Source of the DNA: a virus
Length of the DNA stretch: 40,296 nucleotides
IMG/VR virus record: IMGVR_UViG_3300038441_002094
Coordinates: 1 to 40,296 of that record
Strand: one strand, 5' to 3'
Both the position numbers and the translations under genes were made by a program. Shown here piece after piece: positions 1 to 40,296 of this stretch. How positions within the stretch are numbered: position 1 is the stretch's first letter; every line of letters starts with the position of its first letter. Under the pieces are notes generated by a model, which was not told the origin of the DNA, did not search any database, and saw only the letters and a list, made by a program, of their open reading frames with translations.

Positions 1-69
1 CCGGGCTCGGCGTTCAGGTCGACGGTCTCGCTCGCGATGACGCGGTGACCCTTCGCCTGGAGCGCCGAG
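1..69. repeat. Left copy of 69-bp terminal direct repeat (circular-contig overlap)
   Basis: Bases 1-69 are identical to 40228-40296. The repeat lies inside a coding sequence (a glycosyltransferase) and the reading frame continues perfectly through it, so it is best read as assembly overlap of a circular or circularly permuted genome of about 40,227 bp, not a biological terminal repeat. Confidence 0.95.
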
Positions 70-137
70 CCCGGCAGCAGGCACCGGTAGTAGCCACACG
101 CCGTGGTGTCGGCCAACCAGTACAGGATGTTGCTCAC
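1..137 (-). CDS. GT-B-type glycosyltransferase, N-terminal part (gene continues at the right end)
   Basis: The gene starts at a GTG (137-135) that overlaps the TGA of the upstream gene as GTGA. It reads leftwards off the window edge and continues in frame at 40227, ending at 39234; the joined product is 376 aa. The N-terminus (MSNILYWLADTTACGYYR, then LPGSAL and KGHRV) is the typical first strand/loop of GT-B glycosyltransferases (an 'R..LP...L...GH.V' pattern that leads into the N-terminal Rossmann-like domain). The joined protein is a hexosyltransferase candidate that could decorate virion proteins, DNA or host-derived glycans. The acceptor is unknown. Confidence 0.85.
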   Translation of the reverse strand, partial: MSNILYWLADTTACGYYRCLLPGSALQAKGHRVIASETVDLNAEP

Positions 138-913
138 GTCGTGAACCCCGGGCACGCCTCCGGGCAGACCTCAGTCGGTCCGGAACCGCCGACGAGCATC
201 GCGCCGCACCCGTGGGCGCACGGGGAGCTCGGCGTCTCCCAACGGTGGCGGCAAGCTCCCGTGTGCTCGTGATCGGGAGTCATCGGCAGAGTGGGCGGCT
301 GGTTGTGCTCGCCGCGGATCTCCGCTTGGTCCCATGTGATCCCGCACCCAAGCACCCGGCACACAGTGCTGAACAGGTTCCACTTGTGCGTGTGCGGGGG
401 TGCCAGAGGCGCGCTGTCCTCCAGGCGCGGCGGGGTGGTCAGGCGCAGACTGGACATCAGCTTCTCGGTCAGCTCGGGCAGCAGCACGTTGCACCCGAGG
501 TGCGTGCACATCGGCCCGCTCTCCGGTACGAACGTGTGCGCGTGGTTCATCGGCAGCGGGTCGCCCACGCACTGCGGCCCCACCTCGCTCGGACCGAAGC
601 CGCATCGCTCGCACACGGTCGGTCCCATGCTCGGCCACAGGTGCGGCTGCTCGACTTCCGTCGGCGGGTTCTCGACCAGCTGGACCGGGATGGGGTACGC
701 GGGGTCGAAGCCGGACGCGCTGTCCAGCGCGGTGCCCAGACGCGTCCAGGCGTCGGCGACGTAGATCACCGAGTTGGCCCGATCCATGTCGTGGCCGAGC
801 ACGTTGCTGAGCATTCGCTCGGCTACGCGGAGGTTGGCCGCGGCTTCGACGAAGCACGCCTTCGCGTCCGGTTCCCAGGGCTGCTGCTCGGCCGGATCGT
901 TGCTCTCGTTCAC
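134..913 (-). CDS. Unknown protein with repeated Cys/His zinc-binding modules
   Basis: 259 aa from a GTG at 913 overlapping the preceding stop (GTGA). I do not recognise a family. The first ~100 residues are helical and have no cysteines. The C-terminal ~150 carry a repeated pattern: CERCG, then H-x-H followed by CTHLGC, then HTHKW followed by CRVLGC, then HEH plus CRHRW followed by CAHGCG. The pattern H-x-(H/W)...C-x2-x-GC suggests three or four small zinc knuckles or ribbons. It sits at the end of the DNA-metabolism operon, directly before the glycosyltransferase, with translational coupling on both sides. A nucleic-acid or protein-binding role is an inference from the zinc modules only. 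Confidence 0.75.
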   Translation of the reverse strand: MNESNDPAEQQPWEPDAKACFVEAAANLRVAERMLSNVLGHDMDRANSVIYVADAWTRLGTALDSASGFDPAYPIPVQLVENPPTEVEQPHLWPSMGPTVCERCGFGPSEVGPQCVGDPLPMNHAHTFVPESGPMCTHLGCNVLLPELTEKLMSSLRLTTPPRLEDSAPLAPPHTHKWNLFSTVCRVLGCGITWDQAEIRGEHNQPPTLPMTPDHEHTGACRHRWETPSSPCAHGCGAMLVGGSGPTEVCPEACPGFTT

Positions 914-1461
914 GGTGTCACCAATCTGTCCGAAAAGGACTTCAGGTAGGGGAGCGCGTAGCCGAGGCGAACGCGTACCAGCTCGCCGCCGTGCGGCGCC
1001 ATCAGCCATGTGGGTGCCTCGGTCACCAGCTGCACCAGGTGCTCAACGCCGAGCCACAGCCACCAGTTGAGCGAGCTGCCATGACCGACTCGGTGGTTCA
1101 CGATCAATGGCATCCGGCCCGCCGCCTGTACGCGCGCCTCGTCGTAGATCCGGTCGAGCACGACGCCCGGAACCAGCTCGGTTTTGAGCGCTTTCATCTG
1201 GAAGCACAGGCCGGGTGTGCCGTCGATGTCGCCCTCGTCATCGGCCTGGGTCTTCGCGTTGCGGAAGCCCGTGCGCACGGTGCGCCGGGCATCGGCAAAG
1301 CCGGAGACCTTCAGCACCTCGACCAGTGCGCGTTCGTACCGCTTGCCCTTGGCGTCGGCGTTGATCCGCTTGGGTGCCGACTTGATCGGACCGGTGAGCC
1401 AAGGTCCGAGATCGTGCCAGGTGCGTTCTGGTCCAACCGTGACGTTCTCGACCTTGGTCAT
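910..1461 (-). CDS. Holliday-junction-resolvase-like PD-(D/E)XK nuclease
   Basis: 183 aa; the ATG at 1461 overlaps the upstream TGA (ATGA). After an N-terminal segment it shows KGKRYERALVEVLKVSGF, then a Gly/Arg-rich stretch, then GDIDG and FQMKAL. This order (KG...E helix, G-D-I strand, then a strand ending in x-x-K) matches Hjc/phage Holliday-junction-resolvase-type PD-(D/E)XK nucleases that cut branched DNA. The usual Glu of E-x-K is Gln here (Q-M-K). It is flanked by SSB-like and Cas4-like genes, as expected for a replication/recombination module. The family call comes from pattern recognition, so a restriction-like or repair nuclease of the same fold is possible. Confidence 0.65.
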   Translation of the reverse strand: MTKVENVTVGPERTWHDLGPWLTGPIKSAPKRINADAKGKRYERALVEVLKVSGFADARRTVRTGFRNAKTQADDEGDIDGTPGLCFQMKALKTELVPGVVLDRIYDEARVQAAGRMPLIVNHRVGHGSSLNWWLWLGVEHLVQLVTEAPTWLMAPHGGELVRVRLGYALPYLKSFSDRLVTP

Positions 1462-1793
1462 CCGGTGTCCTTCAGGCGGCGCTCGGCAGCTGTGCAGTCG
1501 GGGGTGTGCTTGGTACGGACGATCTCGTGGCCGTGACGACTCATGCCGGTCTTCCGCGGGACCGCGCCACAACCGAGGCAGGCGACCATCGACCGGAGTC
1601 GCGCCAGCTCGGCGGCGGGAAGCGGGTTCATTACCCGCTTACCCGCGCGCCACTTGCGTGACGCCTCGGTTCGACAGGGTTTGCAGTACGAACCGGAAGC
1701 TCGCCAGCCCGATGGCGTGAAGTGTTCTCGCGTTCGGTGCTGGGCACAGCGGGGGCAACGCTTGGTCGGCGCCACCCCCGTCGCGTCATCCAT
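1458..1793 (-). CDS. Small zinc-ribbon protein
   Basis: 111 aa, ATG at 1793, six bases after the upstream gene stops; its TGA overlaps the next ATG. The N-terminal half has CPRC, then YCKPC spaced about 25 residues later, a four-cysteine ribbon with the basic helix RTEASRKWRAGKR behind it. A third CLGCG lies in the C-terminal half with several His and Cys after it (RHGHE, HTPDC). The first ribbon resembles those preceding HNH or endonuclease VII-type nucleases, but I cannot see a convincing HNH triad. A DNA-binding or junction-processing accessory is plausible from its neighbours; function unproven. Confidence 0.7.
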   Translation of the reverse strand: MDDATGVAPTKRCPRCAQHRTREHFTPSGWRASGSYCKPCRTEASRKWRAGKRVMNPLPAAELARLRSMVACLGCGAVPRKTGMSRHGHEIVRTKHTPDCTAAERRLKDTG

Positions 1794-1798
1794 GATCG

Positions 1799-2806
1799 TT
1801 ACTGCGCGAACGGGTTGTAGTCCGCCGGGGCGCCGCCACCCTGGGCCGGGGCCGCGGGCTGCTGGGCCCACTGCTGGGGCTGAGTCGGTGCCTGGGGAGC
1901 GAACTGCTGCTGACCCGGGTTCGGGTCCGCGTAGCCCTGGGTCGGCTGCTGGGGGGCGAACTGGGGTGCCGCGGCGGGCTGCTGCTGAGCCTGCCAAGCG
2001 GCCTGCTGCATCGCCGGAGTCGCGTACTGGGGGTCCATCCCCGTGGCGGCAACCGCCTGCTGACCGGGCTGTCCGGCCCACTGGGGCTGAGCGCCGGGCT
2101 GGGGGTAGCTCGGCTGGACCGGCGGGACGAACGCGGGCTCCGGCGCCTGCTGCTGGGGCGGCGGCGTGGGGGCGACGTAGGCGGGCATGTTGGCCAGCGG
2201 GTCGGGGCTGCCCGGCCGGGCGTACAGGCACTGGAAGCGGTTGCCCTTGCCATTGCGTCCCGCGTCCTGAGCGATCTTCGCCGCGTAGAAGTAGGCGCCG
2301 ATCTCCAGGTCCCTGGCACCGAGCGCGCGGAACGCCTCGGCCGCGGCCTTGACCATCTGGCCCTTGACGTAGATCGTGCGCTTGCCGTCGTCGTTGGCGT
2401 CGGTGCGCTCCCGCGTCTGCACGGTGACTTCGATCTGGGTCATCGGCTGGCGCTTCTCGGCGTCGAAGAACTTCGGCTGCTTGGTCTGCCAGTCCGTCTG
2501 CTGCGACGTCCGCTTGGCGATGATCAGCCCGCCGCGCGGGGTGCCGTTGACGTAGCCCTTTTTGTTGTCCCAGCTGATCGACGCGGGGCCGCCGAACAGG
2601 CCGGAGGTGTCCTCGTCGGGCATGGACTCGGCGCCGGGCTGGGGCGCCCACTGCTGCTGGGGGGCCGCGGGCTGCTGGCCGAACTGCGCCGGAGCCTGCT
2701 GCTGGGGCTGCGCCGGAGCGAAGGCCTGGGGGGCGGGCTGCTGGAGCTGGTTCGGGTAGGCCTGCTGGAGCGGCTGCTGTGCGTACTGCTGGGCCGGGAA
2801 GGTCAT
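1799..2806 (-). CDS. Putative single-stranded-DNA-binding protein with Q/P-rich tails
   Basis: 335 aa, ATG at 2806. A core of about 110 residues (roughly 75-190) carries GGLIIAKR, QTDWQTKQPKFF, MTQIEVTVQT and RTIYVKGQ, which looks like the strand pattern of phage OB-fold SSB proteins that sit beside Cas4-like nucleases in actinophages. It is flanked by long Gln/Pro/Ala-rich disordered arms (first ~60 and last ~130 residues). The extreme C-terminus, DYNPFAQ, is reminiscent of the bacterial SSB tip (acidic residues then PF) that recruits partner proteins, but two residues follow the PF. It has its own leader (2807-2978) and promoter motif, consistent with high expression. The SSB call rests on context and core pattern. 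Confidence 0.55.
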   Translation of the reverse strand: MTFPAQQYAQQPLQQAYPNQLQQPAPQAFAPAQPQQQAPAQFGQQPAAPQQQWAPQPGAESMPDEDTSGLFGGPASISWDNKKGYVNGTPRGGLIIAKRTSQQTDWQTKQPKFFDAEKRQPMTQIEVTVQTRERTDANDDGKRTIYVKGQMVKAAAEAFRALGARDLEIGAYFYAAKIAQDAGRNGKGNRFQCLYARPGSPDPLANMPAYVAPTPPPQQQAPEPAFVPPVQPSYPQPGAQPQWAGQPGQQAVAATGMDPQYATPAMQQAAWQAQQQPAAAPQFAPQQPTQGYADPNPGQQQFAPQAPTQPQQWAQQPAAPAQGGGAPADYNPFAQ

Positions 2807-2945
2807 CTCGATCTCGTTTCTCGTGAGCTGAACGCTGTTGCTGTGTGCTGATCTTGCGGTGTGGGGCGGTCGGACTTCACTCCGCCGCCCCCGTTCACCG
2901 CGGTCACTGACCGAGGCAGGACCTTCGGGACTGCCGTCCCTGGAT

Positions 2946-2966
2946 CCCCGGCCGGTCAGACCGGGG
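2946..2966 (-). terminator. GC hairpin at the 5' end of the SSB-like leader
   Basis: CCCCGG (2946-2951) pairs with CCGGGG (2961-2966) around a 9-nt loop. It lies just after the stop of the Cas4-like gene (2992) and after the promoter motif at 2979-2988. It could end transcription from the Cas4-like gene or cap the new transcript. A second pair, GGGGCGG (2863-2869) with CCGCCCC (2885-2891), lies further along the same leader. Confidence 0.4.
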
Positions 2967-2978
2967 TGTCCGGAACAG

Positions 2979-2988
2979 ACACTACACC
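2979..2988 (-). promoter_or_regulatory. Promoter motif GGTGTAGTGT ahead of the SSB-like gene
   Basis: On the minus strand this reads GGTGTAGTGT, one of eight NGTGTARYST sites in the genome. The TAnnnT core (2984-2979) begins 8 bases past the Cas4-like stop and would give a leader of about 165 nt to the ATG at 2806. Confidence 0.55.
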
Positions 2989-2991
2989 AAC

Positions 2992-4809
2992 TCAGTCGCC
3001 GCGCGGCACACCGAGTTCGGTCGACTTCGCCTGGGCCTGTTCCTCCAGCTCAGGAGTCCAGCCGGACATATCCGAGCCGCCCGCGGTCGCGATCCTCCAG
3101 GCCTGCTGGAGGCTGGCCGGGCTGGTCGCTCCGGCGATGATCTGCGCCGGGGTCAGCGGGGTGCCGTTCGCCGCCTGCTGGGCCTTCAGTTCCTCGGTGC
3201 GGACCCGCGCGGCTTCCTGGTGCTCGTCGGTCCAGCGGTCGCCGATGCTGGCGCGGTACTCGACCAGGCCCTGCACCGTGGGCATGGTGCGGATGTACTT
3301 CAGGTGGTTGGTCAGCTCGGTCTCGGCCGCCGATTCCGCCTCGGTCGGAGCGGACCCGCGCCGCGGCTTCTCGAACACGGGCAGCGAGATGCCGTGCGCG
3401 TCCGCCATCGCGACCACGTCACGAGCAAGCCTGATCTGGTGCTGGTTCAGCTTCGGCTCGGGCACGCCCGCTTTGGCCGCGATGTCCTTCGCGATGGCCT
3501 GGAGCTTCGCCTTGCCCTTCGCGCCCTTGACGAGCGCCTCAGCTCGGGCCTCGGCGTCACCAGGGGGGGCAGCCGCCGGAGATACCGGGACAGGTGGCGC
3601 AGCCTGTTCCGTCACAATCGCGGGGGCGACGGAGGTCGAAACAGGGGGTGCCGCACTGCTCGGGGCGGCAGGACTTCCAGCACCCCCACTGCTGGGGTGC
3701 GCGGCGCCGGGTGAGGGTGCGGCTGTCGGACTCGCCGGAGCAAACCCCGGCACGACAGCCGGCGCACCGGGGGTTGCCGGGAAAGGGGGCGCGGTGACCT
3801 CGTCGTCATCGTCCTGGAGCTGGTCCCAGTCGAAGTCGATTGGAGGCTGCTCGCCGATCCCCGCGGGCGCGACGGGTGCCAGGTTCAGCACGGGGCTGGG
3901 CTGCGCGTCGATGCTCTGGGCCTGGAGGAGTGCCTGCTGTGCCGGATTGAGCTGAGCCGCGGTGGTCGGCAGCGCGGGGCCGTCCGGCACGTACGGCGTG
4001 AGCACGTGCTTGGTCTTGCGGATGTCCTGCACCTCGGCGCACGTCGCGGCCCAGGCCCAGCCCAGCCGGATGTTGATCCGGTGCAGCTCGACGCGGCCCG
4101 TGCCGGGCTCGATGTGCGCGATGATCGCGTAGTCCTTCGCGACGTCGGGCATCGGGATGTAGCGGTTGGTGCCGTAGTCGCGAATCGCGGTCGCGTTGGC
4201 GTAGAGCGCCATCTGCACCGCGAACTCGATCTCCGCGTAGTCCAGGTTCCCGGTTTTCTTGTCCAGGATCCGGAGCTTCCCATCCGGGCAGCGCACCACG
4301 TTGTCGAACGTACCGGCGACCTTGTACGCGGGAACGATCACCGTGCGCTCGATGTACTCCGGCAGGATCGTCAGCCCGGTCTCGGCCAGCTTGGCGAAGT
4401 AGCCGTAGACGTCGGGCTTCAGCTCCTCCGGGACGTCCTCGAACCGGAGCGCCCCGGTCTCGACGCGCTCGATCGCACGGTGGATCGCGCTGCCCCTGTT
4501 CGCCTTCGCCTTCGTGCCACCAGCCTCATGCGCCGAGTCGACGATGGCGCCGAGCGCTTTCTTGTCCTCGGGTCCCGCGATCGTGGACGCCAGCGTGAGC
4601 AGGTGCGGCTGACGGCTCAGCCCCCACACCACCTGGCGCTGCTCCCAGATGCGCAGCCCGTAGGACTCGGCGAGCGTGGCGGCGAAGGTCGTCGCCCGCG
4701 TCCACCCCGTGTTCTCGCCCGTCTCGTCGGGCAGCAGGTACCGGCCGTAACGATCGCGCGGGACGTCCTGCACGGCCTGGTCGGCGAAGAACGCCTCGGT
4801 GCTCGTCAC
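2992..4809 (-). CDS. Cas4/RecB-like PD-(D/E)XK exonuclease with long C-terminal extension
   Basis: 605 aa from the GTG at 4809 (GTGA overlap with the small zinc-finger gene). The N-terminal ~270 residues are a RecB/Cas4-type nuclease: GSAIH (H110), GTFD (D169), ILDKKTG (D183, K185) and Q199-MAL-Y203, i.e. the GxxxH, D, DxK and QxxxY motifs of the fold. I see no four-Cys Fe-S cluster set. A Pro/Ala/Ser-rich linker (roughly 330-430) joins to a C-terminal ~170-residue helical region with no motif I know. Phage proteins of this type act in replication/recombination end processing; with no CRISPR array here it should not be read as an adaptation gene. It may work with the SSB-like and resolvase genes downstream. 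Confidence 0.8.
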   Translation of the reverse strand: MTSTEAFFADQAVQDVPRDRYGRYLLPDETGENTGWTRATTFAATLAESYGLRIWEQRQVVWGLSRQPHLLTLASTIAGPEDKKALGAIVDSAHEAGGTKAKANRGSAIHRAIERVETGALRFEDVPEELKPDVYGYFAKLAETGLTILPEYIERTVIVPAYKVAGTFDNVVRCPDGKLRILDKKTGNLDYAEIEFAVQMALYANATAIRDYGTNRYIPMPDVAKDYAIIAHIEPGTGRVELHRINIRLGWAWAATCAEVQDIRKTKHVLTPYVPDGPALPTTAAQLNPAQQALLQAQSIDAQPSPVLNLAPVAPAGIGEQPPIDFDWDQLQDDDDEVTAPPFPATPGAPAVVPGFAPASPTAAPSPGAAHPSSGGAGSPAAPSSAAPPVSTSVAPAIVTEQAAPPVPVSPAAAPPGDAEARAEALVKGAKGKAKLQAIAKDIAAKAGVPEPKLNQHQIRLARDVVAMADAHGISLPVFEKPRRGSAPTEAESAAETELTNHLKYIRTMPTVQGLVEYRASIGDRWTDEHQEAARVRTEELKAQQAANGTPLTPAQIIAGATSPASLQQAWRIATAGGSDMSGWTPELEEQAQAKSTELGVPRGD

Positions 4810-4940
4810 TTGCTCTCCTTTGTGGACTCTTGCTGCAAACGCTTGGCCCAGTCGTCGGCCTGGTGTTCCTTGGCGTGCTGCCACGGGATGTCGATTCGGC
4901 ACCTGTGGCACCAGAACTTGCGCCTCTTGCCGTTAGCCAT
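4806..4940 (-). CDS. Tiny C2H2-like zinc-finger protein
   Basis: 44 aa, ATG at 4940, inside the last codons of the helicase gene (its TAA is at 4933-4935). It contains CHRC and, 11 residues later, HAKEH: a compact C-x2-C...H-x3-H finger within KFWCHRCRIDIPW. It ends in TGA that overlaps the GTG of the Cas4-like gene, so the two are probably coupled. A promoter motif lies about 25 bases upstream inside the helicase 3' end. GGTGGG about 12 bases before the ATG could act as ribosome-binding site. Function unknown; DNA or RNA binding is an inference. Confidence 0.7.
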   Translation of the reverse strand: MANGKRRKFWCHRCRIDIPWQHAKEHQADDWAKRLQQESTKESK

Positions 4941-6510
4941 TGATGGTCACACCCACCGATCGCAACGTTACACATGCCTGGCGCCACGTGAGTCGGTCGG
5001 ACAAGTCGCCGCGCCGGTCCTCCGGGAAGATCGGGCAGCCGATCGACCGAGCCTGGCGGACCTGTGCGTCGCTGATTTTTCCCTTGCGCCACACGGCATC
5101 CGACGCGGCATGGGTGTAGTCGTCGTCCACCGCGACGATGGACGCGTAGTTCAGCGCGTCCTCGGCGCTGACCCCCTGCCGCAACCAGCGGCCGGATCTG
5201 ATGTCGTTGATCGAACAGATCCCGACCGACCAGGTGTCGTCGACCGGGCACAGGAAGTACAGGTGCGATTTGGTGGCCACGAAGTTGACGCCGAGGTCAG
5301 TCGACTGCCACTGGGCCGGAGTGCCCGCGAACAGGTCGACGGGCTTGGTTCCCTTGACCAGCTTGAAAGTCAGCTCGTTGTCGCCGACCTCCAACGGGTC
5401 GCGCTCGTCCTCCAGCTCGTCGGCGTCCGGATCGTCCGGCATCGACTCGCGGAGGATGGCCTCCAGGTTCAGACTCATGCCCTCGGCGGCGCCGACGAAG
5501 TCGAGCACCAGCGCGTCGGACTTGCCCGGCCATGGGCGGAGCACACGGCCGACCTGCTGGATGTAAAGGCCCTTGTGCTTGGTCGGCCGTGCCATCAGCG
5601 CGACCGAGCACCACGGCGCGTCCCAGCCCTCGGCGAGCGCGGTGCACGTGGTCAGCACCGAGACCTGCCGCTTGCGGTAGGCATCGAAGATCAGCCGTCG
5701 GTCCCGCGGCGACGTGCCCGCGTAGATGCCCGCGGCCGAGATGCCCGCGGAGAGCAGCCCCTCCCGGAAGTACTCCGCGCTGGCGCGGGTCGGCGCGAAC
5801 AGCACGGCCGAGCGGCCCTCCCCATGCTCCAGGTACCCGCGGCTGATGTTGCTGCGCATCGCGTCGACGGACACCGCGGCTCCCAGGTCGGACTTCACGT
5901 AGTCGCCGCCACGGGTGCGCACGCCATCGAGCAGGTCTTCCGGCGCTCCGACCGAGACCCCACGCGGGGGAACGAGGAAGCCTTCCCGGATGGCCCAGCG
6001 GATCGAGCGCTGGAAGACGATCTTCTGCCACCGGTCCCCCAGCTCGCGCTTGTCCGACCGGGTCCACGTCGCGGTGAACCCGGCGAAGCGCGCGTTCGGG
6101 TAGCGCTCGAAGATCCTGTCGTAGGTCGGCGACATCGACACGTGCGCTTCGTCGACGATGACCAGGTCGGGCGGTCGCATGGCGTGCAGCCGCTTCGGGG
6201 AGCCGAGCGTGTGCACCGAGACGACGACGATGTTCGCCATCGTCACGTTGCGGTCGCCCTGGACCACGCCGACCGTGCGCCCTGGCGGGGCGTGCTCGCG
6301 CATCTTCGCCTCGGTCTGGATCACCAGCTGATCGCGGTGCAGCAGGATCCAGACATGCTGACCGGCCGCCGCGGTGCGCGCGGCCAGCTCGGTCATCACG
6401 TGCGTCTTGCCCGTGCCGGTCGGCAGGCCGATGCCCAGGCGCAGCAGACCATCGGACCAGCTCTTGTCCAGGCAGTCGATCGCGTCGCTCTGGTACCCGC
6501 GCAGACTCAC
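4933..6510 (-). CDS. Superfamily 2 DEAH-type DNA helicase
   Basis: 525 aa from the GTG at 6510, overlapping the methylase TGA (GTGA). Motifs in order: Q-like RGYQ (4-7), Walker A LPTGTGKT (29-36), HRDQL (58-62), DEAH (120-123), TAT (146-148), then in the second RecA-like domain TRASAEYF (~241), AGTSPRDR (~264), AEGWDAP (~293) and QQVGRVLRP (318-326). This is the RadD/SSL2/type III restriction-like branch of SF2, ATP-driven translocases that remodel branched or duplex DNA. The last ~190 residues have no motif I know and may give specificity. Position inside the operon with methylase, nuclease and SSB supports replication or recombination. Confidence 0.92.
   Translation of the reverse strand: MSLRGYQSDAIDCLDKSWSDGLLRLGIGLPTGTGKTHVMTELAARTAAAGQHVWILLHRDQLVIQTEAKMREHAPPGRTVGVVQGDRNVTMANIVVVSVHTLGSPKRLHAMRPPDLVIVDEAHVSMSPTYDRIFERYPNARFAGFTATWTRSDKRELGDRWQKIVFQRSIRWAIREGFLVPPRGVSVGAPEDLLDGVRTRGGDYVKSDLGAAVSVDAMRSNISRGYLEHGEGRSAVLFAPTRASAEYFREGLLSAGISAAGIYAGTSPRDRRLIFDAYRKRQVSVLTTCTALAEGWDAPWCSVALMARPTKHKGLYIQQVGRVLRPWPGKSDALVLDFVGAAEGMSLNLEAILRESMPDDPDADELEDERDPLEVGDNELTFKLVKGTKPVDLFAGTPAQWQSTDLGVNFVATKSHLYFLCPVDDTWSVGICSINDIRSGRWLRQGVSAEDALNYASIVAVDDDYTHAASDAVWRKGKISDAQVRQARSIGCPIFPEDRRGDLSDRLTWRQACVTLRSVGVTING
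4965..4974 (-). promoter_or_regulatory. Promoter motif TGTGTAACGT ahead of the zinc-finger/Cas4-like pair
   Basis: Minus strand TGTGTAACGT, identical over ten bases to the site at 8344-8353. It lies within the helicase 3' end and 25 bases before the ATG at 4940, giving a leader of about 18 nt. Confidence 0.5.
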
Positions 6511-7154
6511 CTCAACACCTCCAGCAGCGTTCGTCCGACATGCTCGGTGTAGGCGGGCGGGACCGCTTCGGACAGCTCGTTGCCGTTCATCCAGTCGATG
6601 CCCATCCCCTCGGGACCCATGTAGGTGCCGACGTCCCCGGTGATGGACGCGTTCCATCCCGCGTCCCAGCGTTCGCGACGGCGGGAGTTGGCCACACGAA
6701 CCGTGTGCCGGGGGTGATCCGGCGCGATCAGGGGCAGACCGGGTGACCCTTCGAACTTGCGGTGCCGGTACACCCTGAGCGGTTTGCCCGTCGGCCCGAG
6801 GAACATCGACCCACACAGCACGATCGGGTCGCGCAGCGGGGCCTCCATCACGTTCTCGATCACCCACGGCATGTCGTAGGTCAGGGCGAGTTCGCGCCCG
6901 GGGGTGACCAGGTCCGGCTTGTCCGACCACAGCGTGCCGCTCTTGAACCCCTGACACGGCCACGACATGTGGACCGCGTCGAAGCTCAGTACGTACTGCC
7001 GGTCACGGAGAACCTCCAGTCCGTCGTCCTGGAGGAACGCGAAGGGGTAGCGCGGCTGGGGGCTGACGTCCACGCCGACGACCTCGGAGAACCCGGCACG
7101 GTGGTAGCCCACACTGGCGCCACCAGCGCCGCACGCGATATCCAACAGCCTCAC
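6507..7154 (-). CDS. Compact DNA (cytosine-5) methyltransferase
   Basis: 215 aa from the GTG at 7154 (GTGA overlap with the upstream stop). It has SAM-binding motif I LLDIACGAGGASVGY (3-17), the catalytic-loop motif PCQ (66-68, nucleophile Cys67), ENV (100-102, motif VI), YRHRKFE (129-135, the QxRxR-like motif VIII) and a C-terminal VPPAYTEHVGRTLL resembling motif X. The order is that of DNA-C5 methylases but at about two thirds of their usual length, with a very short target-recognition region between motifs VIII and X. No partner restriction enzyme is nearby, so a protective orphan methylase that shields phage DNA from host restriction is the likeliest role; the target sequence is unknown. 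Confidence 0.88.
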   Translation of the reverse strand: MRLLDIACGAGGASVGYHRAGFSEVVGVDVSPQPRYPFAFLQDDGLEVLRDRQYVLSFDAVHMSWPCQGFKSGTLWSDKPDLVTPGRELALTYDMPWVIENVMEAPLRDPIVLCGSMFLGPTGKPLRVYRHRKFEGSPGLPLIAPDHPRHTVRVANSRRRERWDAGWNASITGDVGTYMGPEGMGIDWMNGNELSEAVPPAYTEHVGRTLLEVLR

Positions 7155-7426
7155 GCGGTCACCCGTTCCACGTAGACGGTCGGCGCCGAGGCGTTGAACG
7201 CTTCGTCCGCCTCGGCGAACAGCAGCGCGGTGTCGTAGCGCCGAATGAACGACGCGCACGCGTCATCCATCCAGCGGTAGCGCACCTTGTGGTGACGGCC
7301 GACGCGCTCGAACTCGGCGTCCTGGTGCCGCTCGTCGATCAGCAGCCTGGTCTCGTTGCCCAGGGCGAGCGCCGCCCCCGCCACGAGGGCGAGGACGGCG
7401 AGCACCTGGAGGTAGGTCGTGATCAC
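7151..7426 (-). CDS. Small membrane-anchored protein, unknown
   Basis: 91 aa from the GTG at 7426 (GTGA overlap with the gene upstream). Residues ~5-24 (YLQVLAVLALVAGAALALG) form one hydrophobic segment with no signal-peptidase site I would trust, so an N-in/C-out or N-out/C-in anchor is possible. The remaining ~65 residues are charged and soluble, with an Arg/His-rich centre (RVGRHHKVRYRW). No family recognised. It is coupled to the methylase gene. Confidence 0.7.
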   Translation of the reverse strand: MITTYLQVLAVLALVAGAALALGNETRLLIDERHQDAEFERVGRHHKVRYRWMDDACASFIRRYDTALLFAEADEAFNASAPTVYVERVTA

Positions 7427-8283
7427 TTCTGCCCCTTCTCGTCACGACGGATGGCGACCAGCGCGGCAAGGGACGTCGGCATCTTGGGAATCCGGCTGAA
7501 GGCGTCCATCGTGCGGATGAACGCGGCGCTCGGCGCCGTGATGATCTGGTCCTCGCTCAGCGACCGAGCCACCTTCGTGCCCCGGTCGTCGTGCGCCGTG
7601 ATCTTCTCGACGTAGGCGACGAACTGAGCGCCCGTGGTGACGCCGTAGCTGATCAGCGTGCGCACCAGGATCTCGATCTCCAGGCTGTCGCCGAGCAGCT
7701 CGGCGTCGACCTCGGCCTGCCGCGCCGGAGCGGTGTCGGCGTGGGCGCGCTCGTCCTGCTCGATCAGCGCGAGTCGGTGCGCGTTGCGCTTGTGCTCCAG
7801 GGTCAGCGCCCGCACCACGGACTGGTGCGTCTCCACGCCCGTCGCGATGATGTCGCCGAAGGGGGTCATCGCGGACCAGGTGCAGTCGGCGCCCTGGTAG
7901 ATCACGCCGAGGTCGATGGTGTGCCCGGTGACCGTGCGCACGCTGAGGTGCGACCCATGCTCGGACATCCGAGCCGCGAGGTCGTCGTGCGCCTTGTCAC
8001 ATCCGGGGCAGCTGTCGTGCTGGGTGTAGCCGTGTCGGCACAGCGCGGTGTAGCGACGGTCCAGGTTGGTCGCAAGCCGGTTGCTCCCGACGAACCGCGG
8101 CTTGCGATCGGCCGCGTCGTTCTCCCGGAGGTAGAACACACCGGTCACCCGGACGCCACTAACATACCGAGCGTCCCCGAGGATGATCATGCGCTGGGAC
8201 TCGATGTTGTCGTAGAGCATCGGGGCCTTGCCGCGGTAGACCTCACCAGCGGTCTTGATTGGCTCTACGGTGGTGTCGGACAC
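7423..8283 (-). CDS. Unknown protein, first gene of the leftward early operon
   Basis: 286 aa, GTG start at 8283 chosen because GGAGG sits five bases before it. I do not recognise the family. It has one CRHGYTQHDSCPGC segment (C-x11-C-x2-C with two His between), which could bind zinc, an N-terminal part rich in strands (RMIILGDARYVSGVRVTGVFYL) and a helical C-terminal half. As first gene after the promoter motif at 8344-8353 it is probably expressed early. Function unknown. Confidence 0.75.
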   Translation of the reverse strand: MSDTTVEPIKTAGEVYRGKAPMLYDNIESQRMIILGDARYVSGVRVTGVFYLRENDAADRKPRFVGSNRLATNLDRRYTALCRHGYTQHDSCPGCDKAHDDLAARMSEHGSHLSVRTVTGHTIDLGVIYQGADCTWSAMTPFGDIIATGVETHQSVVRALTLEHKRNAHRLALIEQDERAHADTAPARQAEVDAELLGDSLEIEILVRTLISYGVTTGAQFVAYVEKITAHDDRGTKVARSLSEDQIITAPSAAFIRTMDAFSRIPKMPTSLAALVAIRRDEKGQK

Positions 8284-8343
8284 TGGGGCCTCCAGGTGCT
8301 CGGTGTGTGGCTTACATCCGGTCTATCGGGTGGTGCACCGCGT

Positions 8344-8353
8344 ACGTTACACA
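8344..8353 (-). promoter_or_regulatory. Leftward promoter motif TGTGTAACGT for the early operon
   Basis: Minus strand TGTGTAACGT; the TAACGT core (8349-8344) is about 55 bases before the GTG at 8283. It is divergent from the rightward motif at 8377-8386, so the two upstream regions overlap. The 8-bp palindrome GGTGCACC (8332-8339) lies where this transcript would begin and could be an operator. Confidence 0.55.
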
Positions 8354-8376
8354 TCCTCACTCACTCGCACAAATCG

Positions 8377-8386
8377 CGTGTAGTGT
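8377..8386 (+). promoter_or_regulatory. Rightward promoter motif CGTGTAGTGT for the DNA polymerase gene
   Basis: TAGTGT (8381-8386) ends seven bases before the GTG at 8394, so transcription would start at or next to the start codon: a leaderless mRNA. No Shine-Dalgarno sequence lies before that GTG. Confidence 0.55.
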
Positions 8387-8393
8387 CCTGTTC

Positions 8394-10343
8394 GTGCGCA
8401 TCCTCACCCCCGCCCCGGACATCCGGCTGCTGACCGTGGAGTCCGACGCCGACCTGATCGATTTCGCCTGGTGGTTGGAGCAGCGCGCCGGGCACGTGCT
8501 CGGTGTCGACTGTGAGACCAACGCTCGGAATCCGTTCTCACCACGCTACCGACTCCGGACCGTCCAGGTGTCCGACGGCTGGGAATCCTGGGTGATCGAT
8601 GTCAGCCGCGTCGACCTCGGGAACCTGGCGTTCCTGCTGCGTCGACACGGCCTGTTCGTGGCGCACTACTCGGAGAACGAGGTGCGCTTCCTCGCCCGCG
8701 GGTGCCCCGGATCGGTGCGCCTGGACGACTACGCCAGCCCGCACATCGTCGACCTTCAGGTGGTGCTGGCCTGGTACGACCCGCGCACGGTCACCAGCCA
8801 CGACGACGCCTACGGGGGCATCCCGCTGCCCCGCGGCCTGAAGCCGACCGTCGAGCGGCTGATGCCCGGACAGCTGCTCACGTGGGCCGAGGACGTCATG
8901 CACGCCGAGTTCAAGCGGCTGGCGCCCAAGCACCTCCGGAAAGAGGACGAGTGGAAGGCCTGGGGCTTCGCGAACATCCCGTTCAGTGACGACCGGTACA
9001 TCCTGTACTCCGGGCTGGACGCGGTCTACACCGTACGGCTGTACCGAATGATGCTCATGTCCGTGCGCGAGCGAGGGCAGGGTGCCGGGCTCGCCGAGGA
9101 CCTGCTGTTGCAGTGGAACGTCGACCTCATGACCTACCAGGGCCTCGGCGTCGACGGCACATACGCCGCGTGGCTGGACAGGGAACTGGAGTCGGTCGTC
9201 GATCGGTACGCCGCTGGTCTGGCCTACTACGGGATCGGGCCCAGCGGGATGGGGCCCGCGGTCGGCCGCGCGCTGGAGGGTCTCGGCGCCGTGTCGTCGA
9301 AGTCCTCGTACAAGAGCGGCGAACCGAGCTGGGACAAGGACGTGCTGAAGGACCTCGCGCGGGAGGACGGACCGGTCGGCGACCTCGCCCGCGCGGTCAT
9401 CGCCGTGCGGAAGGCGGGCAAGTTCCGGTCCACGTACATCAAGCCGATGCTGGAGTGCCTGGCGTGGGACGGCCGGATCCACTGCTCGTTCCGGGCGTGC
9501 GGAACAATCACGTCTCGTAATTCCGCCATGCGTCCGCCGGTCCAGCAGCTGCCCAAAAAGGACACCCGCGTTCGAGCCGCGATCCGAGCGGCCGAGGGCC
9601 ACGTCCTGGTCGGGTGCGACCTGTCCCAGGGCGAGCCGCGCACGATGGCCGCGCTGTCGGGCGACCGCCACCTGCTCGCCGACATCCTCGCGGGCGACCT
9701 CAACAGCGCCATCGCGACGGCGGCGTTCGGCGACGCCTACGACCCCGCCTTCGGGCAGGACGCGGGGACCATCCACTACCTGATGCGCAACGGCGCGAAG
9801 GCGGGGTTCCTCGCCTGGTGCTACGGCGCGGGGGACAACAAGGTCGCCGACACCATCGGCATCGACCGCGGCCGCGGACCGGAGGTGACGGCCGGATGGC
9901 GCGCTCGCTACCCGGACCTCGCGCGCTACCGCGACGACCTCAACAGCCGCCGCGTGGTGGTGCTGGAGAACGGCTGGATCGCGCCGCTGTGGGACCGGGC
10001 CTTCCTGGACACCACGACCGGGCGCATCCTGGACAAGGGCAAGCCGTCCCGCAAGGGGCTGAACTACGCCACCCAGGGCAACCAGCGGCAGATTCTCGCC
10101 CGCGCCGTGCGCAAGCTCGTCACGTGGGGCTGGGGCTGGGCCCTGGTGATGCTCGTGCACGACGAGATCCTGCTGGAGGTGCCCGCGTGGATGGCCGAGC
10201 AGGCGAAGGCCGCGCTGGAGGCCGCGATGACGAGCGTGTTCCACGGGGTCCCGATCGACTGCCACGCCGACGTGCTCGGCACCACCTGGGCCGTGCAGCC
10301 CGAGGCCTTCGACCTACGCGAACTCGACGCGGTAGAACTGTGA
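8394..10343 (+). CDS. polA: Family A DNA polymerase with 3'-5' exonuclease domain
   Basis: 649 aa from GTG 8394. The exonuclease half has VDCETN (D39, E41), HYSENEVRFL and YSGLDAVYTVRLY, the DEDDy pattern, so proofreading is likely intact. The polymerase half has motif A CDLSQGEPR (D409), the O-helix RNGAKAGFLAWCYG (K469, L473, Y477) and motif C HDE (589-591). There is no N-terminal 5'-nuclease domain. Leu473 aligns with E. coli Phe762. The GTG start is preferred over upstream frames because the exonuclease domain begins ~37 residues in and because the promoter motif ends seven bases earlier. It acts as the phage replicative polymerase together with the prim-pol/helicase gene downstream. Confidence 0.95.
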   Translation: MRILTPAPDIRLLTVESDADLIDFAWWLEQRAGHVLGVDCETNARNPFSPRYRLRTVQVSDGWESWVIDVSRVDLGNLAFLLRRHGLFVAHYSENEVRFLARGCPGSVRLDDYASPHIVDLQVVLAWYDPRTVTSHDDAYGGIPLPRGLKPTVERLMPGQLLTWAEDVMHAEFKRLAPKHLRKEDEWKAWGFANIPFSDDRYILYSGLDAVYTVRLYRMMLMSVRERGQGAGLAEDLLLQWNVDLMTYQGLGVDGTYAAWLDRELESVVDRYAAGLAYYGIGPSGMGPAVGRALEGLGAVSSKSSYKSGEPSWDKDVLKDLAREDGPVGDLARAVIAVRKAGKFRSTYIKPMLECLAWDGRIHCSFRACGTITSRNSAMRPPVQQLPKKDTRVRAAIRAAEGHVLVGCDLSQGEPRTMAALSGDRHLLADILAGDLNSAIATAAFGDAYDPAFGQDAGTIHYLMRNGAKAGFLAWCYGAGDNKVADTIGIDRGRGPEVTAGWRARYPDLARYRDDLNSRRVVVLENGWIAPLWDRAFLDTTTGRILDKGKPSRKGLNYATQGNQRQILARAVRKLVTWGWGWALVMLVHDEILLEVPAWMAEQAKAALEAAMTSVFHGVPIDCHADVLGTTWAVQPEAFDLRELDAVEL

Positions 10344-10606
10344 CAAAGATGGGACAGAAAATGGACAAAACCACGCCGCCGCTGTTGCGTCGGTTGATCG
10401 ATGCCGTTGCCGAGATCGATCGGCGACGGATGTACGGTCGGAAGTTGAGCGGCCTCGCCGTGGTGGTCCTGGAGCGCCACAAGCCGGAAGGCGTCCTCGG
10501 GTACACGATGCGGTGCGAGGGGCACTTCGACGCACGCGAGGAAGAACGCGACTGGCCGTGTGACGAGGTCGAAGCGTTGGCCGAGGACCTCGGCGTCCCG
10601 CTGTAG
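10340..10606 (+). CDS. Small unknown protein coupled to the polymerase gene
   Basis: 88 aa if started at GTG 10340 (GTGA overlap with the polymerase stop). In-frame ATGs at 10349 and 10361 are alternatives, the latter with GGGACAGA in front. The protein is charged, with DWPCDEVEALAEDLGVP at its end and a central strand pair (SGLAVVVLERHK, GYTMRCEG). No family recognised. A strong hairpin follows, so it closes the polymerase transcript. Confidence 0.7.
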   Translation: MTKMGQKMDKTTPPLLRRLIDAVAEIDRRRMYGRKLSGLAVVVLERHKPEGVLGYTMRCEGHFDAREEERDWPCDEVEALAEDLGVPL

Positions 10607-10626
10607 CGTTCCACCCCTGCACAGCA

Positions 10627-10660
10627 CGGAACCCCCGGGCACGACACCCCGGGGGTTCCG
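10627..10660 (+). terminator. Strong hairpin terminator before the primase gene
   Basis: A perfect 13-bp stem (10627-10639 with 10648-10660; CGGAACCCCCGGG and its complement) around an 8-nt loop, 21 bases past the small gene and 20 before the primase start. There is no U-run, as is common for actinobacterial terminators. It likely reduces read-through from polymerase to primase. Confidence 0.75.
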
Positions 10661-10680
10661 GTAACGAAAGGCACAACATC

Positions 10681-12909
10681 TTGAGCAACGAGCAGCAGCC
10701 GCAGACTACCAGTGGGGTCGCCGGTTTGGACGCGGCCATCGCGATGGGCCAGTTGGGCTACCACGTCCACCCCTGCCGGATCGTGCTCGACGCCGAGGGT
10801 AAGAAGCGCCCGAGCGGCCTGCCCAGTGGGTGGCAGAGCGCCGGGCTGACCGCGGCCTCGGACATCGCGCTGGTGTGGCGGAGCACGGCGGCGACCGGCT
10901 ACCTGATCGCGTGCGGACCGAGCGGGATCACGGGCTTGGATCTGGACGTCCGGCCCGCCGAGGGCATCGACGGGCGCCGGAGCTGGGCCGAGGCGGGCGG
11001 GCCCCGCGGCGCGTTCGTGGTCCGGACGGCGTTCGGCTCCGGCGAGCACCACTACTTCGCCGGCGACGGCGCGGGCAACGGGACCGCTGCACTGCCGGGT
11101 GTCGACGTCAAGGGCATCGGCGGCGGGCTGTTCGGCCCCGGCAGCGAGGTCGTCGACCAGACCGGTCGGGTGGTCGGCCGCTACGACGTGCTGGAGGGCT
11201 CGCCCGCCCGGCCGGGGCTCACCCCGGAACCACCGTTGCCGGAGTCCACCCGCGCGCCGGGAGTCGGCCGCAACGTCATCACGCCCGGCACGTTCTTCAA
11301 CCCGCCGAAGACCGCCTCGGCCGCCGCGCGGCAGTGGGACCAGCTCCACGCCAAGTTCGTCGCCGGTCTGCGACACCACGCCGCGTACGGCTGGGGGGAG
11401 GAAGGCCACCGGTTCGTGCTCGCCTGCACGCGGGAGCTGGCCGGGCTGTCCCCGGAGCACGCCCGTGCCGCCTTCGACCAGTGGTTCGCCGAAGCCGAGC
11501 TCGCCCCGACCACCGGGGACGTCCAGAAGCTGGAGAGCGCGCTCACCTTTCCCGCCGACGTCATCGTGCCGGACCTCCCGCCGCCCCCGCCGGAGGTCGT
11601 CAGCCCGGCTGACGGGACGCGAGAAATGCTTAGCCAAGCTAACGATAATCCGAGTCCCCCGCGCCGGTTGCCCGCCATCCCGGACGCGGTGTGGGACGCC
11701 TACGCCTGGACCCGCGCCATCCGCGACCAGGCCCGAGCTCGCCGGGTGTGCCCGGACGCCGTGCTCGGCGCCGCGCTGGCCACCTACTCCGCCCGCACGC
11801 CGCCGAGTCTCCGGATCGAGACCGGGATCAAGATGGCGCTCGGCGCCAACCTGGTGGTGTCGCTGGTCGGGCCATCGGGATCGGACAAGTCGACGGCGTT
11901 CCGGCTCGCTCAGGGGCTGATGCTCGGGTCCGCCGTGCCCGTGATCAACAACCCGAACTCCGGCGAGTCCTTCGCCGCCAGCTTCACGTGCGCCGATCCC
12001 GCGTTCGAGGGGTCTCCGGCGAAGGCGCCGAGGGTGCTCAAGTCCGACCCGCGGGCCCTGTTCTACGTCAGCGAGGGCGGGATGATCGCCGGGGTGGGAC
12101 AGCGCAACGGGTCGACGTGGCTGCCCCACCTCCGCGCGCTGGCGATGGACGAGGCGCTGTCCACCACCAACGCCACGTCGGAGATCAACCGCACCGTGCC
12201 GGACAACAGCTACTCGGCCGGGCTGGTCGTCGGCTTCCAGACCACCACGGCGATGACCGTCCTGGAGGACACGTCGACCGGCACGGCCCAGCGTTTCCTC
12301 TGGTTCTCCGCGCTGAGCAGCGAGGACTACGACGCCGTCCGGCTCGGGGCCGCCTGGGTGCCGATGGCCGACCCGCGGGTGACGCGGCTGGCCGAGCGTG
12401 TCGACCACCAGAACACGGTCGAGCACGTGCTGACCGTGGTCGCGTCCATCACGGCGCGGATCCGGGCCGAGCAGGACCACGCCCGGCTGACGCGGGACAT
12501 CGCGGCGACCGACGACCACGACGCGCACCGACACGTGCTGGTGGCGAAGCTCGCCAGCCTGGCCGTGCTGTCCGACGACCGGGTGATGGTGGAGGAGGGG
12601 GATTGGGCCTGGGCCGAGGCGCTCTACGCCGCCAGCGCGGCCGTGAGGGACGAGCTGCTGTCCCTGGCGGAGGATCGGGCGGCCGATGATCGGGTGCGCG
12701 CGGCGGCCCAGGCCGGACAGACCGACCGGGTGCGACGTTCGTATGAGTCCGATGTCGTCCGGTGCGCCGGGGTCCTGGTGGCGAAGGTCCAGCGGCAGGG
12801 GCCCATGACCCGAGGGCTGCTCAAGCACAGCCTGGCGAGCAGGGACCGGGCCTACTTCGACGACGCGTTGGCCTACGCGCACACGCAGGGCTGGCAGCTG
12901 CTGAGGTAA
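10681..12909 (+). CDS. Bifunctional primase-polymerase / helicase-like ATPase
   Basis: 742 aa from a TTG at 10681 with GAAAGG about ten bases upstream. The N-terminal ~300 residues are a prim-pol domain: GLDLDV (D87, D89), GEHHYF (~121-126) and DVKGIGGG (~142-149), the metal and nucleotide residues of archaeo-eukaryotic-type primases in plasmids and phages. A Pro-rich linker (~297-325) leads to a DUF3987/VirE-like ATPase region with LVGPSGSDKST (Walker A-like, ~396-406) followed by FYVSEGGMIAG and a long helical tail. The Walker A has Asp402 where Gly is expected. It would make primers and possibly unwind at the fork. It ends just before the AT-rich iteron region. Confidence 0.88.
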   Translation: MSNEQQPQTTSGVAGLDAAIAMGQLGYHVHPCRIVLDAEGKKRPSGLPSGWQSAGLTAASDIALVWRSTAATGYLIACGPSGITGLDLDVRPAEGIDGRRSWAEAGGPRGAFVVRTAFGSGEHHYFAGDGAGNGTAALPGVDVKGIGGGLFGPGSEVVDQTGRVVGRYDVLEGSPARPGLTPEPPLPESTRAPGVGRNVITPGTFFNPPKTASAAARQWDQLHAKFVAGLRHHAAYGWGEEGHRFVLACTRELAGLSPEHARAAFDQWFAEAELAPTTGDVQKLESALTFPADVIVPDLPPPPPEVVSPADGTREMLSQANDNPSPPRRLPAIPDAVWDAYAWTRAIRDQARARRVCPDAVLGAALATYSARTPPSLRIETGIKMALGANLVVSLVGPSGSDKSTAFRLAQGLMLGSAVPVINNPNSGESFAASFTCADPAFEGSPAKAPRVLKSDPRALFYVSEGGMIAGVGQRNGSTWLPHLRALAMDEALSTTNATSEINRTVPDNSYSAGLVVGFQTTTAMTVLEDTSTGTAQRFLWFSALSSEDYDAVRLGAAWVPMADPRVTRLAERVDHQNTVEHVLTVVASITARIRAEQDHARLTRDIAATDDHDAHRHVLVAKLASLAVLSDDRVMVEEGDWAWAEALYAASAAVRDELLSLAEDRAADDRVRAAAQAGQTDRVRRSYESDVVRCAGVLVAKVQRQGPMTRGLLKHSLASRDRAYFDDALAYAHTQGWQLLR

Positions 12910-12942
12910 CTCTGTGTGTGACGGGACGCAGCCCGTGCCCCT

Positions 12943-12970
12943 ACCTGGGACATACCTGGGACATGGGACA
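12943..12970 (+). repeat. Left iteron cluster
   Basis: ACCTGGGACAT is repeated exactly in tandem (12943-12953, 12954-12964), followed directly by a third TGGGACA (12964-12970). Spacings are 11 and 7 bases. Confidence 0.9.
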
Positions 12971-13140
12971 CGGGCTGTCTCTTTCTGACTCTCTCGCGCT
13001 CTATCGCGATATATCGCTCAGGGTTGTGTGTACTGGTGAAATAGAATCTGAATCGATTAATACTAGGTAACCCTATATATTACGTAGCGTGACTTCAATA
13101 ACAGAGAGTGTTGGAGAGTGGTGGAGAGAGAGACAGCTAC

Positions 13141-13168
13141 TGTCCCATGTCCCATGTGTCCCATCCCA
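13141..13168 (-). repeat. Right iteron cluster, inverted relative to the left
   Basis: TGTCCCA at 13141-13147, 13148-13154 and 13157-13163, plus a partial TCCCA at 13164-13168. These are exact complements of the left heptamers. Spacings are 7 and 9 bases. Confidence 0.9.
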
Positions 13169-13229
13169 GGTTTTTAGTGACACTCGGTCACGGGATTACC
13201 TGGTGTCTTCGAGATCATGAAACGGTGCG

Positions 13230-13235
13230 TAGGCT
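13230..13235 (+). promoter_or_regulatory. Probable -10 box TAGGCT for the first HTH gene
   Basis: TAGGCT ends six bases before ATG 13242, with no Shine-Dalgarno sequence between, so a leaderless transcript is likely. It departs from the NGTGTARYST motif in the upstream half (GTGCGTAGGCT). Confidence 0.4.
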
Positions 13236-13241
13236 GAGGGC

Positions 13242-13601
13242 ATGACCCCCGATTGGTTCAGCCGACCCGAGGCAGCCGCGGCACTCGGCATCGGCGTCCC
13301 ACGGTTCCTCCAGCTCCGCCGTGAGCACCACGGACTCGGCATCTACTTCGACGAGGCCACAGGTGCCGAGCGCTACCCACGTGATGTCGTGCTGGACCTG
13401 GTGGATCGGCGCCGAGGTGCTCACGATCCCGACCTGGTCACCCGTGCCGAGGCCGCCGCCATCCTGGGTGTCGGCGTCGAACGGTTCAGGCAAATCGCCA
13501 GGCAGCACCCCACACGCTTCGGCAGGGTGGCGGGCAGCTCTGCCCGAAACCGCGCGTTGTTCTCCCGACGGGCACTGAACGAGCGGGTCAGCTCCTCGTG
13601 A
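13242..13601 (+). CDS. DNA-binding protein with two MerR/excisionase-like HTH repeats
   Basis: 119 aa, ATG 13242. Two repeats of ~50 residues each start with a helix-turn-helix: FSRPEAAAALGIGVPRFLQL and VTRAEAAAILGVGVERFRQI, each followed by a short wing and a Tyr/Phe-Ser/Pro-rich segment ending in a helix. This resembles the HTH_17/excisionase fold. It sits immediately after the origin-like region and is paralogous to the next gene. It could bind the iterons, autoregulate, or act as an early/late switch. No excisionase partner (integrase) is present, so a true Xis role is unlikely. Confidence 0.8.
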   Translation: MTPDWFSRPEAAAALGIGVPRFLQLRREHHGLGIYFDEATGAERYPRDVVLDLVDRRRGAHDPDLVTRAEAAAILGVGVERFRQIARQHPTRFGRVAGSSARNRALFSRRALNERVSSS

Positions 13602-13630
13602 GTCGCGCGGCTGGGTGTATCGCGCACGGC

Positions 13631-13640
13631 TGTGTAGCCT
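13631..13640 (+). promoter_or_regulatory. Promoter motif TGTGTAGCCT for the second HTH gene
   Basis: TAGCCT (13635-13640) ends seven bases before ATG 13648; again no ribosome-binding site fits, so leaderless translation is likely. It matches the NGTGTARYST consensus. Confidence 0.5.
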
Positions 13641-13647
13641 CGGTGCC

Positions 13648-14070
13648 ATGACCCCTACTCGCCTCACTCGTGAGCAGGCGGCCGAGATCCTGAAGGTCGG
13701 CACCTCACGACTTCGCGCCCTTGCCCGCTCCCACCCCACCCAGCTCGGGTGCCAGCTCGACGCCACCCACGGCCGGACCTACTCGGCGGCCCAGGTGCGG
13801 GCGCTGGCCGAGCAGCGTTCGGAGGACGTGCCCGAGGGGCGGCTGACCCGACCCCAGGCCGCGGGTTTGCTCGGCGTCGGGATCGACCGGCTGAACCAGC
13901 TCGTGCGCGAGGACCGACGGCACCTCGGCCGCAAGCGGGAGGCCTCCGGACGGACGACCTACAGCCGGGCCGCTGTGGAAGCGCTCAAGCGTCGAAGGGA
14001 GGGTGCCAGGGCTCCGAGGTACCCCCGACGGGGTTCGCGTCTCCCTGAAGCTTTGAGGGGGCAGCAATGA
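13648..14070 (+). CDS. Second DNA-binding protein with two HTH repeats (paralogue)
   Basis: 140 aa, ATG 13648 chosen because it follows the promoter motif directly; an in-frame GTG at 13615 would read through that motif. Repeats begin LTREQAAEILKVGTSRLRAL and LTRPQAAGLLGVGIDRLNQL, followed in both by a YS-A-x-V-x-AL segment. It shares the pattern tR-x-x-AA-x-iL-x-vG-x-x-R-l with the preceding protein, so the two genes hold four related domains that probably arose by duplication. The C-terminus (~25 residues) is very basic (RRREGARAPRYPRRGSR). It overlaps the next gene as ATGA. Likely a transcription or replication regulator. Confidence 0.8.
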   Translation: MTPTRLTREQAAEILKVGTSRLRALARSHPTQLGCQLDATHGRTYSAAQVRALAEQRSEDVPEGRLTRPQAAGLLGVGIDRLNQLVREDRRHLGRKREASGRTTYSRAAVEALKRRREGARAPRYPRRGSRLPEALRGQQ

Positions 14071-14357
14071 CGTCTCGCCCGTTCGGGTCCATCGTCGGCA
14101 CGACGCCCGTGTCGAACATGACCGGGCTACCGCTGTTCCTTTCGGCCGCGCTGGAGGACTGTCGCTCGCTGCTCCAGGCCCGGACGCTGAGGGCCGAGGT
14201 GCTGAAGGTGGTCCGGCCTGGTCACGCGGTGGACCTGAGGCTGGAGCAGCAGGCGGTCGACGTGGTGTGCGCCGTGATGGGTGCCGCCTGGCGGCCCTCG
14301 GCGCGCTGGCGTCAGCGCCTGGTCGCCATCGGCCGCCACGACCTCGCGGCCTGGTAG
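14067..14357 (+). CDS. Unknown small protein
   Basis: 96 aa; ATG 14067 overlaps the preceding TGA (ATGA). Mostly helical with a conserved-looking WRPSARWRQRLVAIGRHDLAAW end. No family recognised. It lies in the middle-early block with the HTH genes and ends exactly before the next ATG (TAG followed by ATG). Confidence 0.6.
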   Translation: MTSRPFGSIVGTTPVSNMTGLPLFLSAALEDCRSLLQARTLRAEVLKVVRPGHAVDLRLEQQAVDVVCAVMGAAWRPSARWRQRLVAIGRHDLAAW

Positions 14358-14477
14358 ATGGCGCGCGAGGACCTGTGCGGCAAGTGCGGCGGGAACGGCG
14401 GCACGGAGGACGAGGGGCTGTGCGACGAGTGCTGGGGGACCGGGAAGAAAACGTCGTCGTTCCCGGATGACGACTAG
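14358..14477 (+). CDS. Tiny DnaJ-like zinc-finger protein
   Basis: 39 aa, starting at the base after the upstream stop. It has two CxxCxGxG-type units, CGKCGGNG and CDECWGTG, i.e. one complete DnaJ-type zinc finger (four Cys) and an acidic tail ending in DDD. Such short proteins are common in phages; no role can be assigned. Confidence 0.6.
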   Translation: MAREDLCGKCGGNGGTEDEGLCDECWGTGKKTSSFPDDD

Positions 14478-14582
14478 TTAACTCGTCAGTAACCAAGATC
14501 AACAAGTGCTGATACTTAGTGATATAGGCTGATCAGCACGGAACCGGTTACGCAACAGCGTGGACTGATACTTAGTGCGGGG
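14478..14582 (+). promoter_or_regulatory. Late-operon control region with 13-bp direct repeats
   Basis: This 105-bp AT-richer gap precedes the terminase operon. CTGATACTTAGTG occurs at 14509-14521 and again at 14565-14577, 56 bases apart. The first copy overlaps an inverted repeat GTGCTGAT (14506-14513) / ATCAGCAC (14532-14539), with TATAGG (14523-14528) in its loop as a possible -10. No NGTGTARYST motif is present, so a different control (activator sites for late expression) is likely. Confidence 0.5.
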
Positions 14583-14837
14583 GTGATTCGGGTGCCGATC
14601 GTGCTCAAAGGGCAACGTTCGCGCCGGGTGCGATGGGCGCAATGGGCCGACGGGCAGCGCTGGAAGCTGACCCCGGGCGTGGACCACGACCAGCCGGCGC
14701 GCGACGCGCTGAAGGCGGCGCGTGTCTGGGCCCTCAAGCACGGGTTCCGCGCGGTCGCCGAGCTACCCGGATCGGGCAAGCCGTTCGACACGCCCTGGGT
14801 GCTGACCTTCGTGGTTCGGGAGAACGGCGATGGCTGA
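14583..14837 (+). CDS. Unknown small protein at the head of the late operon
   Basis: 84 aa with GTG 14583, or a few residues shorter from GTG 14592. It is basic at the N-terminus (LKGQRSRRVRW) with WALKHGFRAVAEL and a C-terminal strand (WVLTFVVREN). No family recognised. It overlaps the small-terminase start by eight bases, so it is probably translated with it. Confidence 0.65.
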   Translation: MIRVPIVLKGQRSRRVRWAQWADGQRWKLTPGVDHDQPARDALKAARVWALKHGFRAVAELPGSGKPFDTPWVLTFVVRENGDG

Positions 14838-15405
14838 GGCGCTGCCCCGCACCCCGACCAGGCTGTCGGCGCCGACGCTGGCCGACGTCCTGGTCCAGCA
14901 GCCGCGTGCCAAGGGGCTGGAGTACCTGACCCCCTACGAGGTCGACACCGAGGCGTGGCGGCTCTCGGTGCTGGGCTGGTCGAGTTGGCGGATCAAGGCG
15001 GCGCTGGGCCTGGCGGACCTGACCGCGGTGTCCGAGTGCCTGACCCGCTACCGCGAGTCCGACATCCTGACCGACGACCTCAAGGTCGGGATCATGGTCG
15101 CTCAGCTCGACGACGCGATCGAGCGGGTGATCATGGTCTTGCACGCCGAGCACTTCAAATTCCACAAGGGCGACGTGATCCGGATGGAGCCCGAAGGCGG
15201 CGGAGAGCCCGTGCCCGTGATCGACGACGGTCCCGTGCTCGACGCGTCCAAGACGCTGACCGTGCTGCTGGACCGCAAGATTCGGCTGCTGGGGCTCGAC
15301 GCGCCCGAGAAGCACGAGCACAACCACACCGTGGTCCCTCTGCCTCAGCCCGCTCAGGCGTGGCTCGACGAACGACGACGCACGATCGAAGGGACTAGCA
15401 CATGA
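14830..15405 (+). CDS. terS: Terminase small subunit (putative)
   Basis: 191 aa, ATG 14830. An N-terminal helical domain (~40-85) reads EAWRLSVLGWSSWRIKAALGLADLTAVSECLTR in segments, an HTH-like DNA-binding arrangement. The C-terminal LLDRKIRLLGLDAPEK is the hallmark ending of many actinophage small terminases. Position just before the large subunit fits recognition of the packaging site. Two tiny genes separate it from the large subunit. Confidence 0.72.
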   Translation: MAEALPRTPTRLSAPTLADVLVQQPRAKGLEYLTPYEVDTEAWRLSVLGWSSWRIKAALGLADLTAVSECLTRYRESDILTDDLKVGIMVAQLDDAIERVIMVLHAEHFKFHKGDVIRMEPEGGGEPVPVIDDGPVLDASKTLTVLLDRKIRLLGLDAPEKHEHNHTVVPLPQPAQAWLDERRRTIEGTST

Positions 15406-15539
15406 TGGCGACCGAGGCCCGAACCTGTCCGGAGTGTGGTCAGTCGGTGAAGTGGCCGACCGACCACCTGCCCACGTGCGATCACCACCCGGACAGCCCC
15501 GACCAGCGTCCGGGCAGCGCCGAGAACCAGGAGCAGTGA
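15402..15539 (+). CDS. Tiny zinc-ribbon protein between the terminase genes
   Basis: 45 aa; ATG 15402 overlaps the small-terminase TGA (ATGA). It holds CPECGQSVKW followed by CDHHP (C-x2-C...C-x-H-H), a possible zinc site, and a polar tail. Its position between the terminase subunits is unusual; a packaging accessory role is conceivable but not shown. Confidence 0.6.
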   Translation: MMATEARTCPECGQSVKWPTDHLPTCDHHPDSPDQRPGSAENQEQ

Positions 15540-15542
15540 GGC

Positions 15543-15713
15543 GTGGAGAGTGAGACGACCGTGCGGCGGGTGGGGTGGCCGCCGATCACGCCCGAGGAAG
15601 CGGAGGCCATGGAGCTGGTCGACGCGGGCTTCGCCGAGGCGACCGCCGAGATGTTCGACCGGGTGTTCCCGCACACCGACGTGCCGCCGCCATTGGCGGG
15701 GCCGAACGCATGA
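15543..15713 (+). CDS. Tiny unknown protein between the terminase genes
   Basis: 56 aa from GTG 15543 (a GAGGC run precedes it), ending at 15713 with its TGA overlapping the large-terminase ATG (ATGA). The composition is acidic and helical (EEAEAMELVDAGFAEATAEM). No motif recognised; the tight overlaps on both sides support real translation. Confidence 0.6.
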   Translation: MESETTVRRVGWPPITPEEAEAMELVDAGFAEATAEMFDRVFPHTDVPPPLAGPNA

Positions 15714-17287
15714 CCGCCGTGCTCGGCGTCGAGCGCACCACCGTGGACAGCATCCTGTCCTCGGTGCCCGATCACGTCTGGGCTCTGCCCGACGCCGAGC
15801 GCGACGAAGCGATCAAGCTGGCGACCGAGCACGACCCGCTGCTGTTCGCCGTCTGGTACCTCCCGCACCACATCACCGATCCGAGCACGGGCCGCATCAG
15901 CTTCAGCAGCTTCCACGTGGAGCTGGCACGCCGAGCCCTGGAGTGGATGGGTCCGGCGCCGGAGCCGATGACCCAGCGGCACGCCGACGTGGCCCCGCGC
16001 GAGTCGGGCAAGAGCACGTGGAAGTTCACGATCCTGCCCCTGTGGGCCGCGGCGCACGATCACCTCGGGTTCATCGCCAGCTTCGCCGACGCGGGCCCTC
16101 AGGCGGAGATGCACCTCGCCACGTTCAAGCGGGAATTGGACACCAACGAGCGCCTCCGGCAGGACTTCCCCGACCTGTGTACCCCCGGCAAACTCCGTGG
16201 TCTGTCCGACTCGGACACCAAGGGGATGTACATCGCGAAGTCCGGCTTCGTGTTCGCCGCCCGCGGCATCGACGCGAAGACCCTGGGGATGAAGGTCGGC
16301 GCTCGGCGGCCGGACCTCCTGCTGCTCGACGACATCGAGCCGCCCGGCGCCACCTACTCCGAGTACCAGAAGGACCAGCGCCTGGACGCGCTGCTCAACG
16401 CGATCCTCCCGCTGGCGGTGCACGCGCGCGTCGAGCTGAGCGGCACGGTCACCATGCCGGGCAGCATCGTGCACGACCTCGTCAGGACCGTGACCGAGCC
16501 GGACGAGGACCCGGCCGACTGGGTGGTCGACGAGCGCTTCCAGGTCCACCACTTCCTGCCCTTCGAGCAGGACGACCTCGGCAACGAGGTGTCGGTGTGG
16601 CCGGAGAAGTGGTCGACCGAGTACCTGCTGTCCATCCGGCACACGCGCGGCTTCAGCCTGAACTACCTCAACGATCCGATGGCCATCGACGGGGCCTACT
16701 GGAGTAAGGACGACTTCAGCTACGGCAGCACGTTCACCGCGGCACAGACGCTGCTCGTGCTGGACCCCGCGGTGACGACGAAGGAGAAGAGCGACTTCAC
16801 CGGGGTGGCCGTGGTGGCTGGGAACAAGGCGGCGCCGATCGTGTGCGACGACGGCAAGGTGCGCCACCAGCCGCGCGCCCGTGTCGAGTTCGCCACTCAG
16901 GTCAAGCTCGCCCCTGGTGCCCCGCTCCGGTCCTACTGCCTCCGGATGATCGACACCTTCCCGGAGATCATCGGCATCATCGTCGAGACGAACAACGGCG
17001 GCGACGTCTGGGATATCTCGGTGTTGCACGACATGCCGATCAAGGTCATCACCACGTGGTCGGAGGACCCCAAGGAAGTGCGCGCGGCGAACTGCCTGGC
17101 GAAGTACCAGCGCGGCCATGTCGAGCACGCCCGTCGATTGCCCACCGCCGAGGCCCAGATGATCGGCTTCCCCCGCGGGCATGACGACATCGTGGACGCC
17201 ATCGGCAGCGGGGTCAGATACTTTATCCCTGATGAGGCGCCACGCCGCCGCCGCAAGTCCACCAGTCAGACCTACGCGGGTCGATGA
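15710..17287 (+). CDS. terL: Terminase large subunit
   Basis: 525 aa, ATG 15710. ATPase: Walker A APRESGKST (95-103) and Walker B LLLLDDIE (203-210), followed by SGTVTMPG (coupling motif). Nuclease: LLVLDPAVT (D352), IIVETNNGG (E426) and HDDIVDA (D492, D493, D496), the RNase H-like metal site that cuts concatemeric DNA. Full length and all motifs are intact. It docks on the portal and packages DNA into the prohead; the portal gene follows after 18 bases. Confidence 0.97.
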   Translation: MTAVLGVERTTVDSILSSVPDHVWALPDAERDEAIKLATEHDPLLFAVWYLPHHITDPSTGRISFSSFHVELARRALEWMGPAPEPMTQRHADVAPRESGKSTWKFTILPLWAAAHDHLGFIASFADAGPQAEMHLATFKRELDTNERLRQDFPDLCTPGKLRGLSDSDTKGMYIAKSGFVFAARGIDAKTLGMKVGARRPDLLLLDDIEPPGATYSEYQKDQRLDALLNAILPLAVHARVELSGTVTMPGSIVHDLVRTVTEPDEDPADWVVDERFQVHHFLPFEQDDLGNEVSVWPEKWSTEYLLSIRHTRGFSLNYLNDPMAIDGAYWSKDDFSYGSTFTAAQTLLVLDPAVTTKEKSDFTGVAVVAGNKAAPIVCDDGKVRHQPRARVEFATQVKLAPGAPLRSYCLRMIDTFPEIIGIIVETNNGGDVWDISVLHDMPIKVITTWSEDPKEVRAANCLAKYQRGHVEHARRLPTAEAQMIGFPRGHDDIVDAIGSGVRYFIPDEAPRRRRKSTSQTYAGR

Positions 17288-17305
17288 TCCGGAACGGGGT
17301 TACGA

Positions 17306-18877
17306 ATGACGATCGTTGCGGACATCAATGACGTGAAAAAGGCGGACGTCGACTACCTGATCGCGCAGAACTTCTACGAGGGGCGCGGCATCCCGGAGGT
17401 CTTCAGCAATAAGACCGTCGCCGCGCTGCTCGGGAAGAACGTCGACAACTTCAACATCAATATCGCCAAGCGCGGCGTGGACGGCATCCTGGACAAGCTC
17501 GTCATCAAAGGGTGGTCCGTCGAGACCGACGGCGCGAAGGACACCGCGGCCGAGGACGACTTCCGCGACAACGTCTGGGTTCACGCCAAGCTGGCGCAGC
17601 TGCTCCCCGACGCGCTGGAGGCGGCGGAGGAGTACGGCGACGCCTACCTGCTGATGTGGCCGGACGAGGACGAGGGGGCCACCGGGGTCGACGCCTTCCT
17701 GCACAAGCCCATCGGCGCCCGGATGTTCTACGACGCGGGCAACGAGCAGCGCCCGGTGCGCTACGTTCGGACGTGGCTGGTGCGCGGCCCTGGGTCCACC
17801 GAGGACCAGACCACCTGGTACCGGCGCGTCAACATCCTGACCGACAACTACGTGCGCAAGCTGATCACCTCGGTGCCCGCGATCCAGGTGCGCACCGACG
17901 ACCAGTTCGTCCCGTTCACCGACGAGGACGTGCCCGAGGACGAGATCGACGGCGAGGACGTGACCGAGCCACTGCCGCCCGGTGTCTCGATCAACCCCTA
18001 CGAGCGCATCCCGGTCTTCCACCTGAGGACCAAGCGCCCCTACGGCGTGCCGGAGCACTTCTGCCTGTACGGCTGCCAGAACCTGCTGACGAAGATCGTC
18101 GTGACCCTCGGCGAGTCGGTCGACGGCTACGGCATCCCGTGGCGCTGGCGCACGGTGAATTCCGACAAGTTGCTAAAGCCGGGCTCGGCGACGTTCGGGC
18201 AGGACCAGGACGACGAGGACGAGGAAGACGCGGCCGACCGCGTGCGCGTGCAGGCGGGCGAGCTGTCCACGCTCTACGACACCGACCACGTGGGGCAGCT
18301 GGCACCCGCGGACTCCAGCAACCTGCTCGACCCCATCGACAAGGTCATGCAACTGGCCGCGACGATCAGCACCACGCCGTTGGACTACTTCGACGCCTCG
18401 GCCGCCGCCGCGTCGGGTGAGTCCAAAAAGGAGCACAAGGATCCGTACCTGTCGAAGGTGAGCAAGCGGATGGACGACCTCGGCGGCGTGATCACCGAGG
18501 CGCTGACCTTCGCGCTGGCCGACATCCTGGGCCACGTGGGCGCCTCGGTCTCGCTGGTGTGGCAGGCCCTGGTCGAGCGCACCGACGCCGAGCGCTACCA
18601 GCAGATCGGTGAGGCCGTGAGGAACGGTGTCCCCTGGGAGGTCGCGTGTATCGAAGCGGGCTACGACGCCGAGACCGTCGACGAGTGGATCGAGAACGGC
18701 TGGCACCCCGACGACTCCCCGAAGGCGCGCGTCGAGCTGTTCAAGGGGGTCGCCGCGGGTACGCGCGACCTCGCCGCCGCCGCTCAGCTCGGCGGTCTGG
18801 ACGTCGCGTCGGCCCAGGCGCTGATCGCTCAGGCGCTCACCCGGCCGGAGCGTAAGGCGGTCGGGGGTGGTCGCTAG
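17306..18877 (+). CDS. Portal protein
   Basis: 523 aa, ATG 17306 with GGAACGGGG upstream. It belongs to the SPP1 gp6-like portal type by its length, the N-terminal pattern (QNFYEG, NIAKRGVDGILDKL, a conserved start of this group), the EEYGDAYLLMW strand and the wing/stem region with acidic DDEDEEDAADRV. It forms the dodecameric DNA channel at one capsid vertex. Neighbours (terminase before, MuF after) confirm the call. Confidence 0.9.
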   Translation: MTIVADINDVKKADVDYLIAQNFYEGRGIPEVFSNKTVAALLGKNVDNFNINIAKRGVDGILDKLVIKGWSVETDGAKDTAAEDDFRDNVWVHAKLAQLLPDALEAAEEYGDAYLLMWPDEDEGATGVDAFLHKPIGARMFYDAGNEQRPVRYVRTWLVRGPGSTEDQTTWYRRVNILTDNYVRKLITSVPAIQVRTDDQFVPFTDEDVPEDEIDGEDVTEPLPPGVSINPYERIPVFHLRTKRPYGVPEHFCLYGCQNLLTKIVVTLGESVDGYGIPWRWRTVNSDKLLKPGSATFGQDQDDEDEEDAADRVRVQAGELSTLYDTDHVGQLAPADSSNLLDPIDKVMQLAATISTTPLDYFDASAAAASGESKKEHKDPYLSKVSKRMDDLGGVITEALTFALADILGHVGASVSLVWQALVERTDAERYQQIGEAVRNGVPWEVACIEAGYDAETVDEWIENGWHPDDSPKARVELFKGVAAGTRDLAAAAQLGGLDVASAQALIAQALTRPERKAVGGGR

Positions 18878-19793
18878 GAAGGACCCGATCGACGAACTGA
18901 TCAGGGCCCTGGTCGAGCTGGTGACCGGGGCCCTGCCCGGCAACGGCCCCGTGCGGCTCGCCGGCGACGCGAGTAAGCCCGCGGGTATCCGCGTGCTGGA
19001 GACCGACGACGAGGCCTTCCGCGACGCGTTGAGGACGGCGTTCGCCGACATCCCGGACGTGTTCGAGACCGCCCGGCAGCAGGCCTATGACCAGGGCTGG
19101 GACGACGTCGGCGACCCAGAGCCGCCGAGCGCCGAGGACTACGCCGCGGCCGAGCGCGCCGGTCTGGAGGAGTACTGGGCCTCCGAGCTGACCAAGCTGG
19201 AGACCCTGCTCGACACCGAGGGCATCACGACCGACGTCGTGGCGGCTCGGGCACAGCGCGTCGTCGAGCGGGAGGCCAGCACCCAGATCAGCACGGCGCA
19301 CAGCGACGGCCTGGACGACGCGGCCCAGGCCTCTCGGGTCGACTGGATCTTCGTGCTGGTGCCCGAGCGGGACGCGTGCCTGAGGTGCACCAGCTACGCG
19401 GGCTCGATCTGTGAGCCCGCCGCGCTGTTCGGCGTCGTGCGCGCGTTCGAGGACGGTCTGCCCGATGAGGTTCGGGTACCCGTGCACCCGTGGTGTCGGT
19501 GCCAGAAGAAACTCGTGCATCGTGCCGACGCTGCCCGCGTGGCCGACCCGCTGCGACGGGAGGCCGAACGGTCGGTAGCCCGCTTCGACGCGCTGCCCAG
19601 CGAGAGTGATCGGGCTCGGACCGATGCGGCGAAGCGCCTCGTCGAGCAGGGCAGCAGGTTGCCCAAGACCGTGCTGGAGCGTGCGGCACGTGGAGTACGC
19701 AAGCGCGAGAAGGTAGCGTCGAAGCGTGCTGCCCTGATCAAGCGCAGGCGCGAGCTGGAGCAGGAACTACGCCGTCAGAAACCGACCGGATAG
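18867..19793 (+). CDS. MuF-like minor head protein
   Basis: 308 aa from GTG 18867, overlapping the portal end by 11 bases. The middle carries DACLRCTSYAGSI and VHPWCRCQ, the C-x2-C...HPxCRC signature of SPP1 gp7/MuF minor capsid proteins. The C-terminal ~90 residues form a basic coiled coil (RKREKVASKRAALIKRRRE). MuF proteins associate with the portal and may be ejected with DNA. No toxin or nuclease domain is fused to it. Confidence 0.85.
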   Translation: MVARKDPIDELIRALVELVTGALPGNGPVRLAGDASKPAGIRVLETDDEAFRDALRTAFADIPDVFETARQQAYDQGWDDVGDPEPPSAEDYAAAERAGLEEYWASELTKLETLLDTEGITTDVVAARAQRVVEREASTQISTAHSDGLDDAAQASRVDWIFVLVPERDACLRCTSYAGSICEPAALFGVVRAFEDGLPDEVRVPVHPWCRCQKKLVHRADAARVADPLRREAERSVARFDALPSESDRARTDAAKRLVEQGSRLPKTVLERAARGVRKREKVASKRAALIKRRRELEQELRRQKPTG

Positions 19794-19805
19794 GACACCG
19801 CGCAC

Positions 19806-20504
19806 ATGGCGAAGACCACGACTAAGACGACCGACGAGGACGAGGACCAGGACAAGACCGCCGATGAGTTGGACGGCGACGAGGACGAGGACAAGACCGC
19901 CGACGACAGCGCCGAGTCCGGCGCCGATGAGGACGAGGACGACGAGGACGACGACGCATCGATCCTCGCCACGCTGACCCCGGCGCAGGCGAGGCTGTTC
20001 AAGCGGGTCGAAGCCGAACGCGCCGCCGCGTCGAAGCAGGCTCGGGATCGTCGACTCGCGCTGAAGGCGTTGCGCTCCGGAGCGCCCGCCGCGGGCGGAC
20101 CGAAGCCGAAGGCCCCGACCACGAAGCAGGAGGGCGAGAAGGACAGGACCTCCGCGCCGGTCGACTTCGAGGCGTGGAAGGCCGAAGTCCTCGCCGAGGT
20201 GAAGGGCACCCAGGAAGCCACGAAGGTGGACACCGCGGTGGAGAAGGCCCTGCGCCGGGCGGGCTTGATCCTGCCCGAGGACGAGGAAGCGGCCGAGCGC
20301 AAGCTGACGAAGGTCAAGCGGATGCTGGACCTGAGCAACGTCACGCTCGACGAGGTGGCCGACGAGGTGGCCGACCTGAAGGCGGAGTCGCCGGAGCTGT
20401 TCGGGCGGGTTCGGCGGCCGAAGCCGAAGACCGGCGGCCTCGGCGGCCCGGCGAAGATCATCGGAGCGAAGACGAAGAACGCGGCTGAGGAGCTGTTCGA
20501 CTAG
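19806..20504 (+). CDS. Scaffolding protein (putative)
   Basis: 232 aa. The first ~55 residues are almost all Asp/Glu/Lys/Thr, then a helical ATLTPAQARLFKRVEAER segment, a charged linker and a C-terminal helical part ending KIIGAKTKNAAEELF. The acidic N-terminus, high helix content, and position between MuF and major capsid are typical for actinophage scaffolds that shape the prohead and leave before packaging. Sequence alone is not diagnostic. Confidence 0.75.
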   Translation: MAKTTTKTTDEDEDQDKTADELDGDEDEDKTADDSAESGADEDEDDEDDDASILATLTPAQARLFKRVEAERAAASKQARDRRLALKALRSGAPAAGGPKPKAPTTKQEGEKDRTSAPVDFEAWKAEVLAEVKGTQEATKVDTAVEKALRRAGLILPEDEEAAERKLTKVKRMLDLSNVTLDEVADEVADLKAESPELFGRVRRPKPKTGGLGGPAKIIGAKTKNAAEELFD

Positions 20505-20512
20505 TACGTGCT

Positions 20513-20543
20513 GCCTGGTGGCGGGTGTAGCCTGCCACCAGGC
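20513..20543 (+). terminator. Hairpin between scaffold and capsid with a promoter motif in its loop
   Basis: A perfect 10-bp stem, GCCTGGTGGC (20513-20522) with GCCACCAGGC (20534-20543), around the 11-nt loop GGGTGTAGCCT. The loop contains the -10-like TAGCCT and most of a NGTGTARYST site. Confidence 0.6.
20524..20533 (+). promoter_or_regulatory. Promoter motif GGTGTAGCCT ahead of the capsid gene
   Basis: TAGCCT (20528-20533) fills the loop of the hairpin and lies ~115 bases before the capsid ATG. If active it would give extra capsid mRNA; the leader would begin inside or just after the hairpin. Confidence 0.45.
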
Positions 20544-20646
20544 GCGCGAGACCGACCGGCCAGTTGGTGCGCGCCGTGCCTGCCCGTGAGGGTGCCGTTC
20601 CGTGAGGAACACGTCCCAGTCGCACACCTCACCGAGAGGCACGCCG

Positions 20647-21630
20647 ATGGCGTTCACCTTCGGGGTTTGGTCGCCCCAGCCGTGGGCGGGCAAGATCCCC
20701 ACCCTGATGACCGAGACCAGTGCCATCCTCCGGATCGCGCGCTCGTCCGGTGGTCAGTTCCGGGACATGAAGTCGCGGTTCGAGAAGGGCCCCATGTGGG
20801 CCGAGATGGACGTCCGCGCCTACGGCAAGCTGGAGCAGATCGACCTCCAGTCCCCCGAGGCCGGAGAGCTGTCGCTCCGGGCGCGCAAGATCGAAGCCAT
20901 GGCGCAAATCGCGGAAGAGGACCTCGCCGAGGGTCGTAACTACAACTACGACATCCTGAAGAACCTCCGCGACTCCACCGCGCGCAACACCGGGCTGTAC
21001 TTCGACAACGCGTGCATCGGCACGAGCGGCAACCCGACCGCGGGCGAGACGAACATCCTCCGCCCGTACAAGTCGATCTACACCGCCGTGCGCACGGGCA
21101 CTCCGGCCAACTACGCGACCGTCGCGGCGGCGGCGAACGCGGCTGCCTACCGCGCCGCGATCAAGACCACGATTGAGAAGGCCGAGCAGTCGATCTGGTT
21201 CGACGGCGACCTGGTCATCGTGGCTTCGCTGGCGTGGCAGTCCTACCTCCGGGACATGCCGATCGACGGCAGCAACGGCGCACCCATCTGGGACCAGGCG
21301 GCGGGGACCATCCTCGGCCACCAGGTCGAGTGGTCGCGGGCCGCGCGGCTGGCCAACGCCTCCGGTGCGGGCACCGCGACGTCGAAGCCGACCGGCAACC
21401 ACCTGCTCACGGTGGGTCCGCGCCAGCTGCACATCGCGGGCAAGGCGCCGTTCACGGTGGGCGACGCGGCGACGCCCCAGGTCTTCGTCACCGACCCGAC
21501 CACCGGGCTCGGGATGCGCGACGACTCGCTGTACCTGAAGGTCCGCTCCCAGCTGGCGTTCTGCGCCGGCGACTCGCTCGACGACAACACCACGACCGAG
21601 GCGTTCGCCGTGCTGGAGCAGCTGGCCTGA
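20647..21630 (+). CDS. Major capsid protein (HK97 fold)
   Basis: 327 aa, ATG 20647 (GAGAGG ten bases before; an in-frame GTG at 20602 is a less likely alternative). It has the long helix and P-domain pattern of HK97-type actinophage capsids: RFEKGPMWAEMDVRAYGKLE, AMAQIAEEDLAEG, and a C-terminal YLKVRSQLAFCAGDSLDDN followed by EAFAVLEQL. Position after the scaffold and two strong hairpins after it fit a highly expressed structural gene. Confidence 0.88.
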   Translation: MAFTFGVWSPQPWAGKIPTLMTETSAILRIARSSGGQFRDMKSRFEKGPMWAEMDVRAYGKLEQIDLQSPEAGELSLRARKIEAMAQIAEEDLAEGRNYNYDILKNLRDSTARNTGLYFDNACIGTSGNPTAGETNILRPYKSIYTAVRTGTPANYATVAAAANAAAYRAAIKTTIEKAEQSIWFDGDLVIVASLAWQSYLRDMPIDGSNGAPIWDQAAGTILGHQVEWSRAARLANASGAGTATSKPTGNHLLTVGPRQLHIAGKAPFTVGDAATPQVFVTDPTTGLGMRDDSLYLKVRSQLAFCAGDSLDDNTTTEAFAVLEQLA

Positions 21631-21694
21631 TAGCTCCGGACCGGTACGCGCTTCATCGGGGGGTGATCTGCCCTCATGGAGACCCGGTCCGGCC

Positions 21695-21754
21695 GACCTC
21701 GGCCGTCGCGGCAGCGAGCGCCCACGTGGCGGATCAAGCCCGGCGGCCGAGGTC
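21695..21754 (+). terminator. Long-loop hairpin downstream of the capsid gene
   Basis: An 11-bp perfect stem, GACCTCGGCCG (21695-21705) with CGGCCGAGGTC (21744-21754), around a 38-nt loop. With the next hairpin it occupies most of the 211-bp gene-free gap after the capsid gene. Confidence 0.5.
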
Positions 21755-21781
21755 TCCCCACTTCCCGTGCGCGGGAGGAAC

Positions 21782-21819
21782 GGCGCGTGCCCGGTTCGGC
21801 GGCGGGCTGGGCACGCGCC
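21782..21819 (+). terminator. Hairpin before the connector gene
   Basis: An 11-bp perfect stem, GGCGCGTGCCC (21782-21792) with GGGCACGCGCC (21809-21819), around a 16-nt loop, 22 bases before GTG 21842. It may attenuate read-through from capsid into connectors or stabilise the capsid mRNA 3' end. Confidence 0.55.
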
Positions 21820-21841
21820 ACACACCCCACCTGGAGGCGTC

Positions 21842-22354
21842 GTGCCGCTCGTGACCACCGCTCAGGTGATGACGCTGATCGGCGCCGAGGTGACCGACCA
21901 GAACATCGCCGAGGCAGAAGCCGACGTCGACCGGATCGCGGGCATCGACTTGGACGACCCGGCCGTGGTCGACCAGCTCAAGCCGCGGGACCGCAAGTTG
22001 CTGCGTTGGGCCGTGATGTACCAGGCCGCGTGGCGGTCCACCCAGATCGACACGCACTCGCGGCTCGACGTGCTGGAGGTCAGCGGCAGCACCAGCGACG
22101 GGTCGATCAAGGCGCGCGACGAACTGACCCTCCAGCTGGCGCCGCTGTGCCGGTCCAACCTGGAGCGCATCAGCTGGAAGCGCCGCCGTACCACCCGGCT
22201 GGGCTCGACGCGATCCACCCGCCCGGCCGGACCCATCACCACGGCGGCCGACGTCACGATCCACACGGACCCCGTGGACACCTACGCGCAGTTGCCCAAC
22301 GCGCTCCGCGACGCGGGCCCCTGGGCCGAAGCACCCGATCGGCCGGTCCGGTGA
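21842..22354 (+). CDS. Head-tail connector (adaptor) protein
   Basis: 170 aa from GTG 21842, with GGAGG (21832-21836) placed correctly. The N-terminus (TTAQVMTLIGAEVTDQNIAEAEADVDRIAGID) followed by helices LRWAVMYQAAWRS is the usual pattern of gp6/gp15-like adaptors that bind the portal. It overlaps the next gene as GTGA. Confidence 0.72.
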   Translation: MPLVTTAQVMTLIGAEVTDQNIAEAEADVDRIAGIDLDDPAVVDQLKPRDRKLLRWAVMYQAAWRSTQIDTHSRLDVLEVSGSTSDGSIKARDELTLQLAPLCRSNLERISWKRRRTTRLGSTRSTRPAGPITTAADVTIHTDPVDTYAQLPNALRDAGPWAEAPDRPVR

Positions 22355-22689
22355 GCGCCTTCCTGCCGAACTGCCGAGTCACGATCCTGGACGCCGGCGC
22401 CGCCGTCGACGCCAACGGGGACGAGGTCGCCGACGGCGTGCCGGTCGCCGAGCACCTCCCCGCGTTCTGGGCCCAGAAGGATCAGCGCACCTACGACCCG
22501 GTGAGCGGAAGGCGCTCGATCATCCGCGGCTACCGGGTGCGGCTCCGGCCCGGCACGGTGGTGACCGAGGACCAGCGCATTCGGCGCGAGTCCGACGGGC
22601 TCACGGCCCAGGTGAACCAGGTGGACGAGCAGGCCACGCTGTCGGTCGCCGGGGACGTCGTCGTGCGCGCGATCGCGATCACCCGCTAG
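22351..22689 (+). CDS. Head-closure (stopper) protein
   Basis: 112 aa, GTG 22351 (GTGA overlap). A small beta-rich protein (YRVRLRPGTVVTEDQRI, VVVRAIAITR) of the size and position of SPP1 gp16/HK97 gp7-like stoppers. The call is mainly by synteny. Confidence 0.65.
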   Translation: MSAFLPNCRVTILDAGAAVDANGDEVADGVPVAEHLPAFWAQKDQRTYDPVSGRRSIIRGYRVRLRPGTVVTEDQRIRRESDGLTAQVNQVDEQATLSVAGDVVVRAIAITR

Positions 22690-22712
22690 AGGGCTGGATC
22701 TCCGAGTGCGGG

Positions 22713-22722
22713 TGTGTAGTGT
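22713..22722 (+). promoter_or_regulatory. Promoter motif TGTGTAGTGT for the moron-like gene
   Basis: A full NGTGTARYST match; TAGTGT (22717-22722) would give a ~40-nt leader with GGAGACCTG before ATG 22769. Confidence 0.6.
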
Positions 22723-22768
22723 GGGTTCCGGACAGACCCATGACCGCGGCCCGACCTCTGGAGACCTG

Positions 22769-23368
22769 ATGACCACTCGCGTTCTCAACCCCCACTCGTG
22801 CGACACGGGCGAGCTGCTGCGCATCGTGCACGGCGAGCCCGTCGTGCGCTGGGATGGCGACCGCACCGAGTACCCGACCACCTGGCGCCGCATCGACGTG
22901 GTGTCCTCGGACGACTACCTGCTGCCCGAGGGTCGGTTCGACGAGGAACTCTGGGTCAGCGCCAACGACGACGTCTGGCGCCGGCGCGTCATGCCGACCG
23001 CCTACCCGTGCGAGCCGGGATTCGAGCACCGGATTGGCACGCGGCAGCACGACGGCGCACAGGTGTGCTGGTACTGCGACCAGCCCGAAACCGCCCTGGA
23101 GCCCGTGGAGTTCTTCGTGCTCGTCAGCGCCGAGGGCTTCCCGGCCGACGGCTGTCGACCCCAGGAACGCGCGGAGGTCGAAGCGTTCGCAGGCGAGCTG
23201 ATGCGGGTCGGCAGCGTGGAAGCGCGCGAACGCGCGAAGGCCTCATCGCCGACCCCCGGCCCCGGTGGCGGGTGCATGGTCAACCCGTTCACGGTCGCGG
23301 TCATGGTGCTGGCCTGCCTGGTCGTCGGCGTCGCCGGGCGCATCCTGTTCCAGTTGCTGATGCGGTAG
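22769..23368 (+). CDS. Moron-like tail-anchored protein of unknown function
   Basis: 199 aa, ATG 22769 chosen for the GGAG just upstream; the longer in-frame start at 22706 would read through the promoter motif. The N-terminal ~145 residues are soluble (VVRWDGDRTEYPTTWRRIDV, YPCEPGFEHRIG, VCWYC, a possible C..H..C-x2-C metal site). After a GPGGG linker, residues ~172-197 (VNPFTVAVMVLACLVVGVAG and on) form one membrane helix at the very C-terminus. It interrupts the head-tail connector genes, with its own promoter motif before it and three hairpins after it. That arrangement suggests independent expression. A role at the host membrane (for example superinfection exclusion) is inference only. 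Confidence 0.75.
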   Translation: MTTRVLNPHSCDTGELLRIVHGEPVVRWDGDRTEYPTTWRRIDVVSSDDYLLPEGRFDEELWVSANDDVWRRRVMPTAYPCEPGFEHRIGTRQHDGAQVCWYCDQPETALEPVEFFVLVSAEGFPADGCRPQERAEVEAFAGELMRVGSVEARERAKASSPTPGPGGGCMVNPFTVAVMVLACLVVGVAGRILFQLLMR

Positions 23369-23378
23369 TCCACAAGCG

Positions 23379-23398
23379 CCATCCACACCTGTGGATGG
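23379..23398 (+). terminator. Hairpin 1 after the moron-like gene
   Basis: CCATCCACA (23379-23387) and TGTGGATGG (23390-23398), 9 bp with a 2-nt spacer (practically a loop of 4 after opening one pair), 11 bases past the stop. Confidence 0.6.
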
Positions 23399-23427
23399 CA
23401 ACACAGCCGAGCACCCCCCGACTCGGC

Positions 23428-23452
23428 GGCGGACCTGCTCCCCAGGTCCGCC
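23428..23452 (+). terminator. Hairpin 2 after the moron-like gene
   Basis: GGCGGACCTG (23428-23437) with CAGGTCCGCC (23443-23452), a perfect 10-bp stem with a CTCCC loop. This is the most terminator-like of the three. Confidence 0.65.
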
Positions 23453-23458
23453 AGTGCG

Positions 23459-23502
23459 CAACGGCCGTGCGATCCCGTAGTCTCGGAGTCGCACGGCCGT
23501 TG
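23459..23502 (+). terminator. Hairpin 3 with a -10-like box in its loop
   Basis: CAACGGCCGTGCGA (23459-23472) with TCGCACGGCCGTTG (23489-23502), a perfect 14-bp stem; the 16-nt loop contains TAGTCT (23478-23483). It could combine termination of the moron-like gene with restart of transcription for the tail genes (next start 23580). Confidence 0.6.
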
Positions 23503-23579
23503 TCGTGCCTGAGCAGCGGACACAGGGCCCGTAAACGGTCCGTCCCAGCTCGGCTCAGCCACCCGTAGAGGGGGTCGCG

Positions 23580-23915
23580 ATGTCGTCTGTCCGCATGGAA
23601 GTCGACGAGGGCGGTCTTGAGCACATCCGCCGCATCGCGACCCGCGTCCGGAACAACGCGCTCGACGACATGAAGCCCGACGCCGAGCGGTACGTACCTG
23701 TCGACGAGGGCGACCTGTTCCTGAGCATCGGCGTCGACCACGCCGCCGGCACCCTGCACGCGACCGCCCCCTACGCCGCCGCCGTCGAGAACGGCAGCGC
23801 GCCGCACGAGATCCCCAACGCCTGGGGCACGGGCCACTCGGTGACGCATCCCGGTGGACCGCCTCAGCCGTACCTCCGGCCCGCTGCCTACCAGCAACGC
23901 CCCTTGCGCGCATGA
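23580..23915 (+). CDS. Tail-completion protein, HK97 gp10-like
   Basis: 111 aa, ATG 23580 after GAGGGGG. It shows DDMKPDAERYVPVDEGDLFLSIGV, then ATAPYAAAVENGSAPHEI and PPQPYLRPA: the 'P.D.G.L..S...... Y....E.G.....PYLRPA' pattern of HK97 gp10/SPP1 gp17-type neck/tail-completion proteins. It overlaps the next ATG (ATGA). Confidence 0.85.
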   Translation: MSSVRMEVDEGGLEHIRRIATRVRNNALDDMKPDAERYVPVDEGDLFLSIGVDHAAGTLHATAPYAAAVENGSAPHEIPNAWGTGHSVTHPGGPPQPYLRPAAYQQRPLRA

Positions 23916-24391
23916 GTGCGCCCGTGTTGCCGAAACCCGCCAACGACGAGTTGGTGGCGGTCGCCTGGGCTCAGTCGGTCGCGGGCATCCCGGCCGGGAA
24001 GGTTGCCCGCACGTTGCCCAAGCGGGAGAGCTGGGCCGGTACGGGTTTCGTCCAGATCGAAGCGATCGTCGGCGGTGCCCCGCACCGTGACTTTCCGCTG
24101 TACCAACCGGTCGTCCAGTTCGGCTGCTGGGCCGCCCGACCGAACTCCGACACCCGCCCGCCGTGGGGTGAGGCGTTCATCCTGGCGGAGCGGCTCAAGC
24201 GCGCGTGCGAGCCGGACAACCAAGACCGGTCGAAGCTGCTCGTGTTGCCCAACGGGTTCGAGCAGGTCATCGTGCAAGATGCGTCGGTGATCTTCGGGAC
24301 GCGGCGAGACCGCCTTCCGTCCCCGGAGAGCTACGCGCATGTGCTGATCGACATCCAGATTCTGTGGACCATTCACACACCGGAGGTATGA
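23912..24391 (+). CDS. Tail terminator protein
   Basis: 159 aa, ATG 23912. It has the size, strand pattern (FPLYQPVVQFGCWAARP, then a helix with EAFILAERLKRAC, and a final AHVLIDIQILWTIHTPEV) and position of phage tail terminators that cap the tail tube and join it to the neck. Confidence 0.72.
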   Translation: MSAPVLPKPANDELVAVAWAQSVAGIPAGKVARTLPKRESWAGTGFVQIEAIVGGAPHRDFPLYQPVVQFGCWAARPNSDTRPPWGEAFILAERLKRACEPDNQDRSKLLVLPNGFEQVIVQDASVIFGTRRDRLPSPESYAHVLIDIQILWTIHTPEV

Positions 24392-24394
24392 CCC

Positions 24395-24943
24395 GTGAGC
24401 CGCAACCCGTTCGAGAAGAACGACTCCGTCCTGCCCGCGTCCGGCACGCTCAGCGCCGAGGACCAGGCCGAGTACAACCGGCTGGAGGCGCTGGAGGACG
24501 AGCGCCAGGGAGAGGCCGAGCAGGCGCACCCGGGGCAGCTGCCCGAGGTCGACGAATCGTCCTACGACGTCGACGCGGTCGCGCTCCAGGTCGACGACCG
24601 AGACCGCGACGTGCCCGCCGAGCTGGACCAGGGCGACGCCGAGGCCGAGCAGGCGTACCCGATCCAGAACGCGGCAGTGAAGTGGGATGACGCGGCCAAC
24701 GGCGGCGACACCAGCCGCGAAGCGACCGCCACCTACAACACCCCTTGGGGTCGGCGTGAGCTGTCGGCGCTGGAGGTGCGCGACCTGGAGCACCAGGGAC
24801 ACACCCTGCACCGCGTCGACGACGAGCCGAAGACCTCGCGCGAGGACGAGGACGCGGCGACCAGGGACGCCATCGTCGGCACCCCGCTGAAGCACTACGA
24901 CGACGAGGGCTTCGAGATCAACGCCAAGGGCCAGCGAGTCTGA
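24395..24943 (+). CDS. Acidic unknown protein before the major tail gene
   Basis: 182 aa from GTG 24395 with GGAGG at 24382-24386. Highly acidic and low in hydrophobics. A short internal repeat is visible (AEQAHPGQLPEVDESSYD and AEQAYPIQNAAVKWDD). The C-terminus GTPLKHYDDEGFEINAKGQRV is the best-structured part. Proteins here are often uncharacterised neck or tail assembly factors. No family recognised. Confidence 0.65.
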   Translation: MSRNPFEKNDSVLPASGTLSAEDQAEYNRLEALEDERQGEAEQAHPGQLPEVDESSYDVDAVALQVDDRDRDVPAELDQGDAEAEQAYPIQNAAVKWDDAANGGDTSREATATYNTPWGRRELSALEVRDLEHQGHTLHRVDDEPKTSREDEDAATRDAIVGTPLKHYDDEGFEINAKGQRV

Positions 24944-24992
24944 TCGTCGGCCACCACCCACCAGCAGTACCAAGCAGAAAGGCGGTGACGGC

Positions 24993-25547
24993 GTGGCCGT
25001 TTCCGTAGCCGAGTTGGTCGTTGGTCCGGCCAACGTGTGGCGCAAGCCCTACACCGATGCCGCGATCGAGCCCGCGACCCCCAACGCGACCCCCGCCGCG
25101 GGCTGGGTGGACATGGGTGCCACCAGCGACGGGGTGAACCTGACCATCGCGCAAAGCTTCAACCAGATCACGGCCGACCAGGTGGTCGACGTGCTGATGT
25201 CGGTGCCCGACGAGCGGTCGATGACCGTCGAGACCAGCCTGATGCAGCCGACGCTGGAGCGGTTCAAGGTCGTCAACAACGGCGGCACAATCACCTCGGG
25301 CGTCGGCTTCCGGCAGTACGAGCCGATCACGGACCTGGTCGAGACCGACATCGAGTACGGCGCCGTGCTCGTGCGCGGCAAGGGTCCGCTCAACCAGAAG
25401 CGGGATACCATCCTCCGCCGCGTCGCGACCACCGACGACGTCGAGTTCTCCTACCAGAAGGCGAACGCGAAGGTCCTCGGTGTCACGTGGATGGCGCACT
25501 ACGTCTCCTCGTCCATCCCCCCCTTCGTGATCCGGGACGCTGCCTGA
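24993..25547 (+). CDS. Major tail (tube) protein
   Basis: 184 aa, GTG 24993 after GAAAGGCGGTG. The pattern VGPANVWRKPY, then GWVDMGATSDGVNLTIAQSF, DQVVDVLMSVPDERSMTVETSLMQ in segments and LRRVATTDDVEFSYQK is the common form of actinophage tube proteins. The next genes (frameshifted chaperones, tape measure) confirm the position. Its TGA overlaps the next ATG by one base (TGATG). Confidence 0.85.
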   Translation: MAVSVAELVVGPANVWRKPYTDAAIEPATPNATPAAGWVDMGATSDGVNLTIAQSFNQITADQVVDVLMSVPDERSMTVETSLMQPTLERFKVVNNGGTITSGVGFRQYEPITDLVETDIEYGAVLVRGKGPLNQKRDTILRRVATTDDVEFSYQKANAKVLGVTWMAHYVSSSIPPFVIRDAA

Positions 25548-26005
25548 TGCCGACCAACGCCGCCAACCCCAAGCCCCGCGCCACGAAGCCGAGGGAGACC
25601 GCGGCGCAGAAGCGCGCCCGGCTCGCCGAGGCAGCTGCTCGGGAAGCCGTCGAGCAGATGGACCTCCCGGGCGTCCAGTTCGTGTCGAGCCTCCCGGAGG
25701 TGCCCGGTGGGGCGCCGAAGTTCAGCTCGAAGGACGTGCCGACCGTCGAGCGGGAGATCCTGTTCCACTACGACGGCGTCGGCTACTCGATCCCGAAGAC
25801 CATGCCGTACACGGCGACTCTGCGGTACGCGCACACCGCGCGGACCCAGGGTGTTGCGGCGGCTGTGGACGAGGCGATGGAGTCCGCGATCGGTACCGTC
25901 GGCTACGGCGTGCTGCTGACGGCGCCCGGCATCCCAGGCAAGGAAGTGGAACGCTTCGTCGGCATCGTGCTGGCGCGGCTGGAAGGGACGACCGACCCAA
26001 AATAG
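25547..26005 (+). CDS. Tail assembly chaperone, upstream (unshifted) product
   Basis: 152 aa, ATG 25547. Lys/Ala-rich N-terminus, then a folded region FSSKDVPTVEREILFHYDGV and ERFVGIVLARLEGTTDPK. It ends at TAG 26003-26005 immediately after the slippery heptamer. It is the G-type partner of the gpG/gpGT system that guards the tape measure during tail assembly. Confidence 0.85.
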   Translation: MPTNAANPKPRATKPRETAAQKRARLAEAAAREAVEQMDLPGVQFVSSLPEVPGGAPKFSSKDVPTVEREILFHYDGVGYSIPKTMPYTATLRYAHTARTQGVAAAVDEAMESAIGTVGYGVLLTAPGIPGKEVERFVGIVLARLEGTTDPK

Positions 26006-26400
26006 CCGCGGCTCGGCAAGCGTTCATCGGGGACGTGTTGTGGTTCGCCGACCACTGGGACGATGTGCTGTCCGACTGGTCGGCGATCCACCACAAGGAC
26101 CCGAAGGACCTGGAGCTGATGACGACGCGGGAGTTCTGGCCCAAGACGCTTCGGCTCGTGCACTACCAGGGGGCCGTACGCGATGTCGCGATGGCAGCGC
26201 GATCTGTGGCCCCGGCGCCCGCCGCCGTTGACGACAGCACGACACCAGCACCTCAGCCCGACGTGCTGGTGGACCCGACACCCGAGCAGATTCGCGCCAT
26301 GCGGAACGCCGCCCGCCGCAAGCGCTATCCGGCCGACAAGTTCGGTGAGATGAAGTTCGTCAACGAGAACGAGATCGTCAGGGAGGCGAGCCGTGCCTGA
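25547..26400 (+). CDS. Tail assembly chaperone, -1 frameshift fusion product
   Basis: A -1 slip at 25996-26002 joins the first 152 codons to the frame running 26002-26400, giving about 284 aa. After the slip the product reads IAARQAF-like residues (IAAARQAFIGDVLWFADHW) and ends NEIVREASRA. The downstream part has no convincing separate start of its own (only GTG 26035/TTG 26038 without a ribosome-binding site), so it is expected only as a fusion, as in lambda gpGT. It overlaps the tape-measure start by eight bases. Confidence 0.85.
25996..26002 (+). promoter_or_regulatory. Programmed -1 frameshift slippery site CCCAAAA
   Basis: In the zero frame it reads C-CCA-AAA followed directly by the TAG stop: the classic X-XXY-YYZ form. 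After slippage the tRNAs re-pair on CCC-AAA and translation continues from ATA at 26002. Confidence 0.9.
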
Positions 26401-29400
26401 AGGCTTCAAAGTCGGTTCCGCCTTCATCGAAGTTGACGCGAACCCGGACCCCGCCATCGCGAAGATCGTCAAGGCGATCAGGGGGGCGAAGGGTCGCGTC
26501 GGCGCCGAGGCCGATGACCTCGGCCAGCACCTTGGGCGCAAGCTCGGCTCGGGCGTGGAGAAGCAACTCCGGCTGACCAAGGGCCGCCTCTCGGTGCTCG
26601 GCACCGAGATCGGGGACCAGGTCGGCTCCCGGATCTCGACGTCGATGGACAAGCAGCTTCGCGGCGCGAAGGGGCGCATCGGCAACACGGCCGACGGGCT
26701 CGGCCAGACCATCGGCGCGCGGGTCTCGGCCAGCATGTCGAAGTCGCTCAAGCTCGGCGACGGGATCGGCAGCGGCGCGAAGGCGGTCGGGACTCGCGTC
26801 GGCAAGGAACTCGGCGACGGCGTCGACGAGGGCGCTTCGACCAGCATCGCCCGGTCCCCAAAGATCAAGAAAGCGCTCGATTCGGTCGCCGAGCGGACGA
26901 ACGCTCAGTTCAAGGCGCTGGCCTTCGTGGGCGCTTTCGCCGGTCTGCCCGCCGCCGCGGGCATCGCGGCGGCGGCCACGATCGGCGCACTCGCCGCGGT
27001 GCCGCTGGCGCTGGTGGCCGGCGCGGCGAAGATCCAGGCCGGGAACGAGCGCGTCGAAGCGTCCTACGGCCGGCTGGCCGAGACCGCCACCACGGTGATG
27101 AAGCGCGCCAGCTCGGTGCTCGTCGACGACCTGGTGGAAGGGACCAACCGGCTCGAAGTCGGGATGCGCCGGCTGGAGCCCGCCATCACAGGTGCCTTCC
27201 GGCTCGCCAAGCCCGCGGTGCAGGGCATCGTCGACTCGGTCATGGTGCTGACGGACGAGGCGCTGCCCGGGGTCATCACCGGGCTGACCAAGACGCAGGA
27301 CGCGATGGACGGGGTCGAGGCGCTGAGCCGGGGCGTCGGCCGCGGGGTCTCGGACATGTTCACCAACATGTCGGCCGGGTCGAAGTCGGCCGCGGTCAAC
27401 GCGGGCACGCTCGGACGGATCGTCCAGGACCTCGGCGGCTTCCTCGGCACGACGCTGGCCAACCTGAGCAACGGCGGCACGACCGTGTTGCCGATGTTCG
27501 CCAACGCGCTGTCGTTGGTGTACGGCATCGTCACCAACCTGACCGGATCCGGGTTCTCCCCGTTGGTCGCAGGCGTGTCCGGATTCATCACCGTGGTTTC
27601 GGGTGCCCTCGGCTTGATTCAGAGCCTCACGGGCGGTCTGAGCGGGGTGTTGAGCCCCCTGCTGGCGATGATCGGCGGGTTCAAGGCGCTGGACATGATG
27701 TCCGGGGGCAAGTTCGGGGAGGCGCTGGCCGCTCAGTTCTCGGGCATCGGCGACCGCATCCGCTCGGCCGAGGGGGCGCGGGCGAAGTTCAGCGCCGGTA
27801 TGTCCGGACTGGCGGCGGGTGTGTTCTCCCCGGTGGGGCTGGCAGCCGGGGCGCTGACGATCGGGCTGAGCCTGCTCGGCGCCGCACACCAGAAGGCGGC
27901 GGCCGACGCGGCGGCCCAGAAGCAACGCGAAGGCGACCTCGCCGCGGCCCTGCGCGAGTCCAACGGCGTGGTCAACGAGAACGTCCGGGCCTCGGCCGCG
28001 AAATCCCTCAGTGACGCGAAGCTGGCCAACTCGGGCAAGTCGCTGCTCACCACGGCGAACGAGCTCGGCGTCAGCCTGCCCCAGCTGACCGATGCCTACC
28101 TGGGCAACGACGCGGCGGGTCGCAAGCTGGTCGAGACGCTTAAGTCCCAGCTCGCCGAAAGCGAGAAGTACGCCAGTTCTCGCGGTGAAGCCGATGCCCT
28201 CCAGCAGAAAAAAGCGCTGGCCAACGATTTCATCAATACCCTGACCGACCTGAATGGCACTTACGGTGTGGCCGTCCAGCGGAACAAGGACCTCGCCGCC
28301 GCGTCGAGCGGCACCGCGGACGCGATGTCCACCATGAGTCCCGCGCTCGCCGCGGCGCAGCAGGGTGCGGGCAAGCTCGCATCCGCCTACACCACGCTGT
28401 ACTCACCGATGGCCAACGTCGGTGACAAGGCCAACGCGCTGATCACGATCCTGGATCGGTTGGCCGGTCGAACGCCGTCCTATGAGGAGTCGGTACAGAG
28501 TCTCAACGACACCCTTCGCGGAATGGCCGACGCGCTGGCGGCCGGGATGGACCAGACCAAGGGCTGGGGGGCGGAACTGGTCAACGCCGATGGCACGGTC
28601 AACACGATGACCGCGAATGGGTCGACCCTCCAGAACCAGCTTGTCAGCCTGCAAAGCGGGTTCGCCAACGCGGGTGCGTCGATTCAGGGCCTGGTCGAGT
28701 CGGGCATGACCTACACCGACGCGGCGGCGCGGGTGCGTTCGGACCTCACCCTGTCGCGTGACAAGTTCATCGACATGGCGACCACCATGCTGGGCAACCG
28801 GGATGCCGCGGTCGCGCTGGCGGACAAGTACGGCCTGCTGCCCGAGCAAGTCGTCACCAAGGTGACCGACCTCGGTAGCGCGATCATCACCCAGACCGAC
28901 GTGACGAACCTGGACGCGAAGCTGAAGGGCCTCCCGCCGAACACGCCCGTGCGCGTCACCAGCATCACGGCCGAGGCCGAGCAGAAGCTGAAGGACGTCG
29001 GGTACACGGTCACGCACATGCCCGACGGCACCGTGATCATCTACGGCAACCCGACCAACGCGCTCAGCGCGGCGAACGAGGTCGAGTCCCGGGTGCAGGC
29101 GATCAGGGACAAGACCGTCTACGTCAACGTCGTGACCACCGGGGTGGGTGCCGCCGCGTCCGCGGTCGCTCAGGCCGCTGCCAACGCGGCGGCAGCGGTC
29201 GGCAACCGGCGCTCGGGCGGACCGTCGCGGCCCGACCAGTTCAAGCCGCGGGCCCGCGCCACCGGGGGGCCGACGCCCTACCTGTCCGGCCTCGCGGGCG
29301 CGAGGATGACCGGGGAGGCCGGACCGGAGATCGACTTCCCGTCCAGGTCCACCTACGTGGCGACGGCGCAGCAGACCCAGCGGATGGAGTCCGATGCGAA

Positions 29401-29566
29401 GGCGGGCGCGCTGGCGTTGCAGGATGCGGGCACCGTGACCGGTGGCGGCGTGACTAACAACTACTACAACACGTTCCCCGTCACGGCCCCGCCGTCGATG
29501 GACCTGGACGCGTTGGCCCTGAAGGTGTCCCGCCGCGTGGAGCGCATGTTGAAGGGTGGTAAGTGA
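26393..29566 (+). CDS. Tape measure protein
   Basis: 1057 aa, GTG 26393. It is by far the longest gene, follows the frameshifted chaperones and has helical repeats, plus hydrophobic stretches near residues 185-215 (FVGAFAGLPAAAGIAAAATI), 385-430 and 475-500. These could cross the host membrane on ejection. At the usual ~0.15 nm per residue it predicts a tail of about 160 nm. I see no peptidase or muramidase motif fused to it. It overlaps the distal tail gene at its stop. Confidence 0.95.
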   Translation: MPEGFKVGSAFIEVDANPDPAIAKIVKAIRGAKGRVGAEADDLGQHLGRKLGSGVEKQLRLTKGRLSVLGTEIGDQVGSRISTSMDKQLRGAKGRIGNTADGLGQTIGARVSASMSKSLKLGDGIGSGAKAVGTRVGKELGDGVDEGASTSIARSPKIKKALDSVAERTNAQFKALAFVGAFAGLPAAAGIAAAATIGALAAVPLALVAGAAKIQAGNERVEASYGRLAETATTVMKRASSVLVDDLVEGTNRLEVGMRRLEPAITGAFRLAKPAVQGIVDSVMVLTDEALPGVITGLTKTQDAMDGVEALSRGVGRGVSDMFTNMSAGSKSAAVNAGTLGRIVQDLGGFLGTTLANLSNGGTTVLPMFANALSLVYGIVTNLTGSGFSPLVAGVSGFITVVSGALGLIQSLTGGLSGVLSPLLAMIGGFKALDMMSGGKFGEALAAQFSGIGDRIRSAEGARAKFSAGMSGLAAGVFSPVGLAAGALTIGLSLLGAAHQKAAADAAAQKQREGDLAAALRESNGVVNENVRASAAKSLSDAKLANSGKSLLTTANELGVSLPQLTDAYLGNDAAGRKLVETLKSQLAESEKYASSRGEADALQQKKALANDFINTLTDLNGTYGVAVQRNKDLAAASSGTADAMSTMSPALAAAQQGAGKLASAYTTLYSPMANVGDKANALITILDRLAGRTPSYEESVQSLNDTLRGMADALAAGMDQTKGWGAELVNADGTVNTMTANGSTLQNQLVSLQSGFANAGASIQGLVESGMTYTDAAARVRSDLTLSRDKFIDMATTMLGNRDAAVALADKYGLLPEQVVTKVTDLGSAIITQTDVTNLDAKLKGLPPNTPVRVTSITAEAEQKLKDVGYTVTHMPDGTVIIYGNPTNALSAANEVESRVQAIRDKTVYVNVVTTGVGAAASAVAQAAANAAAAVGNRRSGGPSRPDQFKPRARATGGPTPYLSGLAGARMTGEAGPEIDFPSRSTYVATAQQTQRMESDAKAGALALQDAGTVTGGGVTNNYYNTFPVTAPPSMDLDALALKVSRRVERMLKGGK

Positions 29567-30501
29567 TGCCGTACCCGGTCTTGCCGTACACGTGGACGCT
29601 CGACGGGCTGGCCTTCGGCGACGGCGTGATCAACCGCTACCTCACCCAGGTGCGCGGATGGCAGGGCCCGCCGCCGCCGAAGATGAACAAGACCCCACGG
29701 GTGGGCGCCGACGGCGATTGGCTCGGCGGTCACTACCTGGGGCCGCGCTCGATCGACGTCAAGGGCTGCTGGCGACCGACGTCCCGCGCGGACTCCCAGG
29801 CGGCTCAGGACGCGATCAGCGCGCTGTGCTCCGGCGGGACGGCGGAGACTCAGTACGTGCTGCGCCGGACCGAGGTCGGTCGCGACCGCTGGACCTACGT
29901 GGTGCTGGACGACGCGCTGGAACCGGTCGTCGAGCGGTCCGGACTGATCACCTTCGAGACCCAGCTGTACTCGTCGGACTCCCGGTGGTTCTCGGCGGCA
30001 CAGCAGACGTGGGGGCCGATCGGTCTGCCGTCCGAGGCGCCGGGCGGTGTGCTCTACAACGGCGGCACGGGCACGTCGGGCGACGGTATCCAGTGGAACG
30101 GCGGCACGGGCACGTCGGGCGATGGCGTGGTCTACCAGAGCGGCAGCGGCGGCGCCGATGGCACGGTCATCGTGACCAACAGCGGCGACTCGCCCGCCAG
30201 CGTCGTGATCACGATGACCGCCACGGGCGGGACCGGGCTGACCCAGCCGTTCGCGTCGATCAGCGGGACCGGGGAGACCGTGCAATACAACAGCACGCTG
30301 TCGCCCGGAACCGCGATCGAGATCGACACAGGCACCAGCGGGGTCAAAGTCGGCGGGGTCTACGTGCCCGGTGTGCTCAAGCGGGCGCAGATGTTCCGGA
30401 TTCCGGCGAAGTCCACCCGTACGATCAGCTTCGGCAGCCAGCTGGTCACCGACCAGGGCCTGATGTCGGGCTACCACTACCACACGTACAAGGGAGGCTG
30501 A
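29566..30501 (+). CDS. Distal tail (Dit-like) protein
   Basis: 311 aa, ATG 29566 (GTG 29563 is an alternative; AAGGGTGG is better spaced for the ATG). The N-terminal half (WTLDGLAFGD, RVGADGDWLGGHYLGPRSIDVKG, WTYVVLDD) fits the SIPHO_tail/Dit core. A Gly/Thr-rich hinge holds two copies of NGGTGTSGDG 13 residues apart, then a beta-sandwich C-terminal part (SPGTAIEIDTGT, RAQMFRIPAKSTRTISFGSQ in segments), like galectin-type tail domains. It forms the hub between tube and tip. Confidence 0.78.
   Translation: MPYPVLPYTWTLDGLAFGDGVINRYLTQVRGWQGPPPPKMNKTPRVGADGDWLGGHYLGPRSIDVKGCWRPTSRADSQAAQDAISALCSGGTAETQYVLRRTEVGRDRWTYVVLDDALEPVVERSGLITFETQLYSSDSRWFSAAQQTWGPIGLPSEAPGGVLYNGGTGTSGDGIQWNGGTGTSGDGVVYQSGSGGADGTVIVTNSGDSPASVVITMTATGGTGLTQPFASISGTGETVQYNSTLSPGTAIEIDTGTSGVKVGGVYVPGVLKRAQMFRIPAKSTRTISFGSQLVTDQGLMSGYHYHTYKGG
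30058..30122 (+). repeat. Tandem 39-bp duplication inside the distal tail gene
   Basis: The 26 bases from 30058-30083 recur exactly at 30097-30122 (39 bases, 13 codons apart), encoding NGGTGTSGDG twice in the hinge. The high nucleotide identity suggests a recent duplication. Confidence 0.9.
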
Positions 30502-30505
30502 GGCA

Positions 30506-31735
30506 GTGACCGCACCCGTGGCAGTACCCGGAGACGCGTTCCCGCTGATGCGCGCGGGGTCGACGACGATCGGGCAGAACAACCAGTCGGACTGGTCGAA
30601 GCTGTTCTACCAGGGGTTGCTGTTCACCCCGGGCGTCGGCGGCTTCGTTCGTCGCGGTGTACTGCACCGCGGGTGGTTGGTCGGCACCGAGCCCCAGGAA
30701 CTGAAGGTGCTGGAGCTGGGCAACAGCCAAAGCGTCCAGGTGAACCCCGGTCTTTTCGTCACTCACAAGGGGAACGTGACCGCTCCTGATCGCGGTGTCT
30801 ACTGGGGAGGGTGGCAGGGCACAACCCCAATCACGGTGAACCTCCCTGCCGCGTCCGGAGCGAACAGCCGCTATGACGCGGTCTACGTGTGCGTCAAGGA
30901 CAAGAACGTCAGTCAGGACTCGGCCGACCCGGTGACGAACAACGGGCCGTACCTGGACGTCCGGTCCGGCGCCATCGGCGGCTCGCTCAATATCAACGCA
31001 ACTCCGGGCACCGCGGGTGCACCACCCATCACGCCCGATGGCTACAACATCATCGCGATGATCGAGCGGCCGACGAACGACAACACGATCTCCCAGGCCC
31101 AGATCATCGACTTCCGTCGCGGCACGAACATCGTCGGTACCCCGCGGGTGATGTTCCCCTACGACATCGCCAACATCGGGACCGACGTCGGCTTCGTGCT
31201 CGGCGAGGAACGTTACCGGCCCGCGGCGGGTGTCTACCCCGCGTTCACCGATCGGTGGGACGGGACGACGTGGCGGGGCACGTGCGGCGCCGTGCAGCTC
31301 GCTCAGCCCGCGCAGACGCTGGCGACCACGCTGGCCCCCGGTGTGTCGGCGTCGGTAGCCACGGCCAAGATCACGATCCCGTGGCCGGGCTTTCCGTACA
31401 AGATCCGCGCTAACGGCGACATCCTCTGGCAAATCGCGACGGGCGCGTTTCGGGAGGTCAACGGGGAAATCAACCTGGACTCCGACCTCTACACCGGTCC
31501 GGGTGCGGGACCCGCGTTCCCACCGCCCGCGACCGCGCTGGGGTGGAACAACTCGGCGCTGGCCAACGGCGGGCAGACCGAACTCCGGGTGGCTGCCTAC
31601 CCCGGTCAGGTGATCTCGGACGGCGTGTCGCACGTGCTGTCGTTCTGGGTGCTGGCCTCGGCCGCCAACGGCGTCAACGCCAGCTTCTACGGCGGCCTGT
31701 CCTACCGCTTCGTCGCCGAGATCATCCCGGCATGA
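30506..31735 (+). CDS. Minor tail protein
   Basis: 409 aa, GTG 30506 with GGAGG upstream (30493-30497). Beta-rich, with FYQGLLFTPGVGGFVRRGVL, SRYDAVYVCVKD and DGYNIIAMIERP, typical of baseplate/tip proteins next to Dit in actinophages. The C-terminal part (residues ~270-409, TKITIPWPGFPYKIRANGDI-like and NASFYGGLSYRFVAEIIP) looks like a separate beta-sandwich domain. It is ATGA-coupled to the next gene. Confidence 0.7.
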   Translation: MTAPVAVPGDAFPLMRAGSTTIGQNNQSDWSKLFYQGLLFTPGVGGFVRRGVLHRGWLVGTEPQELKVLELGNSQSVQVNPGLFVTHKGNVTAPDRGVYWGGWQGTTPITVNLPAASGANSRYDAVYVCVKDKNVSQDSADPVTNNGPYLDVRSGAIGGSLNINATPGTAGAPPITPDGYNIIAMIERPTNDNTISQAQIIDFRRGTNIVGTPRVMFPYDIANIGTDVGFVLGEERYRPAAGVYPAFTDRWDGTTWRGTCGAVQLAQPAQTLATTLAPGVSASVATAKITIPWPGFPYKIRANGDILWQIATGAFREVNGEINLDSDLYTGPGAGPAFPPPATALGWNNSALANGGQTELRVAAYPGQVISDGVSHVLSFWVLASAANGVNASFYGGLSYRFVAEIIPA

Positions 31736-32856
31736 CCGCGCCCACGCCGCCGTTGGCGCTGTTCGTCGCCGAGACCCGGACCGGTCGGGTGGTGATGAAC
31801 GACTTGCCGCTGTCCGCCGTCCCGCGCGCGGGGTGGCGGATCAACGCCGAGGGCCCGCTGTCGTTCACCGTGCCCATGTCCGCGTCGTTCAACAGGAAGC
31901 AAATCGCGGATTTCATCTACCCGTGGCGCTACTCGTTCGGCGTCCGTTGTGGATCGTTCGTGCTCCAGTACGGCCCCCTGTCGGAACACCCGGAGTACGA
32001 CCCTGAAGGCGAGGACTGGAGCTTCGATTGCGGTGGCATGTGGAAGCTGTTCAACACGCGCCGCGCGCTGCTGATCGACCGCAACTACGTCGGGCTGTCG
32101 CGGCGAGACCAGTTCATCCGCTTCCTGACCGACGACATGGCCCAGACCAACGGGGACCTCCCAATCGATCTACCCGCGCTCAACGGCGTGGCCGGCGCGG
32201 GCGCGCTCTACCCGGGGTCGAAATACAGCTGGGTCGGAGAGCTGCTGCGCGACCAGACCGACGACGGGGACGACGGCCTGGAGGCCGAGTTCCGGCCGTA
32301 CTTCCCGGACACCACGGCGATGGACTTCGTCCGGCACCGAGTCGACCTCGCTCAGTTCCTCGGTCGCCAAGACCGTCGGCACCAGTGGATCTCGAACTCG
32401 GGTTTGGTGATGGCCGCGCCCGTGGGTGGCGGGTCCCGCATCGCCGACGTCTACATCGTGCCGGGCACCAGCAGCGGCACGGTCACGCTGAAGGGACAGC
32501 AGCAGGCGGCGGGCGGCGACATCCTGGCGAACCAGGGATGGCCGCTGTTGCACGACGTCGACGGCTCGCACAGCTCGGTGTCCTCGCAAGTCCAGCTTCA
32601 GGGCTACGCGAACGGCAACTGGGTCGCCTACCACCGCGGCAGCCGGATCGTGCGCGCCCGCGTGCGGATGAACCCGCCCGACGGCAGCGGCCCCAAGCTC
32701 GGCAGCTGGAGTCTCGGCGACGTCGGCGACTTCCAGGTGATGGGGTACCTCGGCGTGCCGGACGGCGTCTACACGTGCCGCATCATCGGCGCCGACCTGG
32801 CGACGCTGGAGGACATCGACCTGGAGCTGATGTTGATCGCGGAGGTGCCGCTGTGA
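31732..32856 (+). CDS. Minor tail protein, ReqiPepy6 Gp37-like (tail-associated hub)
   Basis: 374 aa, ATG 31732 (ATGA overlap). It opens with strands RTGRVVMNDLPLSAVPRAGW and LSFTVPMSASF, and ends DGVYTCRIIGADLATLED, the pattern of the Siphovirus ReqiPepy6 Gp37-like family (T4 gp27-like hub domains at the tail tip). Its place right after the distal tail genes agrees. Confidence 0.65.
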   Translation: MTAPTPPLALFVAETRTGRVVMNDLPLSAVPRAGWRINAEGPLSFTVPMSASFNRKQIADFIYPWRYSFGVRCGSFVLQYGPLSEHPEYDPEGEDWSFDCGGMWKLFNTRRALLIDRNYVGLSRRDQFIRFLTDDMAQTNGDLPIDLPALNGVAGAGALYPGSKYSWVGELLRDQTDDGDDGLEAEFRPYFPDTTAMDFVRHRVDLAQFLGRQDRRHQWISNSGLVMAAPVGGGSRIADVYIVPGTSSGTVTLKGQQQAAGGDILANQGWPLLHDVDGSHSSVSSQVQLQGYANGNWVAYHRGSRIVRARVRMNPPDGSGPKLGSWSLGDVGDFQVMGYLGVPDGVYTCRIIGADLATLEDIDLELMLIAEVPL

Positions 32857-33533
32857 CCGATCCCGTCCTCCCGGCCAACATCCCCGCGGTGCCCCGTCGG
32901 GACTTCGATCTGACCGACCGCCTCAGCCACGCGCGCGAGATCCAGAGCGAGCTACGCCAGACCTTCTACGGCGTGGCGCGAAGCGCCGACAACCTGGGCA
33001 ACCAGGTCTCCGGTCCGGACACCGCGGGCGCCGGGTGGGGCGTGGCCAAGCCGCGCATCCACGTGCCTGCCTACCCGACGGCCCCGTACCTGAGCACGGC
33101 GGCGGCACTCGGCACCACCTGGACGCTGCTCTACAGCCACACGTGGCGGCCCGAGTCCCAGCTGTTCTCGGTCTTCGTGCGCTACGGCGTGCAGGAAGCC
33201 ATCGTCACCACCACGGCGGTCGCCGAATTCGAACTCCGGTGGAACAAGGGGGTCCTGCCCGGACCGCGAGACGTGCCGACCACGGGCGGATTCCTGTTCG
33301 ACAGCTGGGACACAGGTGCGCCCGCGCCGGGCGGCAAGGGCCTGGACGGCAGCCTGATCAGGAGCAAGGCGTTCCCGCTACCGACCGTCGGTCCCTACGC
33401 GGTGACCTACTGGGATCCCGCCTGGGTGAGCGTCGGCGTCTGGGGCCGCATCCGGCCCGGCGCGGGCAGCGCGAACGACTCGGCGAAGGTGGCCCCGATG
33501 GGGCTTTACCAATCCGGCATCAACGAGGGGTAG
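32853..33533 (+). CDS. Minor tail protein, unknown
   Basis: 226 aa, GTG 32853 (GTGA overlap). It has an N-terminal helical segment (LTDRLSHAREIQSELRQTFYGVARSADN), then a beta-rich C-terminal domain (TWTLLYSHTWRPESQLFSVF, AEFELRWNKG, AVTYWDPAWVSVGVWGRI), possibly a trimer-forming helix plus carbohydrate-binding sandwich. It lies between the hub and the collagen-like tip gene; a role in host binding is inferred. Confidence 0.65.
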   Translation: MTDPVLPANIPAVPRRDFDLTDRLSHAREIQSELRQTFYGVARSADNLGNQVSGPDTAGAGWGVAKPRIHVPAYPTAPYLSTAAALGTTWTLLYSHTWRPESQLFSVFVRYGVQEAIVTTTAVAEFELRWNKGVLPGPRDVPTTGGFLFDSWDTGAPAPGGKGLDGSLIRSKAFPLPTVGPYAVTYWDPAWVSVGVWGRIRPGAGSANDSAKVAPMGLYQSGINEG

Positions 33534-33537
33534 CGCC

Positions 33538-34548
33538 ATGGTCTTCCCGACTCCACAGCCCAGCACGTGCCACGTGGTCGGCCGGTTCTTCGACTCGAAC
33601 GGGCTGCCCGACGAGGGCACGATCACCCTGACCCAGGTCCCGCCCGCGCTCCGGATGCTCGGCGACCCCGGCTACGCCATCGACCGCGCGCCCGTGGTGC
33701 TCACGCTGGACACCGTGGGTGCCGTGCTCGGCGACATCACCGCGACGAGCAACGGCGGCACCGACACCTCGGGCTGGAGCTACCGCGTCGACTTCGCCCT
33801 GCGCCACCGGAGCGAGACCAAGCACATGTTCGCGCCGGCGGGCGGGACCGTCGACCTGTCCACGATCGCGGGCACCGAGGCCGTGGACCACACTCAGACC
33901 CGCGTGTTGTCGGTCGGCGGCGTGCTGCCCGGTCCGGATGGTGACGTGCCGATCGATGGCGCGGTCGGACCCGCGGGCCCCCCGGGACCGGCTGGCCCGC
34001 AAGGTCCGGCGGGAGCGACCGGGGCTCAGGGTCCGGCAGGTGCCGACGGGCAGGACGGAGCACAGGGCCCGCAAGGACCCGGCGGCCCACCTCACCGCAT
34101 CGTGGTCGTTCGGGACACCAGCCAAGCACCCGGGTACGCGGTCGCGGCGAACGGCGACGCGTGGGACCTGCTGCCCGGCAGCCCCGAGTACACGATCCCC
34201 GCCGCGGTCGGGGAGTTCATCGACGGCGCTTACAACGCGCTGGTGTCCAACGAAGCCGACTGGAGCATGGATCTCGTGGTGGTCACCGGAGGTACGCCGA
34301 CCAAGCAGCGCTACATGGCCACGAACACCGGCACTCCGGCGCTGATCGGCAACACCAACAACTACCCGATCGGCGAGCCCTTTCGCGGGCGCTCCGGTGT
34401 GATCGGCTTCGTGGCCGAGGCCGGAGACATCGACGGCGGCAACGTCCGGTTGCGCTGGGCTGTGAAGGCGGCGAGCCCCGGCACGCTGTACGCCAGCGCG
34501 AACTACCCGTTGGTCGTGAACCTGCGCAACAGCCGGACCCCGGCCTGA
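33538..34548 (+). CDS. Collagen-like tail-tip protein (putative receptor-binding)
   Basis: 336 aa, ATG 33538 after GAGGGGTAGC. The N-terminal ~140 residues resemble a tail-attachment beta domain ending VLSVGGVLPGPDGDVPIDGAV. Residues ~143-182 are Gly-X-Y repeats (GPAGPPGPAGPQGPAGATGA and on, about 13 triplets), expected to trimerise like collagen. The C-terminal ~150 residues are a separate domain (HRIVVVRDTSQAPGYAV, GVIGFVAEAGDIDGGNVRLRW) likely at the tip. Last gene of the late operon, as usual for fibres; host binding is the best guess. Confidence 0.75.
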   Translation: MVFPTPQPSTCHVVGRFFDSNGLPDEGTITLTQVPPALRMLGDPGYAIDRAPVVLTLDTVGAVLGDITATSNGGTDTSGWSYRVDFALRHRSETKHMFAPAGGTVDLSTIAGTEAVDHTQTRVLSVGGVLPGPDGDVPIDGAVGPAGPPGPAGPQGPAGATGAQGPAGADGQDGAQGPQGPGGPPHRIVVVRDTSQAPGYAVAANGDAWDLLPGSPEYTIPAAVGEFIDGAYNALVSNEADWSMDLVVVTGGTPTKQRYMATNTGTPALIGNTNNYPIGEPFRGRSGVIGFVAEAGDIDGGNVRLRWAVKAASPGTLYASANYPLVVNLRNSRTPA

Positions 34549-34554
34549 ACAGCG

Positions 34555-34591
34555 GAGAACCCCAGTCCGCGGAATTCGGACTGGGGTTCTC
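34555..34591. terminator. Bidirectional terminator between convergent operons
   Basis: Perfect 15-bp stem GAGAACCCCAGTCCG (34555-34569) with its complement (34577-34591) and a 7-nt loop. It lies six bases past the late operon stop and 36 bases past the end of the leftward glycosyltransferase gene, so it can stop transcription from both sides. Confidence 0.92.
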
Positions 34592-34626
34592 TGGGTAACC
34601 GCGGCTGCTGGCCTCCGGTGCCGACC

Positions 34627-35295
34627 CTACCAGCGGTCGGGCAGGCCGGAGGTGTTGCTCTCGTGGTGGTGCCAGTACCAGGTGGTGACCGGCACGTGCA
34701 GCATTCCGGACAGACCGGCGGCGGCCCGGCACCTCAGCGTGAAGTCCCAGTCCTCTCCGGCGCGCTGTCCGTCGATCTCGTCGTCGAGCAGCGGAGTCGG
34801 CGTGAACCCGCCGACCTCCCGCGCCAGCCCGGTCCGAACCAGCGTGGTGATCGTGGTCTGTGCGGGCTGCTCGTCGTTCCACTGCTCGAACGTCCCGCGG
34901 CCGAGCGGGTAGGGGTCACCCTCTGGTCGCGCGAACCGGTACTGGTCGTGCGCGTTGCCAGCGCGGTAGTGCGGGTTCGGGTAGGCCACGCGGTAGCGCG
35001 ACCACACGTAGGACGCTTCGTTCACCTCGGCGGCGCCGAACAACGTCCCCAGGTGGCTGGGCAGCAGCTCGTCGTCGTCGTCCAGGAAGGCCACCCAGCG
35101 GGTCTGTACGGCGTCGAGCGCGCGCTGACGGGTCTTCGCCGCTCCCTCGCGGTCCAGGTCCACAGCGACCGACACGGCGGCAGCGGGCATGGTCTGGTGC
35201 AGCACGCTGTCCAGCGCCCGGCGCAGCAGCCGCGCCCGCGGCGGGATGGTCGGGATCACCACGGTGATGCCCGGCCTCAAAATGGTGTCGCTCAC
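34627..35295 (-). CDS. GT2-family (GT-A fold) glycosyltransferase
   Basis: 222 aa from GTG 35295 (GTGA overlap). It opens ITVVIPTIPPRARLLRRALDS, then VAFLDDDDELLP (the DxD-type metal site, D72-D75), and continues with EDWDFTLRCRAAAG (the ED acceptor-side acid) and WYWHHHESNTS. This is a full-length small GT2 enzyme that would use a nucleotide sugar. It is the last gene of the leftward operon. The acceptor is unknown: capsid/tail proteins, modified bases or cell-wall glycan are possible. Confidence 0.88.
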   Translation of the reverse strand: MSDTILRPGITVVIPTIPPRARLLRRALDSVLHQTMPAAAVSVAVDLDREGAAKTRQRALDAVQTRWVAFLDDDDELLPSHLGTLFGAAEVNEASYVWSRYRVAYPNPHYRAGNAHDQYRFARPEGDPYPLGRGTFEQWNDEQPAQTTITTLVRTGLAREVGGFTPTPLLDDEIDGQRAGEDWDFTLRCRAAAGLSGMLHVPVTTWYWHHHESNTSGLPDRW

Positions 35296-35471
35296 TTCGA
35301 CCCCTTGATCTCGTCGAGCAGCTCGGACGGGCAGACGTCGGCGACCGAGCCCGGACGGCGGAGCGCCCACAGCATCCGGAACGCGAGTCGGAACCACTGC
35401 CCCACGGTGATGGTCGCGGCCTCGGTGACGCCGTGCTTGGCGCACGCGAAGTCGATGCGGGCCTCCGTCAT
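35292..35471 (-). CDS. Small unknown protein between glycosyltransferase genes
   Basis: 59 aa, ATG 35471, overlapping stops/starts on both sides (ATGA upstream, GTGA downstream). It contains ARIDFACAKHGVTEAATITV and FRMLWALRRPGSVADVC; helical, three Cys. No family recognised. Tight coupling argues that it is real. Confidence 0.65.
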   Translation of the reverse strand: MTEARIDFACAKHGVTEAATITVGQWFRLAFRMLWALRRPGSVADVCPSELLDEIKGSK

Positions 35472-35656
35472 CCCGCCACCTCGGTGGTCTTCTCGATGTA
35501 GCGCACGGTGTGCGGCGGGTACCAGCGCACTCCGCCCTCGGCGTCCAGATAGCTGAAGATCACCCAGCCGCTAACGTGGATGTCGATCGAGTGCGGTCGC
35601 GTGATGTCCGGCAGCGCGTCGGCCATGTTCTCGACGAACTCGACATAGGTTTTCAC
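35468..35656 (-). CDS. Small unknown protein
   Basis: 62 aa from GTG 35656 (GTGA overlap; GTG 35659 is one codon longer). It is beta-rich (SIDIHVSGWVIFSYLDAEGG, RWYPPHTVRYIEKT). No family recognised; possibly a partner of the adjacent glycosyltransferases. Confidence 0.65.
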   Translation of the reverse strand: MKTYVEFVENMADALPDITRPHSIDIHVSGWVIFSYLDAEGGVRWYPPHTVRYIEKTTEVAG

Positions 35657-36366
35657 CACGGGCGCTGTCCCCATTTCTTGACGAACGTCGCCATGTCCTT
35701 GTCGGCCTGTTCGCGCAACGCGCCCGTGGTCGACTCGTCCGGGTGCTTGTGCATCAGACCGGCGACACGGTGAGCGGGCAGGTCGACGCCGACCGTGCCG
35801 CGCCCGTTGCGCACTGCCTGTGCCTGAAGGTCATCGTCTCCGCACCACCAACGCAGCGACTCGTCGGCACGGAGACCGGACGTCCCACGCACCACGAAGC
35901 ACCATCCGGTCAGCCGGCGACCGACACCGGGAAACGGGTCGCTGTCGTTGACGAAGCACTTGCCCTGCCCGTGGGACACGTGGGGGAACGCGATGTCCGA
36001 CTGGTGGTTGTCCAGCTCGCACGCCAGAATCTCAAGCAGTCCGGGCGGCAACACCACGTCGTCGTTCAGGATCGCGACGGCGTACTCAGGCCGTGGCTCA
36101 AGCGTCGGGTTGCGCCAGCCCGGATCGTGGTTGGACCGCGTGTGTGCCCAGTCGAGTCCGATGTTCCACAACCGCGACAGGTTCGGTGGCTGCTCCTCGT
36201 CGCGGTGCACCTGAACGTTCAGGCCCACGATGTCCTGGTTGAGCATCACCGGCGGTTCACTGGCATTGTCGATCACCAGGACTTCGATGCTGTCGGGGAT
36301 CGTGTCGAGCAGCGCGGCGAGGTCGTCGGGCCGGTTGTGCGTCGGGATGACGGCGTAATGCTTCAC
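35653..36366 (-). CDS. GT2-like glycosyltransferase
   Basis: 237 aa from GTG 36366 (GTGA overlap). It begins KHYAVIPTHNRPDDLAALLD, then VLVIDNAS (the strand 2 DNAS motif), NLSRLWNIGLDWA and ILNDDVVLPPGLLEILA (metal-binding N-D-D, 101-103), and ends with WWCGDDDLQAQAVRNG. A typical GT-A fold of the GT2 superfamily; the donor sugar is unknown. It groups with the methyltransferase and other glycosyltransferases of this operon. Confidence 0.87.
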   Translation of the reverse strand: MKHYAVIPTHNRPDDLAALLDTIPDSIEVLVIDNASEPPVMLNQDIVGLNVQVHRDEEQPPNLSRLWNIGLDWAHTRSNHDPGWRNPTLEPRPEYAVAILNDDVVLPPGLLEILACELDNHQSDIAFPHVSHGQGKCFVNDSDPFPGVGRRLTGWCFVVRGTSGLRADESLRWWCGDDDLQAQAVRNGRGTVGVDLPAHRVAGLMHKHPDESTTGALREQADKDMATFVKKWGQRPW

Positions 36367-36587
36367 TGGGTGGCTCCGGTGCACAGGATCTCGGCGACGC
36401 GGAGCGACTCACCCTGAATCGTGGAGGTCAGCACACAGTCGTTGAAGCGCACCTCACGCTCGTGCTTCGCCTGCTCGGCGGTCTGCACCAGTGTGTAGAT
36501 CACCCACAGGGTGAGGCCGGTCAACACCAACGCGCACGCGATCAGCAGCGCCTTCGGGTCGATCCTCTTGCGAGCCGCGGGAACCAT
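36363..36587 (-). CDS. Small membrane protein
   Basis: 74 aa, ATG 36587 with GGAGA just before. Positive N-terminus (ARKRIDPK), one membrane helix (ALLIACALVLTGLTLWVIYTL) and a charged C-terminal half with two Cys. Orientation N-in by the positive-inside rule. No family recognised. Confidence 0.7.
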   Translation of the reverse strand: MVPAARKRIDPKALLIACALVLTGLTLWVIYTLVQTAEQAKHEREVRFNDCVLTSTIQGESLRVAEILCTGATQ

Positions 36588-36593
36588 GGTCTC

Positions 36594-37220
36594 CTACTTC
36601 CTGAACCAGGCGTACACGTCGCCCGGGTTGGGGTTGACGGTCATCTCGGCACGGCGACCCTGGTCGTCGTCGACCGTGAGTTCCACCAGCTGCTGGCTGA
36701 TCTCGATGTCGCGATCGACGAGCTTCACCAGGTGTGCGGCGAACTCGTCGACGACGATGTTCGCGTAGTGCTCGCCGTTGGGCACGTCCAGCTCTCCGCG
36801 GGCGCCGTGCGGCCGACGGGCCCACGTCCGGGTGTCGGTCGCGGCGAAGGTGAAGAATGCGAAGCCGCCGGGCGCGAGCACGGTCCAGGCGTTGTCGAGC
36901 ACGCCGCGCCAGTCGGCCACGTGCTCCAGCACCTCGGTGCACAGCACGACGTCGAACAGCTCGTGGTAGGCGGACATCGCGGTCGCGTCCGTGGCGTCGA
37001 CGACCAGGTCGACGTCGTCGCCCTCGGCGATGTCCAGGCCGTACCAACCGCCGACGAACGGAATCAACTCGCGAGCCGAGCCGTTGACGTCGGCACCGCC
37101 GATGTCCAGCCCCAGGCGTTCACCGACGAGCTTCGAACGCCGACCGTCCGGCAGCGACGCATTGATGTAACCCGACACGTTCACCATGCGGCGCACGGCT
37201 TCCAGCGCTTCCGCGTGCAT
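36594..37220 (-). CDS. SAM-dependent methyltransferase (class I)
   Basis: 208 aa, ATG 37220 with GAGGGAG upstream. It has WYGLDIAEGDDVDLVVDATD (motif I/II region), FDVVLCTEVLEHVADW (post-I/motif II), and LAPGGFAFFTFAATDTRTW (motif III), as in the Methyltransf_11 group. A small-molecule, glycan or protein target is likelier than DNA (no DPPY or PCQ). Grouping with three glycosyltransferases suggests that it methylates a sugar or glycosylated product. Confidence 0.85.
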   Translation of the reverse strand: MHAEALEAVRRMVNVSGYINASLPDGRRSKLVGERLGLDIGGADVNGSARELIPFVGGWYGLDIAEGDDVDLVVDATDATAMSAYHELFDVVLCTEVLEHVADWRGVLDNAWTVLAPGGFAFFTFAATDTRTWARRPHGARGELDVPNGEHYANIVVDEFAAHLVKLVDRDIEISQQLVELTVDDDQGRRAEMTVNPNPGDVYAWFRK

Positions 37221-37236
37221 CTCACTCCCTCATGAC

Positions 37237-37267
37237 TGTGGGGGCCGAGTTGTCCCCGACCCCCACA
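37237..37267 (-). terminator. Hairpin between lysis and glycan-modification genes
   Basis: TGTGGGGG (37237-37244) and CCCCCACA (37260-37267) around a 15-nt loop, 23 bases past the holin-like stop. It overlaps the promoter motif at 37265-37274, so termination and re-initiation are placed together. Confidence 0.55.
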
Positions 37268-37274
37268 CTACACG
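37265..37274 (-). promoter_or_regulatory. Promoter motif CGTGTAGTGT for the methyltransferase/GT2 operon
   Basis: Minus strand CGTGTAGTGT, identical to the polymerase site at 8377-8386. TAGTGT (37270-37265) would give a ~38-nt leader to ATG 37220 with a good ribosome-binding site. Confidence 0.6.
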
Positions 37275-37289
37275 TCCGCGCTCGCTTGG

Positions 37290-37628
37290 CTAGAACACGT
37301 CCGGGTCGTAGCCCGTCTGGTCCGGCTTGTTCGTGTCCACGGTCAGCGGCAGCAGTGCGCCGTCGACCACGATCGCGGGGTCGCTGATCGGCGTCACGAG
37401 CGGCTCGCTCGACTTGACCACGCCGAAGCTGACGAGCACGCCGCTAACCGCCGTGATGATGCCGGGAACCCCTGCCAGCAGGATGGACGTTGCCGCCTCT
37501 TGCTGGACCGTGAGCAGTCCGAAGCTGGCAGCCCACGTGACCAATCCGGCTAGCGCGGACAGCGCGGTGCCGACGGTCGTCAGCTTGCCGAGCAGGGGCC
37601 GCGGCCGAGTCGCCAGAGCCGCCGTCAC
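37290..37628 (-). CDS. Holin candidate
   Basis: 112 aa from GTG 37628 (GTGA overlap with the lysin stop). Basic N-terminus (ATRPRPLLGK) then two membrane segments, LTTVGTALSALAGLVTWAASF and ATSILLAGVPGIITAVSGVL, and a soluble acidic C-terminal tail. Position immediately after the endolysin and the two-helix form fit a class II-type holin. Other small membrane proteins nearby are competitors for this role. Confidence 0.65.
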   Translation of the reverse strand: MTAALATRPRPLLGKLTTVGTALSALAGLVTWAASFGLLTVQQEAATSILLAGVPGIITAVSGVLVSFGVVKSSEPLVTPISDPAIVVDGALLPLTVDTNKPDQTGYDPDVF

Positions 37629-38491
37629 TGCTGCGCACCCAGGCGGGCGCCCATGCCGTCGAGCACGGCGTTGGCGACGTCCTCGGACAGCTTCGTGTTG
37701 TCGTCGGCCAGCAGTGCTGCCAGCACGTCGCGCAGCGCCGGCAGCACCGAGCTCGTGACGGCCTTCGTCGTGGCCTCTCGCGTCGCCGTGTCGATCGTCC
37801 GGTTCAGCCGGTCCTGGTCCACGCCGCCGTCCTGCAACACGGCGTCCAGCTTGGCGGAGTCGATGGCCTGCTGGCGCAGCAGCGCGGCGGCCCGGTCGGC
37901 GCTCTGCGCCGCGTACTCGTTGGTCCACGTCAGCCACTGGCCGGCGCTGAAGGTCGCGCCGTTGTGGTTGGTGATCGCGTCGTTGAAGCTCACGTCGTCT
38001 CCGTTCGGGTTGAGGTTGTCGCCCTCGTCCACGCCCGGCCAGAAGTCGGCCGCAACGCTGAGGTCGTAGTGCCTGCCGATCATCGGCGGGTGCGCGTACT
38101 GCTTCGCGACCGCGCCCGCGGGGATGTTCTGACCGCCGTCGTAGTTGGCCACCCACCAGTGCGGGTGCGCCACGCCTGCGCGGGTGAACGCGTCGCGCGT
38201 CGGGCCCCAGTCGTTGTTCTGGTTGACGTAGACCGTCGGGTCGATGCCCGCGGCGCGGGCACGCACAACCAACGGAACCACGTTCGCCGGAGGCCAGATG
38301 CACCCGACTTCGACGTCGAACACCTCCGCCAGGTGCGTCGCACCGATGGCCGAGATCCGGACCTTGACCGAACGTGGGAACCGGGCCCAGTCGGAGGCCG
38401 ACCAGGCGAAGCGTCCGTCCACGTAGCCCGCGACAATCTCGGCATCCGTCGGAATGGCGTCGGCGTCAACGCTGTCATACATCGTTCGCAT
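37625..38491 (-). CDS. Endolysin, GH25-like/glycoside-hydrolase-type lysin A
   Basis: 288 aa, ATG 38491 (TAATG overlap; GGGGG five bases before). The first ~190 residues show YDSVDADAIP, VAGYVDGRFAWS, VKVRISAIGATHLAEVFDVE, GIDPTVYVNQNNDWGPTRDAF, HWWVANYDGGQ and AKQYAH, the strand order of a TIM-barrel lysin related to GH25/DUF1906 from actinobacteria. The C-terminal ~95 residues are helical (QAIDSAKLDAVLQDG and on) and may bind the wall or oligomerise. No amidase, peptidase or LysM domain is present. It would cleave peptidoglycan glycan strands; no signal peptide, so a holin is needed. Confidence 0.78.
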   Translation of the reverse strand: MRTMYDSVDADAIPTDAEIVAGYVDGRFAWSASDWARFPRSVKVRISAIGATHLAEVFDVEVGCIWPPANVVPLVVRARAAGIDPTVYVNQNNDWGPTRDAFTRAGVAHPHWWVANYDGGQNIPAGAVAKQYAHPPMIGRHYDLSVAADFWPGVDEGDNLNPNGDDVSFNDAITNHNGATFSAGQWLTWTNEYAAQSADRAAALLRQQAIDSAKLDAVLQDGGVDQDRLNRTIDTATREATTKAVTSSVLPALRDVLAALLADDNTKLSEDVANAVLDGMGARLGAQQ

Positions 38492-38802
38492 TACTTCCCC
38501 CTTTCTGGAGGATCGAGTTGTCTGCTGTGGATGAACGCTCTCAAACGTGCGACGTATTCTTGTTCGTCGAACAAGTCCCGTCGGGTGTTCAACAGCTCGG
38601 CGTAGTATCTCTGTGCATCGGACTCGGCATCATCGGCTCGCACACCCGCCCTCTTGTTCTCGGCTTCCAAACGCTCCGTTTCCGTCGTCCGGTCTTCGAC
38701 TTTGTTCTTCCGGAAGAAATTGAAGTAACGGAGGATTGTTATACTGGTAGCGCCGCCGGCAGTGGCGATGACCCCGGTATACACCGTTTCAAGAGTTAGC
38801 AT
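38491..38802 (-). CDS. Membrane-anchored coiled-coil protein of the lysis region
   Basis: 103 aa, ATG 38802. One N-terminal membrane helix (TGVIATAGGATSITILRYF) followed by a long charged coiled coil (RTTETERLEAENKRAGVRAD in segments). The form recalls phage membrane proteins found beside lysins; it could be an antiholin or holin partner. Its TAA shares one base with the lysin ATG. Confidence 0.7.
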   Translation of the reverse strand: MLTLETVYTGVIATAGGATSITILRYFNFFRKNKVEDRTTETERLEAENKRAGVRADDAESDAQRYYAELLNTRRDLFDEQEYVARLRAFIHSRQLDPPERGK

Positions 38803-38808
38803 GTGCGA

Positions 38809-39237
38809 CTACCCCAGTCGTGCTCGGGACACCTTTGCGTGATCGACTTCCGCCTTCAACATGAAGAATCGTGCTACGACGAAACAAGCGAATCCGAACA
38901 GCAACCAACCGAATCCCGTACGCACGTCGGCCAATCCGGGGGACTGCTGCGCCTTGTGCAGCAGTGCGCTGGACAACATCACCAGCGCTCCGACGATCGG
39001 CCACGCACCGAACAACTCCCCACCGCGTCTACCGGTGAACAGGTCGGACGCGGAGAATGCGCCGCCGATGATGAGGAACGTCGAGAACACGTAACCCTGC
39101 CACCGAGCGGCCGAGTCTTCGATCGTCGACGGCGTCGCAATCGTGAACGCGATTCCGGAGAGCAGCACGCACAGGTAGCTGACGGTCAGCGTCACGCTGA
39201 CCTTCTTCAGCCGGTCACGAAACTGTGCTTTGGTCAT
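38809..39237 (-). CDS. Four-helix membrane protein
   Basis: 142 aa, ATG 39237 (ATGA overlap with the glycosyltransferase stop). Four hydrophobic segments at about 13-34, 48-66, 76-93 and 107-127, with short loops and positive ends. No family recognised. It could be a second holin, or could act with the glycosyltransferase at the membrane (flippase-like in size to GtrA, which also has four helices, but I see no specific match). Confidence 0.7.
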   Translation of the reverse strand: MTKAQFRDRLKKVSVTLTVSYLCVLLSGIAFTIATPSTIEDSAARWQGYVFSTFLIIGGAFSASDLFTGRRGGELFGAWPIVGALVMLSSALLHKAQQSPGLADVRTGFGWLLFGFACFVVARFFMLKAEVDHAKVSRARLG

Positions 39238-40296
39238 GGGGCCTTCCCTCCCGCGGCTGCCCGGTCGGGGGCGCCGGGGCTGGTCGGCAGCCCGAGCGCG
39301 GATTCCCACAGCGGCAGCACGCGGTTGACAGTACGCGTGCGCGCCCACTCCTGTCCGACTCTGCGCGCTTCCTGTCGGATGTGCGGATCCGTGGTGAGCA
39401 CGTTCAACGCCTCCCACCAGTCCCGTGCGCGGCGCACCCGAAGGCCTCCGCGGGCGAGACTGTCGGGTCCGTAGGGGCCGACGTCGGAGGCGACCCACGG
39501 GATGCCCAGCGCGGACAGCTCCAGCAGCCGGAGGCTCGATTTCGACTGGTTGAACCGGGTCGGCGCCAGCGGTGCCAGACCGATGTCGAAGTTCGTGCCC
39601 AACAGCGTGTAGTAGGTCTCGATGTTCGACTGCCCGGGGATGATCTCCCAGGGCTCGGGTGCCGCGCGCACCAGCGGTGCGGGCGGGTGACCGATCGTGG
39701 TCAGCTGCCATCCAGCTTTCCGGCCGCGGGCGTGCAACCAGCGCGCCACGGATCGCGCGTTGTTCTGGTGTGCCCAGTCGCCGTCGTGCGTGGCCGAGCC
39801 CGACCACCCGATCGTCGGGCCCCATCCGGCGGTGACGAGCTCGACGATCGTGTCCTCGTTGATCCAGTGCCGCGGCGACGCCGACTCGATCAGCCCTTCG
39901 CGGATCGCGTTCGGCACCACGTGCACAGGGGCCGAGGTGAAGCGGCTGACAACGTCGGCCAACGGCGCCGTGCTGACCGTGACCGCATCAGAGCACGCGA
40001 GGTTCTTCACCACGTCGACCAGACGTTCCGGCCAGTAGGGCTGGTTCGGGTTGGTCGGGTCCTCGGCGAGCGCGAACACGTCGTCATCAAGTTCGTACAC
40101 CAGGGGGTGGCTGCGCCCCTTCGCCCGCGCAATCGACTGCCAGAGCTTCGAGGGCCCCGGCTTGCCGATGCGCTGCCCCACCAGCACGTCGCACGCCTGG
40201 ATCATGGCGTCGGTGATCGTGCCCTCGCCGGGCTCGGCGTTCAGGTCGACGGTCTCGCTCGCGATGACGCGGTGACCCTTCGCCTGGAGCGCCGAG
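39234..40296 (-). CDS. GT-B-type glycosyltransferase, C-terminal part (5' end lies at window start)
   Basis: This frame is open to the right edge and is completed by 1-137 after removing the 69-bp overlap (376 aa in total). The Met at 40205 is internal (ITDAMIQACDVLVGQR). Later motifs: KGRSHPLVYELDDDVF, VTVSTAPLADVV, VHVVPNAI, IGWSGSATHDGDW, FDIGLAPLAPTRFNQSKSSL and RLLELSALGIPWVASDVGPY: the donor-binding E-x-x-A-x-G-x-P region of GT4-like enzymes, though the first Glu of EX7E is Lys/Ser here. It heads a chain with membrane, lysis and other glycan genes. Confidence 0.9.
   Translation of the reverse strand, partial: SALQAKGHRVIASETVDLNAEPGEGTITDAMIQACDVLVGQRIGKPGPSKLWQSIARAKGRSHPLVYELDDDVFALAEDPTNPNQPYWPERLVDVVKNLACSDAVTVSTAPLADVVSRFTSAPVHVVPNAIREGLIESASPRHWINEDTIVELVTAGWGPTIGWSGSATHDGDWAHQNNARSVARWLHARGRKAGWQLTTIGHPPAPLVRAAPEPWEIIPGQSNIETYYTLLGTNFDIGLAPLAPTRFNQSKSSLRLLELSALGIPWVASDVGPYGPDSLARGGLRVRRARDWWEALNVLTTDPHIRQEARRVGQEWARTRTVNRVLPLWESALGLPTSPGAPDRAAAGGKAP
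40228..40296. repeat. Right copy of 69-bp terminal direct repeat
   Basis: Identical to bases 1-69 (see that entry). The unit genome is 40,227 bp. Confidence 0.95.

Follow-up and report, generated by a model that had tools for sequence, protein, structure and literature searches.

Between the head-to-tail stopper and tail-completion genes of an actinobacterial siphovirus lies a single gene, encoding a 199-amino-acid (aa) protein, with a repeated promoter-like motif in front of it and a cluster of hairpins behind it. The gene is probably a moron, i.e., a single-gene unit with its own promoter and 3′ hairpins whose product would be tail-anchored and would work at the host membrane, not as part of the virion. 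A sequence-only reading had recognized the layout of a moron here, and that layout is borne out: the insertion separates two genes that are near-adjacent in 84 of 86 other loci, the motif is common to non-virion genes, and the hairpin cluster is strong. As phage accessory genes go, the insert is of an ordinary kind; its product is an orphan.

The phage and the stopper/tail-completion junction

The window, by which we mean the whole stretch of DNA analyzed (40,296 bases; IMG/VR virus record IMGVR_UViG_3300038441_002094, positions 1 to 40,296), has a GC content of 68.7%. Judged from the terminase, its nearest annotated relatives belong to the PHTowN/Gibson group of Streptomyces phages or are Microbacterium phages such as OscarSo (45–50% identity), and no nucleotide-level match to the window was found among 50,697 phage records. 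A leftward arm carries the exonuclease and helicase genes, the DNA polymerase and primase genes run rightward, the head-tail cluster, also rightward, spans roughly 15.5–34.5 kb, and a further leftward arm holds glycosyltransferase and methyltransferase genes. Since neither an integrase (PF00589) nor a resolvase (PF00239) was found in the window, a record that may be a fragment, a lysogenic role or lysogenic expression of the 199-aa protein is not indicated, and nothing here provides a basis for a prophage-expression scenario. Elsewhere in the window, a small HTH/excisionase-like gene is preceded by an AT-rich intergenic stretch (12950–13200) whose GC falls as low as 0.43, against 69% for the genome; the stretch is a possible origin or control region. 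Two more small proteins with one N-terminal membrane helix each and no convincing family match are encoded in the non-virion arms, at 36363–36587 (-) and 7151–7426 (-).

The features at the junction are as follows:

22351–22689 (+): head-to-tail stopper gene, left edge of the insertion
22713–22722 (+): promoter-like motif TGTGTAGTGT, with the -10-like TAGTGT at 22717–22722
22714–22734 (+): extended element GTGTAGTGTNNGTTCCGGACA, common to the copy at 2987 (-)
22769–23368 (+): inserted gene, 199-aa orphan protein with a CxxC/His cluster and a predicted C-terminal membrane helix
23378–23399 (+): hairpin 1, perfect, 10 bp (2-nt loop) or 9 bp (4-nt loop)
23406–23427 (+): weaker hairpin, stem GCCGAG/CTCGGC, loop containing CCCCCC (C-run 23414–23419)
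23428–23452 (+): hairpin 2, perfect, 10 bp
23459–23502 (+): hairpin 3, 14 bp perfect, 19-nt arms 89% paired
23580–23915 (+): tail-completion (Neck1) gene, right edge of the insertion

Relatives were collected through the terminase, portal, major capsid, tail terminator, and major tail proteins (190 loci). These loci, together with annotated phages, were searched with profiles derived from the connector proteins of the window itself. The stopper protein has no library match. Its iterated profile, which matched 115 loci, picks out the stoppers annotated in Microbacterium phages OscarSo and Isperia and in Streptomyces phage KimJongPhill, and the ends found agree with the annotation. The tail-completion protein matches PHROG_5 (E 1.9e-9), and its profile matches 121 loci. 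Besides the window, both proteins were found in 86 distinct phage or prophage loci. The estimated distance from the stopper end to the tail-completion start is 15–178 nt in 84 of these, compared with 912 nt in the window; the estimates are about 30 nt too high, judged from annotated gaps, which are 40–50 nt in OscarSo, Isperia, and KimJongPhill. The small gap in nearly all loci indicates that the junction is normally closed, in agreement with the earlier statement that the two genes are usually adjacent.

The 199-aa gene is absent from the 86 related loci. Conservation at this locus in all relatives, named beforehand as an argument against a moron, was thus not found among relatives that are distant (about 25–50% protein identity). 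Contigs of closer relatives stop before the junction [L003, portal 69%; L009, TerL 74% and MuF 77%; L101, major capsid protein (MCP) 76% and MuF 80%], and because these relatives of 60–80% identity end short of it, a recent gain of the gene is not supported.

Two other junctions are occupied, and the three inserts, that of the window included, are mutually unrelated. L102 (IMGVR_UViG_2515154087_000002) carries a 519-aa protein with a C-terminal GDSL lipase domain (PF13472) at 7954–9513, followed at 9539–9581 by a perfect 17-bp hairpin and a T-run; this gene and its hairpin are a second moron-like unit at the same junction. In L132, a 403-aa reverse-strand ORF [5361–6572 (-)] occupies the junction and, from a C-terminal four-cysteine motif judged by eye, can be read as TnpB-like. 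The usually tight junction accepts foreign genes, with three of 87 distinct loci occupied by unrelated inserts, two of which have strong hairpins after them. Another gene without any match, encoding 182 aa (24395–24943), sits between the tail terminator and major tail protein genes, an interval with additional sequence in many relatives too.

A candidate target-site duplication, CACCCG(C)TAGAGGG, flanks the insert in nearly identical copies at 22680–22693 and 23560–23572. It was rejected as not significant because the match is equalled or exceeded by 212 of 19,914 random pairs of 45-mers (about 1%), as well as in two of the 259 other gene-end/gene-start pairs. The two copies fall at the stop codon of the stopper gene and at the ribosome-binding site of the tail-completion gene.

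The inserted gene and its putative flanking signals

The frame of ORF 22769–23368 scores +0.37 bits per codon (the two remaining forward frames score -0.83 and -0.88), and its GC by codon position is 0.70/0.48/0.91. Codon usage and GC by codon position thus mark the frame as coding. An alternative in-frame GTG at 22706 would place the promoter-like motif within the gene; the ATG at 22769 is preferred, since the 21 codons added do not look coding (GC3 0.67, P about 0.006; codon score -0.22). The GC content of the gene is 0.700, within the range of its neighbors (0.665–0.726), and it lacks the compositional difference that is a usual, albeit not obligatory, moron trait.

The protein has a single C-terminal hydrophobic segment (hydropathy peak from residue 176), and the single-sequence AlphaFold model (mean pLDDT 46.7) is confident in helix 173–198 alone. 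Codon scoring, hydropathy, and the AlphaFold helix agree with the earlier description of a Cys/His-containing protein with one C-terminal membrane helix, encoded between the stopper and tail-completion genes. The Cys and His residues (C81, H87, H94, C100, and C103) are compatible with a zinc knuckle that may bind zinc, and the single hydrophobic helix suggests a tail-anchored topology in which the soluble part would be cytoplasmic.

Homologues of the 199-aa protein were found neither in Pfam, PHROGs, NCBIfam, PADLOC, or the PDB, nor by tblastn in phages and plasmids, by an IMG/VR pattern scan, or among about 1,390 actinobacterial genomes. The best genome match (L191, E 2.5e-5) was rejected as chance: C81, C100, and C103 are all lost, and the alignment crosses a stop and then enters an ORF that reads like an acetyltransferase. 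A match in L106 was rejected as a low-complexity stretch.

The presence of a motif of its own upstream of the inserted gene, as previously proposed, was confirmed by repeat count. The 9-mer GTGTAGTGT has four copies in the window, compared with 0.09 expected from the dinucleotide content, and every TAGTGT of the window belongs to one of them. Each copy is located upstream of a gene start. Three precede non-virion genes, the fourth precedes the 199-aa gene, and none precedes another virion gene. The three other copies are:

2979–2987 (-): GTGTAGTGT part of the second extended-element copy, upstream of a gene of unknown function, 1799–2806 (-)
8378–8386 (+): DNA polymerase gene, whose in-frame GTG (8394) follows after 7 nt, a leaderless spacing
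37265–37273 (-): about 45 nt upstream of the methyltransferase gene, 36594–37220 (-)

The fixed positions of GTGTAGTGTNNGTTCCGGACA are fully matched (18 of 18) at exactly two sites in the window, 22714 (+) and 2987 (-), and the extended motif had no match in IMG/VR. No sigma-70 consensus pair was found at the inserted gene. TAGTGT fits the Streptomyces -10 consensus TANNNT, and leaderless arrangements are frequent in Streptomyces (PMC6742748); the DNA polymerase gene, with its GTG start 7 nt past the -10-like TAGTGT (window 8378–8394), is apparently leaderless. Given the fit to the -10 consensus and the copies before the polymerase, methyltransferase, and unknown genes and before no other virion gene, the 199-aa gene would likely be expressed together with early or replication-type genes, with the motif as a putative promoter. 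The motif GTGTAGTGT(NN)GTTCCGGACA is a phage promoter-like motif that is open to direct testing.

Downstream of the gene, the three perfect hairpins previously described (9, 10, and 14 bp) were recovered by a fold/stem scan, with hairpin 1 being 9–10 bp, and the weaker hairpin belongs to the MFE structure. The 211-nt intergenic region between the inserted and tail-completion genes folds with -123.8 kcal/mol, compared with -84.4 ± 4.7 for shuffled sequences (z -8.4), an excess that is due to the hairpins at 23378, 23406, 23428, and 23459. Perfect stems of at least 10 bp number six in the window, compared with 0.9 per Markov-shuffled sequence. Among the 86 other junctions, a perfect stem of at least 9 bp occurs in two, the occupied L102 and the empty L164. 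Other strong perfect hairpins (13 and 15 bp) lie at 10627–10660 and 34555–34591, directly past the polymerase region and the tail-fibre gene, respectively, and likely mark operon ends.

None of the three perfect hairpins is followed by a T-run, and a consensus terminator scan listed no terminator at the cluster. In Streptomyces lividans, U-rich ends make up just 194 of the 1,640 transcript ends (PMC6742748), and the missing T-tract therefore neither helps nor hurts a terminator reading much. That the cluster serves as the terminator of the inserted gene is plausible. If so, late transcripts must read through the hairpins or restart to supply the tail proteins, and how late transcription gets past the hairpins becomes a concrete question. 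No promoter was found for the downstream tail genes.

Weighing the possible roles

We favor the following scenario. A single-gene transcription unit would have been inserted at the stopper/tail-completion junction of the late operon of an actinobacterial siphovirus, bringing its own -10-type promoter, of a kind also found before one unknown gene and the genes for DNA polymerase and methyltransferase; the 3′ hairpin cluster would end or protect its transcript. The product would be tail-anchored, with a probably zinc-binding cytoplasmic part and a single C-terminal helix that sits in the host membrane. Given the putative separate expression, the accessory distribution, and the predicted membrane anchor, the protein most likely works in the infected cell at the membrane, in host takeover or in the exclusion of other phages, and not in the virion. 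Several observations weigh against a moron: the base composition is like that of the neighboring genes, the hairpins lack a T-tract, no homologue supports any function, and terminators at this position would keep late transcription from reaching the tail genes, for which no promoter was found, unless they are read through.

The gene sits among virion genes and shares their strand and composition, which would also fit a minor virion or connector protein particular to this phage lineage and expressed from the late operon, with the motif and hairpins merely tuning its level. Inserts at this junction may be structural, as the N-terminal part of the 519-aa GDSL-esterase protein of L102 is tail-like by eye. 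However, the promoter class is common to the polymerase, the methyltransferase, and another non-virion gene, the protein has a predicted membrane anchor, and the gene is missing from the 86 related loci; we consider a virion role unlikely. Less likely still is a structured RNA as the main product, a 6C-like small RNA whose C-rich loops would pair with ribosome-binding sites. The fold z of -8.4, one CCCCCC loop and one CTCCC loop, and 6C RNA (RF01066) as the top Rfam match speak for it, but the 6C match reaches 27.1 bits, below the gathering cut-off of 47 (E 0.07–0.3), so that 6C identity was rejected; the C6 loop differs from the loop aligned by the 6C model, and no relative carries the hairpin element. 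An RNA as main product is accordingly highly improbable.

As to what a moron product would do, the sequence-only reading had suggested superinfection exclusion or defence, a suggestion that gained no direct support, as no homologue was found in any library. An exclusion or anti-phage protein acting from the cytoplasmic membrane is a more specific version of the moron interpretation, and the single predicted membrane anchor, the putative separate expression, and the accessory distribution are in keeping with it, as are the membrane-borne exclusion systems carried by actinobacteriophages (PMC7542560). On the other hand, the protein matches no defence family in PADLOC, Pfam, NCBIfam, or PHROGs, the membrane partners in the known actinophage systems compared are 4-pass proteins (PMC7542560), and the lack of an integrase in the window gives no indication of lysogenic expression. 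We regard this version as one with a small share of the probability. Equally tentative is the idea that the orphan is the first of a new family of tail-anchored, zinc-binding proteins with early action at the host membrane, encoded in a junction slot that different actinophages fill with unrelated cargo.

Comparison with known systems

The moron concept comes from the lambdoid phages HK97 and HK022 (Juhala 2000; Hendrix 2000, as described in PMC3029335). Like those morons, the insert is a lone reading frame, flanked by promoter-like and terminator-like sequences, between genes that are contiguous in related phages. Unlike them, it shows no compositional difference, and its terminator-like hairpins are without T-runs. 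The prophage defence genes gp30/gp31 of Butters and of Sbash are likewise actinophage accessory genes with a membrane component; in contrast to the window gene, they form two-gene systems with 4-pass membrane proteins and are lysogen-expressed (PMC7542560), and the homologue searches made found no sequence relation to the 199-aa protein.

A precedent is the oriR/ORF 8–10 segment of SPP1, in which moron genes bracketed by transcription signals also break the order of late-region virion genes. That segment, however, lies in the portal/capsid region and comprises three genes and an origin, with unrelated proteins (PMC6316719). The GDSL-esterase insert of L102 differs in its unrelated protein (PF13472) and its canonical terminator with a T-run, and it shares with the window gene the junction itself, the single-gene arrangement, the strand, and a hairpin after the gene.
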